From NCBI GenBank assembly GCA_024220505.1, contig JAKZZE010000001.1:2542001-2606000 (forward strand): a stretch of DNA of 64,000 nt. The letters run 5' to 3'. A program made the position numbers and the translations under genes. The notes beneath the pieces are model-generated. The model was not told where the DNA came from, made no database searches, and saw only the letters and a program-made list of their open reading frames with translations. The DNA comes from Rhizopus arrhizus. Taxonomy: Eukaryota > Mucoromycota > Mucoromycetes > Mucorales > Rhizopodaceae. How positions within the stretch are numbered: position 1 is the stretch's first letter; each line of letters opens with the position of its first letter. This document shows positions 1 through 64,000 of the stretch, one piece after another.

Positions 1-1704
1 ATGTTCATATTTGTTTCATTGCTAAAGATAGCAGACTTCCAGCCCTCTATTGTATACAATGGCTTGTCGTGATACCACATTCATCGCTTTTTTCCGGCTA
101 ATACAGCTGATGAAATTCTTCGATTCCTTACTTCCAGACTCAAAATCTAGCTTCCTACAGTGCCTTCAGACTGACAATTTGCTAATACTGTATCTTAAGG
201 TCCTCAAGATGTGCTGAGCATCGGAAACTGTGTGTAACGGACCTTGTCCAAGCTTTAGGTCGGTGATTGAGCTAGTAACTTTTCAGACTAAAAGCGGGAG
301 ACCTTCATGATCACAAGACATTAAGTTTCTTTCTTCCCTCTTTCTCCTGTTGATTGTCCATTTAGAGATTCTTGTTATTCTAGAAATATCTGTTGTCGTA
401 CGAACTAAGTGTATTCGAGATCTCAGAGTTTCGTTTTTACAGTTGCTTATTTTCTTAAACATATAAGGCTAGTACTTTGTTATAGTGAATAGGGTAAAAA
501 CAAAAGGGGGGATTCAATGGGAAATACAAAATAGCTACGGTTTTATATATTTTTTAAGAGCTACTAAAATTCACTAATATGCAGTGAAATCTGAAAGCAA
601 ACGGGAGAGATATGGGGAAAATTGAAAGAAGGCTAGACAAGCACCACATTTTTGGCGAAAATTGAAATATGCAAAAAATCACTAAAAATGACCTTATGCC
701 TGGGGGATGTCCGGTACAGTTCCGGTTTACATAACATAATGTATATTTTGGACTGTCTTTCAGATGGTATATGCCACAAAAGTCGCAGACATATGGCGGA
801 GATACAATGTTGATTTTAATTTTTGTGCACCAGTTTTGTCCGCTACTGTATTTGCAAATAATAAAGTAGGAAAATAGAAAGGGAATAGTGCTTGAAAACT
901 AGTGAATGAGTTTCTATGTAACCTTTTATTAGATTTCAAGACGAGAGAGAGAACCCATTTAATCAAACTACGCCTTTATATAGGAAATGAAATTATTCAG
1001 GGACCGAAGTGAGTTCAAGGTCAATTTTAGTATTGAGCTTGAACAATATAAACATTGTATATGAGTTTTAGGGAATATGTAATTGTAATAAACGAAGATA
1101 AAAAGAAGTAAAAAAGTACCAAAGCTATAATTACTTTGAGATATTTTTTATTCTTGATTATATCCAAGTTAAATTTATCCTTTTTTCAATGAAGGATTTA
1201 GGTGGGATATTTATATTCTTTTGAAGAATAATTCATGGGGATGATTAATTTAGTAATTTGGCCGTATATCGTATATAGCACTTCCTGCTATATACGATAA
1301 ACAGCCCACATAATTTATACCGTACTACCTCGGACCTTAAATCATATTGTTATATTCTAAGACGTAGTTTGTATTGAATGGGCTTTCTCTCTCGTCCTTA
1401 CTCAATAAAGAGGTTCAAAAGACTCATCGATTATTTGATTTATTTGTTAATTTTATTAATTGAGAGAAACAACACGCCTATTCCACAACTGCAACTTATT
1501 GACATATCAAAAAATGACAACGCCGTTCTTCCTGTTCTTTATGTAACATCTCCTTCAAAGTGCTGATTTCCTTCGTCAAATCCATATAAATGATGAAAGA
1601 AAAAGCTTCATCATGTCCAATGTCCTCAGCTTCACACATTCGCTTCTGGACATTGGTAATAGGAGACAAGGCAGGTCTAGGATAGACAAAGCTATCAAGA
1701 ACAC
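1..1704. other. AT-rich stretch without a recognisable gene
   Basis: I find no gene here. The short open frames (for example 760-966 minus and 1378-1566 plus) have no recognisable domain, no plausible splice partners and low-complexity composition. The only distinct structure is the perfect hairpin at 1267-1299, listed separately. Confidence 0.6.
1267..1299. repeat. Perfect 14-bp inverted repeat (hairpin)
   Basis: Two 14-base arms, TATCGTATATAGCA (1267-1280) and TGCTATATACGATA (1286-1299), are perfect reverse complements separated by the 5-base loop CTTCC. There is no T run after it that would suggest a pol III terminator. It may be the tip of a small inverted-repeat element or a cruciform. 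Function is unknown. Confidence 0.7.
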
Positions 1705-1941
1705 TGTTTTAATCGTAAGATTAAATAAAAAATTAAACAAAAAAACAATAGCAGCAATATAAAATTAAAATCCTTCTTTATTGCAGATTTCTTTATATTG
1801 CAAAAAGACCACGTTTTATGGATAAAAAGTTGGCATCTATTTATATTCTTTGTGAGCGTAGATATAAAAGATATAGACTCGGTCACGATGTCGTGCTGAA
1901 GAACCAATGATTAAGCTAAAGCTTGTCGATGTTCTAATATA
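1705..1941. repeat. Dispersed repeat R1, copy 1 (about 237 bp)
   Basis: It begins TGTTTTAATCG and ends GATGTTCTAATATA. Near-identical sequence recurs at 29626-29862 (full) and 25562-25700 (truncated). All three copies begin at the same base, which argues for a mobile-element or LTR end rather than random similarity. A 70-codon open frame on the minus strand is shared by the full copies but looks non-coding. The copy here ends exactly at the TA where Tc1-like element A begins. Confidence 0.65.
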
Positions 1942-2724
1942 CAGTAGGTGAAAAAATATGAGCAACCTTTTGGCAAAATCGACTTTTTTCGCTTTATCAA
2001 AAGGTGCATGCCAACTACCGGCTCGGGGCTCCTATAGTATATTTTCGGGGCCATGTGTCTTGAAACAGTAAAGGTCTCATGTAGTAATACTGGAATTTGA
2101 GAGAGAGATGAGAATGCGAATTTAAAAATTTGACTTCCGACCAGCTTAAATTATGTATGGTAATCATACGTTTACATTTAAATCAACAAAGAACATATTG
2201 GAAGACTATATAGCTACTTGTCTAAGACTCTGAGCGTTCCTTATTGTATTCATATAAAAGCAAGTGCAACTTCAAGAGCCCTTGGTTTCTTTTTTTTTTA
2301 CTCAATTTCTCTCACTACTTTTCATCGTCATGCCTAATTCTATACCAATGGAAAAGCAAACCAGAAATAAAAAATATATCACCGAACAGCATGAAGCCAG
2401 ATGTTTAGGAAAGGAGAGTTTTAAGTAAATATAATATAGCAATCAAGGATAAAGAAATACTGTTAGAACTTGGTATCTCTTTATTAAGTTAAGATAACTA
2501 TGATTAGATAAAAATAAATTCTACATGTAAAAAGTGAGAGTATTTATAGACATGATACGGATAAAGAATTAGGACAGATTTATAATCAACTTGACAGAAT
2601 AGATGATTACTATTTCTAATTATTAGTTTAGCCTGTTCCTAGCTTGTATTGTCAATTATGCTATTGGGATGGTTTCAGATATAACTATTTAAGGAGACGG
2701 TACGGATGAATATAAAGGCTTTTA

Positions 2725-4394
2725 CAGTGGCTCACAAAATTGTACAAGTGTTTTGCATTTTTTGCTTCAGTAGGATTTATCGACACTAAAACGATAAATA
2801 AGCTACAGCATGTTATACATCATTCGAAAGTATAGCTTCTTGGCGTTTTGCTAATATTATTTAGTCGGCGATAAAATCAGTTTTGATGGAGTTATGACCG
2901 TTTACAAATGCCGACTACACTTGTACAATTTTGGGACCGTTTCAAATATTTCAATATCAGCTTATAATCTTGCTCATCACAGCGCGTAAGCCACCAGAAA
3001 AGATTTTTTTTTATTCTTCAATGCTCAAAGTATGTTTTTCTTTCCTTTTTTGCCATTTTACTTACATCTACAGGAGCTAACTGCTATATAAAAGTGTACC
3101 AACGTCCAATATGCAACCTATCAGAGAAGATCTCCGTAATCGTATCATCAGCTGCTTAAAAAGCGGATACTCTATATCAAAAACAGTAAAAATAACTGGA
3201 GCAAGCCGTGGAACTGTTCAGAATGTTCGAAAAACAATAAAAAACGAAGTAAAGAGCATTAAAGAAGGTCGCCCCAAGTTACTCAGCAGCAGGGATGATC
3301 AGTATTTAGTCCGATTGGTAACTGTTAAAGGTCAAGAGAATGCAGTAGAAGCCAGAAACACACTTGAGAATGACTTGCAAAAGATTATATCAGCTGAAAC
3401 AGTTCGAAGATCGTTGCGTAGGTCTGGTTTAACCTCTTTTGTGAAGCCTCAAAAACCATTGCTCAGTGAAGTAAACAGACGAAAGCGATTGGACTGGGCT
3501 CTTAATCACGTTGACTGGACCATAGAAGACTGGAAACGCGTGATTTGGTCTGATGAGACTAAAGTTAATCGTTTTGGATCGGATGGTAAGCTTTATGCTT
3601 GGAAACAACCAAATGAGAAGCTTAAAAGAAGCCATGTAAAGCAAACCGTAAAACATGGTGGAGGCTCACTTATGGTTTGGAGCTGTATTAGCTGGTACAG
3701 GGTTGGGTATATTGTCGACGTAGGCAATAATATGGACAAGAGTGTCTATTTATCTGTATTGCAAGATGATTTGGTGAAGTCTATGACCGACTATTGTAAA
3801 GAAAATGGCCTGAGAATGACTGATTTTGAATTTATGCAAGATAACGATCCGAAGCATAAGTCCAAAATCGTATCTAAATGGCTGTATAAACAGGATTTTA
3901 CAACAATGGAGTGGCCTCCACAGTCTGCAGACTTAAATCCAATTGAAAATATGTGGAATACCTTAAAAAAAACGCTTGTTTAAGCGGTACGATTTACCTC
4001 CTATCTCTATGGATGAACTATGGACTCGTACGTTCGAGACTTGGTACGAAATTACCGAAAAAGAATGTCAAATTTATATTGAAACTATGCCTCAACGATG
4101 TATTGACATTATAGAAAATAAGGGTCTTTGGATCAACTATTAGCGCACACTTTTAAATAAAAACCTTATTGGAAAACATCGGTCCCAAAATTGTACAAGT
4201 GTAGTCGGCATTTGTAAACGGTCATAACTCCATCAAAACTGATTTTATCGCCGACTAAATAATATTAGCAAAACGCCAAGAAGCTATATTTTCGAATGAT
4301 GTATAACATGCTGTAGCTTATTTATCGTTTTAGTGTCGATAAATCCTACTGAAGCAAAAAATGCAAAACACTTGTACAATTTTGTGAGCCACTG
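2725..4394 (+). mobile_element. Tc1-like element B (1670 bp, about 215-bp inverted repeats)
   Basis: Both ends carry CAGTGGCTCACAAAATTG inside inverted repeats of roughly 215 bp (2725-2938 and about 4181-4394) that differ at about one base in the part I compared. TA lies on each side (2723-2724 and 4395-4396). The paralogous LTR-4 copy at about 36428 has CTTTTAGTTCCG, the unfilled target. Each inverted repeat also holds a second, inverted copy of its terminal motif at its inner edge (CACTTGTACAATTTTGGG near 2918). The near-identity of the two ends indicates recent insertion. Confidence 0.93.
3111..4143 (+). pseudogene. Tc1-like transposase of element B (one frameshift)
   Basis: DDE transposase of the Tc1 type. 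An N-terminal HTH region (SGYSISKTVKITGASRGTV) is followed by the catalytic residues: first Asp in IWSDETKVNRFGSDG, second Asp in MQDNDPKHKSK, and Glu in NPIENMW. I count 34 residues between the second Asp and the Glu, the DD34E spacing of Tc1. The frame stops at 3983. The expected C-terminus continues in the +1 frame (KRYDLPPISMDELW to 4143). The break is an 8-base A run at 3965-3972, where one extra A shifts the frame after the catalytic Glu. This could be a real mutation or a homopolymer error. With one A fewer the protein would be complete in this family's usual layout. Confidence 0.85.
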
Positions 4395-5904
4395 TAGTTC
4401 CGTGATTGGATATCATTGTTAACAATAATATCTCAGTCAGGATAAATGTTTTCATGACTAATGATGATCCGGTAAGTAATCGTCATTCCTTATTCAACAT
4501 GCTCATATTATCACTAAACTATATTACAACCATGTCATCTTATTTGACTATGTGAAATTAATATGAATAAAGCTTAATATAAAAATCTAATCAAAGTATT
4601 TTATTGATCTGTGTTGAGAATAATGTTATAAATGATACCACGTTATGTCAACATATTATTCAGGATCATATCTGATTCCTTTTACTAAAATAAAGTGACT
4701 ATAATCTTATGTATCCTTAACACCAGAGGATATCACAGATAAATATTACGTTCATTCTTGCACAGTTAAAAGATATATTAGGAAGCTTTTTCCATGAAAT
4801 TCATACCTGTCTGCTGGAAGACATGCTATTGTCTCTTCTGCCATGAAGCATTATATCGAGCTGTGTATTATTACTGGTCATCGAACAATAGCGGAAGAAC
4901 TATTTAGGGAGTTGGGTAAGTTTGGTTACTTGTTGATATACCGTTCAGGAGTGAACGCGCTGAGATCCATATACTTCTACGGAGAGCTAAAAAAAGAAGG
5001 CATTTTTAAAAAAGGATCATTGAAAAAAGCAGATAGCCTGAGCAAAAAGGCATCGCAACTGGCCAAGTTAAGAGTGACGACCAGTAGCATTCTCAGCTTA
5101 AGCAAAGATTAGCATCTAGTGATCAGATGGAGTAAAATAGTATAGAGTAGTATAAAATGACATTTTGCTCCCTCATCACATCGACATTACAGTAAAGCAC
5201 AGCAGCCGTAGGACCAACATATGCGGTCACATAGCTACTCAGGGACCAGTTTAGACATGTCAGCTTTATGATGATAGCATAAACTCAACGTCTTGTCTGC
5301 ATATACTAAGCATTATTTACATGAATACATTAGAGTACCATTATTTGAAGACGTCTGATGTATACCTTCAGAGTGATAGTGGCGTAAAACATAAATTAAA
5401 AATCATAACTGTATAGGTACGCGGTATCAATGTAAGGTATATAAAATATTGGTATGCTCAAAGTCTGCATTTAAATCATATAAAGCATGTTTGGCATCAG
5501 CTCAACTTAATCTGACACCACATGAAGTCGGAGAAAGAGGTGTCAAAAAGCTTTAGCCATTTGTGGATGTAGAGCGAAATAAACTCAATGCAAATGCTTG
5601 CAAGAGGTACATCAATAGTATGCCAGCCAAAGTAGAAGCACTTATTAAAGCAAAGGGAAAATATAGAAAATATTAAATAAACATAGCGAATTTTGAAAAA
5701 TCATCATTGGCTTTTTTATGACTGTCTTTCCCTTTTTAAAAAGCTTGTACTTCAAGTAGAGTCAATCTCTTTAGTGTATTGTATGTATCTTTGTTGTCTT
5801 AATTAGTTTGTGTAATATCAAAGCTCTGGCGAATGTACACACGAAAATAAAAAGATATGAAGACAAATCGAACAGAGGTTGCTCGTATTTTTTCACCTAC
5901 TGTA

Positions 5905-6412
5905 TTTAAGACAATCTTAATTGTTAAAAAGAAATCATTACAAAGTCTACTATTTATATTCTTTTATCAGTTGGTGGGTAAATGAATAGTTATGAGCGTA
6001 GATCTAATAATTGACATGTTTGATTAAAGAATGATCACTGAATCGATTATGAAAATTTTTAATTCGTTGTTTTTATAGATCTTATTGTTCTTTAACTGAT
6101 CTGGGATAATTGTCCCGTCTTCATTGAGAGGAAAGATATATTTATATGAAATGCCTCCAGTCAGATCAAAGTTGACTAGGTACCTGATCCATTGTTATTC
6201 ATTTACAGAAATGATGAATAGTAAAGGTCATGACTTATTTATTGTTCATGTTTACTTTATAGGATGAATCTAATTGTGATAGTTTTATATAAAAAGAATA
6301 AGAATATATTTTACTTAATAAAGATTTAAATTATTATCTTTTATCAATTTTAATATACTTCTTTTAGTTGTGATTATTCAATGTCCGTTATCATCAGACG
6401 CTGTTCTACAAA
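5905..6412 (-). repeat. LTR-2 fragment, minus orientation
   Basis: Reverse complement of the LTR seen in full at 35593-36171. Its outer edge near 6405 reads GACGCTGTTCTACAAAACA, one or two bases different from the canonical CTACAACA end. The other end is cut at the right TA of element A, and the missing roughly 70 bp are not found on the far side of that element. Confidence 0.85.
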
Positions 6413-6839
6413 ACAAACTATGTCTTCTCACAAGCAGATCATTAAAATAGGCATATGTAAGTTTGTATAAGTGAACTATTACACCTTGCAGCTGTTTAAG
6501 CTTGGTATAGTGCTCTGAACATCAAAATTTTTTAAATAGAAGACTTACATCTATTATACCATGAATCCCATAGATGAGGCTTATTTTCAATCGGCCAATG
6601 AAAAATAATGACGTGGAAGTAGAAAAAAGTTTATTAAAGTCGAAGTTTCTTAAATAAGACATCGGAATAAACCAATAAAAAGCGCTTAAAAAAATTAAAT
6701 AAGTTCGTATTAGTATTCTTTTAGTAAGTGACTGTTCATAAGGCGCGTCAAATTTAAACAGAGCCGTTCCTTAGAAGTTTTTATAATGTGTTGAAACAGT
6801 TTCTAAATTATTTAAACTGTTGTATATAAGGAGTGGGTC
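6413..6839. other. Upstream region of the H3K9 methyltransferase gene
   Basis: About 430 AT-rich bases between the LTR-2 fragment and the proposed start codon. A TATA-like TTGTATATAAGG stands about 20 bases before the ATG. I see no other defined site. The LTR edge puts transposon sequence within about 430 bp of the start. Confidence 0.4.
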
Positions 6840-8399
6840 ATGATTGAAATGGATGAAAATGAATATATTGTAAGCTTTGATTAATAGACTAACAAACTTA
6901 GCATATAAGCTTATACACTTAACTAATCAGGTTTCCCGAATTGCTGGCATGAAGATTATTGTAAAATTCCTTCATTAAAAATATCAATTTATGGGCATTT
7001 ACAATTTAAAAAATAGAATAAGACAAGATATTACCTTATCGAATGGGAAGGTTATGACTTAGTTGAAAACACATGGGAAAGAGAAAATAATGTATATTCT
7101 CCTCACAGCATCTCCAAATTTATTGAAGATTATTGTAAGGAATCACATTGTAGAAGAGATTTAGTACCTTATATAAACAGGAAAATCTTATTACAAAACA
7201 CATATGATCCTGATACAAAACAACATTACAAACCCATTAAAAATGTAGAACAAATCACTACTGTTACAACAGATACAAAAGACAAAAAACGTGTAAGAGA
7301 TACGCCTGATTGTGAACTAGAAAATTCTTCACGAGCTGTACAGGATGTAAGCATATAAGGTCTATTATTCTACAAGTATTAAATTGGCACACAATTTGTA
7401 GATACGAAAGAGTTTTCGTCCACTTTTATTAGATGCTCCAAAAGAGTTTCAAGATACCTTCAATTTTGTGATAAACTCAGTTAAGGTAAACTACTAAAAA
7501 AAAAGAGGGAAATAAAAGAGAATAAGACTTTCTTTTTACTCATGTAAATGCAGATCAATTTTCCAGTTGTTAGAGCACAAAATCACCAGCGAATAAACAA
7601 CGTTCCATTATATGTGGTCAAAAACTTAAAAGCCAGAGTTACTATTTATAACGACATTGACTCGGATTTACCAAACGACTTTATATACACTGACCAGTTA
7701 TTATATACTGCACCTGTCCAGCAACCGGATCCAAATTTCTTGTCCGGATGTAACTGCTCTGGGTCGGACGACTGTTCATCCGGTTGTCACGATACTGTTG
7801 TTTACGACAATAAAGGGAGGTTGGCTGTTAAGCAAGGAACAGCAATTTATGAATGTAATAACGCTTGTGAATGCAGTAGAAACTGTAAAAACAGAGTGGT
7901 TCAGCGTGGTCGAAGTATCCCACTTCAAATATTTAAAACATCAAAAAAAGGATGGGGAGTACGAACTACTCAAACGATTCCAAAGGGTACGTTTATAGAG
8001 GAATATATAGGTGAAGTAATAACTACGGAAGAGTGCGATAAACGTGGATCCTTCTATGATGAACATGGCTGCAGTTATTTGTTTGATATGGACTTTGCTC
8101 AAGGTGAATTACCTACGAAGTATGCAATTGATGCTTTTATTATGGGAAATGTTAGTCGGTTCTTCAATCACTCTTGTTCGCCCAATCTAGAGGTTTTTGC
8201 TGTCTACTATGATAGCGCTGATGTTCAAATGCATCGCTTAGCCTTCTTTGCAAGTCGCGACATTAAAAAAAATGAAGAACTTTGCTTTGATTATAATGGT
8301 AGAGAAGATCTGCAACAAATAGAAGATGAAGAAGAAAATCCTGCGCGTTATTCTTGCCATTGTGACTCCAATGAATGTCGAAAATGGATTTACATGTAG
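6840..8399 (+). CDS. Histone H3 lysine-9 methyltransferase, SUV39/Clr4 type
   Basis: The predicted protein has 439 residues in five exons: 6840-6869, 6931-6960, 7017-7346, 7402-7485 and 7554-8399. Every junction is GT-AG and in phase. Exons 1-3 form an N-terminal chromodomain (about residues 8-60) with the motif YLIEWEGYDLVENTWE. Exon 5 carries a Cys-rich pre-SET (GCNCSG...CSRNCKNR, from about residue 223), then SET motifs GWGVR, YIGEV, NVSRFFNHSCSPN and ELCFDYNG, and ends with post-SET CHCDSNECRKW. This order is that of SUV39H1/Clr4, which methylates H3K9 in the nucleus to build heterochromatin. All Zn-binding Cys clusters and the NHSC cofactor motif are present, so it looks active. Exon 2 is a 30-base microexon that is required to complete the chromodomain. 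The gene is surrounded on both sides by transposon relics. Product confidence is high, and the exact start is moderately sure. Confidence 0.93.
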
Positions 8400-10800
8400 A
8401 TGGCCTAAACTCTCTAACACTAAGCATATGATGAAACCATCAACTAATCACCTTAATAAATTATTATTGGACAATGCATAATATAGTACGTATCGTCTAT
8501 TATTACATCAAAAATTATTGAAAGTTATACGTAATTGATCACAACTTTTATTTCCCTTCAATTTGAATGAAATAGAACTTCAATACTAAACAGAAAAATA
8601 GACTATCTGCTTTTCCTATTTTTTGTAAAATGCAGCAATCCATGGCTTTATAAAAACAAAAACAGGGAGGGGGAGAATTATCAAACAACAGATATTATTA
8701 TGAGTATCTAAATAAAGATTCTTTCTTAATTTTCTAATTTAGTGTTTGGGCTCTTATAATTAATGCGTATTGGATCTTCTGATTTATGTGATTAAAACAC
8801 AATGTTAGTATCGTTCCAGAGTATTTCACTAGTGAAAAAATTAAATGATTTTCATAGTACTTAAAATTGTAAATTGCTTAATGAAAATAGTTATGTCTGG
8901 TAAGTAAGTATTCCTTCAATAAAAAAAAATGTTATTTCAACTCTCATTTTAATAGTCTAAATTCAAGTCATTAGCTACGTCACTAGCATTTATTACCAGA
9001 AATCAAGTACTGATGTGATGAAAGAGACGCATTATCACCAAAAGTTTTGATCTTTTGAATGTATATCCAATCTATAATTAAAAGATGATTTTCACTCTAG
9101 CCATACTCTATCTTCTGGATTTGTTATAAAATGGGAAATCATCTGGTTCTAATGTTAAGATTTTGTAGCGAGTACATTACAAACAGTAAATCATCTCAAT
9201 GGCTCTTTTTTGGATTTCTACAATTTGTTTTCATTTATTGCTTGGACTATGCAACAAAAGCCACAATTGTCGTCATCAATAGGACGCCGAACAAGCTTCA
9301 TTTTTCATAATCATTTATGCTCAAATAACTAAATTTTGTAATCTTTGATGTTTATTATTACAAGATTATCATTCAACTATTGGATAACAGTTTATAGATT
9401 CAAATTCGAGTAATTCATCCATTTTATTGCTTTTCATTTCTCATCTGCTCTTAGATTTCCTTCTTTGCTTCGTACTTTATTTGCTTGTATCTACTTTTCT
9501 TCACTCAATCTTTCAAAATGCCTCTGTTGATGTCATTTATGTGACCTTTATTTTATTTTTCCAATTGTATTGAGCTTATTCTGTGCTGACAGTAGAAGAC
9601 CAAAGAACTTAATTAAAGAGAAAGCGTATAGTCGAAGAAAGAAGAATGCAAATCCTCAAAAAAAAAAAAATTATGTAAATCAATTTTTGATATAAAGAGC
9701 TGACAACTAGGAAACTGTTTTAGCAACAATTACACTATTTTTAGGAATAAAAGTAGCACTGATTTGTCGCTTTTATATATTGATTGCATTATAAAATCTG
9801 TAAGAATATGTGATTATTTTTTGGAAATAATGTACAATAATAATTAATATTGGTATATATGTTGGTATTTTCTAACTGTATGGTACAATTACTCAAATTC
9901 ATCTGTACCTTCACTATTACCTCCTTTCCACTTCCATATTGCTTTTAATAACTTTCGTTTCTGCTTTAGGAAATCAAATTGTTTTGTGTTTTGCTTCGTT
10001 ATCAATTATACAATTACCGATCACATATGTGGTGTATCTCTTGCTATACACCATACTTTAATTTCTCATATTTAACTTCATTTCTCCTTTTTCCTTTCCA
10101 AGATCATTTCGTACATTTCTTATTTTCTTTGTTCTCTGCTTCTTCAGTATTTTCTTTCTCAATTTCCGGATTAAATCTCATGTGCATTACAATTGATATG
10201 CGTAAATTAGTTTTTAGCTATGAGATCTTTTCTTATTTCATTCCTTTGTTTTCTGAAGTTTATCTTAAACTAAATTCAGTTTAAATGGAGAAGTTATCTT
10301 TACCATATTAAAGCTTTATAATATAAAGTGATTTGAATTGATGAAACTATTCAAGCAAGATAGTGTTTGCAACGCGTAGCGTTAATCAGACAAAAGCATA
10401 ATTACTAAATAGCATAAAGATCATGAGTAATCTCACAAGTGTTAGAATAATACCATGTTCGCTAAGAGCAAGGGAACCATCAGTAAATAATTATGAAAGA
10501 AACATTATAGTAGTGGAGGAATGTATTAATAAAAGAATACAATGTAAACAACTCAACTATGGTGGAAAATCTCAAACCTTACAAATATAGCTGTTAAGGA
10601 TATATAACATTATGATCAGTATTTTGCCAAATAGTATGTATGAGACAAAAGTTATGGTGTAAAAAGACAGTAGTTGTGAAAGTAAAGATTATATATGGCT
10701 TTATTAGTAAAACAATTGTGGCTATTTATACTTTTTGAATGACTGGATCTTTATCGCTGTTTTAATTGTGTCATATCCCGAATTACTTTTAGCATAATTC
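8400..10800. other. Gene-poor AT-rich region
   Basis: No gene or element that I can support. From about 9400 to 10250 the plus strand is pyrimidine-rich and opens frames (for example 9979-10284) that encode only F/L/S-rich low-complexity peptide. This may be eroded downstream sequence of the minus-strand gypsy relic that starts to be recognisable near 10870, but there is no alignable motif. Confidence 0.5.
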
Positions 10801-10869
10801 ACATTCAATTTATAAAAAATCAGAGTAGCGAATGCCTTACAAAGCTTTATTGCAGTCTTTTCTCTATTA

Positions 10870-12606
10870 TTCGGCCATAACTAATTCCATTCCTTTAACT
10901 CAATACAAATTGTTTTAATATAGCTCCTGATGTAATGAGACATAAATGAAAAATAGATCTACGTCTAACAACTGTATAGGGACCTTCATAAAGAGGTGCT
11001 AATTTGTTTGGTCTATGTGGTAGTTTCACCATCACATGAGTACTATTTTCAATTTCAATTAGCATTTTTCTTTTGTTATATTTTTGCTGTATTCTTCTAT
11101 AATTCTTTGTGTTCTGTCTTTAATTTCAGGAAACACTATCTTTTCCATTTCTTTTTATTTTTTTTTCATAAGCTCTTCTTCAGACATATGGTTAAAAGGC
11201 ATTTGTCTTATTTCTTCTTCACTCTTATAGTCTTTTATTTTACTTATGGTTCTTGCATACATCAGAGGAAAAGGAGAGGAATTTGTTCTATTTCTTATTT
11301 TATAATTCACAGCTAATTGAGCTGTAGGAAGATAATAATCACAATCCTGTACATTAGATTTACACATCTTTCTGATTGTATTTAGTGAAATTTTGACAGC
11401 TGATTCAGCACTCCCATTAGCTTGTGGATGATAAGCCGTAGTATAGCGTCTGTCAATACCAAGTGTTTTCAGAATATCATGTTGAAGAGAATTTTTAAAC
11501 TCTCCTCCATTACCAGAGCTTATAATTTTAGGCAAGCCATAGTCTCTAAAGATCCGGACTAGAGTTTTTGCTACTGTATCGGATTGCTTATTGGACAATG
11601 TTCTTAATATTGTATATCTTGTGCAAGTATCTGTAAGCACAAATAAATATATATTGCCATTTTCGGTCACTGTGATGTATCCATCATTCATAACTCGATA
11701 TGAAAACAGTATTAATAAGCTGCATGTAAAATATATCCAATAGATAGGCTACAGGTTAATTCGGATAATCTTCATTAAGGATAAGATGCTGCGTAATTGC
11801 ACGGTTAAATTATATTAAATCCAGGGACTAAATCACAGTCAATCGCAGTCAATCATATACGAGTATTCTATGGATAAATGCTTATGATGACAAAGATAAC
11901 AATGGAGGAACACGTAACCATTATCTATTTGTCATCAGTTATATCATACTCATTAATTATTAATCCATGACATGAAATATTATCCGTGTATGAAAAGTAT
12001 AAATAGAGTATCATTTTCTTATTAAATAAAGCAATCTCTTCATCGAGTCTCGTCCTCTCTTGTTCCTTTCTATTCTTGGATAAATCACACTGGTAATGGA
12101 CCTGCTAAATCTGAAGTCACATGGTCAAAAGGTGCATGTGCTACTATATTAGTTAAGGGATAGTAACCTCTTTTACTAACGTTATGGTTTTGGCATTCAG
12201 AGCATGATTTTACAGTTTCTACTGAATCTTTATAAATGCTAGTCCAATGCATACCGTCGGTATGAATCCTTTGAACAATGCTTTCACTACCAAAATGACC
12301 AAATTCATGGGTTTCATCTAAAATCTTATCTCTCTCTTCCTCAGGAGGGCATATATAGTCTAAAATAGCATGCTTGTTCTTTACTAACTTTACAGCAAGT
12401 ACGTTTACACTTTTATCTTTACTGTAAGCTTTTCTTTTATTCATTGCCTTCTTATTATTCCTATAAGGTATTTTACCCCCTTCCAGCTTGAATTCATCTC
12501 TAGGAGGATACAAGCAGCTAAGTTCATCAGGTAGTATATTTAAGATTCCTTTAATATGCACTACTCTGAAACTAAATTCAATGATTGTTTCAAGCCAGCA
12601 AACCAA
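10870..12606 (-). pseudogene. Old Ty3/gypsy polyprotein relic G4 (RNase H end to integrase)
   Basis: Reading the minus strand from 12606: the end of RNase H (CWLETIIEFSF...ILPDELSCLYPP), the integrase zinc-binding region (HEFGHFGSESIV...CSECQNHN), then the catalytic core resuming at about 11670. There the usual SDNGGEF has become SGNGGEF, so the second catalytic Asp is lost. The YHPQANGSAESAVK segment keeps its Glu. Beyond 11155 it goes out of frame, but KLPHRPNKLAPLYEGPYTVV (about 10990-11050), typical of the post-core region, is still readable. The relic is split by a solo LTR-1 at 11673-12087 and lacks gag, protease and RT. An LTR-2 fragment abuts its upstream edge and may be its own 5' LTR. 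Confidence 0.85.
11673..12087 (+). repeat. Solo LTR of gypsy G1 (LTR-1, 415 bp)
   Basis: TGATGTATCC...GATAAATCA, matching the LTRs of G1 at 13289, 24849 and 38075. It is flanked by the 5-bp duplication CACTG (11668-11672 and 12088-12092). The interrupted integrase frame of relic G4 reads through if the insertion is ignored. Confidence 0.95.
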
Positions 12607-12607
12607 C

Positions 12608-12824
12608 TGTTATGTTCTGGTAAAGTAATTTAAAGGTAGCAATAAAAACCAAAGAATACTTTTTGAGACTGAACTTTATTTAAGACAATCTTAATTGTTA
12701 AAAAGAAATCATTACAAAGTCTACTATTTATATTCTTTTATCAGTTGGCGGGTAAATGAATAGTTATGAGCGTAGATCTAATAATTGACATGTTTGATTA
12801 AAGAATGATGACTGAATCGATTAT
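12608..12824 (-). repeat. LTR-2 fragment, minus orientation
   Basis: Starts TGTTATGTTCTGG, the complement of the LTR-2 end AGAACATAACA, and is lost after about 12824. It abuts the RNase H end of relic G4, so it is either the 5' LTR of G4 with most of the body deleted, or an unrelated insertion. Confidence 0.75.
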
Positions 12825-12939
12825 GTGATATTTAGGGTTTATAATATAAAAAAGTACTAAGTCAATCAACAAATATAAAAATAAGTGAGACTCAAAGTAG
12901 ATTGTCCTTTATTCAAGTTAAAAAATATGAGGGTATTTA

Positions 12940-13288
12940 CAGTGAGTTAAAAAACCGTTTCAGTAAAATTGAAACTCACACATTTATCCTTTTTTTGGAA
13001 GATATATTTAGAGTATACGTGTTCTTTTTTATTATGTTATTATATGGTTTTTTTGCAACAAAGCAATGTACATCTCATCTTAATCTATGAATTACATCTT
13101 AAGCAATGGCCATTTTAAAAAAAGGGGATGACTGAAACGGTTTTTTAACCAGGTAAAAAAATACTAATATATAGTATTTCCACCCTTAGCTTTTATTACA
13201 GCTTGAACTCTAGCCGGCATACTATCAATATATTTACAGCAAATATCTTTATCAAACGTTTCCCATTCAATTTTGATTCTTTCCCATA
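12940..13288 (-). mobile_element. Tc1-like element C, 3' fragment
   Basis: The left inverted repeat starts CAGTGAGTTAAAAAACCG next to TA (12938-12939). An inner, inverted copy of the motif (ACTGAAACGGTTTTTTAACC) lies at about 13131. On the minus strand, 13288-13180 encodes the usual Tc1 transposase C-terminus (YIDSMPARVQAVIKAKGG). Everything upstream in the transposase is cut off by LTR-1 at 13289, and the rest of the element is not found beyond G1, consistent with rearranged G1 flanks. Confidence 0.82.
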
Positions 13289-13703
13289 TGATTTATCTAA
13301 GAATAGAAAGGAACAAGAGAGGACGAGACTCGATGAAGAGATTGCTTTATTTAATAAGAAAATGATACTCTATTTATACTTTTCATACACGGATAATATT
13401 TCATGTCATGGATTAATAATTAATGAGTATGATATAACTGATGACAAATAGATAATGGTTACGTGTTCCTCCATTGTTATCTTTGTCATCATAAGCATTT
13501 ATCCATAGAATACTCGTATATGATTGACTGCGATTGACTGTGATTTAGTCCCTGGATTTAATATAATTTAACCGTGCAATTACGCAGCATCTTATCCTTA
13601 ATGAAGATTATCCGAATTAACCTGTAGCCTATCTATTGGATATATTTTACATGCAGCTTATTAATACTGTTTTCATATCGAGTTATGAATGATGGATACA
13701 TCA
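13289..13703 (-). repeat. 3' LTR of G1 (minus copy)
   Basis: 415 bp, starts TGATTTATC and ends GATACATCA on the plus strand. It is the same length as the LTRs at 11673, 24849 and 38075. The left flank is Tc1-like element C. Confidence 0.93.
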
Positions 13704-13909
13704 TTGCCCCCTTCCAGGTTGGAACAACCGATGAGCATCATGAATAACGAAGAGTACAGGGATCATATCCAATATGATTGCGTAGGCTGTTCATATTAAA
13801 GACGTAAGCGTAGAGGAAAGAGAGAGTATGCTCTTCTGGTATATAATCGATAAAAACCCAAAAAACCTCTTGAGAAAAAAAGTAATGGGAAAAGATCATA
13901 TTCAGCTCG

Positions 13910-16900
13910 TTACTTTGTCTTGTTTCGTTTGTTAAAATTATTAGTCTTGGTTGGAACATTGGTATGATATGAGCGTTTACGTTTGCCAATGTTATTATTG
14001 ACGTTACGTCTTGCCCAGTACTGTTCTATCATACTCATGTCATCAAAACTTGAGGCAGGTTCCCAGGTATCATATTCTGGAGGATAACCTTTCCATCTTA
14101 CTAGGTATTTATAATTACTAGTGTTATTTCCTTTATGTTGGATAATTGCCTGCACATCGTACTGTTGTTGGTCAGCGCGATTATTAACAACGTTGTCAGT
14201 AGAGATGAGTTTGATGTGCGAGGTAGGTACGTCGCGCGATAATAATGTACCTGTTTTATCCGTCAAAATGTAGCTACCATTTTTTGTGACTCCATGTACG
14301 ACAAAGGGGCCCTCGTACCTTGGGTCAGTTTTACTATTTCTATTCACATTTTTTATCATAACTTCGCTATTAGTAGGAAATTGTTGATGTACAATGCGGT
14401 GCTTCTTTGTAAAATACTCGTTGTCAGTTCTTTGAGTAGTCATAATACGGTTACGTATAGCAGGGATTACTATGTTGTTCATATTGTCTAATTTATTTTC
14501 TAGTGCTTTAGCATACTGCTGACTAGAGTTAGGTATTGAGGATTGTGCATTGGAATAATCCTGAAATTCATTTGGTTGTCTATTATACATAAGCACAAAT
14601 GGTCTGGAATGATGTAATCTAGAATATTTGCAATTCATAGCATATTGAATACTAGGAAGGAAAAGATTCCACTCGTCTTTCTTGCCTTGTAATCTTTTAA
14701 CAAGAGCTCGTTTGGCTATTCCAACAAACGATTCGTTAGTCGAATTACCCAATGGGTTATAAGGCAGTGAAAGTCTATGGTCAATACCACAGGTTTCCAT
14801 TAATGAATTAAATATTTCATTAGTGAATTCTGTACCGTTATCTGAACTAAGCTTTTTGGGCCAACCAAAAGTGCAAAAGATGTCTCTAAGTTCATTAGCT
14901 ATGGGTACTGCAGTTTTATCCATTAATGGTCTTAGAATTGTAAATCTTGTGAAGAGATCAACTAGGACTAAAATGAAATTGTGTCCTTCTGTTGATGTAA
15001 TGTTCAGGGTACCAAGATCAATGCAGACGTGATCAAAAGGACCATCTGGTAAAATACTACGGGGAGGGTGATACCCGTGTTTGCCAATATTAAATTGCTG
15101 ACATTCAGGACAATTGGATACTAGCTGCAATGCATCTTTTTTAATATTAATCCAGTGCAAATTGTCATTGTGGATTGTCTTTACAATAGCATCAGCCCCA
15201 AAGTGTCCAAGTAGATGTGCCTTTAACAATAGGTTATGACGTTCCTCTTCTGGTGGTGTCATGTAGTCTACTAGTTGTACAGCTCTTTGTTTTATGTTTG
15301 TACTGTTGTCTGTAGTACGTTTGCTCTGTGACTTTGTATTTTTATTTTTTATGGAAAGTTGCTGAGGATTATTATCTCCCCCCAGTCTTTTTTCCGTATC
15401 GTCTGAAAAAAGACGAGAAAGTGAATCCGGCAACACATTTTCAATTCCTGGACGATGGATTACTTTGAATGTATAGTTGAAAATGGTTTCGAACCAATTC
15501 AGCATCATGGGATTAGGAATGTTTTGGGTGCCAAGATAGACCAAACGTTTATGATCAGTATACAGCGTAAAATGAGATCCATACAACCACTTGTGAAATC
15601 TTTCAAAAAGATAACAGATGGCTAGCAGCTCTCGTTTAGTTGTCGAGTAGTTCATTTCTGACTTCGACAGTGCTCTTGCTGCGAATCCAATATAGCGAGT
15701 TTTATCGTCAATAATTTGATAAAGTACACCGCCAATTCCTGTGTTGCTAGCATCTGTAGCTAGCTGTAATTCATGACGCATGTCAGGTATAGACAGAACA
15801 GGAGCATTAGATAAGGCTGTCTGTATATTTCGAAAAGCCTGTAGGTATTTGTCAGTCCAAATGTGTTCCAATGAACCTTCGTTACGTAGTTTATCTAACG
15901 GTGCGGTCATGGTAGAGAAATTTGGGAGATGACTTCGAAAATAATTAGCGAGGCCTAGAAAGCGTTGTATATCTTTTCCAGTTTTTGGTATTGGCCATGC
16001 TAAAGCATTTGCAACCTTCCTGCTATCTAATGAGAGACTATTGTGACTAGTAGTGAAGCCTAGGATGTTTACAGAAGTTTGCATAAAGTGACATTTATCA
16101 ACGTTAAGAATAAATTTAGCTGATGTAAGTCGTTCGATGACAGTAGTTACGCATTTGATATGTTCCTCAATATCGGGTCCAGTACCGATAGTTAAATCAT
16201 CAATGAAACATGTAACGTATGGCAAGTCATGTAAGGGGGTAGTTAGCACACGTTGGAAATGATTTGGTATAGGGGTCAAACCGAATGGTGCTCTACAGAA
16301 TTGATATTGTTGACCGTTAAATGTAAAAGCTGTGAGGGCTCTATGCTCTTCAGCTAGAGGTAACCGATGAAAAGCTTGTTTGAGGTCAAGTACTGTGAAT
16401 AGTGTCGCAGCACTCATTTTTTGATGCAACTCAGCTATCAATGGTAATTGAAAGCGGTCGGTACGATCTTTTATGAGTATTGCATTGATATGTCTGGGGT
16501 CTATACACACCCGTACATCGTCACTATAATTACCATTAGCATCCTTTTTACGTACAGTCAACAAAGGAGAGTTAAATGCAGTATTAGGAGGAGCTATTTC
16601 AATTACACCATCTGCTAACCATTTATCAACCTGTTCTTGTACTTTAGGCTGGATTGACAGCGCAATAGGATACTGCCGTCTATAAGTGGTTTTACCTGGT
16701 TCAGTTTCCAAGCGAACTATCGCTTCAGGTAGAGGACATGCAGATGTGCTAGGGATCTTAGCATTGGCGCTCAAATATGGCTGTAACGCGTCCATAAGTT
16801 GTTCACGCTGTTGGTGAGTACCAGCGGGTGACTTGTTAGGTTTGATAGGTGAAGGGTCTATTGGATCAGGTATTGTAGAGATATTAGGACTATCCCACGT

Positions 16901-18279
16901 AACAGCTAAACCTGTCAAGTTAATGTTTAACTTAGGCATAAGATCTGTACCAATACAAATAGGTATATCCTTATCAAACTTAAAAATTTCAAATTGATGC
17001 AAGACATTGATTCCGTTATAAAATACTTTTATTTGATCTGTAATAGCAGTTCTAGGTACCAAGGTATTTAAACTAGCTAATTGTAATTTTCCTGAAACAG
17101 GAAAAGTTCTAACGTTTATAATTTTTGCTAGGTCAGGAGAGATCGTAGAAGTATTACACCCAGTATCAACCAAAGCCCAAGTACGGACATTTTCTATAGT
17201 GATGGGTACAAAAAAGGAATCAGTACGTTTGTTATTAAAACTGTGAAGTTTTGTATTAAACGGTTGCAACTTACATAATGATGAGTAGTAGTGGATGTCC
17301 TTGACGGCTTCATCGTCAAGATCCTGTTCTTCATCGTGGCTTTGTTGGTTGGCAGGGTTATATTTAGAAGCCTTTGTACCCATTGGTTTATCTTCACTGC
17401 CAGTCAACTGAAGTGAGCGGAATGCCCTGGTTATGGTAGGTGCAGTAGAGAAGGAGGAAGAGGCAGAACCAGCAGAAAGAGGTTGATTCCTTTTAGGGCA
17501 AACATTTAAATGCTCCCTAGTAAAAGGAGCGTTGCATTTAAAGCAACGCTTACTAGATGTCTCTTTGTTCATATTGCTAGCAATTCCGAGTTCCTGAGCC
17601 TTTTTACAACGATCTGTTGTGTGGTTGCACTTTCCATGGATGATACAAGTCCTTCCATCCGTACGGTGGTTTCTTTTATGAATACCACTGGGAGGGTTCA
17701 ACCCGTTGACTTGAGAGGGTTGGTTATTGAACTTTTTGTTTGACATATTGGGCAAGGTCTGTTGTTTCGTATGAAACTTTCTTGCGATACTAGAAAGGAG
17801 ATTTATGTCATTCTTTGCCTCCTGATCAAGACTGACGATGGCCATGTTGACATGATTTTGGAGACTACTAGTGAGGGAGTTCACAAACAAAATAGCCAAA
17901 AAATCATCAGCTACGGGAGTGGCTTCACGCTTGAGCTTCAAAAAGCGGTCAGTGTATTTTTCCACAGATTCATCAGGTTGCATGCTGATGGTTAACAGCT
18001 CTCTTGAGGCGTGGGCTTGAGCCTCAGTGGATTCAATGCCATATTTCAAGGTTAATTGTTCCTTGAAAATGGTCCAAGATAAATTCTTCTTTACCCGCAA
18101 TTCATCATACCAAGAACGCTGAGTATGGGTAAGGGAGAAAGGGATGAGGCGCTGCCAATGCACCTGTACATCCAAGCGGTACGCAAAGAGGATATCCTCA
18201 AAACGTCGGATACAGTCAGCAATGTCTTTAAAGACGGGCAATGCTGAGTTCTCTACATTACCAGTGTACTGAAACAAAG
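13910..18279 (-). pseudogene. G1 gag-pol polyprotein, main part (split by G2)
   Basis: One uninterrupted frame of about 1455 codons. Order from the N side: gag (FQYTGNVENSALPV onward), two CCHC-like motifs (CIIHGKCNHTTDRC and CFKCNAPFTREHLNVC), aspartic protease (ALVDTGCNTST), RT with active site FIDDLTIG, RNase H (LATDASNTGIGG), integrase with zinc domain (HFGADAIV...CPECQQFN), core Asp (CIDLG), Asp (SSDNGTEF) and Glu (GNSTNESFVG), and a C-terminal chromodomain (YKYLVRWKGYPPEYDTWEP). The integrase has YNPLGNSTNES in place of the usual HPxxNGxxER. The frame itself is intact. It is inactive as a gene only because G2 separates its first 165 codons (24302-24797). Confidence 0.93.
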
Positions 18280-18620
18280 TGTCATGTTTTGACATGTCAA
18301 TAAGATACAGTCTTATCATTCTGGACTAAATCTTTACAAATGAGTTTGAATAAGAATAGAACCTGATAATTATCACTGCCCTAAACAGCCAAGTTTCACT
18401 TTCATCTCAACAGTTGATTATTAACATCAGCCTATAAAATTTTTCTTATACATGTCAAATCATATCGGTCGTAACTATTTTTGTCATCTAATCTCAGGTC
18501 TTGCTCAACTAATATAAATAGCCTTGAAATCTTTCTTTAATAAAAGTATTCGACTTTAGAACTATTGTTCGGTCTCGTTAATTCTTCTTTATCTTATTTT
18601 TGAATACTTAAAACACTTCA
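18280..18620 (+). repeat. 5' LTR of G2
   Basis: TGTCATGTTTTGACATGTC...AACACTTCA. It begins with a short palindrome (CATGTTTTGACATG). A solo copy of the same LTR sits at 33003-33342. Confidence 0.95.
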
Positions 18621-18663
18621 TTTTTTTTAACGAATTCTGAACTCCCAATCACAAAAATCAAAT

Positions 18664-21600
18664 ATGGCTAACGAAGATCAAACTCCTAATACTTTCGCTC
18701 ATGGTGAAACTGATGTGTTTAGAACAAACATAGAGGAGGCATCAAAAGTGATCGAAGATACTGAAATGGCCAATGTGGAAGAAACACCATCTCTTATGGC
18801 AACAAGTTTGGTATCAAACGATGATAAACCCGTTGATGCTGTTATGGGTTTGAGGGTTCATTTAGAAGATCTTAGACAGCAAATTGCTAGGGCTGTGGTA
18901 TCTGGCGCCTCACAAGAACAGCTCTCAAAATTACAAGAACAAGCAGTCAGCATAAAAAACTGTATCATGTTCTTGGACGAAGCACAGGCTTTTTGCGTCT
19001 CACCTCCCATGCCTACAGGTGATATAATCCTTGGTCCTGGCCACGCTACAAATGTTTCTCACCCTCGCTCTGCTCATGTCATCCCACCTGACCTTCCAAC
19101 CTGGCAGTGGCAGGGTAATATTTGGAGGAAAGAAGCTGAAGCACATGATTCAGTAGAAGATTTACTTGACACCTTTGCTCTGATCGTTGAATCAAATGGT
19201 CTATCCGTAGATTCTAGCTGGTCTCGTTTGGTTCCTATCAAAATGAACAGAGATCAGCGATCTTGGTTCAATGAAGTGCTCAAAGGTCGCAACTTGGTTT
19301 GGTCTGAAGTCAGAAAGATCATAGTCAAGACATACGCTGCACAGGACGTAGCTCAAGAGTTAGAGTATATGGATCAGCTGTTATCTCTTAAAATGGCCGC
19401 AGCAGAATCCATAGAAGCCTTCACTGATCGATTCCAAAGAATCCGCAGAGCAGCCAAGTGGGACGATGACATCAAGACTGCCACCATATACAAGCGAGCT
19501 TTACCAGCATTTTTGCGTCAAGAGGTCTCTCGCTCCTTGTTGAACCTAGGAAGAGATCAGCAAGACTCTGTCGCAAAAGTCGCTGCCAAAGCCAGGATGG
19601 TATTGTCATCCAACTTGTGTTCCGAGGTTAACCCACCACCTCGACAAGCTTCTGTCCCCGTCAAGTCTTCATCTTTGTCTCTCTCACCAAATGGAACAGA
19701 GGCATCTAAGTACAACCCTAGGAACTCACATTTGTTGAGCAACTTACAGGGTATAACTAAGAAGTCCTCTTCTCCTAGCAACATCAAAAACAAATTCCAT
19801 TGTGCTATCCATGGCCCGGCCAATCACCCTACAGACAAGTGCAACAAGTACAAGGATTTGTTGAACAGAAGCCCTCCGTTGGTGAACCCTTCCTCCACTA
19901 CAAATAATTCATCAATGTCTTTTGTATCTGTTGCTAAAAGGTGTTATCGTTGTTCTGGTAATGTTCCATGGTCCAGGGAACATGCGGCTAACTGTCCACG
20001 AGACAAGCCCTATCACGGCCCAACTAAGGCCATCCGTTCTGTTCGCTTGGATACATCAAGATCCAATGGTAACAAGCCCAGCCTCACCATCACTCCTCAA
20101 GCTAGACCACAACAGGCATCTTCCAAGGTGTCTAGTGGTGATAGCAACTTGATGGACGTAGATGACGAAGGTTATCCAGTTAACTATGATTGTAAGAAAT
20201 TAACAAAACAGAATGAAGTATTTAAAAGTACTAACCATTCTTTAATTGTACCTATCACTATAGAAAATGTGAACACTATGGCCCTAGTTGATAGTGGTTC
20301 TTCTTTTAGCTCGATAGACACAAATTTTGTTAATAAATACAATATTGCAGTTGATAGAAATGTATCTGGTTCCGTTATTCTTGCTACAAGTGATAATGTT
20401 AGTAAACGTTTCGGTACAACCAAATTTCCATTAAGTGTTATTTACGGTGATAATGATAAAAATCTTATTCATACATCCCATTCTTTTGAAGTCCTTCCTC
20501 TTTCCTTGGATACTGAAGTTGTAATAGGATTAGATCTGATGCACAAGTTAAACATTCTTGTTACCAACTTAGCTATCAGACATCCTAATCTTGCACCAGT
20601 TATTGACAAAGAGATTACGGATGATACACCTGAACCTAACAAAGCTCCTTTCGGTACACCTGAGCAACAAGCTCATTTCCATAATGCTGTTAAACCATTT
20701 GTTGATCAAAATGCCTTAATACCAAAGAATTCATTTTGTACTGTACCCGAGTCAGTTATACGTTTAGATACTGTTAAAGGAAAAACTGCTTACCGTGCAC
20801 CATATCGTACTCCTTTTAAATTACTACCAATCATGCGTGAATGTATTGACACTTGGTTAAAGGATGAAGTTATTGAACGTGCATCACCTAATTCAGATTG
20901 GAATTCTCCTTTAACATTGGCACCTAAGAAAGACTTGCTTGGTAATCTCACAGGACATCGACCCTGTCTCGATCCTCGCTTGTTAAATTCTATTCTTGTG
21001 TCAAATGATAGACATCCTATTCCAAAGATTGAAGAGATTTTCGATCGATTACAAGGATCAACTATCTTTACCACTCTTGATCTTCGACAAGCATTTCATC
21101 GATTCCAAATCTATGAGCCTGATCGTATTAAGACCACATTCACTTTTGAAGGTCAACAATACCAATTTAGAGGTTGTCCATTTGGTTTGAAACATATTGC
21201 TTCCCGTTATCAACGAGTGATTAATATAGTGTTACGTGATTTACCTTATGCACAGGCTTTTGTTGATGATATCATCATATTTTCCAAGTCTTATGAGGAA
21301 CACATCACACATGTGCAAAACATAATTCAGAGATTAACTAAAGTGAATTTGATCCTTAACCCAGACAAGTGTCATTTTGCGCAGTCTACTGTTTACTTGC
21401 TTGGGTTCTGTGTTGATGCCAAAGGGTCTCGACTCGATCCTCGTAAAGTTACAAACGCTTTGACTTGGCCTAGACCTTCATCTGGAAAAGAGATTCAACG
21501 CTTTTTAGGACTGGTAAATTATTTTAGAAAATACTTGCCAAATATTTCTGAAGTCACTGCACCTTTGGACAAATTACGTTTCGAAGGTAAACTTGATAAA

Positions 21601-23475
21601 CTTTGGACATCTGAACAAGAAAGAGCTTTTGAAAAGATCAAGGCATTATTGTCTTCTGCGCCACTTCTTCATCATCCAGATCTAGAACAACCTTTTTATG
21701 TTGCTACTGATGCTAGTAACTATTCAATTGGTGCTGTTCTTTACCAAGTTATCAAAAATGAGACACGATATATCGGTTTCATGGCACGCTCACTTTCTAC
21801 ATCTGAAAAGAATTATTCTACTACTAAACGTGAGCTATTAGCAGTGATATTTGCACTAAAGAAGTTTCATCCATTTTTGTGGGGTAATCCGTTCACCTTA
21901 TACACCGATCACAAGGCCTTGACTTATCTCCACACTCAGCCTGTAGCTAACGCTATGATGATCAATTGGCTGGACACTATACTGGATTATAACTTCAAAA
22001 TCATCCATCGACCTGGTATTCAAAATATTCTACCAGATGCTTTGTCGCGTCTTTTTGAACCTGAAAAAACGCTGGAGGGGGATAATAAAACCATCAAAAC
22101 AATCGTCACTTCCCAAATTATCAATTCTAACGGATCAATTCTTACATCCAGAATGATGATGCCTGCTGACTTGATGACCCCAGCACCAGAAGACAGACAA
22201 AAGCTACTCATGGATACACATTTAGAAGGACACCGTGGAGCTCAAGCAATCGTAACAGCTTTACATAGTGATGGTATTCACTGGACAAAGCTCAAGGAAG
22301 ATGCACTTGAAATAATACGTAGTTGTCCTGATTGCCAAAAATTCAATATCGCAAAGCACGGATACAATCCCTTGACCTCAATCTATGCTGATGCACCTTG
22401 GGATCACATCTGTATCGACACAGCCGGACCTTTCCCTACTTCAGTACAAGGTAATCAATACATCCTTCTGGTAGTAGACGTCTTTACACGATATTGTGTA
22501 CTCAAAGCCTTGCCCGATAAATCTTCTCTCACTATTGCACTTGCATTAAGGAGTATCTTATCGCTCTTTGGTCGACCAAAAATTATCCAAAGTGATAATG
22601 GTACTGAGTATGTCAACGAACTCGTCAGACTGTATGTTGAATCATCCGGTATTGATCATCGTCTCATATCAGCTTATCATCCCCGAGCTAACGGTATAGT
22701 TGAACGATGGGTTGGCAAAGCAAAAAATATTTTGCACAAAAGATTACAAGGCAGAACTGAGGATTGGGACTTGTATGTTGACAGTACCCAAGAAGCCCTC
22801 AACAATACGCATACAGCTTTACACAGCACTAGACCTTTCTCATTGATGTTTGCAAGACGTCCCAATGAAAACAAGGATTATAATAACGTGCTGGACAAAA
22901 CTAAATCGCCTGAAACTATGAAACAGTTAGAAACTAGAATTAACGAGTTTAATGACACTGTCTTACCGGCTATTCGTGAAAAAATAAAAACTTCACAAGC
23001 TGCTTCTCGAGACAAGTTCAACCAAACTCACAGAATTCTAACCGATATCCCCACTGGTAGTCAAGTCACGCTCAAGAATGTAAACCGTGTTGCAAAAAGT
23101 GATCCCCTCTACGTTGGTAATTATACTGTCAAAAGAAAAACTCAAGGTGGTTCATATGTGTTGGTTGATGCAACTGGAGCACTCTTACCAAGAGATGTAC
23201 CTCCATCGCAAATAAAGGTTATTTCCCAGGAAGTATCCTTATCCAATACTGATCAATCTGAATCATACGATGTTGAGGCAGTTCTACACCATAAGGGATC
23301 ACCGGGTAATTACTTATATAAAGTTCGATGGAAAGGTTATGGAGAAGAAGATGACACTTGGGAACCGGCTAGTCATTTCCATGATTACAGACCGATCCAA
23401 AAATATTGGTCACGTCTAAGTGAACAAGAACCAGCGCGCGAGGTTCAACTTGTTCCTAAAAAAAGATACGACTAA
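18664..23475 (+). CDS. G2 gag-pol polyprotein with chromodomain
   Basis: 1603 residues in one frame without stops. Gag occupies about 1-400 and ends in CCHC-like motifs (CAIHGPANHPTDKC near 380 and CYRCSGNVPWSREHAANC near 425). Protease ALVDSGSSFSS is near 540. RT active site FVDDIIIFSK is near 866. RNase H VATDASNYSIGA is near 1015. The integrase zinc region HRGAQAIV...CPDCQKFN is near 1190-1230, with core Asp (CIDTAG), Asp (QSDNGTEY) and Glu (NGIVERWVGK). The chromodomain YKVRWKGYGEEDDTWEP is near 1552. It makes the proteins for reverse transcription and integration in cytoplasmic particles and nucleus. Chromodomains of this class (chromoviruses) bind methylated histone tails and steer integration. 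The ATG at 18664 lies 43 bases after the 5' LTR and is the natural start. Gag and pol share one frame with no gag stop. Confidence 0.97.
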   Translation: MANEDQTPNTFAHGETDVFRTNIEEASKVIEDTEMANVEETPSLMATSLVSNDDKPVDAVMGLRVHLEDLRQQIARAVVSGASQEQLSKLQEQAVSIKNCIMFLDEAQAFCVSPPMPTGDIILGPGHATNVSHPRSAHVIPPDLPTWQWQGNIWRKEAEAHDSVEDLLDTFALIVESNGLSVDSSWSRLVPIKMNRDQRSWFNEVLKGRNLVWSEVRKIIVKTYAAQDVAQELEYMDQLLSLKMAAAESIEAFTDRFQRIRRAAKWDDDIKTATIYKRALPAFLRQEVSRSLLNLGRDQQDSVAKVAAKARMVLSSNLCSEVNPPPRQASVPVKSSSLSLSPNGTEASKYNPRNSHLLSNLQGITKKSSSPSNIKNKFHCAIHGPANHPTDKCNKYKDLLNRSPPLVNPSSTTNNSSMSFVSVAKRCYRCSGNVPWSREHAANCPRDKPYHGPTKAIRSVRLDTSRSNGNKPSLTITPQARPQQASSKVSSGDSNLMDVDDEGYPVNYDCKKLTKQNEVFKSTNHSLIVPITIENVNTMALVDSGSSFSSIDTNFVNKYNIAVDRNVSGSVILATSDNVSKRFGTTKFPLSVIYGDNDKNLIHTSHSFEVLPLSLDTEVVIGLDLMHKLNILVTNLAIRHPNLAPVIDKEITDDTPEPNKAPFGTPEQQAHFHNAVKPFVDQNALIPKNSFCTVPESVIRLDTVKGKTAYRAPYRTPFKLLPIMRECIDTWLKDEVIERASPNSDWNSPLTLAPKKDLLGNLTGHRPCLDPRLLNSILVSNDRHPIPKIEEIFDRLQGSTIFTTLDLRQAFHRFQIYEPDRIKTTFTFEGQQYQFRGCPFGLKHIASRYQRVINIVLRDLPYAQAFVDDIIIFSKSYEEHITHVQNIIQRLTKVNLILNPDKCHFAQSTVYLLGFCVDAKGSRLDPRKVTNALTWPRPSSGKEIQRFLGLVNYFRKYLPNISEVTAPLDKLRFEGKLDKLWTSEQERAFEKIKALLSSAPLLHHPDLEQPFYVATDASNYSIGAVLYQVIKNETRYIGFMARSLSTSEKNYSTTKRELLAVIFALKKFHPFLWGNPFTLYTDHKALTYLHTQPVANAMMINWLDTILDYNFKIIHRPGIQNILPDALSRLFEPEKTLEGDNKTIKTIVTSQIINSNGSILTSRMMMPADLMTPAPEDRQKLLMDTHLEGHRGAQAIVTALHSDGIHWTKLKEDALEIIRSCPDCQKFNIAKHGYNPLTSIYADAPWDHICIDTAGPFPTSVQGNQYILLVVDVFTRYCVLKALPDKSSLTIALALRSILSLFGRPKIIQSDNGTEYVNELVRLYVESSGIDHRLISAYHPRANGIVERWVGKAKNILHKRLQGRTEDWDLYVDSTQEALNNTHTALHSTRPFSLMFARRPNENKDYNNVLDKTKSPETMKQLETRINEFNDTVLPAIREKIKTSQAASRDKFNQTHRILTDIPTGSQVTLKNVNRVAKSDPLYVGNYTVKRKTQGGSYVLVDATGALLPRDVPPSQIKVISQEVSLSNTDQSESYDVEAVLHHKGSPGNYLYKVRWKGYGEEDDTWEPASHFHDYRPIQKYWSRLSEQEPAREVQLVPKKRYD

Positions 23476-23940
23476 GAAAAGAAAAAACGTGCATCGCAGT
23501 GTAACTAACTCTAAAAGAAACAGACGTTAATACATTGACCTTCTTCCACCAACTTTCATTAACTATACATATACGTTACCAGCAAATTACGCAATTATAA
23601 AATATTTACAAGGATAGTAAAAAAAATGAATTTTTTTCTCATGCCTTAATATTTTTCAATATGCACATTTGTACGCAGTCACATTTACAGACAAACATCA
23701 CTTTAGCAATAAATTCCTGTTTAGGGTTTATTATCGCCTAAATGCTTTGTTCCATTCTTGAACACTATACTTTATATGTTTATATAAAGAGCCACTATAC
23801 GTTATATGACTTAACCCTACCAAGCACCTATTTCTTACAACAAATAGAGCTCATCTTGACATCTCAAACCTCATTTTCGACATTCACTTAAACAAACATA
23901 TTTTTACTTGCCACATTAATCCCAGAAAATATAGTTACAA

Positions 23941-23955
23941 CCTGGAAGGGGGCAA
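23941..23955 (+). promoter_or_regulatory. Polypurine tract of G2
   Basis: CCTGGAAGGGGGCAA directly before the 3' LTR. It primes plus-strand DNA synthesis. G1 uses the same tract (plus copy at about 38060-38074; minus copy at about 13704-13718), and G3 has GGGAGGGGAT at 40181-40190. Confidence 0.85.
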
Positions 23956-24296
23956 TGTCATGTTTTGACATGTCAATAAGATACAGTCTTATCATTCTGG
24001 ACTAAATCTTTACAAATGAGTTTGAATAAGAATAGAACCTGATAATTATCACTGCCCTAAACAGCCAAGTTTCACTTTCATCTCAACAGTTGATTATTAA
24101 CATCAGTCTATAAAATTTTTCTTATACATGTCAAATCATATCGGTCATAACTATTTTTGTCATCTAATCTCAGGTCTTGCTCAACTAATATAAATAGCCT
24201 TGAAATCTTTCTTTAATAAAAGTATTCGACTTTAGAACTATTGTTCGGTCTCGTTAATTCTTCTTTATCTTATTTTTGAATACTTAAAACACTTCA
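23956..24296 (+). repeat. 3' LTR of G2
   Basis: 341 bp, the same length as the 5' LTR and about two substitutions away from it. It is followed by the CAAAG duplication and the resumed gag frame of G1. Confidence 0.95.
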
Positions 24297-24301
24297 CAAA
24301 G

Positions 24302-24797
24302 GTAAGTTTTGAGGAACCACTGTAGGTTGACTGTTAGAACCGTTAATGGCAGAGCCATTGGTCTGTATAGTCAAGGTATTAGCCAGTTTTGCTTGCAAGT
24401 CCAACAAGGAGGCCAAGATGGTAGACTTGGTTGTATATTCGCGGGAAAGGTTAGCCAGTTGCTTTCCTGTAAGCTCTTGACCCGTGATAGCCGCAGCAAT
24501 TTGTTCTACCTGTTTCGTCAAAGTCTGGATGGTAGCCGTCAACTTACGACTACCAGAGACCTGAGAAGGTGGTGCTGCGCCACTGTTCTTGACACCAGCA
24601 AGCGGAGAGGCCATGGCCCTGGGTTCAACTTCTTCCATCTCTATGTCTTCTATAATAGAGTTTGGGGATCCAGTAAGAGGAAGTTCGATCCCATTAACCA
24701 TGGAGGGCTTTTCAAGTCTAGGACCAATGAAAGCAGGGTCACTTTCAGAAAGAAGAGTTTCTTCGTTGTAAGCCAAAAGATTAGAGTTGATAGACAT
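24302..24797 (-). pseudogene. G1 gag N-terminal part (minus copy)
   Basis: Minus-strand frame from the ATG at 24797 (MSINSNLLAYNEETLL...) to the G2 insertion. It has an acidic, Pro/Ser-rich N-terminus, then a helical region with repeated Leu/Lys/Gln. It joins in frame to 18279 through the duplicated CAAAG. An in-frame ATG further upstream (24860) lies in the LTR and is less likely, because the plus copy also starts at the equivalent internal ATG (31439). Confidence 0.85.
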
Positions 24798-24848
24798 GTT
24801 TGAGAATAGCGTAGTAGTAATAGAGTAAAGAGAATTCGTCAAAAAAAA

Positions 24849-25263
24849 TGATTTATCCAAGAATAGAAAGGAACAAGAGAGGACGAGACTCGATAAAGAG
24901 ATTGCTTTATTTAATAAGAAAATGATACTCTATTTATACTTTTCATACACGGATAATATTTCATGTCATGGATTAATAATTAATGAGTATGATATAACTG
25001 ATGACAAATAGATAATGGTTACGTGTTCTTCCATTGTTATCTTTGTCATCATAAGCATTTATCCATAGAATACTCGTATATGATTGACTGCGATTGACTA
25101 TGATTTAGTTCCTGGATTTAATATAATTTAACCGTGCAATTACGCAGCATCTTATCCTTAATGAAGATTATCCGAATTAACCTGTAGCCTATCTATTGGA
25201 TATATTTTACATGTAGCTTATTAATACTGTTTTCATATCGAGTTATGAATGATGGATACATCA
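24849..25263 (-). repeat. 5' LTR of G1 (minus copy)
   Basis: 415 bp. On the minus strand it is followed by a T run and GACGAATTCT, the same leader motif that follows the LTRs of G2 and the G1 plus copy. Confidence 0.93.
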
Positions 25264-25561
25264 GAGATCATCGGTTCGATTCCTTGTAGATGCTCATACA
25301 TTGTCGTCTACTTTTTACACGACTTTTACTCTAAGTTACTTAGCATTTTTTGTCGAAATATCAAGTGTATAGGGAAAACTTTTGTCAGCTCACTACGGTA
25401 AAACAAACATCCGTTGCGGAGATGCTTCGTATCTATCGGCTGATCTCGGAATGATAACAAATCTTGTAAAAAAATATAAAAAAGATGCTCTTTTCTTTTT
25501 TTTTTTCTTTCCTTCATCTTTCTATCTATTTCATCAAAATCTAATGTCTTCCAACGCTGCT
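25264..25561. other. Short unassigned spacer with a B-box-like motif
   Basis: About 300 bases between G1 and repeat R1. GGTTCGATTCC (25273-25283) matches the pol III B-box consensus exactly, but the flanks do not form a tRNA T-stem or acceptor stem, so no tRNA is called. Nothing else is recognised. Confidence 0.5.
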
Positions 25562-25700
25562 TGTTTTAATCGTAAGATTAAATAAACAAGTTAAACAAAA
25601 AAAAAGCAATAGCAGCAATATAAAATTAAAATCCTTCTTTATTGCAAATTTCTTTAAATTGCAAAAGGCCTCGCTTTATGGATAAAAAGTTGGCATCCAT
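25562..25700. repeat. Dispersed repeat R1, copy 2 (truncated)
   Basis: The first 139 bp of R1, with a handful of differences, ending at GTTGGCATCCAT just before the G3 5' LTR. Confidence 0.65.
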
Positions 25701-25893
25701 CTACAGTGGCCGTTGTTGTAGAACAGCAACTGATTGTAGTAGACATTGGTAAATATAAGTCTTAATACAAGATCATAATTAAATAAAATAAAATATAAGT
25801 TTATTTAAATAAGATCATACAATCAATTCCAATTAAACATATTCCTTTAGAATATGTTTTGTATTAATAAGAGTTCTTTGATAAGAAGAAGTA

Positions 25894-27497
25894 CAGTAAG
25901 GGACAAAATCAGTCCGTTTTTTGGTTTTTTCGCAATGCCTCGCCGGGAATTAAACTTAGGGCTTCGCTTTGCTGACGAAACATTTGCACGCAAGCTAGAC
26001 AAAATTATTGGTGTAACCTAATTGCTTCTACCACCATTTTCTCTGTAGTTATGGGGGAAAAAGTGATTTTCCGTGATTGTTGCTAACGCCCGATTTTGCA
26101 TTAGACACCATATCTCCAGAAACAGTCACTGGACTGACTTGAGATTTAGTTTGGTACGTCTTATGACGTCAGTGAACGCTAATGTGTTCTCATATTTTAG
26201 CTTCTTTTATTTTTTTACATTTTTTCTTTTTCCTCATTTACCTCATCTCAGATTAGCCAAACACGCCATGACAGCAAAGAATGCCGACAAACATGCCCAA
26301 ATTGAAAACATGTTGAACCACTCCATTCCATGGGATGTAATTAAAAAAAAAGTAGGCTGTGGAAAGTCCATGATTCGAAGAATTTCAAGGAAAACCAAGT
26401 TGCAGTCAAAAAATAGCGCGGGTAGACATCGTTTACTCACACCTAGGGAGGAAACCAAAGCAGCTAGAGACATAAGACTTGGCTTATCTAAAAGCGCAGC
26501 CGATGCTTCCTTTGGCGTTAAAAAACCAGATCAAATGGTCAATCCAAAAACAATTGCTCGTACTTTGAAACGCAAAGGTCTAAAATCGACTAAGAAAAAG
26601 ACGGTACTTCCACTTAATAATGACAAGCAAAAGGCACGATATGATTGGGCAAAGGCTCATAAAGACTGGTCCGAGACTGATTGGGAACGCGTTGTCTTTT
26701 CTGATGAGACAAAGATCCAAAAAAGAGGGTCTAATGGCCTAGAATACGCTTGGAAAGAGGATAATGCACCTTATCGAGACCATCGCTACAAAAAGAAACA
26801 TGCTTATGGAGGAGGCGGGATCATGCTTTGGAGTTGCATAGCTATACATGGAGGGGGCTACATGTCCTGGCTACAAAGTAATGTAAATGGTGAGCTATAC
26901 ACGTCAGTACTTGAGGAGGAATACAAGGAGACATTGAAGTATTATGGCCTGCAAAGTAAGGACATGATTTTTCAACAAGATAATGCAAGCATCCATTGTG
27001 CTTCAGCTCCTTCAAAATGGTTCCAAAAGAACAAGATTAAGCTCCTGAGTTGGCCAGCATACTCCCCTGACCTTAACCCAATTGAAAATGCATGGGCCAT
27101 GCTTAAAAAGAAGGAACAGATGACAAGACCACCTTCTTCTGTGGTTGAGACTGACCAAGCATTTTTTGACCGGGTTTCGAAGCTTTGGTATGACCTAGCA
27201 ACTCCAGAGTACTGTAGAAACCTTATTCACTCTATGCCCCGTCGAGTTCGGGACGTAATCCAGCGTAAGGGCCGCAATACCAAGTACTAATCGAAATTCA
27301 AAAAAATAAAAATACATTATTTTCAATATATCTTCTTATAACATGGCGGAAAATAAAAAATACCATTTCCGACAAATATTGTCAACTTTGTTGAAGGAAG
27401 AGACAAATCTTTCGTCAGCAAAGCAGAGCTCTAAGCTTAATTCCCGGCGAGGCATTGCGAAAAAAACCAAAAAACGGACTGATTTTGTCCCTTACTG
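25894..27497 (+). mobile_element. Tc1-like element D (1604 bp), intact
   Basis: Inverted repeats of about 90-100 bp start CAGTAAGGGACAAAATCAG, with TA on both sides (25892-25893 and 27498-27499). Two other LTR-3 copies in the window (about 30795 and 40372) carry the unfilled site GAAGTATCAACTAAAATTAC. The element contains one intact transposase gene, so it may still be mobile. Confidence 0.95.
26268..27290 (+). CDS. Tc1-like transposase (element D)
   Basis: 340 residues from the ATG at 26268. The frame is open further upstream to 26073, but that part is F/L-rich and lies next to the inverted repeat, so the internal ATG is preferred. An HTH region (MLNHSIPWDVIKKKVGCGKSMIRR) precedes the DDE core: Asp in VFSDETKIQKRGSNG, Asp in FQQDNASIHC, Glu in NPIENAW. 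I count 34 residues between the last two (DD34E). It ends with the family tail SMPRRVRDVIQRKGRNTKY. No frame damage is seen. The enzyme would bind the element's ends in the nucleus and cut and paste it into TA. Confidence 0.95.
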   Translation: MTAKNADKHAQIENMLNHSIPWDVIKKKVGCGKSMIRRISRKTKLQSKNSAGRHRLLTPREETKAARDIRLGLSKSAADASFGVKKPDQMVNPKTIARTLKRKGLKSTKKKTVLPLNNDKQKARYDWAKAHKDWSETDWERVVFSDETKIQKRGSNGLEYAWKEDNAPYRDHRYKKKHAYGGGGIMLWSCIAIHGGGYMSWLQSNVNGELYTSVLEEEYKETLKYYGLQSKDMIFQQDNASIHCASAPSKWFQKNKIKLLSWPAYSPDLNPIENAWAMLKKKEQMTRPPSSVVETDQAFFDRVSKLWYDLATPEYCRNLIHSMPRRVRDVIQRKGRNTKY

Positions 27498-27934
27498 TAT
27501 CAACTAAAATTACAAGATCCAATCCAATATCAGGAATATTGCTAATCTTTCATATATAATTGAAATAACGCGTAAAATAACCTTATTCAAATCAGTGAGG
27601 AATTCCCAGAATAAAAGATAATCTATGACAGACATACAAAAGAACAAATGGAAAGCTTTCATAATCATAATTATAGATGACACTTGCTAAAGTACCTGAA
27701 TATTAGAAGAACGCTTACAATAGAAGATATCAAGTCACTCACTCAATAAGATATAAATACCTGCCTTCAATTAGAATAATTTTTACTTTAACTTAAACTG
27801 AAATAAGGATCAGTCTCAAAAAGTATCTACGCTGTTTCTTTATTTTTGTTTCTACCTTTTTCTTAATAACTATTACCATTATACAACATTTTACTTTTTG
27901 AGTTTTGCTCTTTATTTGAAATTTAAAATATGTA

Positions 27935-29573
27935 CAGTGGGTCAAAAAACTGATGCAAGGAATCCATTTTTCTCAGTTCTTGTAGCGTACATCCTGCCAC
28001 AGTGTCACAAACTGCCTCTGTTCCTACATAGTAGATTTCCTACATGTCTTGAAAAATCCGAAAGAGTTTAAGCCCTATTGGATAAGTATTGAAGGAAGTA
28101 TGAGACGCGCAATTTGAGAATTTGAAAAAACGAAAATTTGAACGAAATGAATTTATTTATTAATATTTAGTTGATCCTCCTTTTCTATTAATAACCTCTT
28201 GAATTCTTGCCGGCATGCTATCGATGTACATTTGGCAAAGTTCTTTATCAAATTCATTCCATGCTTTTTCTACTCGTTCCCAAAGCTCATCCGTATTCTT
28301 TGCTCTACGTTCGTAACAGCTGAGCTTTAACCTCAGTTGATGCCATACATGTTCTATTGGATTTAAGTCCGGACTCTGAGCTGGCCAATCGCTAATATAG
28401 CGCACTTGATGATTATCTAACCAGGCTATTGTGGATTTTACCTTGTGCTTTGGATCATTATCATGCTGAAAGTAAATGTTGGACCAGTTGAAATTGTAGT
28501 ACTCCACAGTATCACGAAGTGTAGTGTCTAATATATGCTGATAAACATCCGCGTTCATGTTCCCATCGTAAATTTGACAAGCATATCCTGGTCCTTCAGA
28601 TGTTATGCAGCCCCACATCATCAATTTGCCGGCTCCATGCTTGACTGTAAGCTCTAGATGATGCGGTTGAAGAGGATCACTTGGTCTTTTCCAATAGTAC
28701 TTGCAACCATCAGAGCCCCATACGTTGATCTTGGTTTCATCAGAAAAGACTACTTTTCGCCATTCTTCCACTGTCCAATCCTGGTGCTTCTTGGCCCATT
28801 CTAATCGATGCTGCATATGAGCTTTTGTCAGAAACGGCTTCTTTTTTTTTATTGAAGAATGAAACTCCATTGATTTCAGTACGTTAATTGCTGACTGGTA
28901 TGAGATATCATAGCCAAGTTGAACCAGCTCCCGGTGTACCTTTTTGGCAGTCTTTAGAACCTCTTCAATGACTTTTCTTTTGATTAGCCGCTTCGTCACT
29001 TTGGAGACTAATGTAGGTCTACCACCTGTGTTTATTGTCCTATTTGAAAACAACCGCCTAGAGTATCTACTAACAGTTGATTGATGTACTCCAGTCTCCT
29101 TAGCAATATCGTACGTTGATGTGGATCCAGTTAATGCTTGCTTGAGATCGTTTACTTTTTCTTCTGGCAGTCGTTTAGGCATGCGATTGGTAATAAGGTA
29201 AAAAAGAGAAATAAGTTAAATAAGACAATTTAAAATTTAGAATAAAGGAATTTTAAGCGCTTTTATATACTGGCAACATTCTAATCATGTCCAGAATGTG
29301 AAAAATTATGATAACAACCGGTTGCGTCGTATTAAAATTCGTCATTGCAAACATATGTAAACAAGTAAAAAATGCCGGATGTTTATAATATTCCCTTTAA
29401 CAATCTCAAATTCCACCAATAATCATTGCCCATATCAGATAATCGACGAATAAATGCCCTTTCTAGTGAGGTACAAACAATCAAAGTCTGAGATAGTTTC
29501 GTGCAGTATCCATAGACAACCAGCTGTAAAACCGGTATTTTGCAATTCCTTGCATCAGTTTTTTGACCCACTG
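27935..29573 (-). mobile_element. Tc1-like element F (1639 bp), intact
   Basis: The ends CAGTGGGTCAAAAAACTGAT are perfect inverted repeats of about 29 bp, with TA on both sides (27933-27934 and 29574-29575). It lies between the G3 5' LTR and the G3 gag start. Removing it with one TA gives a continuous leader running into ATGTCTGAAAATAC. Confidence 0.95.
28160..29182 (-). CDS. Tc1-like transposase (element F)
   Basis: 340 residues, minus strand, start ATG at 29182. HTH region (TSTYDIAKETGVHQSTVSRYSRR), a second DNA-binding part (TGGRPTLVSKVTKRLIKR), then the DDE core: VFSDETKINVWGSDG, YFQHDNDPKHKVK and NPIEHVWHQL. I count 35 residues between the second Asp and the Glu, one more than the 34 of elements B and D. 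The usual tail SMPARIQEVINRKGGSTKY is present. The frame is intact. It differs clearly in sequence from the transposases of B and D, so it is a separate family. Confidence 0.95.
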   Translation of the reverse strand: MPKRLPEEKVNDLKQALTGSTSTYDIAKETGVHQSTVSRYSRRLFSNRTINTGGRPTLVSKVTKRLIKRKVIEEVLKTAKKVHRELVQLGYDISYQSAINVLKSMEFHSSIKKKKPFLTKAHMQHRLEWAKKHQDWTVEEWRKVVFSDETKINVWGSDGCKYYWKRPSDPLQPHHLELTVKHGAGKLMMWGCITSEGPGYACQIYDGNMNADVYQHILDTTLRDTVEYYNFNWSNIYFQHDNDPKHKVKSTIAWLDNHQVRYISDWPAQSPDLNPIEHVWHQLRLKLSCYERRAKNTDELWERVEKAWNEFDKELCQMYIDSMPARIQEVINRKGGSTKY

Positions 29574-29574
29574 T

Positions 29575-30399
29575 ATGTCTGAAAATACTCTTGGTGAGAT
29601 TGCTGATGGTATTAGCAATCCTACTTGTTTTAATCGCAAGATTAAATAAAAAATTAAACAAAAAAACAATAGCAGCAATATAAAATTAAAATCCTTCTTT
29701 ATTGCAGATTTCTTTATATTGCGAAAAGGCCTCGCTTTATGGATAAAAAGTTGGCATCTATTTATATTCTTTGTGAGCGTAGATATAAAAGATATAGACT
29801 CGGTCACGATGTCGTGCTGAAGAACCAATGATTAAGCTAAAGCTTGTCGATGTTCTAATATATGCATCTGAAATTGAACAATAGAAATAATAACCAGTCA
29901 ATTAACTTTGATCTAATTACTTTTGGGGTTGACAATTGATTAGACTCTCTAGGATGACAGATATTGATCTTATTGTTCTAAATTTGGAAAAGTGTGGAAT
30001 TGTTCAATCATAGTTTAATCTTTTTGTGTATCGTTATTTATTTTAATACAACTGATATCATATAGAAAATAACTATGTTTACAACACGATATGTTACTAC
30101 CAGTGCTACATATGTGCAAAATTTCACGGTGATACATTTATTTGGTAAAACAGAACAACCAAAAACGCTAATAACATCATAATGTTTTTAGAGTTTTTTC
30201 ACCCACTGTAATTGTTATTCGTGATTTTAAATTGACTAAAGATGATTCTATAAGCTTTCCTATCCTTGTAAACAATGTAAAAGCAATGACTATCTTAGAT
30301 TCTGGTGCAACTTTTTCGTCAATTAATAAAAAGTTTTGTCTAGAACATAATTTTCCTATTGCTCCATCTTAGGAAAAAGATATAATAAAATTGGCTGAT
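29575..30399 (+). pseudogene. G3 gag start and protease fragment
   Basis: ATG at 29575 opens MSENTLGEIADGISNPT and is then cut by repeat R1 (29626). From about 30230 the frame encodes an aspartic protease segment (VNNVKAMTILDSGATFSSI) with one stop (TAG at about 30370), ending at the G1 LTR at 30400. At 30208, CACCCACTG followed by TA looks like the end of another Tc1-type element whose left end I cannot find. The link between gag start and protease as parts of G3 is inference. Confidence 0.65.
29626..29862. repeat. Dispersed repeat R1, copy 3 (full)
   Basis: Starts TGTTTTAATCG and ends GATGTTCTAATATA, colinear with copy 1. It interrupts the G3 gag start after codon 17, which shows that R1 is mobile. 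Confidence 0.7.
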
Positions 30400-31384
30400 T
30401 GATGTATCCATTGTTGTATAATGGTTAAGGTAATAAAATAAAAGGTGGAAACAAAAATAAAGAAACAGCGTAGATACTTTTTGAGACTGATCCTTATTTC
30501 AGTTTAAGTTAAAGTAAAAATTATTCTAATTGAAGGCAGGTATTTATATCTTATTGAGTGAGTGACTTGATATCTTCTATTGTAAGCGTTCTTCTAATAT
30601 TCAGGTACTTTAGCAAGTGTCATCTATAATTATGATTATGAAAGCTTTCCATTTGTTCTTTTGTATGTCTGTCATAGATTATCTTTTATTCTGGGAATTC
30701 CTCACTGATTTGAATAAGGTTATTTTACGCGTTATTTCAATTATATATGAAAGATTAGCAATATTCCTGATATTGGATTGGATCTTGTAATTTTAGTTGA
30801 TACTTCTTCTTATCATAGAACTCTTATTAATACAAAACATATTCTAAAGGAATATGTTTAATTGGAATTGATTGTATGATCTTATTTAAATAAACTTATA
30901 TTTTTATTTTATTTAATTATGATCTTGTATTAAGACTTATGTTTATCGATGTCAACTACAATCAGTTGCTGTTCTACAACATCCATCATTCACAACTCGA
31001 TATGAAAACAGTATTAATAAGCTGCATGTAAAATATATCCAATAGATAGGCTACAGGTTAATTCGGATAATCTTCATTAAGGATAAGATGCTGCGTAATT
31101 GCACGGTTAAATTATATTAAATCCAGGGACTAAATCACAGTCAATCGCAGTCAATCATATACGAGTATTCTATGGATAAATGCTTATGATGACAAAGATA
31201 ACAATGGAGGAACACGTAACCATTATCTATTTGTCATCAGTTATATCATACTCATTAATTATTAATCCATGACATGAAATATTATCCGTGTATGAAAAGT
31301 ATAAATAGAGTATCATTTTCTTATAAAACAATCTCTTCATCGAGTCTCGTCCTCTCTTGTTCCTTTCTATTCTTGGATAAATCT
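30400..31384 (+). repeat. 5' LTR-1 of G1 plus copy, split by LTR-3
   Basis: Starts TGATGTATCCAT (30400-30411), is interrupted by a solo LTR-3, resumes TCCATCATTC at 30982, and ends near 31384. Small deletions relative to the other copies (for example around 31323) mark it as older or damaged. Confidence 0.9.
30412..30981 (-). repeat. Solo LTR-3 (570 bp), minus orientation
   Basis: TGTTGTATAATGG...CTACAACA with the 5-bp duplication TCCAT on both sides (30407-30411 and 30982-30986). It has the empty site for element D near 30795. Confidence 0.95.
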
Positions 31385-33002
31385 TTTTTTTTTTTGACGA
31401 ATTCTCTTTACTCTATTACTACTACGCTATTCTCAAACATGTCTATCAACTCTAATCTTTTGGCTTACAACGAAGAAACTCTTCTTTCTGAAAGTGATCC
31501 TGCTTTCATTGGTCCTCGACTTGAAAAGCCCTTTCCTCTTCATAGATCTCCAAACTCTATTACAGAAGATATAGAGATGGAAGAAGTTGAACCTAGGGCT
31601 ATGGCCTCTCCACTCGCTGGTGCCAAGGACAGTGGCGCAGCACCACCTTCTCAGGTCTCTAGTAGTCGTAATTTGACGGCTACCATCCAGACTTTGACGA
31701 AACAGGTAGAATAAATTGCTGCGGCTATCACGGGTCAAGAACTTACAGGAAAGCAACTTGCTAACCTTTCCCGCGAATATACGACCAAGTCTACCATCTT
31801 GGCCTCCTTGTTGGACTTGCAAGCAAAATTGGCTAATAACTTGACTATACAGACCAGTGGTTCTGCCATTAACGGTACTCACAGTCAAACTACGGTGGTT
31901 CCTCAGAACTTACCTTTGTTTCAGTACACTGGTAATGTAGAGAACTCAGCATTGCCCGTCTATAAAGACATTGCTGACTGTATCCGACGTTTTGAGGATA
32001 TTCTCTTTGCGTACCGCTTGGATGTACAGGTGCATTGGCAGCGCCTCATCCCTTTCTCCCTTATCCATACACAGCGTTCTTGGTATGATGAATTATGGGT
32101 AAAGAAGAATTTATCTTGGGCCATATTCAAGGAACAATTAACTTTGAAATATGGCATCGAATCCACTGAGGCTCAAGCCCACGTCTCAAGAGAGCTGTTA
32201 ACCATCAGCATGCAACCTGATGAATCTGTGGAAAAATACACTGACCGTTTCTTGAAGCTCAAGCGTGAAGCCACTTCCGTAGCTGATGATTTTTTGGCTA
32301 TTTTGTTTGTGAACTCCCTCACTAGTAGCCTCCAAAATCATGTCAATATGGCCATCGTCAGTCTTGATCAGGAAGCAAAGAATGACATAAACCTCCTTTC
32401 GAGTATCGCAAGAAAGTTCCATACAAAACAACAGACCTTGCCCAATATTTCAACCAAAAAATTCAATAACCAACTCTCTCAAGTCAACAGGTTGAACCCT
32501 CCCAGTGGTATTCATAAAAGAAACCACCGTACGGATGGAAGGACTTGTATCATACATGGAAAGTGCAACCACACAACAGATCGTTGTAAAAAGGCTCAGG
32601 AACTCGGAATTGCTAGCAGTATGAACAAGGAGACATCTAGTAAGCGTTGCTTTAAATGCAACGCTCCTTTTACTAGGGAGCATTTAAATGTTTGCCCTAA
32701 AAGCAATCACCCTCTTTCTACTGATTCTGCCTCCTCCTCCTCTACTGCACCTACCATAACCAGGGCATTCCGCTCACTTCAGTTGACTGGCAGTGAAGAT
32801 AAACCAATGGGTACAAAGGTTTCTAAATACAACCCTGCCAACCAACAAAGCCACGATGAAGAACAGGATCTTGACGATGAAGCCGTCAAGGACGTCCACT
32901 ACTATTCATCATTATGTAAGTTGCAACCGTTTAATACAAAACTTCACAGTTTTAATAACAAACGTACTGATTCCTTTTTTGTACCCATCACTATAGAAAA
33001 TG

Positions 33003-33342
33003 TGTCATGTTTTGACATGTCAATAAGATACAGTCTTATCATTCTGGACTAAATCTTTACAAATGAGTTTGAATAAGAATAGAACCTGATAATTATCACT
33101 GCCCTAAACAGCCAAGTTTCACTTTCATCTCAACAGTTGATTATTAACATCAGCCTATAAAATTTTTCTTATACATGTCAAATCATATCGGTCGTAACTA
33201 TTTTTGTCATCTAATCTCAGGTCTTGCTCAACTAATATAAATAGCCTTGAAATCTTTCTTTAATAAAAGTATTCGACTTTAGAACTATTGTTCGGTCTCG
33301 TTAATTCTTCTTTGTCCTATTTTAAATACTTAAAACACTTCA
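33003..33342 (+). repeat. Solo LTR of G2 in the G1 plus copy
   Basis: 340 bp, TGTCATGTTTTGAC...AACACTTCA, with 5-bp duplication AAATG (32998-33002 and 33343-33347). It shows that the G2 family moved into G1 at least twice. Confidence 0.96.
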
Positions 33343-35520
33343 AAATGTCCGTACTTGGGCTTTGGTTGATACTGGGTGTAATACTTCTACGATCTCTCCT
33401 GACCTAGCAAAAATTATAAACGTTAGAAATTTTCCTGTTTCAGGAAAATTACAATTAGCTAGTTTGAATACCTTGGTACCTAGAACTGCTATTACAGATC
33501 AAATAAAAGTATTTTATAACGGAATCAATGTCTTGCATGAATTTGAAATTTTTAAGTTTGATAAGGATATACCTATTTGTATTGGTACAGATCTTATGCC
33601 TAAGTTAAACATTAACTTGACAGGTTTAGCTGTTACGTGGGATAGTCCTAATATCTCTACAATACCTGATCCAATAGACCCTTCACCTATCAAACCTAAC
33701 AAGTCACCCGCTGGTACTCACCAACAGCGTGAACAACTTATGGACGCGTTACAGCCATATTTGAGCGCCAATGCTAAGATCCCTAGCACATCTGCATGTC
33801 CTCTACCTGAAGCGATAGTTCGCTTGGAAACTGAACCAGGTAAAACCACTTATAGACGGCAGTATCCTATTGCGCTGTCAATCCAGCCTAAAGTACAAGA
33901 ACAGGTTGATAAATGGTTAGCAGATGGTGTAATTGAAATAGCTCCTCCTAATACTGCATTTAACTCTCCTTTGTTGACTGTACGTAAAAAGGATGCTAAT
34001 GGTAATTATAGTGACGATGTACGGGTGTGTATAGACCCCAGACATATCAATGCAATACTCATAAAAGATCGTACCGACCGCTTTCAATTACCATTGATAG
34101 CTGAGTTGCATCAAAAAATGAGTGCTGCGACACTATTCACAGTACTTGACCTCAAACAAGCTTTTCATCGGTTACCTCTAGCTGATGAGCATAGAGCCCT
34201 TACAGCTTTTACATTTAACGGTCAACAATATCAATTCTGTAGAGCACCATTCGGTTTGACCCCTATACCAAATCATTTCCAACGTGTGCTAACTACCCCC
34301 TTACATGACTTGCCATACGTTACATGTTTCATTGATGATTTAACTATCGGTACTGGACCCGATATTGAGGAACATATCAAATGCGTAACTACTGTCATCG
34401 AACGACTTACATCAGCTAAATTTATTCTTAACGTTGATAAATGCCACTTTATGCAAACTTCGGTAAACATCCTAGGATTCACTATTAGTCACAATAGTCT
34501 CTCACTGGATAGCAGAAAGGTTGCAAATGCTTTAGCATGGCCAATACCAAAGACTGGAAAAGATATACAACGCTTTCTGAGCCTCGCTAATTATTTTCGA
34601 AGTCATCTCCCAAATTTCTCTACCATAACCGCACCGTTAGATAAACTACGTAACGAAGGTTCATTGGAACACATTTGGACTGCCAAATATCTACAGGCTT
34701 TTCGAAATATACAGACAGCCTTATCTAATGCTCCTGTTCTGTCTATACCTGACATGCGTCATGAATTACAGCTAGCTACAGATGCTAGCAACACAGGAAT
34801 TGGCGGTGTACTTTATCAAATTATTGACGATAAAACTCGCTATATTGGATTCGCAGCAAGAGCACTGTCGAAGTCAGAAATGAACTACTCGACAACTAAA
34901 CGAGAGCTGTTAGCCATCTGTTATCTTTTTGAAAGATTTCACAAGTGGTTGTATGGATCTCATTTCACGCTGTATACCGATCATAAAAGTTTGGTCTATC
35001 TTGGCACACAAAACATCCCTAATCCCATGATGCTGAATTGGTTCGAAACTATTTTCAACTATACATTCAAAATAATCCATCGTCCAGGAATTGAAAATGT
35101 GTTGCCGGATTCACTTTCTCGTCTTTTTTCAGACGATACGGAAAAAAGACTGGGGGGAGATAATAATCCTCAGCAACTTTCCATAAAAAATAAAAATACA
35201 AAGCCACAGAGTGAACGTACTACAGACAACAGTACAAACATAAAACAAAGAGCTGTACAACTAGTAGACTACATGACACCACCAGAAGAGGAACGTCATA
35301 ACCTATTGTTAAAGGCACATCTACTTGGACACTTTGGGGCTGATGCTATTGTAAAGACAATCCACAATGATAATTTGCACTGGATTAATATTAAAAAAGA
35401 TGCATTGCAGCTAGTATCCAATTGTCCTGAATGTCAGCAATTTAATATTGGCAAACACGGGTATTACCCTCCCCGTAGTATTCTACCAGATGGTCCTTTT
35501 GATCACGTCTGTATTGACCT

Positions 35521-36758
35521 TGTTTAGGAAAGGGGAGTTTTAGGTAAATATAATATAGCAATCAAAGATAAAGAAATACTGTTAGAACTTGGTGTTGTAG
35601 AACAGCGTCTGATCATAACGGACATTGAATAATCACAACTAAAAGAAGTATATTAAAATTGATAAAAGATAATAATTTAAATCTTTATCAAATAAAATAT
35701 ATTCTTCTTCTTTTTTATATAAAACTATCACAAATAGATTTATTCTATAAAGTAAACATGAACAATAAATAAGTCATGACCTTTACTATTCATCATTTCT
35801 GTAAATGAATAATAATGGATCAGGTACCTAGTCAACTTTGATCTGACTGGAGGCATTTCATATAAATATATCTTTCCTCTCAATGAAGACGGGACAATTA
35901 TCCCAGATCAGTTAAAGAACAATAAGATCTATAAAAACAACGAATTAAAAATTTTCATAATCGATTCAGTGATCATTCTTCAATCAAACATGTCATTTAT
36001 TGGATCCACGCTCATGACTACTCATTTACCCGCCGACTGATAGAAGAATATAAATAGTAGACTTTGTAATGATTTCTTTTTAACAATTAAGATTGTCTTA
36101 AATAAAGTTCAGTCTCAAAAAGTATTCTTTGGTTTTTATCGCTACCTTAATTACTTTACCAGAACATAACACTTGGTATCTCTTTATTATGTTAAGATAA
36201 CTATTATTCAGATTCAAAAAAAAAAATTCTACATGTAAAAAGTGAGAGTATTTATAGACATGATACGGATAAAGAATTAGGACAGATTTATAATCAATTT
36301 GACAGAATAGATGATTACTATTTCTAATTATTAGTTTAGCCTGTTCCTAGCTTGTATTGTCAATTATGCTATTGGGATGGTTTCAGATACAACTATTTAA
36401 GGAGACGGTACGGATGAATATAAAGACTTTTAGTTCCGTGATTGGATATCATTGTTAACAATAATATCTCAGTCAGGATAAATGTTTTCATGACTAATGA
36501 TGATCCGGTAAGTAATCGTCATTCCTTATTCAACATGCTCATATTATCACTAAACTATATTACAACCATGTCATCTTATTTGACTATGTGAAATTAATAT
36601 GAATAAAGCTTAATATAAAAATCTAATCAAAGTATTTTATTGATCTGTGTTGGGAATAATGTTATAAATGATTCCAAGTTATGTCAACATATTATTCAGG
36701 ATCATATCTGATTCCTTTTACTAAAATAAAGTGACTATAATCTTATGTATCCTTAACA
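35521..36758 (+). repeat. Solo LTR-4 in the G1 plus copy, with nested LTR-2
   Basis: TGTTTAGGAAAGG...CCTTAACA, with duplication GACCT (35516-35520 and 36759-36763). Without the nested LTR it is about 654 bp, matching the copy at 2402-4722. Confidence 0.95.
35593..36171 (+). repeat. Solo LTR-2 (579 bp) nested in LTR-4
   Basis: TGTTGTAGAACAGCGTCTG...AGAACATAACA, with duplication CTTGG (35588-35592 and 36172-36176). The paralogous LTR-4 at about 2466 has the uninterrupted GAACTTGGTATCTC. It shares its first 13 bases with LTR-3, so the two families are related. Confidence 0.96.
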
Positions 36759-38074
36759 GACCTCGGTACCTTGAGCATTACATCAACAGAAGGACACAAT
36801 TTCATTTTAGTCCTAGTTGATCTCTTCACAAGATTTACAATTCTAAGACCATTAATGGATAAAACTGCAGTACCCATAGCTAATGAACTTAGAGACATCT
36901 TTTGCACTTTTGGTTGGCCCAAAAAGCTTAGTTCAGATAACGGTACAGAATTCACTAATGAAATATTTAATTCATTAATGGAAACCTGTGGTATTGACCA
37001 TAGACTTTCACTGCCTTATAACCCATTGGGTAATTCGACTAACGAATCGTTTGTTGGAATAGCCAAACGAGCTCTTGTTAAAAGATTACAAGGCAAGAAA
37101 GACGAGTGGAATCTTTTCCTTCCTAGTATTCAATATGCTATGAATTGCAAATATTCTAGATTACATCATTCCAGACCATTTGTGCTTATGTATAATAGAC
37201 AACCAAATGAATTTCAGGATTATTCCAATGCACAATCCTCAATACCTAACTCTAGTCAGCAGTATGCTAAAGCACTAGAAAATAAATTAGACAATATGAA
37301 CAACATAGTAATCCCTGCTATACGTAACCGTATTATGACTACTCAAAGAACTGACAACGAGTATTTTACAAAGAAGCACCGCATTGTACATCAACAATTT
37401 CCTACTAATAGCGAAGTTATGATAAAAAATGTGAATAGAAATAGTAAAACTGACCCAAGGTACGAGGGCCCCTTTGTCGTACATGGAGTCACAAAAAATG
37501 GTAGCTACATTTTGACGGATAAAACAGGTACATTATTATCGCGCGACGTACCTACCTCGCACATCAAACTCATCTCTACTGACAACGTTGTTAATAATCG
37601 CGCTGACCAACAACAGTACGATGTGCAGGCAATTATCCAACATAAAGGAAATAACACTAGTAATTATAAATACCTAGTAAGATGGAAAGGTTATCCTCCA
37701 GAATATGATACCTGGGAACCTGCCTCAAGTTTTGATGACATGAGTATGATAGAACAGTACTGGGCAAGACGTAACGTCAATAATAACATTGGCAAACGTA
37801 AACGCTCATATCATACCAATGTTCCAACCAAGACTAATAATTTTAACAAACGAAACAAGACAAAGTAACGAGCTGAATATGATCTTTTCCCATTACTTTT
37901 TTTCTCAAGAGGTTTTTTGGGTTTTTATCGATTATATACCAGAAGAGCATACTCTCTCTTTCCTCTACGCTTACGTCTTTAATATGAACAGCCTACGCAA
38001 TCATATTGGATATGATCCCTGTACTCTTCGTTATTCATGATGCTCATCGGTTGTTCCAACCTGGAAGGGGGCAA

Positions 38075-38489
38075 TGATGTATCCATCATTCATAACTCGA
38101 TATGAAAACAGTATTAATAAGCTGCATGTAAAATATATCCAATAGATAGGCTACAGGTTAATTCGGATAATCTTCATTAAGGATAAGATGCTGCGTAATT
38201 GCACGGTTAAATTATATTAAATCCAGGGACTAAATCACAGTCAATCGCAGTCAATCATATACGAGTATTCTATGGATAAATGCTTATGATGACAAAGATA
38301 ACAATGGAGGAACACGTAACCATTATCTATTTGTCATCAGTTATATCATACTCATTAATTATTAATCCATGACATGAAATATTATCCGTGTATGAAAAGT
38401 ATAAACAGAGTATCATTTTCTTATTAAATAAAGCAATCTCTTCATCGAGTCTCGTCCTCTCTTGTTCCTTTCTATTCTTGGATAAATCA
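38075..38489 (+). repeat. 3' LTR-1 of G1 plus copy
   Basis: 415 bp, preceded by the polypurine tract CCTGGAAGGGGGCAA. It is followed directly by the RNase H frame of G3. Confidence 0.95.
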
Positions 38490-40208
38490 ATCATAAAGCA
38501 TTGACCTATCTTCACACGCAAAAAATAGCAAAACATAATGCTGATCAATTGGCTGGATACTTTATTAAAGTATAATTTTAAAATCGTTCATCTGCCAGAA
38601 ATAGATAACATCTTACCTGATACACTTTCTCGTCTCTATGAAATTGAGAATCCTGTCAATGAACTGGGAGGGGATAATGCTCGTCTGCTTAACAGAACAG
38701 CTATAAAATTACCTAGTATTAATGACGGTGAATATATAACACCAGCGGATTCAGAAGAACGTAAAGAACTTCTTCTTAAAGAACATCTAAAAGGACACTT
38801 TGGTTCTGATGCAATTTACCATGCTTTAAAACGTAAAGGTATCTACTGGAATAATCTAAAAGAAGAAGCAGTAGAATTAGTAAAAAGTTGTGTACCCTGT
38901 CAACAATTTAACATAATCAAAAAAGGTTATAACCCTTTAAGACCTATAACAGCCACATTACCTGGTAATAGTTGGGGCATCGACTTAGCTGGTCCCATGA
39001 AAACTTCCTTGAATGGCAACAATTACTTGCTGATTATGGTTGACATTGCTACCCGTTACTGCATATTGAAACCTATCCCTGATAAACAATCTATGACAAT
39101 TGTAAAAACATTAATCGATGTATTCTCTAATTATGGTTTTCCTCGCATACTCCAAACTGATAATGGTGGTGAATTTGTAAATGAGCTTATGCAATTACTT
39201 GCTGAAAATGCTGGTTATGATCATAGACTCATATCTTGTTACCATCCCAGAGCTAATGGTGTAAGTGAACGTTGGGTACAAAGTGCTGTAAAAGCCATAA
39301 AGAAACAAGTCGAAGGTGCTAAAGCAGACTGGGATTTATATGTTCCTTCTACACAACTCTACCTAAATAGCAAATATAATGAACATACTAAGACGCCACC
39401 CTTCACTTTAATGTTCGGTCGTAATCCAAATGACTTTGAAGACTTCAGTCAGGAAAAAGATGAAGCAACTAAGGAAGAATTAAATACAGAACTTTTAAAA
39501 AATATAAAAAAGATGACAGAAATTGTATTTCCTGCTATATACGAAAGAACAAAAATAATAACAAACAAACAAAAGGAAGAATTTGATGCGTCACATAAAC
39601 TTGTATCGATCCCCGAAAACACTTATGTAATGGTAACAGTAAATTATAAAACAAACAAGCTTGATGCTCCATATGAGGGACCTTATAAAGTTAAAAGGAT
39701 CACCCAAGGTGGATCATATGTGCTTGAAGATGAAAAGGGAGATTTATTACCTAAAAACTACCCACCATCTGCACTCAAGATGATATCACAGGATGAAGTA
39801 ATATCCTCAAATAAATTCTATCAAGTTGAAGCCATCTTAACACATAAAAAAGTTAAAGGAAAATATATTTATAAGTGTAGATGGAAATGTTATGATGAGA
39901 GTGAAGATACCTGGGAACCTGCATCTCACTTTGCAGATTTTAAATTCGTAACTGAATATTGGCAAAGAATTGGTATTGTCCCTGAAGACATTAAAACAAA
40001 ATATAAAATTCTTGATAAAAAAGAAAAGTCAAATAATACAAATAAGGAATCTAATCCTCAGTCAAGTAAACGTAAAATACCAATAGACTTAAAAGAAACT
40101 AGTTACTCTTCCACAACAATTAATGAGAAGAATAAGAGCCAAGGTAGACCTAAAAGATCTAAACGATATTTATCATACCTGGGAGGGGATTATGTTGTAG
40201 AACAGTAA
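38490..40208 (+). pseudogene. G3 polyprotein 3' part (RNase H end, integrase, chromodomain)
   Basis: It begins in the middle of RNase H: HKALTYLHTQ at 38493, then a short frame disturbance, then MLINWLDTLLKYNFKIVH from 38538. It continues open to 40208. The integrase zinc region (HFGSDAIYHALKRKG...CVPCQQFN) is followed by the core Asp (GIDLAG), Asp (QTDNGGEF) and Glu (NGVSERWVQS), then a chromodomain-like end (YIYKCRWKCYDESEDTWEP) where the usual WKGY Gly is replaced by Cys. It ends in a basic Ser/Lys-rich tail. The RT and 5' parts are absent. The stop lies a few bases inside the 3' LTR. Confidence 0.92.
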
Positions 40209-40674
40209 CTGATTGTAGTTGACATTGGTAAATATAAGTCTTAATACAAGATCATAATTAAATAAAATAAAAATATAAGTTTATTTAAATAAGATCATAC
40301 AATCAATTCCAATTAAACATGTTCTTTTAGAATATGTTTTGTATTAATAAGAGTTCTATGATAAGAAGAAGTATCAACTAAAATTACAAGATCCAATCCA
40401 ATATCAGGAATATTGCTAATCTTTCATATAATTGAAATAACGTGTAAAATAACGTTATTCAAATCAGTGAGGAATTCCCAGAATAAAAGATAATCTGTGA
40501 CAGACATACAAAAGAACAAATGGAAAGCTTTCATAATCATAATTATAGATGACACTTGCTAAAGTACCTGAATATTAGAAGAACGCTTACAATAGAAGAT
40601 ATCAAGTCACTCACTCAATAAGATATAAATACCTGCCTTCAATTAGAATAATTTTTACTTTAACTTAAACTGAA
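40193..40674 (+). repeat. 3' LTR-3 of G3 (truncated)
   Basis: TGTTGTAGAACAGTAACTG follows the polypurine tract GGGAGGGGAT. It loses similarity at AACTTAAACTGAAA, about 90 bp short of the LTR end, where the IS630-like relic begins. It contains the empty site for element D near 40372. Confidence 0.9.
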
Positions 40675-40680
40675 AAAAAG

Positions 40681-41740
40681 TTGTATCAAAAAAGACTCGA
40701 GGAGCGTATAGAACCTACTCACCTGAACAAGTACAGGAGCTTTTTGATCTTGTTATTGAAGAAGGACTTTCTGCAAGAAAAGCAAGTGCAATTGTTGGAA
40801 TTGTTGAGCGAACAGCTCAAAATTATGTACAAACTTATAAGGAAGATGAAGAAAAACGCTTACCAGGTGGTAGAAAGCAACGAATAAGTTGGGAAAGAAA
40901 ACTTCAGCCTCATCACACCAACTTCCTATGTGTTTTTTATGAGAAGAGCCCACAAGCTATACTCTGGCAGACAGGAGATGCACTACTTTAGGCTTTTAGC
41001 GAAATTCAATCAATTACATGACCTGGCCTTCACAGACATCTCGTCTCACATACTTCTTTAACTCTCAAGAAACTAGAAGCATTTGTATCTTCAAGAACTA
41101 TTCTTGGTAATCTCCAAATACGTAGAGACAGGATTCTTGGGTGGAAAAGTGATGAAAATATGAATTGGCATAAAAACTGTGTTTTCATTGATGAGGCAGG
41201 TTTTAACATGCATATTCGTAGAAATGTTGGTAGACGCAAGAAAGGAATGTTTGCTAAAGCGAATAGAGGTATTACAGTATCAATAATTGGTGCTATTTGT
41301 GAAAAGGGAGTGATTGATCTCACACTTCGTAAGCCAAAGTCTGTTCAAAAAAAACGAATAGTAACAAGAAAAGAAAAAGAGAAAATGGCAAGACTGAAGT
41401 GGCTGAAGTAAATACTAGGGTAGGTACTCGTAGTGAGCATTTCATAGAGCTTTTGATCGGTGTCATGGACACTTTGAATCACTTTGATATGAAAGGACAT
41501 TATCTTGTTATGGACAACGCTGCCATTCATAAAGTCACTGAAATTAAAGACCTAATCGCATCGCGTGGATATAAAGCTATATACTTGCCATCTCACTCAC
41601 CATTTTTGAATCCTATTAAATTATTCTGGTCCAAAGTCAAAGGAGGTATTAGGAGAGATTGTCTGAATGCAAATGACAACCTAAGCACAAGAATTATTGA
41701 ATCGGCTAAAACTGTATCAGTTGATGATTGTGTAAATTGA
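40681..41740 (+). pseudogene. IS630/mariner-like DDE transposase pseudogene
   Basis: Frames broken at several points together read as an IS630-type transposase. The start (40681-40887) looks like a divergent HTH region. 41160-41411 contains the first catalytic segment (CVFIDEAGFNMHIRRNVGRR). 41399-41740 contains LVMDNAAIHK with the second Asp, then LPSHSPFLNPIKLFWSKVKGG, where the catalytic Glu of NPIE has become Lys. At least two frameshifts and the lost Glu make it dead. I could not define its terminal repeats. Confidence 0.85.
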
Positions 41741-42359
41741 ATAAACCATTCATATTCGTTTTTCGATAGATGTCTGGTCCTTGAGCAAAATTAAATTGCT
41801 TATACGCAAAATGAAATTCATGTCCTCAAAATAAAAAATTATTGTCCACAAAATAAAAAAAGCTATCTGCAAATTTACAGTCAAAAACCAATATATTAAT
41901 TAAAGCTACTTGTCAAAAAGAGAGGTTTATTTAAAAACTTATTTGCAAAAGTCGTACAAATTTGTGATCAAACAATTCAAACTGTTGAGTCTTCTGTCAC
42001 ATGAATCTTTTTTTTTAAAAAAAAAGTATAAACAGTTAGCATATTAAAAATTTGCTTACTAAGTATACTATTTGTTTATTTACGTATTTGCGACTACCAG
42101 TAGATCACGTTATATAGTTTTCTAATGAGAGCAATACATAACAGTAATACCTTTTTTTTTTTTCCTTTACAGATTGTAGATATTAGATCTTGCAATTATG
42201 CTGAATTGTTTGATAATCTGCATTTAAATTGTCTCATCTTTTTTTTTTCCATAAAAATTCAGTGATGAGCAACATCTACACAGTCACGTATCTTAAAATC
42301 AGCAAGAAACCCTTCACTAAAGTATATCCCTTCTTTTCTTCTTCAAGTTTAAATAAGAA
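41741..42359. other. Spacer and promoter region upstream of ATIC
   Basis: No gene. It is A/T-rich with T runs (about 42152-42164 and 42240-42249) and a pyrimidine-rich stretch (TTCTTTTCTTCTTC) just before the ATIC start, as is common at fungal promoters. Confidence 0.5.
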
Positions 42360-44522
42360 ATGTCTCAAAAAATAGGTAGAGTAATTTGTATTATTAGTAG
42401 ATGAACTGCTTATACTAATATCTATCAGCTATTCTTTCTGTTTATGATAAAACAGGATTGGTTGATTTTGCTAAAGAGCTTCATGCTTTAAACGTTCGTT
42501 TGCTTGGCTCCGGTGGAACTGCTAAACTTGTTCGTGAAGCTGGCTTACCTATTGGGTAAATTAGAATTTAAGTATCATTTCTTTCATTTACACTTATTTT
42601 TTATATTAGAGACGTCTCTGAAATCACTAATGCACCTGAAATGTTGGGCGGACGTGTCAAAACTCTACACCCTGCTGTTCACGGCGGTAAGTTGAAGCAC
42701 TAAAAATAAAAAAGAAAAGAGAAAAAGAGAAAATATGCAATCTTACAACGATAGAAAGGTATTTTGGCTCGTAATATTGAAAGTGATGAGAAAGATCTTG
42801 CCGAACAACACATCGAAAAAATTGATTTTGTTGTTTGCAACCTTTACCCTTTCAAAGAAACTGTCGCTAACCCTGATGTAACCATTCCCCAAGCAGTTGA
42901 AGAGATTGATATTGGTAAAAGAAACATTTGAGGATTCTGTATATTTTATATCTAAATCAAATTCTAGGTGGTGTTACCTTGCTCCGTGCTGCTGCTAAAA
43001 ATCATGCTCGTGTTTCAATTCTTTCTGATCCTAAGGACTACTCAAAGATCATTGAAGAATTAAAGAAAGGAGGAGTTACTCAAGAAACTCGCAACTCTCT
43101 TGCTTTGAAGGTAACAAATGAGTACAAAATCCTGATTCTATGTTTATCTAAATATTCATTTCAAAAGGCATTCCATCACACTGCCGATTATGATGATGCT
43201 ATTTCCAACTACTTCCGTCGTCAATATGCTAAAGATAGCTCGATGATGCCCCTTCGCTATGGTGCTAACCCTCATCAAGCCCCAGCTCAAATTTACGTCA
43301 AGTCTGGTAACTTACCTGTGACCGTTTTGAGTGGTTCACCTGGTTATATTAATTTCTTGGATGCTTTGAACTCTTGGGCTTTAGTCAAGGAACTCAAAGA
43401 AGCCACTGGTATTGCTGCTGCTGCCTCATTCAAGCATGTTTCTCCTGCTGGTGCTGCGATTGGTCTTCCTTTGAATGAAATTGAACAAAAAGTTTATCAA
43501 GTTGACGACTTGAAGGCACCTTTGACTCCTCTTGCTAACGCCTACGCTCGTGCTCGTGGTGCTGATCGTATGTCATCCTTCGGCGATTTCATTGCTTTAT
43601 CTGATAAAGTTGATGTGGTTACTGCTAAGATAATTAACCGTGAAGTATCTGACGGTGTTATTGCTCCTGACTATGAAGAAGCGGCTCTTGAAATTTTAAA
43701 AAATAAGAAAGGTGGAAAGTACTGTGTGCTCAAGATGGACCCAGCCTATGAACCTGAGGAACAAGAGGTCAGACAAGTTTATGGTTTATATTTGGAACAA
43801 AAGAGAAACAACTACAAGATCGATGCTTCTCTTTTTACTAACGTTGTTACCAAAAACAGAAACGTAAGCTTTTTTTCCATACACTAAGTGAGCTTTTACT
43901 AACTCATCTACTTTTTTTTAGCTGACTTCAGAAGCTGTAAATGATTTGATTGTTGCCACTATCGCTCTCAAATACACACAATCAAACTCTGTTTGCTATG
44001 CTAAGAACGGTATGGTCATCGGTCTTGGTGCTGGTCAGCAGTCTCGTATTCACTGTACCCGTCTTGCAGGTGACAAGGCCGACAACTGGTGGTTGCGTCA
44101 CCATCCCAAGGTCTTGGCTTTCGATTTCAAGAAGGGTACTAAACGTGCAGATAAATCCAATGCCATTGATTTATATGTTACAAATCAAACGGGCGAGGTA
44201 AGCTATCTACTTTATGTAAAGAATTGTAAATTAAATTATTTTTCAGGGAATTGAACGTGAAGCTTGGGAAGCCAATTTCAACATAATTCCTGAACCACTT
44301 ACTGCTGAAGAACGAAAAGAATGGATGAGCAAGCTTGAAAACACTGTTGTTTCATCTGATGCCTTCTTCCCTTTCGCAGATAACATTTACCGCGCTTACC
44401 GCTCTGGTGTCAAGTATATCGCTGCTGCTTCTGGCTCTGTGCAAGATGAAGCTGTTATTGCTGCTGCTGATGCCAACGACATGGTTCTTGTTCATACAAA
44501 ATTAAGACTCTTTCATCATTAA
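42360..44522 (+). CDS. ADE17: Bifunctional AICAR transformylase / IMP cyclohydrolase (ATIC)
   Basis: 588 residues in eight exons: 42360-42375, 42429-42555, 42610-42686, 42759-42914, 42968-43110, 43168-43863, 43922-44197 and 44247-44522, all GT-AG and in phase. It catalyses the last two steps of IMP synthesis, formylation of AICAR with 10-formyl-tetrahydrofolate and ring closure, in the cytosol. The N-terminal MGS-like cyclohydrolase domain has [22 protein letters not shown] and [14 protein letters not shown]. The transformylase domain has RYGANPHQ and the KHVSPAGAA motif with its catalytic Lys-His, and it ends [15 protein letters not shown], where related proteins usually read TNLRLFHH. Length and order match the family (about 590). 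The 16-base first exon is supported only by splice logic. The symbol follows yeast ADE16/ADE17 usage. Confidence 0.97.
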
Positions 44523-44631
44523 TTTCTTTTACAGCAACTTTGAAGGACCGTTAATAAATTTCAAACCCACATAATTTTGCCTTATTTTTTTGCACGAACT
44601 TCTTTTTTAAAAAAGAAACTTTTATACAAAA

Positions 44632-45276
44632 ATGGGTCAATCTGGTTCACAACTCGAGGATATGGTTAATTCCTCTAATTGTAAGTGTTTGATAGAAGCA
44701 TGGATATATCACTGCTTTACTTGTGTTAATTTGTTAAACCCTTAGTTTCGGCTGAAGAAATTCAGCGATTGTATAAGCGTTTCATGAAATTGGACAAAGA
44801 CAAATCTGGATCAATCGATAAAGAAGAGTTTTTGTCAATTCCACAGATTGCCAATAATCCCTTGGCATCCCGTATGATTGCCATTTTTGATGAAGATGGA
44901 GGTGGAGATGTAGATTTTGGTGAATTTATTAAAGGTTTAAGTGCTTTCAGTGCTCGTGGAAATAAAAGAGAAAAACTGCAATGTATATAGGTTACATAAC
45001 ACAACAGTGCTTGTTAATAACAAATATTATCACTTTATAGTTGCATTTAAAGTATATGACATGGACAGAGACGGATTCATTTCAAATGGTGAATTGTTCC
45101 TTGTGTTAAAAATGATGGTTGGAAATAACTTGAAAGATAATCAACTTCAACAAATAGTGGACAAAACTATTATGGAAGCAGATAAAGATGGTGATGGAAA
45201 AATTAGCTTTGATGAATTCTTAATTATGGTTGAAAACACAGATGTAGCAAAACAAATGACACTTGAAAGCTTTTAG
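44632..45276 (+). CDS. CNB1: Calcineurin regulatory subunit B
   Basis: 173 residues in three exons: 44632-44680, 44746-44982 and 45041-45276. MGQSGSQ at the N-terminus is a typical myristoylation signal (Gly2). Four EF-hands follow: [39 protein letters not shown] and [13 protein letters not shown], all with acidic residues at positions 1, 3, 5 and 12. It binds the catalytic subunit CnaA to form the Ca2+/calmodulin-dependent phosphatase that controls stress responses and, in Mucorales, yeast-hyphal dimorphism. Length equals the family's usual 170-175. The second intron starts GTATAT, an unusual donor. The gene starts about 110 bases after the ATIC stop, in the same direction. Confidence 0.97.
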
Positions 45277-45998
45277 CTTTCAAGTGTTGTATATGTACGC
45301 TTTTATATAAAACAATTCTTCTCTGTTGTACTTTATCAAGCCCTACAGGTCTTAATATCTTATTTAGGTTCTTTTATTTTTTTTGATAATCCAAAAATTA
45401 AGCGAAAGAACAGTATTTGTATTTTTCAATCCAAAAAGCCATGTGATAAATTGTTTTGTATAACGATTTAATATTTGTTATGTTTCTTGCTCCTTGCTAA
45501 TTGACACTAGAAAGTTTCTTCTTTATTTTTAAGTAGCCATATGCAATAAAACAAAGATTTATTTTCTGTACTGTAAAGGGTGTCACTGTTGAGAACAGCA
45601 AAGAGGGGGGTATCTGATAAATATAAACAAATTATTTTTTGTCTAATTGACATTTGGTACTGTTTAAATAAATTTGCACAGATTCGTTGTATCCAGACCA
45701 CATGTTTGCTATAAGAGCTACCTCATCTGTATTTCTGTTAATAGTCTACAGCTTTATTAGTAAAATGACCTCAAAGAATGAAGGATTATTTACTCCAATC
45801 TTTTTGTTGAGTTGACCAATGTTATGATTCAATTTACTCTTCCAATTTATAATATTAGTCACATAGCTTTATATAATTAAGAGCAATAGATTTCTTACGA
45901 CGTTAGCAATGATCCTGCTTAACAATGCACTCTGTTGTTGATCGTGAGGGCTGTCCATACGACTTGCAAAAAAAAAAAAAAAAAAAAAAAATACATAC
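45277..45998. other. Downstream spacer ending in a poly(A) tract
   Basis: No gene is recognised. The stretch 45968-45990 is about 23 A, followed by ATACATAC. The same A-run plus TACATAC recurs at 46667-46687 and flanks the LINE fragment, so it is read as the target duplication of that insertion. Confidence 0.5.
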
Positions 45999-46666
45999 GA
46001 TTAAGAATAATTTTTATTTGATAATAATTTTTAATGACCGATGAGCACATAGCATTTTCATGCTGTATTGCCCGGGTCAGATCGCAGTGAAAAGGAGTGA
46101 AAAACCCTTTTGGGACTAAAGGGAAAACGTAAAAGTATTATGTATTAGAGATGATAATTAACTATCTGAAAATTTTTGCTGAATGTAACGAAGATGCTTG
46201 ACAAAGGGCTCACCAAGATGGTTGAAGCTTCAGGGAACTGAGAGTGGGCTAAGTAGTCCATTTCGAGTAATATCGCACATATGGAGGGCCAATGAATGAG
46301 CCAGGCATCAATTGATTGTCTCGCTTTCCTGGTGTGGAGTGTTGGTGGTAAGAGGTTCAAAAGGTAGGAAAGCGGATCGTCAATAGATTTGGGCATCTGA
46401 AGGCGGTTGTGCATATCTAGACAAGAAAAACTATGCTGGCGTGTAAAAAGTTCATTTGGATGAAAGGGGCATGCTTGGGGCTTACCAAGAGGTAACCAAC
46501 CAAGTCGCCATCGCACGCAACGAGACCGTTCACTTTTTGTCATTGGTATCCGAAGGATGGGGGTCGACAATTAGATCATTACGGCAGTGGGACAGAAGTT
46601 TAGCATGTTTTTCTTGAAGTTTTGAACGGTGACTGTCAATCAGGAATTGTCTTCGTTTTCTAATTT
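45999..46666 (-). mobile_element. 5'-truncated LINE fragment (C-terminal ORF2 region)
   Basis: On the minus strand 46570-46145 encodes a 141-residue end with the spaced Cys/His pattern of LINE-type C-termini (RCVRWRLGWLPLGKPQACPFHPNE...TRQHSFSCLDMH...DPLSYLLNLLP). The insert of about 668 bp is flanked by an A-run plus TACATAC on both sides (about 45977-45998 and 46667-46687), which fits target-primed insertion of a 5'-truncated copy in minus orientation. RT and endonuclease domains are not present. Confidence 0.7.
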
Positions 46667-46686
46667 AAAAAAAAAAAAAATACATA

Positions 46687-48202
46687 CAGTGCTCACGATA
46701 CCAATTTGCGGGCTTTTCATTGGTCAATTCGCGTCTTTCATTTTCTCAAATTGCGGGTTTGCGATGCCCTAATTCGCGTTTTCTTTTTTTTTCAATTTAC
46801 GTTTTTATTAAAGCATGAACAATGATTATTTAAATTCGTTTCTCGTTTAAGTAGCTTTCAAATGTATCAAAGGAATGTCTAATAAAGCCTTGGGGGGGCT
46901 TAAAATGAATTGCATTACATGCTTCACTAATGCTGGCCTTTAAATCCTCAACATTTCCGAACTGACTTCTTCTAACTTACTCTTAACTACTGCTCAGAAC
47001 TGCTCAATGGGATTAAGTTCTGAAAAATAAGGAGGAATATAGACGCATTGATAATCTCTGGACCCAGTTATTTTTTCGATTTCACTGTCTTTTTTTTTAT
47101 CATGAATAGGGGAATTATCCATAATAAGATAAAACTCTTTCATTTCAGGATACCTATACATTCGATCCAACATCTTCTTAATAAAACTAAGATAATGACC
47201 TGAATTAGTTCCAGCAAAAGAAGACTTATTTGAAGCAGTTAATTTCCTCTTAAGGTTTCCTACGACTTTTACTTTCTTGGGAGGCTGCGGGGCTCGTATT
47301 TCGATATTAACTACTCCCATTGCAGAAATAGTTCCAAGGATATTATGACTTGTAGCCTTCGACGAAGGTGTGGTAAAACTACATATTTTCCTCAAGCTTG
47401 TCTAGCAGTAGAGCATTTCATATTTATTTCAAAAGCACTTTCATCGATGAAAATGCAACTCGTATAGTAGTCCATTGAGGTCTTTGAACACATTTCAACC
47501 CACTCGCGCCGCAATCGAAGATTTTCAGGGGTGTTTCGTGCTACCGAGTGATGAGTTACTTTTTGATTGATAGTTTACACTCCTTTGAAATGAACCCCCC
47601 AACAACTGTTTCTTTTATACCGAAGCTTTCGAAATTTTCCGTCAAGCTATCCACTTGCCTTTTGTGTGTGCCTGAGGAAACCCATCAAAGTAGCTCATCA
47701 AATACTATTTATGTCCCTCTTGAAACTGATTCTGTTTTCTAGTGGTTTTGTTCGTGTTTTTTTCGTATATGTTTCATTCAAGATCTTTAAGCCTTTTGGA
47801 CCATTGCTGTTCCGTATGTTCGTTCATTCCAGCCATCTTTGCTGTTTTGCAGCCTTAAAAAGCTTGACCTTGGAAGATAATAAATGAACATCGTTCTCTG
47901 GTCAACTGAATTTGTTTTATATTTATGTACAGCTTTTTCACTCTCCAGCTTTTGTCTGTATTTCTTCCATTTGACTGTCAGCCCTGGATCATCTTAGTCT
48001 AGTTCAAGTTGTTGATGGTCCTTACATTGAGTAAAGTTTGTCAGGTTTTTCACATTATAAGGATCTACACCCTTTGCCTCTTTTCCTTCCTCGTCGTAGA
48101 GATTTCCTTAGCTATCTTCAAAGATGATCTTGCCTAAAATTGAAAAAAAAAGGATGCGAATTGACTAATGAAAAAATACACAAATTGGTACCTTGAATAC
48201 CG
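46687..48202 (-). mobile_element. IS630-like element E with decayed ends
   Basis: The left end CAGTGCTCACGATACCAA lies next to TA (46685-46686). About 50 bp of it (through CATTGGTCAATTCGCG) recur in inverted, mutated form at about 48153-48202 (GCGAATTGACTAATG...CAAATTGGTACC). Its transposase lies between them on the minus strand. The right end is only approximate. Confidence 0.72.
46880..47880 (-). pseudogene. IS630-like transposase pseudogene (element E)
   Basis: Read from about 47880 down, with frame changes. A segment with FGIKETVVGGFISKECKLSIKK and ARNTPENLRLRREWVEM precedes CIFIDESAFEINM (first Asp, about 47445). Then comes one long open piece (47395-46994) with FYLIMDNSPIHDKK (second Asp) and PPYFSELNPIEQF (Glu). 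All three catalytic residues survive, but stops and frameshifts separate them. It is related to, but distinct from, the relic at 40681. Confidence 0.82.
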
Positions 48203-48334
48203 AAAAGCTGTCCTTTGACAAAATAAGCTGCCAATTAAGATACAGTTGGCACGGTTGAGTGTGTCGACGCTTAACAAAATAATTGTTGCAAAATGAATCC
48301 ATTTATCGGTTAGAGTTCAACTAATTGTCAATTT

Positions 48335-49015
48335 TTATATGTTTGATTTGTATTTATTTTTTAGGTATTCAGTAGCTACAAAAAGATCACACTGTGATTT
48401 AGAAAGCATTGTTACATAAGTAATTTTATTATAACAGTTAATGACTTGACATTTAGAGTGACTAGAGAAGCTATAAAGACCACTAATGAGAACTTGGTTG
48501 CAAGCTTCAGCAATTCTACTCGATAAGGTTTCTTCTGTCATCACTCGATGGAGCCTGAGCTTCCCTTTAATCATTGCCCAAAGCTACTCAATAGGATTTA
48601 TCTCAGGAGAATAAGGCGGCAATAATATCAATCTATAACCTCTGCTTTCTATTTTTCGTCTCAAAGGTTGCGATTTGCGAATCTGTATTCATGACGTCAA
48701 AAAACTCGTTCATGAACTTGAGAAAATATTTAGTAGCGGCACCTTCAGAAGATTTACCGTCGTCACTAGCTTCTCCGGATGCTATTTCGTCTTTTTAACT
48801 ACCTCATCATCGCTGTTGCCGGATGGTGCATTTCTTTTTCTCCACTATTGGCTAAACTAGTCTTTTTGAATTTAGAAGCTGGTTTAGGTTTATTCGGTCG
48901 CGGTTTCTTCAATGCAATAAGAACACTGGACGTGTGTATAGTTCCGATACCTGTGTGTGGTACTGATTTAGATTTTGATGTTTTACTAATAGCACGAGTT
49001 TCACTAATGATATAG
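48335..49015 (-). pseudogene. IS630-like transposase relic, C-terminal part
   Basis: The minus strand from about 48650 to 48335 reads RGYRLILLPPYSPEINPIE, a stop, then LWAMIKGKLRLHRVMTEETLSSRIAEACNQV, the usual C-terminal half of this transposase type. The Glu of NPIE is kept but a TAG follows it. Upstream (48700-49015) a low-complexity piece with Lys/Ser/Pro replaces the region where the second Asp should be. Dead. Confidence 0.75.
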
Positions 49016-49213
49016 TCTCAACTATAAAATACCCATTTTTTTGTATGATCAAGATTGAAATTCTTCTATTTCATAAATCAATCATATCTTTCCTATAAGT
49101 TTTCCATAGAATTTTTTTGCTTCAGCTTCAAACGCATGCTTCTTTACTATCATGTGCAGATCGCTTTTTATGTGGTGGAGATCTTAAATTCCTCAAACTA
49201 AGAAGTTAGTTTT

Positions 49214-49980
49214 TTGATTATATATCATCATCTATCAATTGTTTTAAAGCTGTCGTGCTCACTGGTAAAGCACTCTTACAATCAAGCAACTGACCAACAT
49301 AATCACCCCCAACACTACTCAAGTTTGACGGCTAGCTTTAGCTCACTCCACAACACCAACAAACGGTCGCATTCTAATCGACTTCACTCCACTGTTCTTT
49401 TCGATTTTCATCACAGACTCAGCTTTAAGATCCCTACTCTCCTAATTTCAAAACCGCCAAAGCTATTCAAGCGGTTCCTACTAACTAAACAACACTCATG
49501 ACAAACTTGCCTCTGCCCTTTGATAAAATCAACGTTATCTTCCATCACCTCACCCATCCTATCAATGCATCACAGTAGTTGTCCTTCTGGCGGCTTTCCA
49601 TCGCGCTACAAGCCCGTACCGTGTGGTTCAAAGTCATTCACCGATCAATATTGCATACAATTCTTAAATCGGCTTAATCTACAAAAGCTTCCTCTGGCTC
49701 TTTACCCTCTGTGTTTAACTAAATTGGACTCACACATCTACTTTGTTTGCAATTGTACAAAAGCACAGCCTATTTGGATTCAAATATCAATTTTCTTTAT
49801 CAACTAGACGTAGCAAAGCATAATGCACTGTTTATAATTCGATATTTTCTTTGTCATATCTCACTTATCCATTTTTGCTTCTAGTGATCCGTCCATTCTC
49901 TTGGACTCAATACTATCCACCAGTCAAATCGTGACATGTGTTTTGCAAGCTATCAAGCCTTTACTTTGGTAATTCATTTT
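49214..49980 (+). pseudogene. Possible LINE C-terminal relic
   Basis: 49520-49807 reads LPLALYPLCLTKLDSHIYFVCNCTKAQPIWIQI, which resembles the Cys/His zinc-knuckle end of non-LTR retrotransposon ORF2 (C-x-C ... H ... C ... W). The upstream frame 49214-49501 has no clear motif. It is low-complexity and frame-broken, so the call is tentative. Confidence 0.35.
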
Positions 49981-50841
49981 CCACAACACACTTTTTCACA
50001 GTGACGTTATCACATTGCTGGCTCAAAGATATATTCATAAACTAGCCGCAAAGATCAACTTGTATAAAGATATTTTCTAAACTATTTGGGAAAAAAAAAT
50101 CTTTATTTGTTGTCGTATTTACTTTAATTATAGAAACATTGACTTTAAACTAGAACTCTTCTTCAAGATGTATCCCCTATAAACAAAATTTTATTTTCTA
50201 TTAAGGACACAAAGACAACCAACTAAAAATAAATAAAACGTATTTTTGTCATCCTTTCCTATTTAGTACTTAGTAGTAGGTATGGGTACAGAGACATTTA
50301 TAAAGTAAACATACAATCAATAGTCTTTAATTCTATATTGTTATTCTCATAGCAGCTTGATTTAGATAAGGGTCTTCCGTTTTTAGCCTCTTGTGTATTT
50401 AATTCATTTGAAGTTCAGGAACTAGACAGCGAAATTCGTACTTGGGAGGTTTAAGCCAATGACTTTGTTGAACTGTACTCTTATCTACATAAAGCACTCC
50501 AGTAGCCAGAAACTGTATGAAAACTGCAACTTTGTCTGCCTTTGTTTATCCCCCCCCATTTTTTTTGCTTGAGTGCAGTGAATTTTGTTGAACGATAACA
50601 TTCGATAAGAAGATTTAATGTTTTAACAGTTTAGTTATAAAGCTATATAATCATAAAAGAAAATGATTTAACAATCATCGACTTTAGTTAAGATTTACTT
50701 TTCTTTTGTCTAAAAATTGGCAATTCTTTAATGATTCTTGCATTTGAAAATATTATTCAGTTTTATTAATAAATGATACGATAATAACATATGTTAGAAC
50801 ATCCTGAATGTGCTTTGGTAAAAGCTTGAACATGACATGTT
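49981..50841. other. Spacer without a recognised feature
   Basis: AT-rich, no domain-bearing frame and no repeat shared with the rest of the window. It contains the 3' flank of the minus-strand DUF1775 gene. Confidence 0.5.
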
Positions 50842-51662
50842 CTAAATAACTAAGGCAAGGACACCAAATGCAGCCATTGCAGGAACAAGATCAAGTAGGG
50901 CAATGCTAGCATCACTAGAGTGAGCATCGCCAGAGTGAGCAGTGTTAGAACTATTACCACTCGAATGGCCGATGTTTGTAGAGCTGGCAGCTGCTTGAGT
51001 AGCGTTACTTACAATAACTAATGCGGGAGCAGGATGGTTTATACTTTCAGAATTGGCGCTAGAATCTGGAATAGTCGTCCAGTTTGTGGCACCAAGTTCA
51101 CTATAATTCATTGAATCAGCAAAAAAAAAAAGAAGAAAAAAAAATTATGCTTACCAAACTTGAATAACTGGGAAGTACACGGTCTCGTTTTGTTTATTGC
51201 TGAGGCTCACATTAGGCACGGATAATATAACAGGAAAACTAAGCGCGTCAGTCGACTTAAGGTATCCACCGGACCATGTGAAGTTACTAACAGAGGAATT
51301 GGTAGAGTCTTTGTAGTTTGTAGAAATAGTCTAAGTAAAGACTATTAGTACATGAAAGTAAATCATACTTTTTTTTTTTCTTTTACCCAATTCGTTATAG
51401 CTTGAGGAGATATGACTGTAATGCTTTCAGGAACAATAGCAGTTAAAGCAATAGTAGCAGATCCGTTACATCCATGAGGAACATAAAAAGCAGTACTTAA
51501 GTTTTGACCAGGCTAAGTCGATTACAATCAGCTTCGCGTTATTGTATCCTTTGATTTAATGCTTACCTCGGCAAATTTAGGTGATAATGATACATGAGCA
51601 TCAGCCAATTGGGAGACAAGGACAAGGAAGGAAGCAATCAATTTACAGCTAGAAGGTTTCAT
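50842..51662 (-). CDS. Secreted DUF1775 (YcnI-like) protein, probably GPI-anchored
   Basis: 218 residues in four exons (minus): 51662-51567, 51512-51387, 51330-51155 and 51100-50842, GT-AG and in phase. The first 22 residues are a signal peptide (LIASFLVLVSQLADA). The mature protein would start HVSLSPKFAEPGQNLSTAFYVPHGC. In bacterial YcnI (DUF1775) the His exposed by signal cleavage binds copper, and the VPHGC, VPES and P..ITNW positions match that domain. A conserved Cys (CELGATNW) is created at the last splice junction. The C-terminus is a Ser/His/Asn-rich stalk ending in the hydrophobic tail LLDLVPAMAAFGVLALVI, typical of GPI attachment. Copper binding is inference from the family. Confidence 0.88.
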
Positions 51663-53007
51663 GATCAAATAATATAATTTTTAGTCAACTAAAGGTAAAG
51701 AGAGAAGATCAATGGATAAGAAAAAAAACCTCATCTTTTATAAGCAAATGCTGATCTTACAGCGAAATGCTCTCACTTCGTCCAATGATTTTGATTTAAC
51801 CTTATTTTTGTTGTACAAAAAGTAACAAAAAAAAAAAAGAGAATTCAAAGAAGCTTTCATAATTCAAAGTTTTGTGATTTTATTTTTTTCTTGAAAAGAT
51901 TTACATGATTGAAATAATACAAATGAAGCCAATTTTAATGAAAGACATCATTTATGAATTTCAATATATTCATTAACACGTAAAATAAAAAAGAGAACTT
52001 TTGCTACATTCTAAACTATAATAAACGCACTTTCGCTTCAAACTGGTAAATGTTAAACCCAAGCACCGCTGCTTGTATCACTGTTTCACTATGAAATTTT
52101 CGATTTTGGTTGGTCAAAGTATTCTGGGTTATTTTGATTAAGAGTCGTCTTCTCTTTGAATAGCATCTATCCTTGTAAAAAAAAAAATGTTTGTCTGTTA
52201 CGATGCAAATATGAACATTTTCTTTTTCACACTCATCTGTGCTTTATAATTCAAAGATTGAAAAAAAAAAAAAATACATAATCTATTGCCTACATAAGAC
52301 TGCCGATCTTATTATATTTACGATCATTAGGGCAAAAATATCGCATGACAATCATAGCCTAATAAAGTCCATTCAGTACAGCGAAAATAACTCTTTTTTT
52401 ATTTATTTTTTTTTTTTTTTTTTTTTTTTGCAGGACAGACATGAGTGTAAAGTATTTAAATAATAAACATATTGCTTTTTACTGCAAAAAAAAAAAAAAT
52501 TCAAGTCATTGAAAGATTGTTTATGTTTAATAAATGTATAAATAATCCTTCAAATATTAAAATTAAAGAAATAATAGCAAAAGGCAATTGAATACTGTTT
52601 CTATTATTTTTTACAACATAAAAGTATCAAATACAATAAAAAAAACAAGACAATAAAATGTGTGTAAATATCAATTACTAAATAAGGTTCAACATCTTAT
52701 CAGTTATCGGACACTTAATAATTAACCAATTATAAAACAAGATCAATTTGATTTGCTGTGCTTGGTCCATCAATAGATTACGACCAACTAAAAGATGAAA
52801 AGGGGAAGGGAGAGAGAAAAAAAGGATAAGTTTAGAGCTTGATGATAAGATAAAGAACAATAAAAGTATTATATTATAAAAATAGGGTAAATAAGATTAA
52901 GAATGGATCTAATCAAACATAAATAAAATCAATGACGCAATTCTTTTATAAATTGACACAATTTAGTAACAGTGGGATCATTTTATTAAGATCTCTCTGT
53001 ATTTGAC
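51663..53007. other. Spacer with long A and T runs
   Basis: Between the divergently oriented start of the DUF1775 gene and the 3' end of the bZIP gene. It holds homopolymers (A14 at 52260, T21 at about 52409-52429, A13 at 52485) but no frame with a recognisable domain. Confidence 0.5.
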
Positions 53008-53671
53008 CTATTGATCTTTTGAAGGTAAAAGCTTGGGATCCTTTTCGATGACCAAAGCACGTAACCATTTAGCTTCCTTTTCAAGATCATTTACTTTACT
53101 TTCTAATTTTTCAACATAATCTGCTAATTCTTTAGCTTTCTTTTCAAGTTCTTGTTCTCTCTGTTTCTTTTTCATACGAAAACGAGCGGATGCAGCCGTA
53201 TTTCTACGTCTTTTGTCTTCTTCAGCACTAATAGGTTCATTTCCATCTTTTGATTCACTTTTCTTTTTATGACTAAAAGGACTGATAGAGTTTTCCATCG
53301 GTTTGACACCCACAGTCAGTGAGGGTGCAAGACGGGGAAGAATGGGTGGCATACCGGGAGTTGAAGGTGCAGGTGCAATATTATAATAATTTAGGTTGTT
53401 ATTATTGTTACTATTGTCATGTTGAACTATTTATTATTAGTATTGTCTATCAACTCTCTTTTTATTATTATTTACCAAGTTGTGCAATTTCCTTAAAGGT
53501 TTCCAAAAGGTTTGAATTTTCTTTTTTATCTTCAACAATTGCTGAGCCTGGAGTTGTATCAAAACTGAATTGAGCGTTAGCCCAGAGAGCTAACTCTTCT
53601 TGAAAAGCTTCTTCATTCATTTGAGTAGGTGAATCTGCATTGAGCAGATTAAGGGTCGAAATGTAAGACAT
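53008..53671 (-). CDS. bZIP transcription factor, CYS3/MetR type
   Basis: 204 residues in two exons (53671-53476 and 53426-53008, minus). The C-terminal half is a bZIP: basic region RRRNTAASARFRMKKKQREQ with the N-x-x-A-A-x-x-x-R signature, then a leucine zipper (LEKKAKELADYVEKLESKVNDLEKEAKWLRALV). The basic region closely resembles Neurospora CYS3 and Aspergillus MetR, which activate sulfur assimilation genes. The N-terminal part is acidic with LLNADSPTQM and an Asn-rich linker (VQHDNSNNNNN) made across the splice. It acts as a nuclear dimer. The Fanzor element begins 120 bp upstream of its ATG, which places that element in its promoter. The start at 53671 is the first ATG after a stop. Confidence 0.92.
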
Positions 53672-53778
53672 TCTGAAGGAAAAAGTTTCAAAACATTGAA
53701 TAAACAAAAAAAAATCCAAAAAAAAAAAATCATTTTGCTTTTTTGTTATCAGTAATTTAAACTCAGACACACATCAAT

Positions 53779-56700
53779 TAATAATCAACATAGGTTGGAC
53801 AAAGGAGAGACAGAATGTTGGTTTTTTTTTTGGGACAAATAACAATTGATTTTAAAATGTTTAACTCATCTTTTTTTGGAAAAAGCGGAAATGGAAATCG
53901 GACAAAGCAGTAATTTCTGAAACCATTGCTTAAGTTATGAATATTCATCTTCAAAATGGACAGATTTACTTAGCCCCCCACTGTGTATATTACAAAATAT
54001 GAGGTAGAATAAATTTTATGCAAAATGCTTATTATCTTATTACATTACATAAGCCGTATAGCCAATTACATTACCTGCTAGTCTATTAATTAAATAGTCA
54101 AGAAAAGCATATGACTAGTAATTACGCTGGATCGCCACAAGCTATAGCTTTGAGATGCTCCAAAGCAATTAATCAGTTTTGCTACTGTTATATATCAAAA
54201 AATTTTCATTGGTCATTAAGGATTTCAATAGAAAGTAACAGAACTTGAACAAATCTATAAACATTTATTTTCTTTCTGAAGCTTATAATAGATAATGAAG
54301 CGAAGATATAGCAATGATCCCGCGAAGAGTTCGTCAACAAAAAGAAAGACTTTAAAGAGTAAGTACCAAAATAACACATTGCGAGGTATCATGTTCCTTA
54401 CTTTTTTTTCAAAAAGTCAATTCTGATAATATATCAGTTACATCTGCTCTGACCACTTCAGTTGCTTCTGATTCACAGTCTTCTACTTCACAGGCTTTTA
54501 CTTCACAGACTCCTAGTGCTCTTCCTCCTACCTCCAAAAAGATACAGAAGAAAACAGATAAACAACTTGCTTTGCAGGACTTTAGAATGAAAGCAAAAAG
54601 CAATACAGAAAAGACATGTCCTTCTTGCGGGTTGAATACTCACTCAAGATCATCATCCAACCTTTGCCCAAAAAAGAAGCAGAAGGAACCATCTCACAAT
54701 CCTGATGAGAAAAAGGAAACTTTTGCAATCAAATCCTCCTTAAAAAATATATGTACGGGCACAAGGGTTTATGAAAAGATTGCTTCAGTAGTGGCCTACA
54801 CAACCAAAGCGATCCACGTAGGCTCACTATTCATGAACTATATTTTTTGAAGCTTTTAAACAAGGGGGAACAAGTACCAATTATTGATCATACCCTTGTC
54901 TATTCTATTTTCACTGTTGTAACTGGCAATGGCAAAAAGGTCCCTAAATACTGTCAAGATTACTTTGTTGAATTTTGCAACGAATGCCAAGTCAATGAAA
55001 CAATACTGCAATCCCTCAAGAGTATTGGATATTCGTCTGTTCTGTCTATAATGTGTAAACAATACGATGTGCTCATACACAACCATGTATATGAAAACCA
55101 TGAAAGGAGAACAACCCGCTTTTTTCTGGAAGCCTTTTCAGATATGTCTTCTCCCTTCTATTGCAAAGGATTATCAGTTGCCCAAAGAAAAGCATTCTCT
55201 CACTATGTTTATACATTAAAGCAGAAACAGCAATCAATATGGCCCTCATCTTTAGAAAGAAATCAATGTTTAGAAGAAACCATAAAGAAGATGAATGCAT
55301 TATGGAGTCGATATCAGACAATGAACTGCGATGCGGAAGACCTGTACTTCAAACCTCATGAATTCTTCAAATGGTTTTTCTATCTTCAGCAAAAGATAAA
55401 TGAGAAGGTGTATATTATGGAAGAAAAACCAGCCACCTTTGCCTCCAAGTCCTACATTTATAGGAAGCTAAAAGAACTCACGTTTACTTCAATACTCAAT
55501 AGACGAAGCTTCAAGTCTTTACAGGAACAAGTACTGCAAAGCATTAATTCAAAAATACCACTAGTGCTTGGGAAAAAATTAGAGAAGCTTGAGCCCCATT
55601 TACCTGCTCTTTTGAAATTTATTACAAGTATCCAGTCTAGAATTGAAGATGGAACATTCACGCCTGCTAAATACACGGATCGGCGAGGCTATTGCTTTTT
55701 TTCCATCTTACCTGTATACTCATTTGCGATGAAGTCAATACAAATAGATGCCCAAGCTTTCTGGCGACTGTTGCAGCAATCTGGTATTGAAGATATCCCA
55801 AAAGGTGTTAAAGATAAATCGGCTCTCTCGGACTTCTACTATAGGCTTTTTAACTTTTCCAAAATGGGATTTCGAACTCGAAAAAGCCTTTCAGAGGGGA
55901 AAAAACAATTTCAGTAAGTTAGCTTAGTTGAATTGAAAAATAAGAGCCTTAATTTAATCAAGTTATACATAGAAACATTATATATACTGATGGGTATTCG
56001 ATTTCTTTCCTTTTTTCTAGAGTGAGGAAGAAAAAACAAATAGATACTCTACTGGGAAAACAGCCTGAGGACTTCCTCGAAGATATTGAAAATGGCTGTG
56101 AAATTTGGGGAGTAGATCCTGGTGTTGCCACACTTGTAACTGCCGTCGATACATCCGGAAGGCAAAGGACTACAAGCTTGGACGAGTACTATCATCTGTG
56201 TGGCTATAATGATGCGAATTCTATACGAAAAAAGCATCAAGAACAACATAAGGCTCAGTTTTTGAAAATTTCTAATTTAAGCTCGTTGAAGACATCCAAT
56301 ATGGCAGAATTTTTAAAAGCTTGCAAAGAAAGACTAAGTTTATATGACGATATTACAAGTTACTACAATGAAAAATCTTGGTAAATAAAAACATGATTTT
56401 TTTTCACTTGTTTACTTGAGCAACATGCAAAAATCTGTGTAGGTCGTCAAAGCTGAAGTTCGAATGCTACATGAGAAAACAAAAAGGTGTTCATGAGATC
56501 TGTAAGCGCTTCATTCACGGTAGTGCCAAATACGATGAAAAAGCAACTACAGGCGTAAGAACATCTACCAAGAAAGAGAATAGATACTATCCTTCTGCTC
56601 CCATTGATCACGAAAAAAGATCCAAGAAAACCATCATTGCTTTTGGTGATGGTATGTTTGGTTCCAGCCTCCATGGAAATAAATCTGCTCCTGTACGGAT

Positions 56701-57152
56701 GATTAGGAAGGCTTTGAAAAAATATTGTGGAAAGCAGCTTGATATTTGCATGGTGGATGAATACTTAACAAGCCAAATCTGCAACAAATGCAAGACTAGA
56801 AACATAGACAATGTTGTAACCGCCAAATCAAAACGAAGAGTACATACGGTATTGCAGTGTAAGCAAAACAATTGCAATATCATATGGAATCGTGATATCA
56901 TGGCTGCTCATAACATACTGGATATATTTTTATTTGCTGCAAAAAACAAAAATCAGCGTCTTGATGCCTTTGTGCGTTAGTTAGATCCCAGTGGCCAGCT
57001 TTCCGTGTGATTGATATGACTCTCTCATACTTCTGTACAGTGTAAGTTGGTCAAGTTTTTTTTTTGGCAACCGTGTCCTAATTCAATTTTAAATTGACCA
57101 AATTTTTTTTTTCATTGGCCCAACCTAGTTTCTTTAACTGTAATAATCAACA
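53779..57152 (+). mobile_element. Candidate Fanzor-carrying transposable element
   Basis: TAGGTTGGAC at 53791 and its complement CCCAACCTA (57119-57127) form short inverted ends of about 8 perfect bp (roughly 12 of 14 with one gap). Outside the left end is TAATAATCAACA (53779-53790). An identical 12-mer lies at 57141-57152, 13 bp beyond the right inverted end. The enclosed 3.3 kb holds only the Fanzor gene. Whether the 12-mer is a target duplication is uncertain because of the 13-bp offset and the AT-rich context. Confidence 0.55.
54295..56980 (+). CDS. Fanzor (eukaryotic TnpB-like RNA-guided nuclease), one frameshift
   Basis: Four exons: 54295-54358, 54438 (or 54417)-55913, 56021-56380 and 56443-56980. 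This gives about 812-819 residues if a 1-base gap in the T run 54843-54848 is allowed for. The N-terminus is basic and Ser/Thr-rich, then a zinc motif CPSCGLNTHSR...LCP (about 54617-54670). The middle is a helical part with no named domain. The C-terminal RuvC-like nuclease has Asp in IWGVDPGVATLV (56115-56117), Glu in CMVDEYLTSQICNKC (56759-56761), a four-Cys finger (CNKC and CKQNNC) and Asp in WNRDIMAAHNIL (56894-56896). The Glu sits just before the zinc finger. The usual TnpB position (TIIAFGDG) lacks one, which matches the rearranged site described for Fanzors. Fanzor proteins cut DNA guided by an RNA encoded at the element's end. The three introns show that it is adapted to the nucleus. 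Confidence 0.9.
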
Positions 57153-57244
57153 AACTACTATCCTTCACGCACTGCTTCTCTCTCTCTCTTTCTTCGGAAT
57201 GAATTTATCCTTATTTTTTTACAGTAAACATTTTTTATTATAAT
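56981..57244. other. Right end of the Fanzor element; possible guide-RNA region
   Basis: About 147 bases between the stop and the inverted end at 57127, with two long T runs (57057-57065 and about 57102-57112) and the palindrome TCAATTTTAAATTGA (57083-57097). In TnpB and Fanzor loci the guide RNA usually comes from this position, but nothing in the sequence proves a transcript. 57153-57244 is the 3' flank of ALO1. Confidence 0.35.
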
Positions 57245-58797
57245 TTATAGTCTAGCAGAAATAGTGATTTGATTATTATTCACAACATGTCTTTTCAAAT
57301 AATCATTAAGAAAGATATTTTTGGGATCCAACTTTTCACGAACTCTTAAATATTCATTCAATTTTGGATAAGATGCTTCTAAATCCTTACGAGATTGTCC
57401 ATGTGCCTAATAAACTATTATTAAAATGAATAACTTATTACTTATTACCTTTGCCCAGTGAGGACGACCGTTGTATTCACGCATGATATCTTCATAACCT
57501 TTCCAATACTTTTTATATGGAACTGGTTTACCATAAGGTCTATACATAATCACACCAATGTAACATGTCTTACGGCCATAGGCTGGACTCAACCAAATGT
57601 CATCTTCATCTACAAATCGAATTTCAACAGGAAAGTGAACCTTGAGATCATTATTATTAATAAATTCATTCAATTTGCGTAAAGCATCTGGTCCATCTTT
57701 CCAATCAATCGCCCATTCATTTACATATTGAGGAAAGAGACAATCAAAATTGAAGACTTTGTTTGATTCATCAATAATATGAATAGGTTTACAGTGTAAT
57801 GTGTTAAACATCAACCTGGTAAGATAGGGGATCAGTGAAGTACCATAACGTGTCACATTAAGCATGGCTTGGTATATATGAAAACCATAGACCCTTTCCA
57901 TAAAATAACTTGGGGCAGATTTATATACTGGTTTCTCTGTACGATTTGCAGTCCAAACGACGCAATCATCTGTATGTGGATACCACCAAATACGCGAATG
58001 TTCGGATGAGTGAATGATAGCATCCCAATTGTTTAAAACCTCTGAAAACTTGTAGGGTTTTTGAATAGCTTCCAATTTAAAGTCGGGTTCAACCTTTAGG
58101 GTCATTCGAGTGATAATACCCAAGGCACCCAAACTACATCGTGCTGCTTCAAAAATATCTTTGTTTTCATTGGGTGAACAAAAATAAATGTTTCCATTGG
58201 CTGCAATTAATGTTAAATCCACAATCTAGATTTCAAAAAGTTATTTGAGTGGCTGAGATTAAATCGAGTTTATTTTTTTTTTTACCATTGAAGATAGGCA
58301 CTTGAAATGAGCGCCTGTTCCATGTGTAGCGGTAGCCATCACTCCAGCAACAGACTGATCAGAAATAGAGCCAAGGTTACTCAGAGAGAGACCATTCTCT
58401 CTTAATACTTTATGTAAAGTATGAAGTGACATTCCAGCTTCTACTGTCACAGTATTATTCTTCTTGTCCACATTCAAAAGACGATTCATATTGTCGAGTG
58501 TCATCATAAATCCAGAAGAACATGCTAAATCAGAAGGAGAATGTCCACTTCCTACTGCTTTCACTGGTTTATTCAATTTATTTGCCAATAAAATAATCTA
58601 AAAAATATTGTTTTAAATATTAAAAATTTTTTTTTGACAGGTTGCTTTACTACCTTTTGTACTTGTTTTTCAGTTTGTGGACTAAATAATAATTCAGGTT
58701 TACATGTAAATGTTTTTGCCCAATTTCTAAAATGATAATCATCTACTGCTATTTCCTGAAGTTCAGGCTCTAATTGTTGAAGTTCAAAGGGAGCCAT
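57245..58797 (-). CDS. ALO1: D-arabinono-1,4-lactone oxidase
   Basis: 464 residues in four exons (minus): 58797-58654, 58597-58286, 58225-57449 and 57406-57245, all GT-AG and in phase. It oxidises D-arabinono-1,4-lactone to dehydro-D-arabinono-lactone, the last step of erythroascorbate synthesis, using FAD and oxygen, in mitochondria in yeast. The N-terminal FAD domain (VAO type) has AVGSGHSPSDLACSSG, with the His that normally holds FAD covalently, and GVMATATHGTGAHF. The C-terminal ALO domain has WYPHTD and ends with RPHWAKAHG, the HWxK signature of aldonolactone oxidases, which is completed only after the last splice. Shorter than yeast ALO1 (526) but complete across both domains. The Fanzor element's right edge lies about 100 bp beyond its stop. 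Confidence 0.95.
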
Positions 58798-59049
58798 GTT
58801 TATAAAAGTAGAAGAAAAAGAATAAAAAAAAAAATAAAAAATATATCTTTATCTAAAAAATAAAGGCGCCGAATGGTTTTTTTCTTCTCTTCAATTGCTT
58901 AATATTCATCAATATCCATCTGATAAAGTAAATTGTTGCGCAATCTTTTTCTATTACTGCGTTTCCAATTCAAGGTTGTACAAGATAGTAGTGAAAAAAA
59001 AAAAAAAAGTTTGATGGACAACGCTTGTTCAGGTTTTCTATGGCTTTTA

Positions 59050-60437
59050 TTATAAATCCCAAGTAACTTTAAGGATTTCTCCTTTAATAGGACGTGTACT
59101 CTCAAATACTTTTTCATATTTTAATTTATGTCCTTGTTCATCAACAGATTTCTTCAAAAAGTTACAAAAAGGTAATATACCTCCACCTACACCAAAATAG
59201 ACAGTTTTTGCACCAATATAACTAATAGCCAAGATGAATAATCTATTCTACGATAATTCATGCTCCCCCTTTTTTTTTTCTTACCAAACACCATCAGGTT
59301 TTTTAAGTGCCTTTTGAAATACTCTTGTTAAATCAGAAAATGAATGTTCTGCATAAATAGTTTCTGATGTCACAATCATATCGTATTGACCTTGATCATT
59401 TCCCAATCTTTCCTACTCAATAGTATAAGCATATTGTTTTTTCTTTATTTTACAACTTACAGGTAATGTACTCCAATCACCAAAAAATGCTCTTGTACGA
59501 GAATTCACTTGTTGTAGCATGGTCGGTATCTGTTCAATCGCAATCTCTGCTTCTGCATCGCATGTAACAGGATCTTCTTCAATACGTTCTTCATCCTCCT
59601 CCTCCTCCTCCTCTTCTTCTTCTTCTTCACTTTCACTACTTGTATCCAATTGTGGTTCTTCTTCATTTGTTACCGCAGGCTCTTGAACATTTAAAACAGA
59701 ATTCAAGAGAATATTTGGTATACTAACATAGCGTATCACTTGCTCGTTATAATCTTGAATATCTACCTTGTTGGATTCATTACATGATAAAAGGTAAAGA
59801 GAAGGAATAGATGATCCACATCCGAGCTGATAATATTTGTTATTAATCGTCTATTACTCTAGCTTATTTAAAATACCTCTAATATTTTTTTGTTGCTCGT
59901 TTCGTCTTTAGGCAAACTAGACAAGTATTCAACCATGTCAATTGAGCACTCCCAAGTCTTAAATCCCCCTTCATACACCCCTTTTATTAAATCAGAGTTT
60001 CCACTCAGGCTCAACATAGAAATAACTTCTTTATCAGTTTCGTTGTCTGCAAAATTATCTTGCTGAGCTAACTGAAAGCGTACGTCGGCCAAGGTACGCT
60101 TATAGATTGGATAGTGTAGATTATTTATCAAAAGTCTATCGGCTTGGATCACTTGAGGTAAAGGAGAGGACTACAGAAAGATAGAAAAGTTTGTAACCAC
60201 GTCAGATACTATCTTATCCATGTCTTACTGTGATATCGTATTCTTTGCTTGGAATCTTGGGTGTCTCTGCATTATTTTCTTCAAGACTTAAATCATGAAG
60301 TGAAGATTCAAGTTGTTGGTTTTCTTCCGTTTCCTCAAGATCGAGATCTTCGCTCTATTTAATTATTGTTGGTATCAAAAGTACACCGAGATATGTCCTT
60401 CTTATTGTTATACCGTGAAATTAAATTTAAAGGCCAT
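59050..60437 (-). CDS. HPM1: Protein-histidine N-methyltransferase, HPM1/METTL18 family
   Basis: Minus strand, six exons: 60437-60414, 60354-60229, 60170-59877, 59826-59461, 59412-59285, and a last exon from about 59250 to 59050. It methylates a histidine of ribosomal protein L3 in yeast and humans. The core begins GGFKTWECSIDMVEYL, then the SAM-binding KILELGCGSSIPSLYLL built across a splice, then DIQDYNEQVIRYVSIPN. An acidic loop follows (ESEEEEEEEEEEEDEE, about 59590-59635), then FFGDWSTLP, MIVTSETIY and YFGVGGGILPF. About 370 residues. The acceptor of the last exon is unresolved: the donor after GGTGTTTG leaves two bases, and both upstream AG sites then give TGA. Either a non-standard donor is used or there is a 1-base error. 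The acidic insert is longer than usual. Confidence 0.88.
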
Positions 60438-61602
60438 TAGAACTTGGAAAAAAAAAATCCCCCCATTGATTTTGAAGCCAAGGAGGTAAAATGAGGCTTA
60501 TTATTTTCAAAGGCAGCAAAGAAAATCACAAACACTCTCAAAGGAATTCGTTCACATAGTGGCCATATTGACTACATAAACTCGTAGAAGCTCTTTCTAA
60601 CGTTGATCAAAGTAAAGAGTACGCTCAAGGTTATTCTGTATTGTCTTTTTGCTTGATCTTCAAACTATACAATAGCAAACAAAAAAAAAAAAAGATTTCT
60701 CAGGACTAAAAAAAAAAAGAGAGAGAAATAGAGAAAAAGAGAGAAAAGAAAAATGCTGATGAATCTACAAAATGATTGTGAAGCAGATATAAAATAAATA
60801 CAAGAGAAATTAAATGATAAAGAAATCTTGTGTTGCTGACAACAGACTCATTCAGATCCCACAACTTTCATTTGGTTTTAAAATCACTTATTCAAGAACA
60901 GAAGTTCCGAATATAAAATTCTTTGTATTGTTGGTCAGAGATGATAACAGGTTAATGCGAATACATAATGCGCATCAAACAATTATTTTTCCAATTGATC
61001 CTCCTGAGGCCAACGAATGCTATTGTTTATAGTAAATAAAAGAAACGAAAAATATAAACAACTCTTTTATGTCTAAATGCCACAAGAGAGACCAATTGTT
61101 TATTATCTGTGTGATAAAAGTGGGTAATGCAAGACAATTCTTTTCAATAATTCACTCAAACAATTTTCTCAAGAACTTAGCGTGTAGCAAACAAAAGTTC
61201 CTCCTCAGAAGCATGTCTAACGTAAATTATTCAAATCTTCACCTTCCAAACAAAACTTTTGCTGCCACATCAACAAAAAAATGCCTACAGTATAGTACTT
61301 TGTACCAACAAAATACTGCCCAATGATTTCTTGCTTTCATGACTATTTCTTTTGTATGTTGAACAATCACTTGGAAATCTTCCAAGTCATTCGTTTATCA
61401 GTGGAATAGATTCTTTTATAAAACACAAAAAGCCAAAAAAAAAAGGGATTTATCCTCTTTTGCTTTTCCATCATGCATGATTACAACTCTTTTAAAGGTG
61501 CAAGAAAGTTTTCTTTGTCTTCTTTTTATTAATTTACTCGGTAAAAAGAAAGTATTTATTCGCGGTTACGGCCTAAGTAAAGTAAATGAGTAAAATCCTT
61601 GG
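60438..61602. other. Spacer between eS10 and HPM1
   Basis: No gene that I can support. Plus-strand frames at 60814-61032 and 61069-61326 have no recognisable domain and no ATG context or splice partners that stand out. A purine-rich stretch (GAGAGAAATAGAGAAAAAGA) lies at about 60720-60750. Confidence 0.45.
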
Positions 61603-62200
61603 TTATACACCCGTTTCAGTCTTACCAAGACCACCACGGAATTCAGGCTTGAAGTCACCAGAAGCACCTTCCTTACGTCTGTAGTTATCACGGTCACCAC
61701 GAGGAGCACGGCCTTCACGGTCACCACCGACTGATAATGAATTTGTTAATAACTTTCTTTCTTTTGTCATTACCACTTACAGTTACGACGAGGAGCAGCA
61801 GAGGCAGGACGAGCAGTCTTCTTCAAGGTAGCGGGAACGATTTCTTGAGGCAAGTGGAGGTCTAGGGAAATATGATTTTAGCTTTCGTTCGACGGTTGGC
61901 CATAACAACTTACATTCACGGAGGTAGTCAATACCCTCATCAGTGAGGGTGTAATAGTACCATTGCCAAGAGAATTGAGTCTTAACCAAACCCTTGGAAG
62001 TCAAGGATTGCATAATCTTGATGACTTCAAGGTTAGGAACTTCAAGTTCAGTGTGCTTGGGAGCATTGTAGTCCTTGGGGGCACAAAGGGCACCATCTAT
62101 ACCTTGTGTTAACTATTCCGCATGTACACACTTCTTCTTATTTATTACCCTTGAAAAGAGCTTCGTAAATAACCTTTCTGTTCTGCTTACTGACAAGCAT
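61603..62200 (-). CDS. RPS10: 40S ribosomal protein eS10
   Basis: 147 residues in four exons (minus): 62200-62149, 62096-61914, 61861-61781 and 61730-61603, GT-AG and in phase. The N-terminal winged-helix domain (MLVSKQNRKVIYEALFK, DGALCAPKDYNAPKHTELEVPNLEVIKIMQSL, FSWQWYYYTLTDEGIDYLR) binds 18S rRNA in the small subunit head. The C-terminal tail is Arg/Gly-rich (GGDREGRAPRGDRDNYRR). Length and sequence fit fungal eS10. Codon use is more biased (for example CGT, GGT, AAG) than in neighbours, as expected for a highly expressed gene. It starts about 680 bp from the divergent gene at 62879. Confidence 0.97.
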
Positions 62201-62878
62201 TATGCTATACTCTATTTTTTTTTTTCTATTAATAAATCTCAAATGTACAAGTTGAACAAGAGGGAAGAAAGTTTGGTTTCGTTGCGATTATTTTTTTATA
62301 GTTTTATTCTTCATCCATCAATCCATCCATCCAACCTTCCTCTCTCTTTTCTTCTCTCTCCTGTCAACTTTTTTTTGGGTGAAATTGAACTTACAATACG
62401 ATGATGAAAGAGGGGGAGCCTATTGATGTGCCACTTCCTTTACCATTTGATATTTTGCCTGTATTTTTTTTTCTTATTGCCTCGCCTCATCTTGAAACTC
62501 AGTGCCCGGACCAAGCAACAGTTCGAAAAATCACGTGACGTGATCCCAGATGAACCTGAAAGGGTACCAGCCAATCAGACATACTGTTGATTTTTTGATT
62601 TTAGTCTAAGGAGGGGGGGAGGAAAGAAAAGAGAAGGACCATGCTTCTCCTCATTAAGATCTGCTAAAGATGCTGTTTGTTGACACACTAATTTTACCAC
62701 CTGCGATTTTGTAAGGCAAATGGAAAACTATTGAAAAATAATAATGGAAAGAAGTCGTGTTACTTTATTTAAACCACCGAATTTATACAATTGAAACTTT
62801 AGACGCAAGAAAAAAGCTATATATTCTTTCCCTCGTGTTTAATAATACTTTTCTTTTCTCTCCTTCACTCTTTTATAA
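62201..62878. other. Divergent promoter region between eS10 and the 62879 gene
   Basis: Contains pyrimidine-rich tracts (CTCTCTTTTCTTCTCTCTCC near 62340) and TCACGTGACGTGA (62552-62564). The latter overlaps an E-box CACGTG and a TGACGTGA half, a plausible binding site for bHLH or bZIP factors. No gene is seen. Confidence 0.5.
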
Positions 62879-64000
62879 ATGACACTAGGTTTTATTAAAA
62901 AAAAGTTAAAGCTCTCACAGTAGTGATACTCATGTTTCTCCTTAAAAAATAGATGAACATTATATTTGTCAAAGGGCAGCTAATGCAATCATCTCCGAGA
63001 TTGGCCCTTTTCGAGTATCCACCGACGCCTTGCAGACCATAAACCAATTTCTTGACGAATTTATAGTTTTATTACTGCGTAGCTCTCTATCCTTGGATTT
63101 ATCAGAGATTAAAGCAACCATATTCAACTTGCTCCCTTCTACATTGGGCAAGAATGCGATTGTAGAAGCCGAACTGGAGGTCAAGACATTTACAGAGACA
63201 GAATCGGTTGATTATGAAGTATATGAACATATGCGAAAAATGGCAAAAGACACATTTCCGGTGGATGAGGCAATTTCCTTATTAAGAGAAAAGTGTTTTG
63301 AGTACTGTACCTTGGCAGATAAGGAAGATCAACTTTATTTACAAAAGTCAATACAAAAGAGAAATAATAATAAAACCATCATCATTTCACCGATCATTGC
63401 TATTTATGTGACAACTATCATGGAACATATTGCAGAGTATCTTTTGACAGCAGTAGCTATGTCAGCAGAACATGAAGAAACAGATTATGTTCGAGTGAAA
63501 GAAGTTTATTTGGCGTTGATTGATGATGTACAATTAGGAAATGTATTTAGTAAAATGAACTTAAAAGAACGAACTGAAGTAAGTTTTTTTCTCTTTTGCT
63601 TTCCTTTTTTTTTTTTTAGAAAGACTTATTTCAACAATAGAAAAGAGCTGGACTTTCAACAAAAACCGCAAGAGCATCTTATTTACCCACTTCAATTCCT
63701 CCCATCAGCAATAATAATAATACACAAAGAAATACGATTCATGAAATAGAAAAACCAATAGATTTAGAAGATTTGGATTTAAATTATTTTGCAGACAAGA
63801 GAAGTTCATCTCCCTTATCACCCCCAGTACGTCCTCATTCAGTTATATCGCATTATTCAAATACAAGTAGAAAGTCAACTTTTCATGTATTTAAAAACAA
63901 TAGAAATTCATTCAGCCAATTCGATGCACCATCGCACTCACCCTCCACATCTATTTATGATCCAGACAATGTACCTTCAATGAACTTTGACGAGTTAGTC
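62879..64000 (+). CDS. Fungal protein with a histone-fold-like region (3' end outside window)
   Basis: Exons 62879-62888, 62953-63578 and 63641 onward, open to the end of the window. The 10-base first exon (ATG ACA CTA G) joins in phase to GAACATTATATTTGTC. Its donor is GTTTTA, which is weak, so the start is uncertain. The segment ISPIIAIYVTTIMEHIAEYLLTAVAMSAEHEETDYVRVKEVYLAL resembles the central helices of histone H2A in pattern. An earlier helical part (VSTDALQTINQFLDEFIVLLLRSS) has the look of a conserved fungal family without an assigned role. Exon 3 is Ser/Pro/Asn-rich and probably disordered. The longer acceptor at 63640 is chosen because the nearer AG (63619) gives an immediate stop. 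Function unknown. Confidence 0.7.

Follow-up and report, generated by a model that had tools for sequence, protein, structure and literature searches.

The analysed window (64,000 nucleotides of Rhizopus arrhizus contig JAKZZE010000001.1) carries one member of a family of Fanzor nuclease genes that are almost certainly borne on mariner-type transposons. A D-arabinono-lactone oxidase gene nearby has its best match in Sporodiniella umbellata (89%), with Rhizopus next (85%), in keeping with a mucoralean host. Comparison of 20 copies of this one family in one genome leads us to propose, with moderate confidence, that the Fanzor acts as a homing nuclease, which would fill sites still empty of the element. 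To the more specific reading, that the left joints alone keep a few target bases, a record of how the empty allele was cut under RNA guidance and the mariner-type element copied into it, we give an even chance; the homing mechanism is the uncertain part of the explanation. The features of the window copy are listed below (window positions).

53776–53780, forward strand: left flank AATTA, with the target-adjacent motif ATTA (53777–53780, including the TA duplication) predicted from end counts
53781–53790, forward strand: scar at the left joint, where the ten bases of the right flank at 57143–57152 recur and replace the usual left terminus of the element
53791–57140, forward strand: non-autonomous Tc1/mariner-type transposon, matching the 20 fetched copies; left end shortened in this copy, right terminus AACTG adjoining TA
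54295–56980, forward strand: Fanzor gene, start to stop, four exons
54295–54358, forward strand: exon 1
54417–55913, forward strand: exon 2, with a CCHC-like motif (54617–54667) and the frame break
54843–54848, forward strand: T run in which the reading frame of the window copy shifts
55914–55972, forward strand: intron 2, acceptor corrected by homologue comparison
55973–56380, forward strand: exon 3, RuvC-I with DPG, Asp codon at 56115
56443–56980, forward strand: exon 4, with the alternative Glu codon (56759), the zinc finger, the last Asp codon (56894) and the stop
56981–57060, forward strand: noncoding stretch 3' of the gene, in which the guide RNA is proposed to start; pairwise difference between copies 0.017, no fold or Rfam support
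57062–57140, forward strand: short form of the right terminal inverted repeat; other copies carry it in inverted orientation at their left ends
57141–57142, no strand: TA target duplication, right side
57143–57162, forward strand: right flank, which the guide polarity of Fanzor and TnpB (PMC10711439) makes the predicted guide target of the window copy; the left joint repeats the first ten bases of this flank

The gene limits given by the initial annotation were borne out, with an ATG at 54295 and a stop codon ending at 56980, and so was its division into four exons by three predicted introns, all of the GT–AG type. For intron 2, an acceptor at 56020 was rejected, as it drops a stretch that homologues retain; the acceptor at 55972 is preferred because the FQN(V/I)IYTDGYSISFLFSRV stretch, common to several homologues, is then kept. 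The exons had also been described as assembling in phase, which they do not: the frame of exon 2 changes in the T run at 54843–54848. The window copy therefore does not encode the whole protein, which excludes an intact gene in the window, and this copy is a pseudogene unless the break is an assembly error. Its ranking as the best candidate in the window for a programmable DNA-cutting system thus fails for the window copy itself; for family members that are intact it may stand.

The codons for the RuvC Asp, the Glu beside the finger and the last Asp stand at exactly the bases first assigned to them (56115, 56759 and 56894). As had been noted, the canonical Glu position is empty (IIAFGDG, from 56636), and an alternative Glu precedes the first Cys of the finger by six residues (E-YLTSQI-C). 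The claim that the protein belongs to a special group with a rearranged site was right about the moved Glu and wrong about the group: a moved Glu together with DPG is a fingerprint of Fanzors in general (PMC10711439), and the observation is therefore correct but ordinary. The four finger cysteines are likewise present; the second half of the finger had to be corrected to C-x4-C, with 22 residues between the Cys pairs. The N-terminal zinc motif was also confirmed (CPSCG-x4-H-x7-C, 54617–54667) and is common to several homologues. An STSQA-type repeat in exon 2 (54455–54515 in the window) differs in repeat number from copy to copy, and the intact proteins of the family are 830 to 885 residues long.

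Several lines of evidence support the original identification of the gene as a Fanzor. The Pfam domain Cas12f1-like_TNB (PF07282, formerly OrfB Zn ribbon) matches exon 4 with an E-value of 6e-8 (33.2 bits against a cut-off of 26.3); the full protein of the intact copy L013 also scores above the cut-off. Among solved structures, a single-sequence search gave no match, and a family-profile search ranked the Fanzor1 of Spizellomyces punctatus (SpuFz1) first (E 2e-4; 4e-4 with the corrected intron), followed by Cas12g chains (0.04 and 0.006); no chain named PpFz1 was among the profile matches at E up to 1. By hand count on the printed alignment, the Glu encoded at 56759 aligns with SpuFz1 E541 and the Asp encoded at 56894 with D606: the two residues, within VDEYLTSQIC and WNRD respectively, correspond to chain positions 935 and 1000, and the offset of D606 makes 935 equal to E541. 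The significant part of this alignment covers the Glu and the last Asp, not the DPG Asp. According to PMC10432273, from which the residue numbers are taken, E541, D383, N385 and D606 sit at the SpuFz1 metal ions. Each of the 12 intact family members retains DPG (as WGVDPG), the alternative Glu and WNRD.

The protein fits the published Fanzor pattern D-X(125,275)-[TS][TS]XX-C4 finger-X(5,50)-RD (PMC3627910), with spacing counted by hand. It departs from the stricter DPG-x(120-160)-E, CxxC-x(12,18)-CxxC (PMC10711439), which is a search pattern rather than a family definition, in having 191 residues between DPG and Glu, 22 residues between the Cys pairs and C-x4-C. The first distance (207 − 16 = 191) is unchanged in the corrected gene model because the added stretch precedes DPG. 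At least 12 homologous proteins were recovered at E up to 1e-3 among 8,000 candidates scored, and the 11 named ones come from Thamnidium, Cokeromyces, Rhizopus microsporus and Umbelopsis. The nuclease is almost certainly a Fanzor and most likely a Fanzor1, the type to which its best match among solved structures belongs; its carrier resembles mariner elements. Fanzor1 genes on mariner-like elements, and in such fungi, are already known.

The initial annotation saw the gene only and overlooked the transposon around it. This element is about 3.3 kb long and is flanked by a TA duplication; it ends in inverted repeats, and with the TA a typical left end reads TA-CAGTGCAAGAAACTAGGTTGGGCCAATG and a typical right end CATTGGCCCAACCTAGTTTCTTTAACTG-TA. 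Its termini read CAGT, the mark of Tc1 elements. TA duplication is a mariner hallmark (PMC3627910). The element lacks a transposase frame of its own and would depend on a transposase encoded elsewhere. The genome has at least 199 matches to DDE_3; with 150 scored out of 1,749 candidates, no DDE transposase could be tied to these ends. One candidate for an autonomous partner, C39:1719979, proved to be a solo right-type end beside an apparent DIRS-like element and a separate DDE_3 gene.

A search of the genome (50.26 Mb, 41 contigs) with exon 4 gave 69 matches, 25 of them near-complete at 92–100% identity; the others are fragments or relatives, many at about 33% identity. Twenty of the 25 near-complete copies were fetched for comparison. 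With the corrected intron, 12/20 are intact (an earlier count had been 13/20), and the window copy and 7 of the 19 others are broken. Across the 12 intact copies dN/dS is 0.29 at a mean dS of 0.052, which shows purifying selection on the family.

This genome has been host to several Fanzor families. The diverged relatives at about 33% identity (C37:859671, C9:824428 and C13:315881 among them) include many with stops. A second Fanzor family is represented by L061 (C38:1261750–1262650) and L062 (C38:1779160–1780060); its right end is TACAGTATTTCTACTTTAAATTCAG adjoining TA, and the DNA 3' of the gene, inside the element, resembles, as read by eye, a decayed piece of an elongation factor 1-alpha gene. 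This second family (C38:1261490 and others) was set aside as a replication of the end analysis, given that right ends only were recognised, among about 100 of 107 pattern matches.

The two ends of the element differ in their flanks. AT precedes the TA slot at 20/21 left ends and 6/32 right ends (Fisher 2e-8). When only the 20 copies that retain both ends are considered, the counts are 19 left against 4 right, and the end table taken alone gives 16/17 and 5/30. That table has 67 rows, of which 47 were used (17 left, 30 right), 12 belong to a family with similar repeats and 8 were dropped as chance. Four further left ends (L009, L019, L028 and C4:341) and two further right ends (L026 and L028) were added to it; three left ends (C5:1224076, C34:545010 and C1:1478855) and one right end (C5:1224076) figure in no table. 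Sides were set by gene orientation in copies with a Fanzor gene or fragment. For the solo ends (C1:2065929, C4:871843, C24:510333, C39:1719979 and C41:446386) and the small element C4:341 they were set by terminal type, that is, GC or TA after CAGT, and the flank was not used.

The family with similar repeats (TACAGCTGAAGAAAATAGG) has AT before TA in 0/11 cases. A Fanzor gene was looked for in one of its members, L060 (C34:1357320–1359910), which is 2.5 kb long, ends in repeats of similar sequence and contains small reading frames; none of its five reading frames of at least 70 codons is Fanzor-like, and a Pfam scan of two of them gave no match above the cut-off.

A mariner transposase treats both repeats alike and therefore gives no reason for a one-sided AT. 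The polarity of Fanzor and TnpB systems, in which the target-adjacent motif lies at the left and the right flank supplies the guide (PMC10711439), does give one, and on this basis the one-sided AT predicts a target-adjacent motif 5'-ATTA.

The second asymmetry concerns the element bases themselves. The first eight bases are canonical at 30/30 right ends and at 9/17 left ends, and in several copies the altered left end begins with bases of that copy's own right flank. The window copy (L009) has CAATTA-ATAATCAACA-TAGGTTGG at its left joint and CTG-TA-ATAATCAACAAACTAC at its right. The prefix match between left end and own right flank is 11 bases in L023, 10 in L009, 6 in L019, 5 in L012, 4 in L018, 3 in L016, 2 in L020, 1 in L014 and 0 in the other 12 of the 20 copies. 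Their sum of 42 (permuted mean 8.3) was reached in 0/200,000 permutations of the right flanks. Without the two longest scars the corresponding figure is 26/200,000 (38 in a second run), without L009, L023, L012 and L018 it is 1,393/200,000, and with L019 also removed it is 22,430.

Nine copies together have 20 deviating bases among the first nine of the left end; at 17 of these the base is the one that the copy's own target has at the same position, and the replacement is therefore mostly in register; without L009 and L023 the proportion is 6/9. L014, L016 and C4:341 were left out of this count, and the alignments of left ends to targets were set by hand (the slot of L020 reads TG). L022, L025 and C34:2276 have one deviating left base each, none equal to the target. 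The left end of C34:2276 begins with CTGTGC without a matching target, and in the tree this copy groups with L012, L018, L020, L022 and L009; the CTGTGC may thus have been inherited. The target 14-mer of L023 (C1:177300–185700) occurs a third time 645 bp upstream of the left end, as ATTA followed by 12 target bases, and no longer similarity between the flanks was found. A search for the empty allele of L015 found none: of its 23 matches, two are the flanks of the copy itself and the other 21 cover just the right half, because the right flank of L015 is the start of a repeated element.

Two other explanations of the scars were rejected. A longer target duplication made by the transposase disagrees with the mostly in-register replacement of left bases and with canonical copies, which have TA only. 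A mariner excision leaves a CAG footprint of terminal element bases, and ordinary gap repair after excision should likewise leave such bases rather than target bases. Truncation at the 5' side was also dropped as evidence of copying from the right: the left-truncated L010, L011, L013 and L027 have joints without target bases, and the exon 4 search favours such copies.

The scars and the one-sided AT both fit a cut of the empty site within right-flank sequence, copying from the right and imperfect closure on the left. In the homing mechanism that we propose, the element would insert at a TA preceded by AT, and an RNA from its right end would read into the flank and guide the Fanzor to the still-empty allele, which may be that of the sister or of the homologue. 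This allele would be recognised by 5'-ATTA adjoining the guide sequence. The right end of an occupied site reads TGTA, so AT versus TG would tell empty from filled, and the occupied allele would be spared because the element ends in TG-TA, not AT-TA. The cut would fall inside the right-flank sequence of the empty allele; the right break end would then match the donor fully up to the break and copy the element in, and the left break end would carry a tail of target bases that meets the left repeat of the element unmatched. Incomplete trimming of the tail, chance pairing at its tip and extension would leave in-register target bases, at the left end only. The window copy would be an inactivated member of the family with such a scar. 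The longest scar, 11 nt, is shorter than the cut distance of SpuFz1, which cuts 16–17 and 20–21 nt from its motif on the two strands; other Fanzors tested cut at 9 to 19 nt (PMC10432273).

It is unlikely, though credible, that the Fanzor is instead a passenger, with the AT due to a transposase that favours such targets on one side, and the scars arising from chance breaks near insertions and gene conversion with empty alleles. Such an account draws on the restriction of long scars to two copies, on the several left ends altered without a target match and on the 14-base third copy near L023, which shows that odd local repeats occur. Chance breaks should nevertheless scar both ends, and the right ends are uniformly canonical; the family with similar repeats, in which a Fanzor was looked for in L060 only, also shows no preference for AT. 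Still less probable is a break made by the transposase, not the Fanzor, at the left joint of the occupied allele and repaired by brief copying from the empty allele. Known enzymes would suffice for this, and it too would bring target bases into the left joint, but the right end should be hit as well, the one-sided AT is left unexplained, and replacement mostly in register is better predicted by the pairing of a tail as in the homing mechanism.

A guide RNA for the Fanzor was sought in the 3' noncoding stretch. Folding of the candidate gave no support (z-scores −0.27, 0.14 and 0.58), and an Rfam scan of 53500–57500 gave no match at E up to 0.1. The difference between copies in this stretch (0.017) is lower than at synonymous sites (0.052), as are those of the introns (0.017–0.038, first intron model) and of the 5' stretch (0.028). 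That the family consists of relics without nuclease function, its motif and scars dating from earlier times or having other causes, would agree with these null results and with the eight broken copies among the 20, and is very improbable in view of the 12 intact ones, their dN/dS and the catalytic motifs kept in all of them.

PMC10432273 treats the role of Fanzor cutting as unknown and offers cutting of the sister chromosome as a possibility. None of the open-access Fanzor papers listed describes junction scars of this kind, as judged by titles and the starts of abstracts, and we have not seen either the one-sided AT or the left-joint scars described before. The scars would be the first junction evidence known to us for the sister-chromosome idea and would make the role of Fanzor cutting readable from genomes. 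One would expect any multi-copy Fanzor family to have a one-sided motif, with target bases in the end on that side. For the present family, at least 12 intact natural copies offer one predicted motif (ATTA) and one predicted guide each.

Fanzor1 proteins in Tc/mariner elements, and Fanzor1 families from Mucor, Rhizopus and Phycomyces, were reported by Bao and Jurka (2013, PMC3627910). Their elements resemble ours in the TnpB-like protein, the inverted repeats, the TA duplications and, in some, the missing transposase. The Rhizopus, Phycomyces and Mucor elements named in the accessible text of that paper are, however, MuDr-like with 9-bp duplications, and this text describes no left-flank motif or junction scars. 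SpuFz1 shares with the family the aligned catalytic Glu and last Asp, and its loci likewise have a conserved dinucleotide before the left repeat, CA there and AT here; its measured motif is CATA (PMC10432273), by analogy with which ATTA is predicted for our family. In contrast, the sequence of SpuFz1 is so remote that it took a profile to find it (E 2e-4), the N-terminal CCHC motif and the STSQA repeats set our family apart, and the activity of SpuFz1 has been measured (PMC10432273). PpFz1 of Parasitella parasitica is a Fanzor1 from Mucorales, as ours most likely is, and its measured motif is 5'-ATN (PMC11423790). A functional parallel to the proposed homing is the cut-and-copy homing proposed for bacterial TnpB, in which the nuclease cuts the emptied site and recombination copies the element back (PMC10432273); here, by contrast, the element is of the mariner type in a eukaryote, and the evidence comes from junctions, not from assays.
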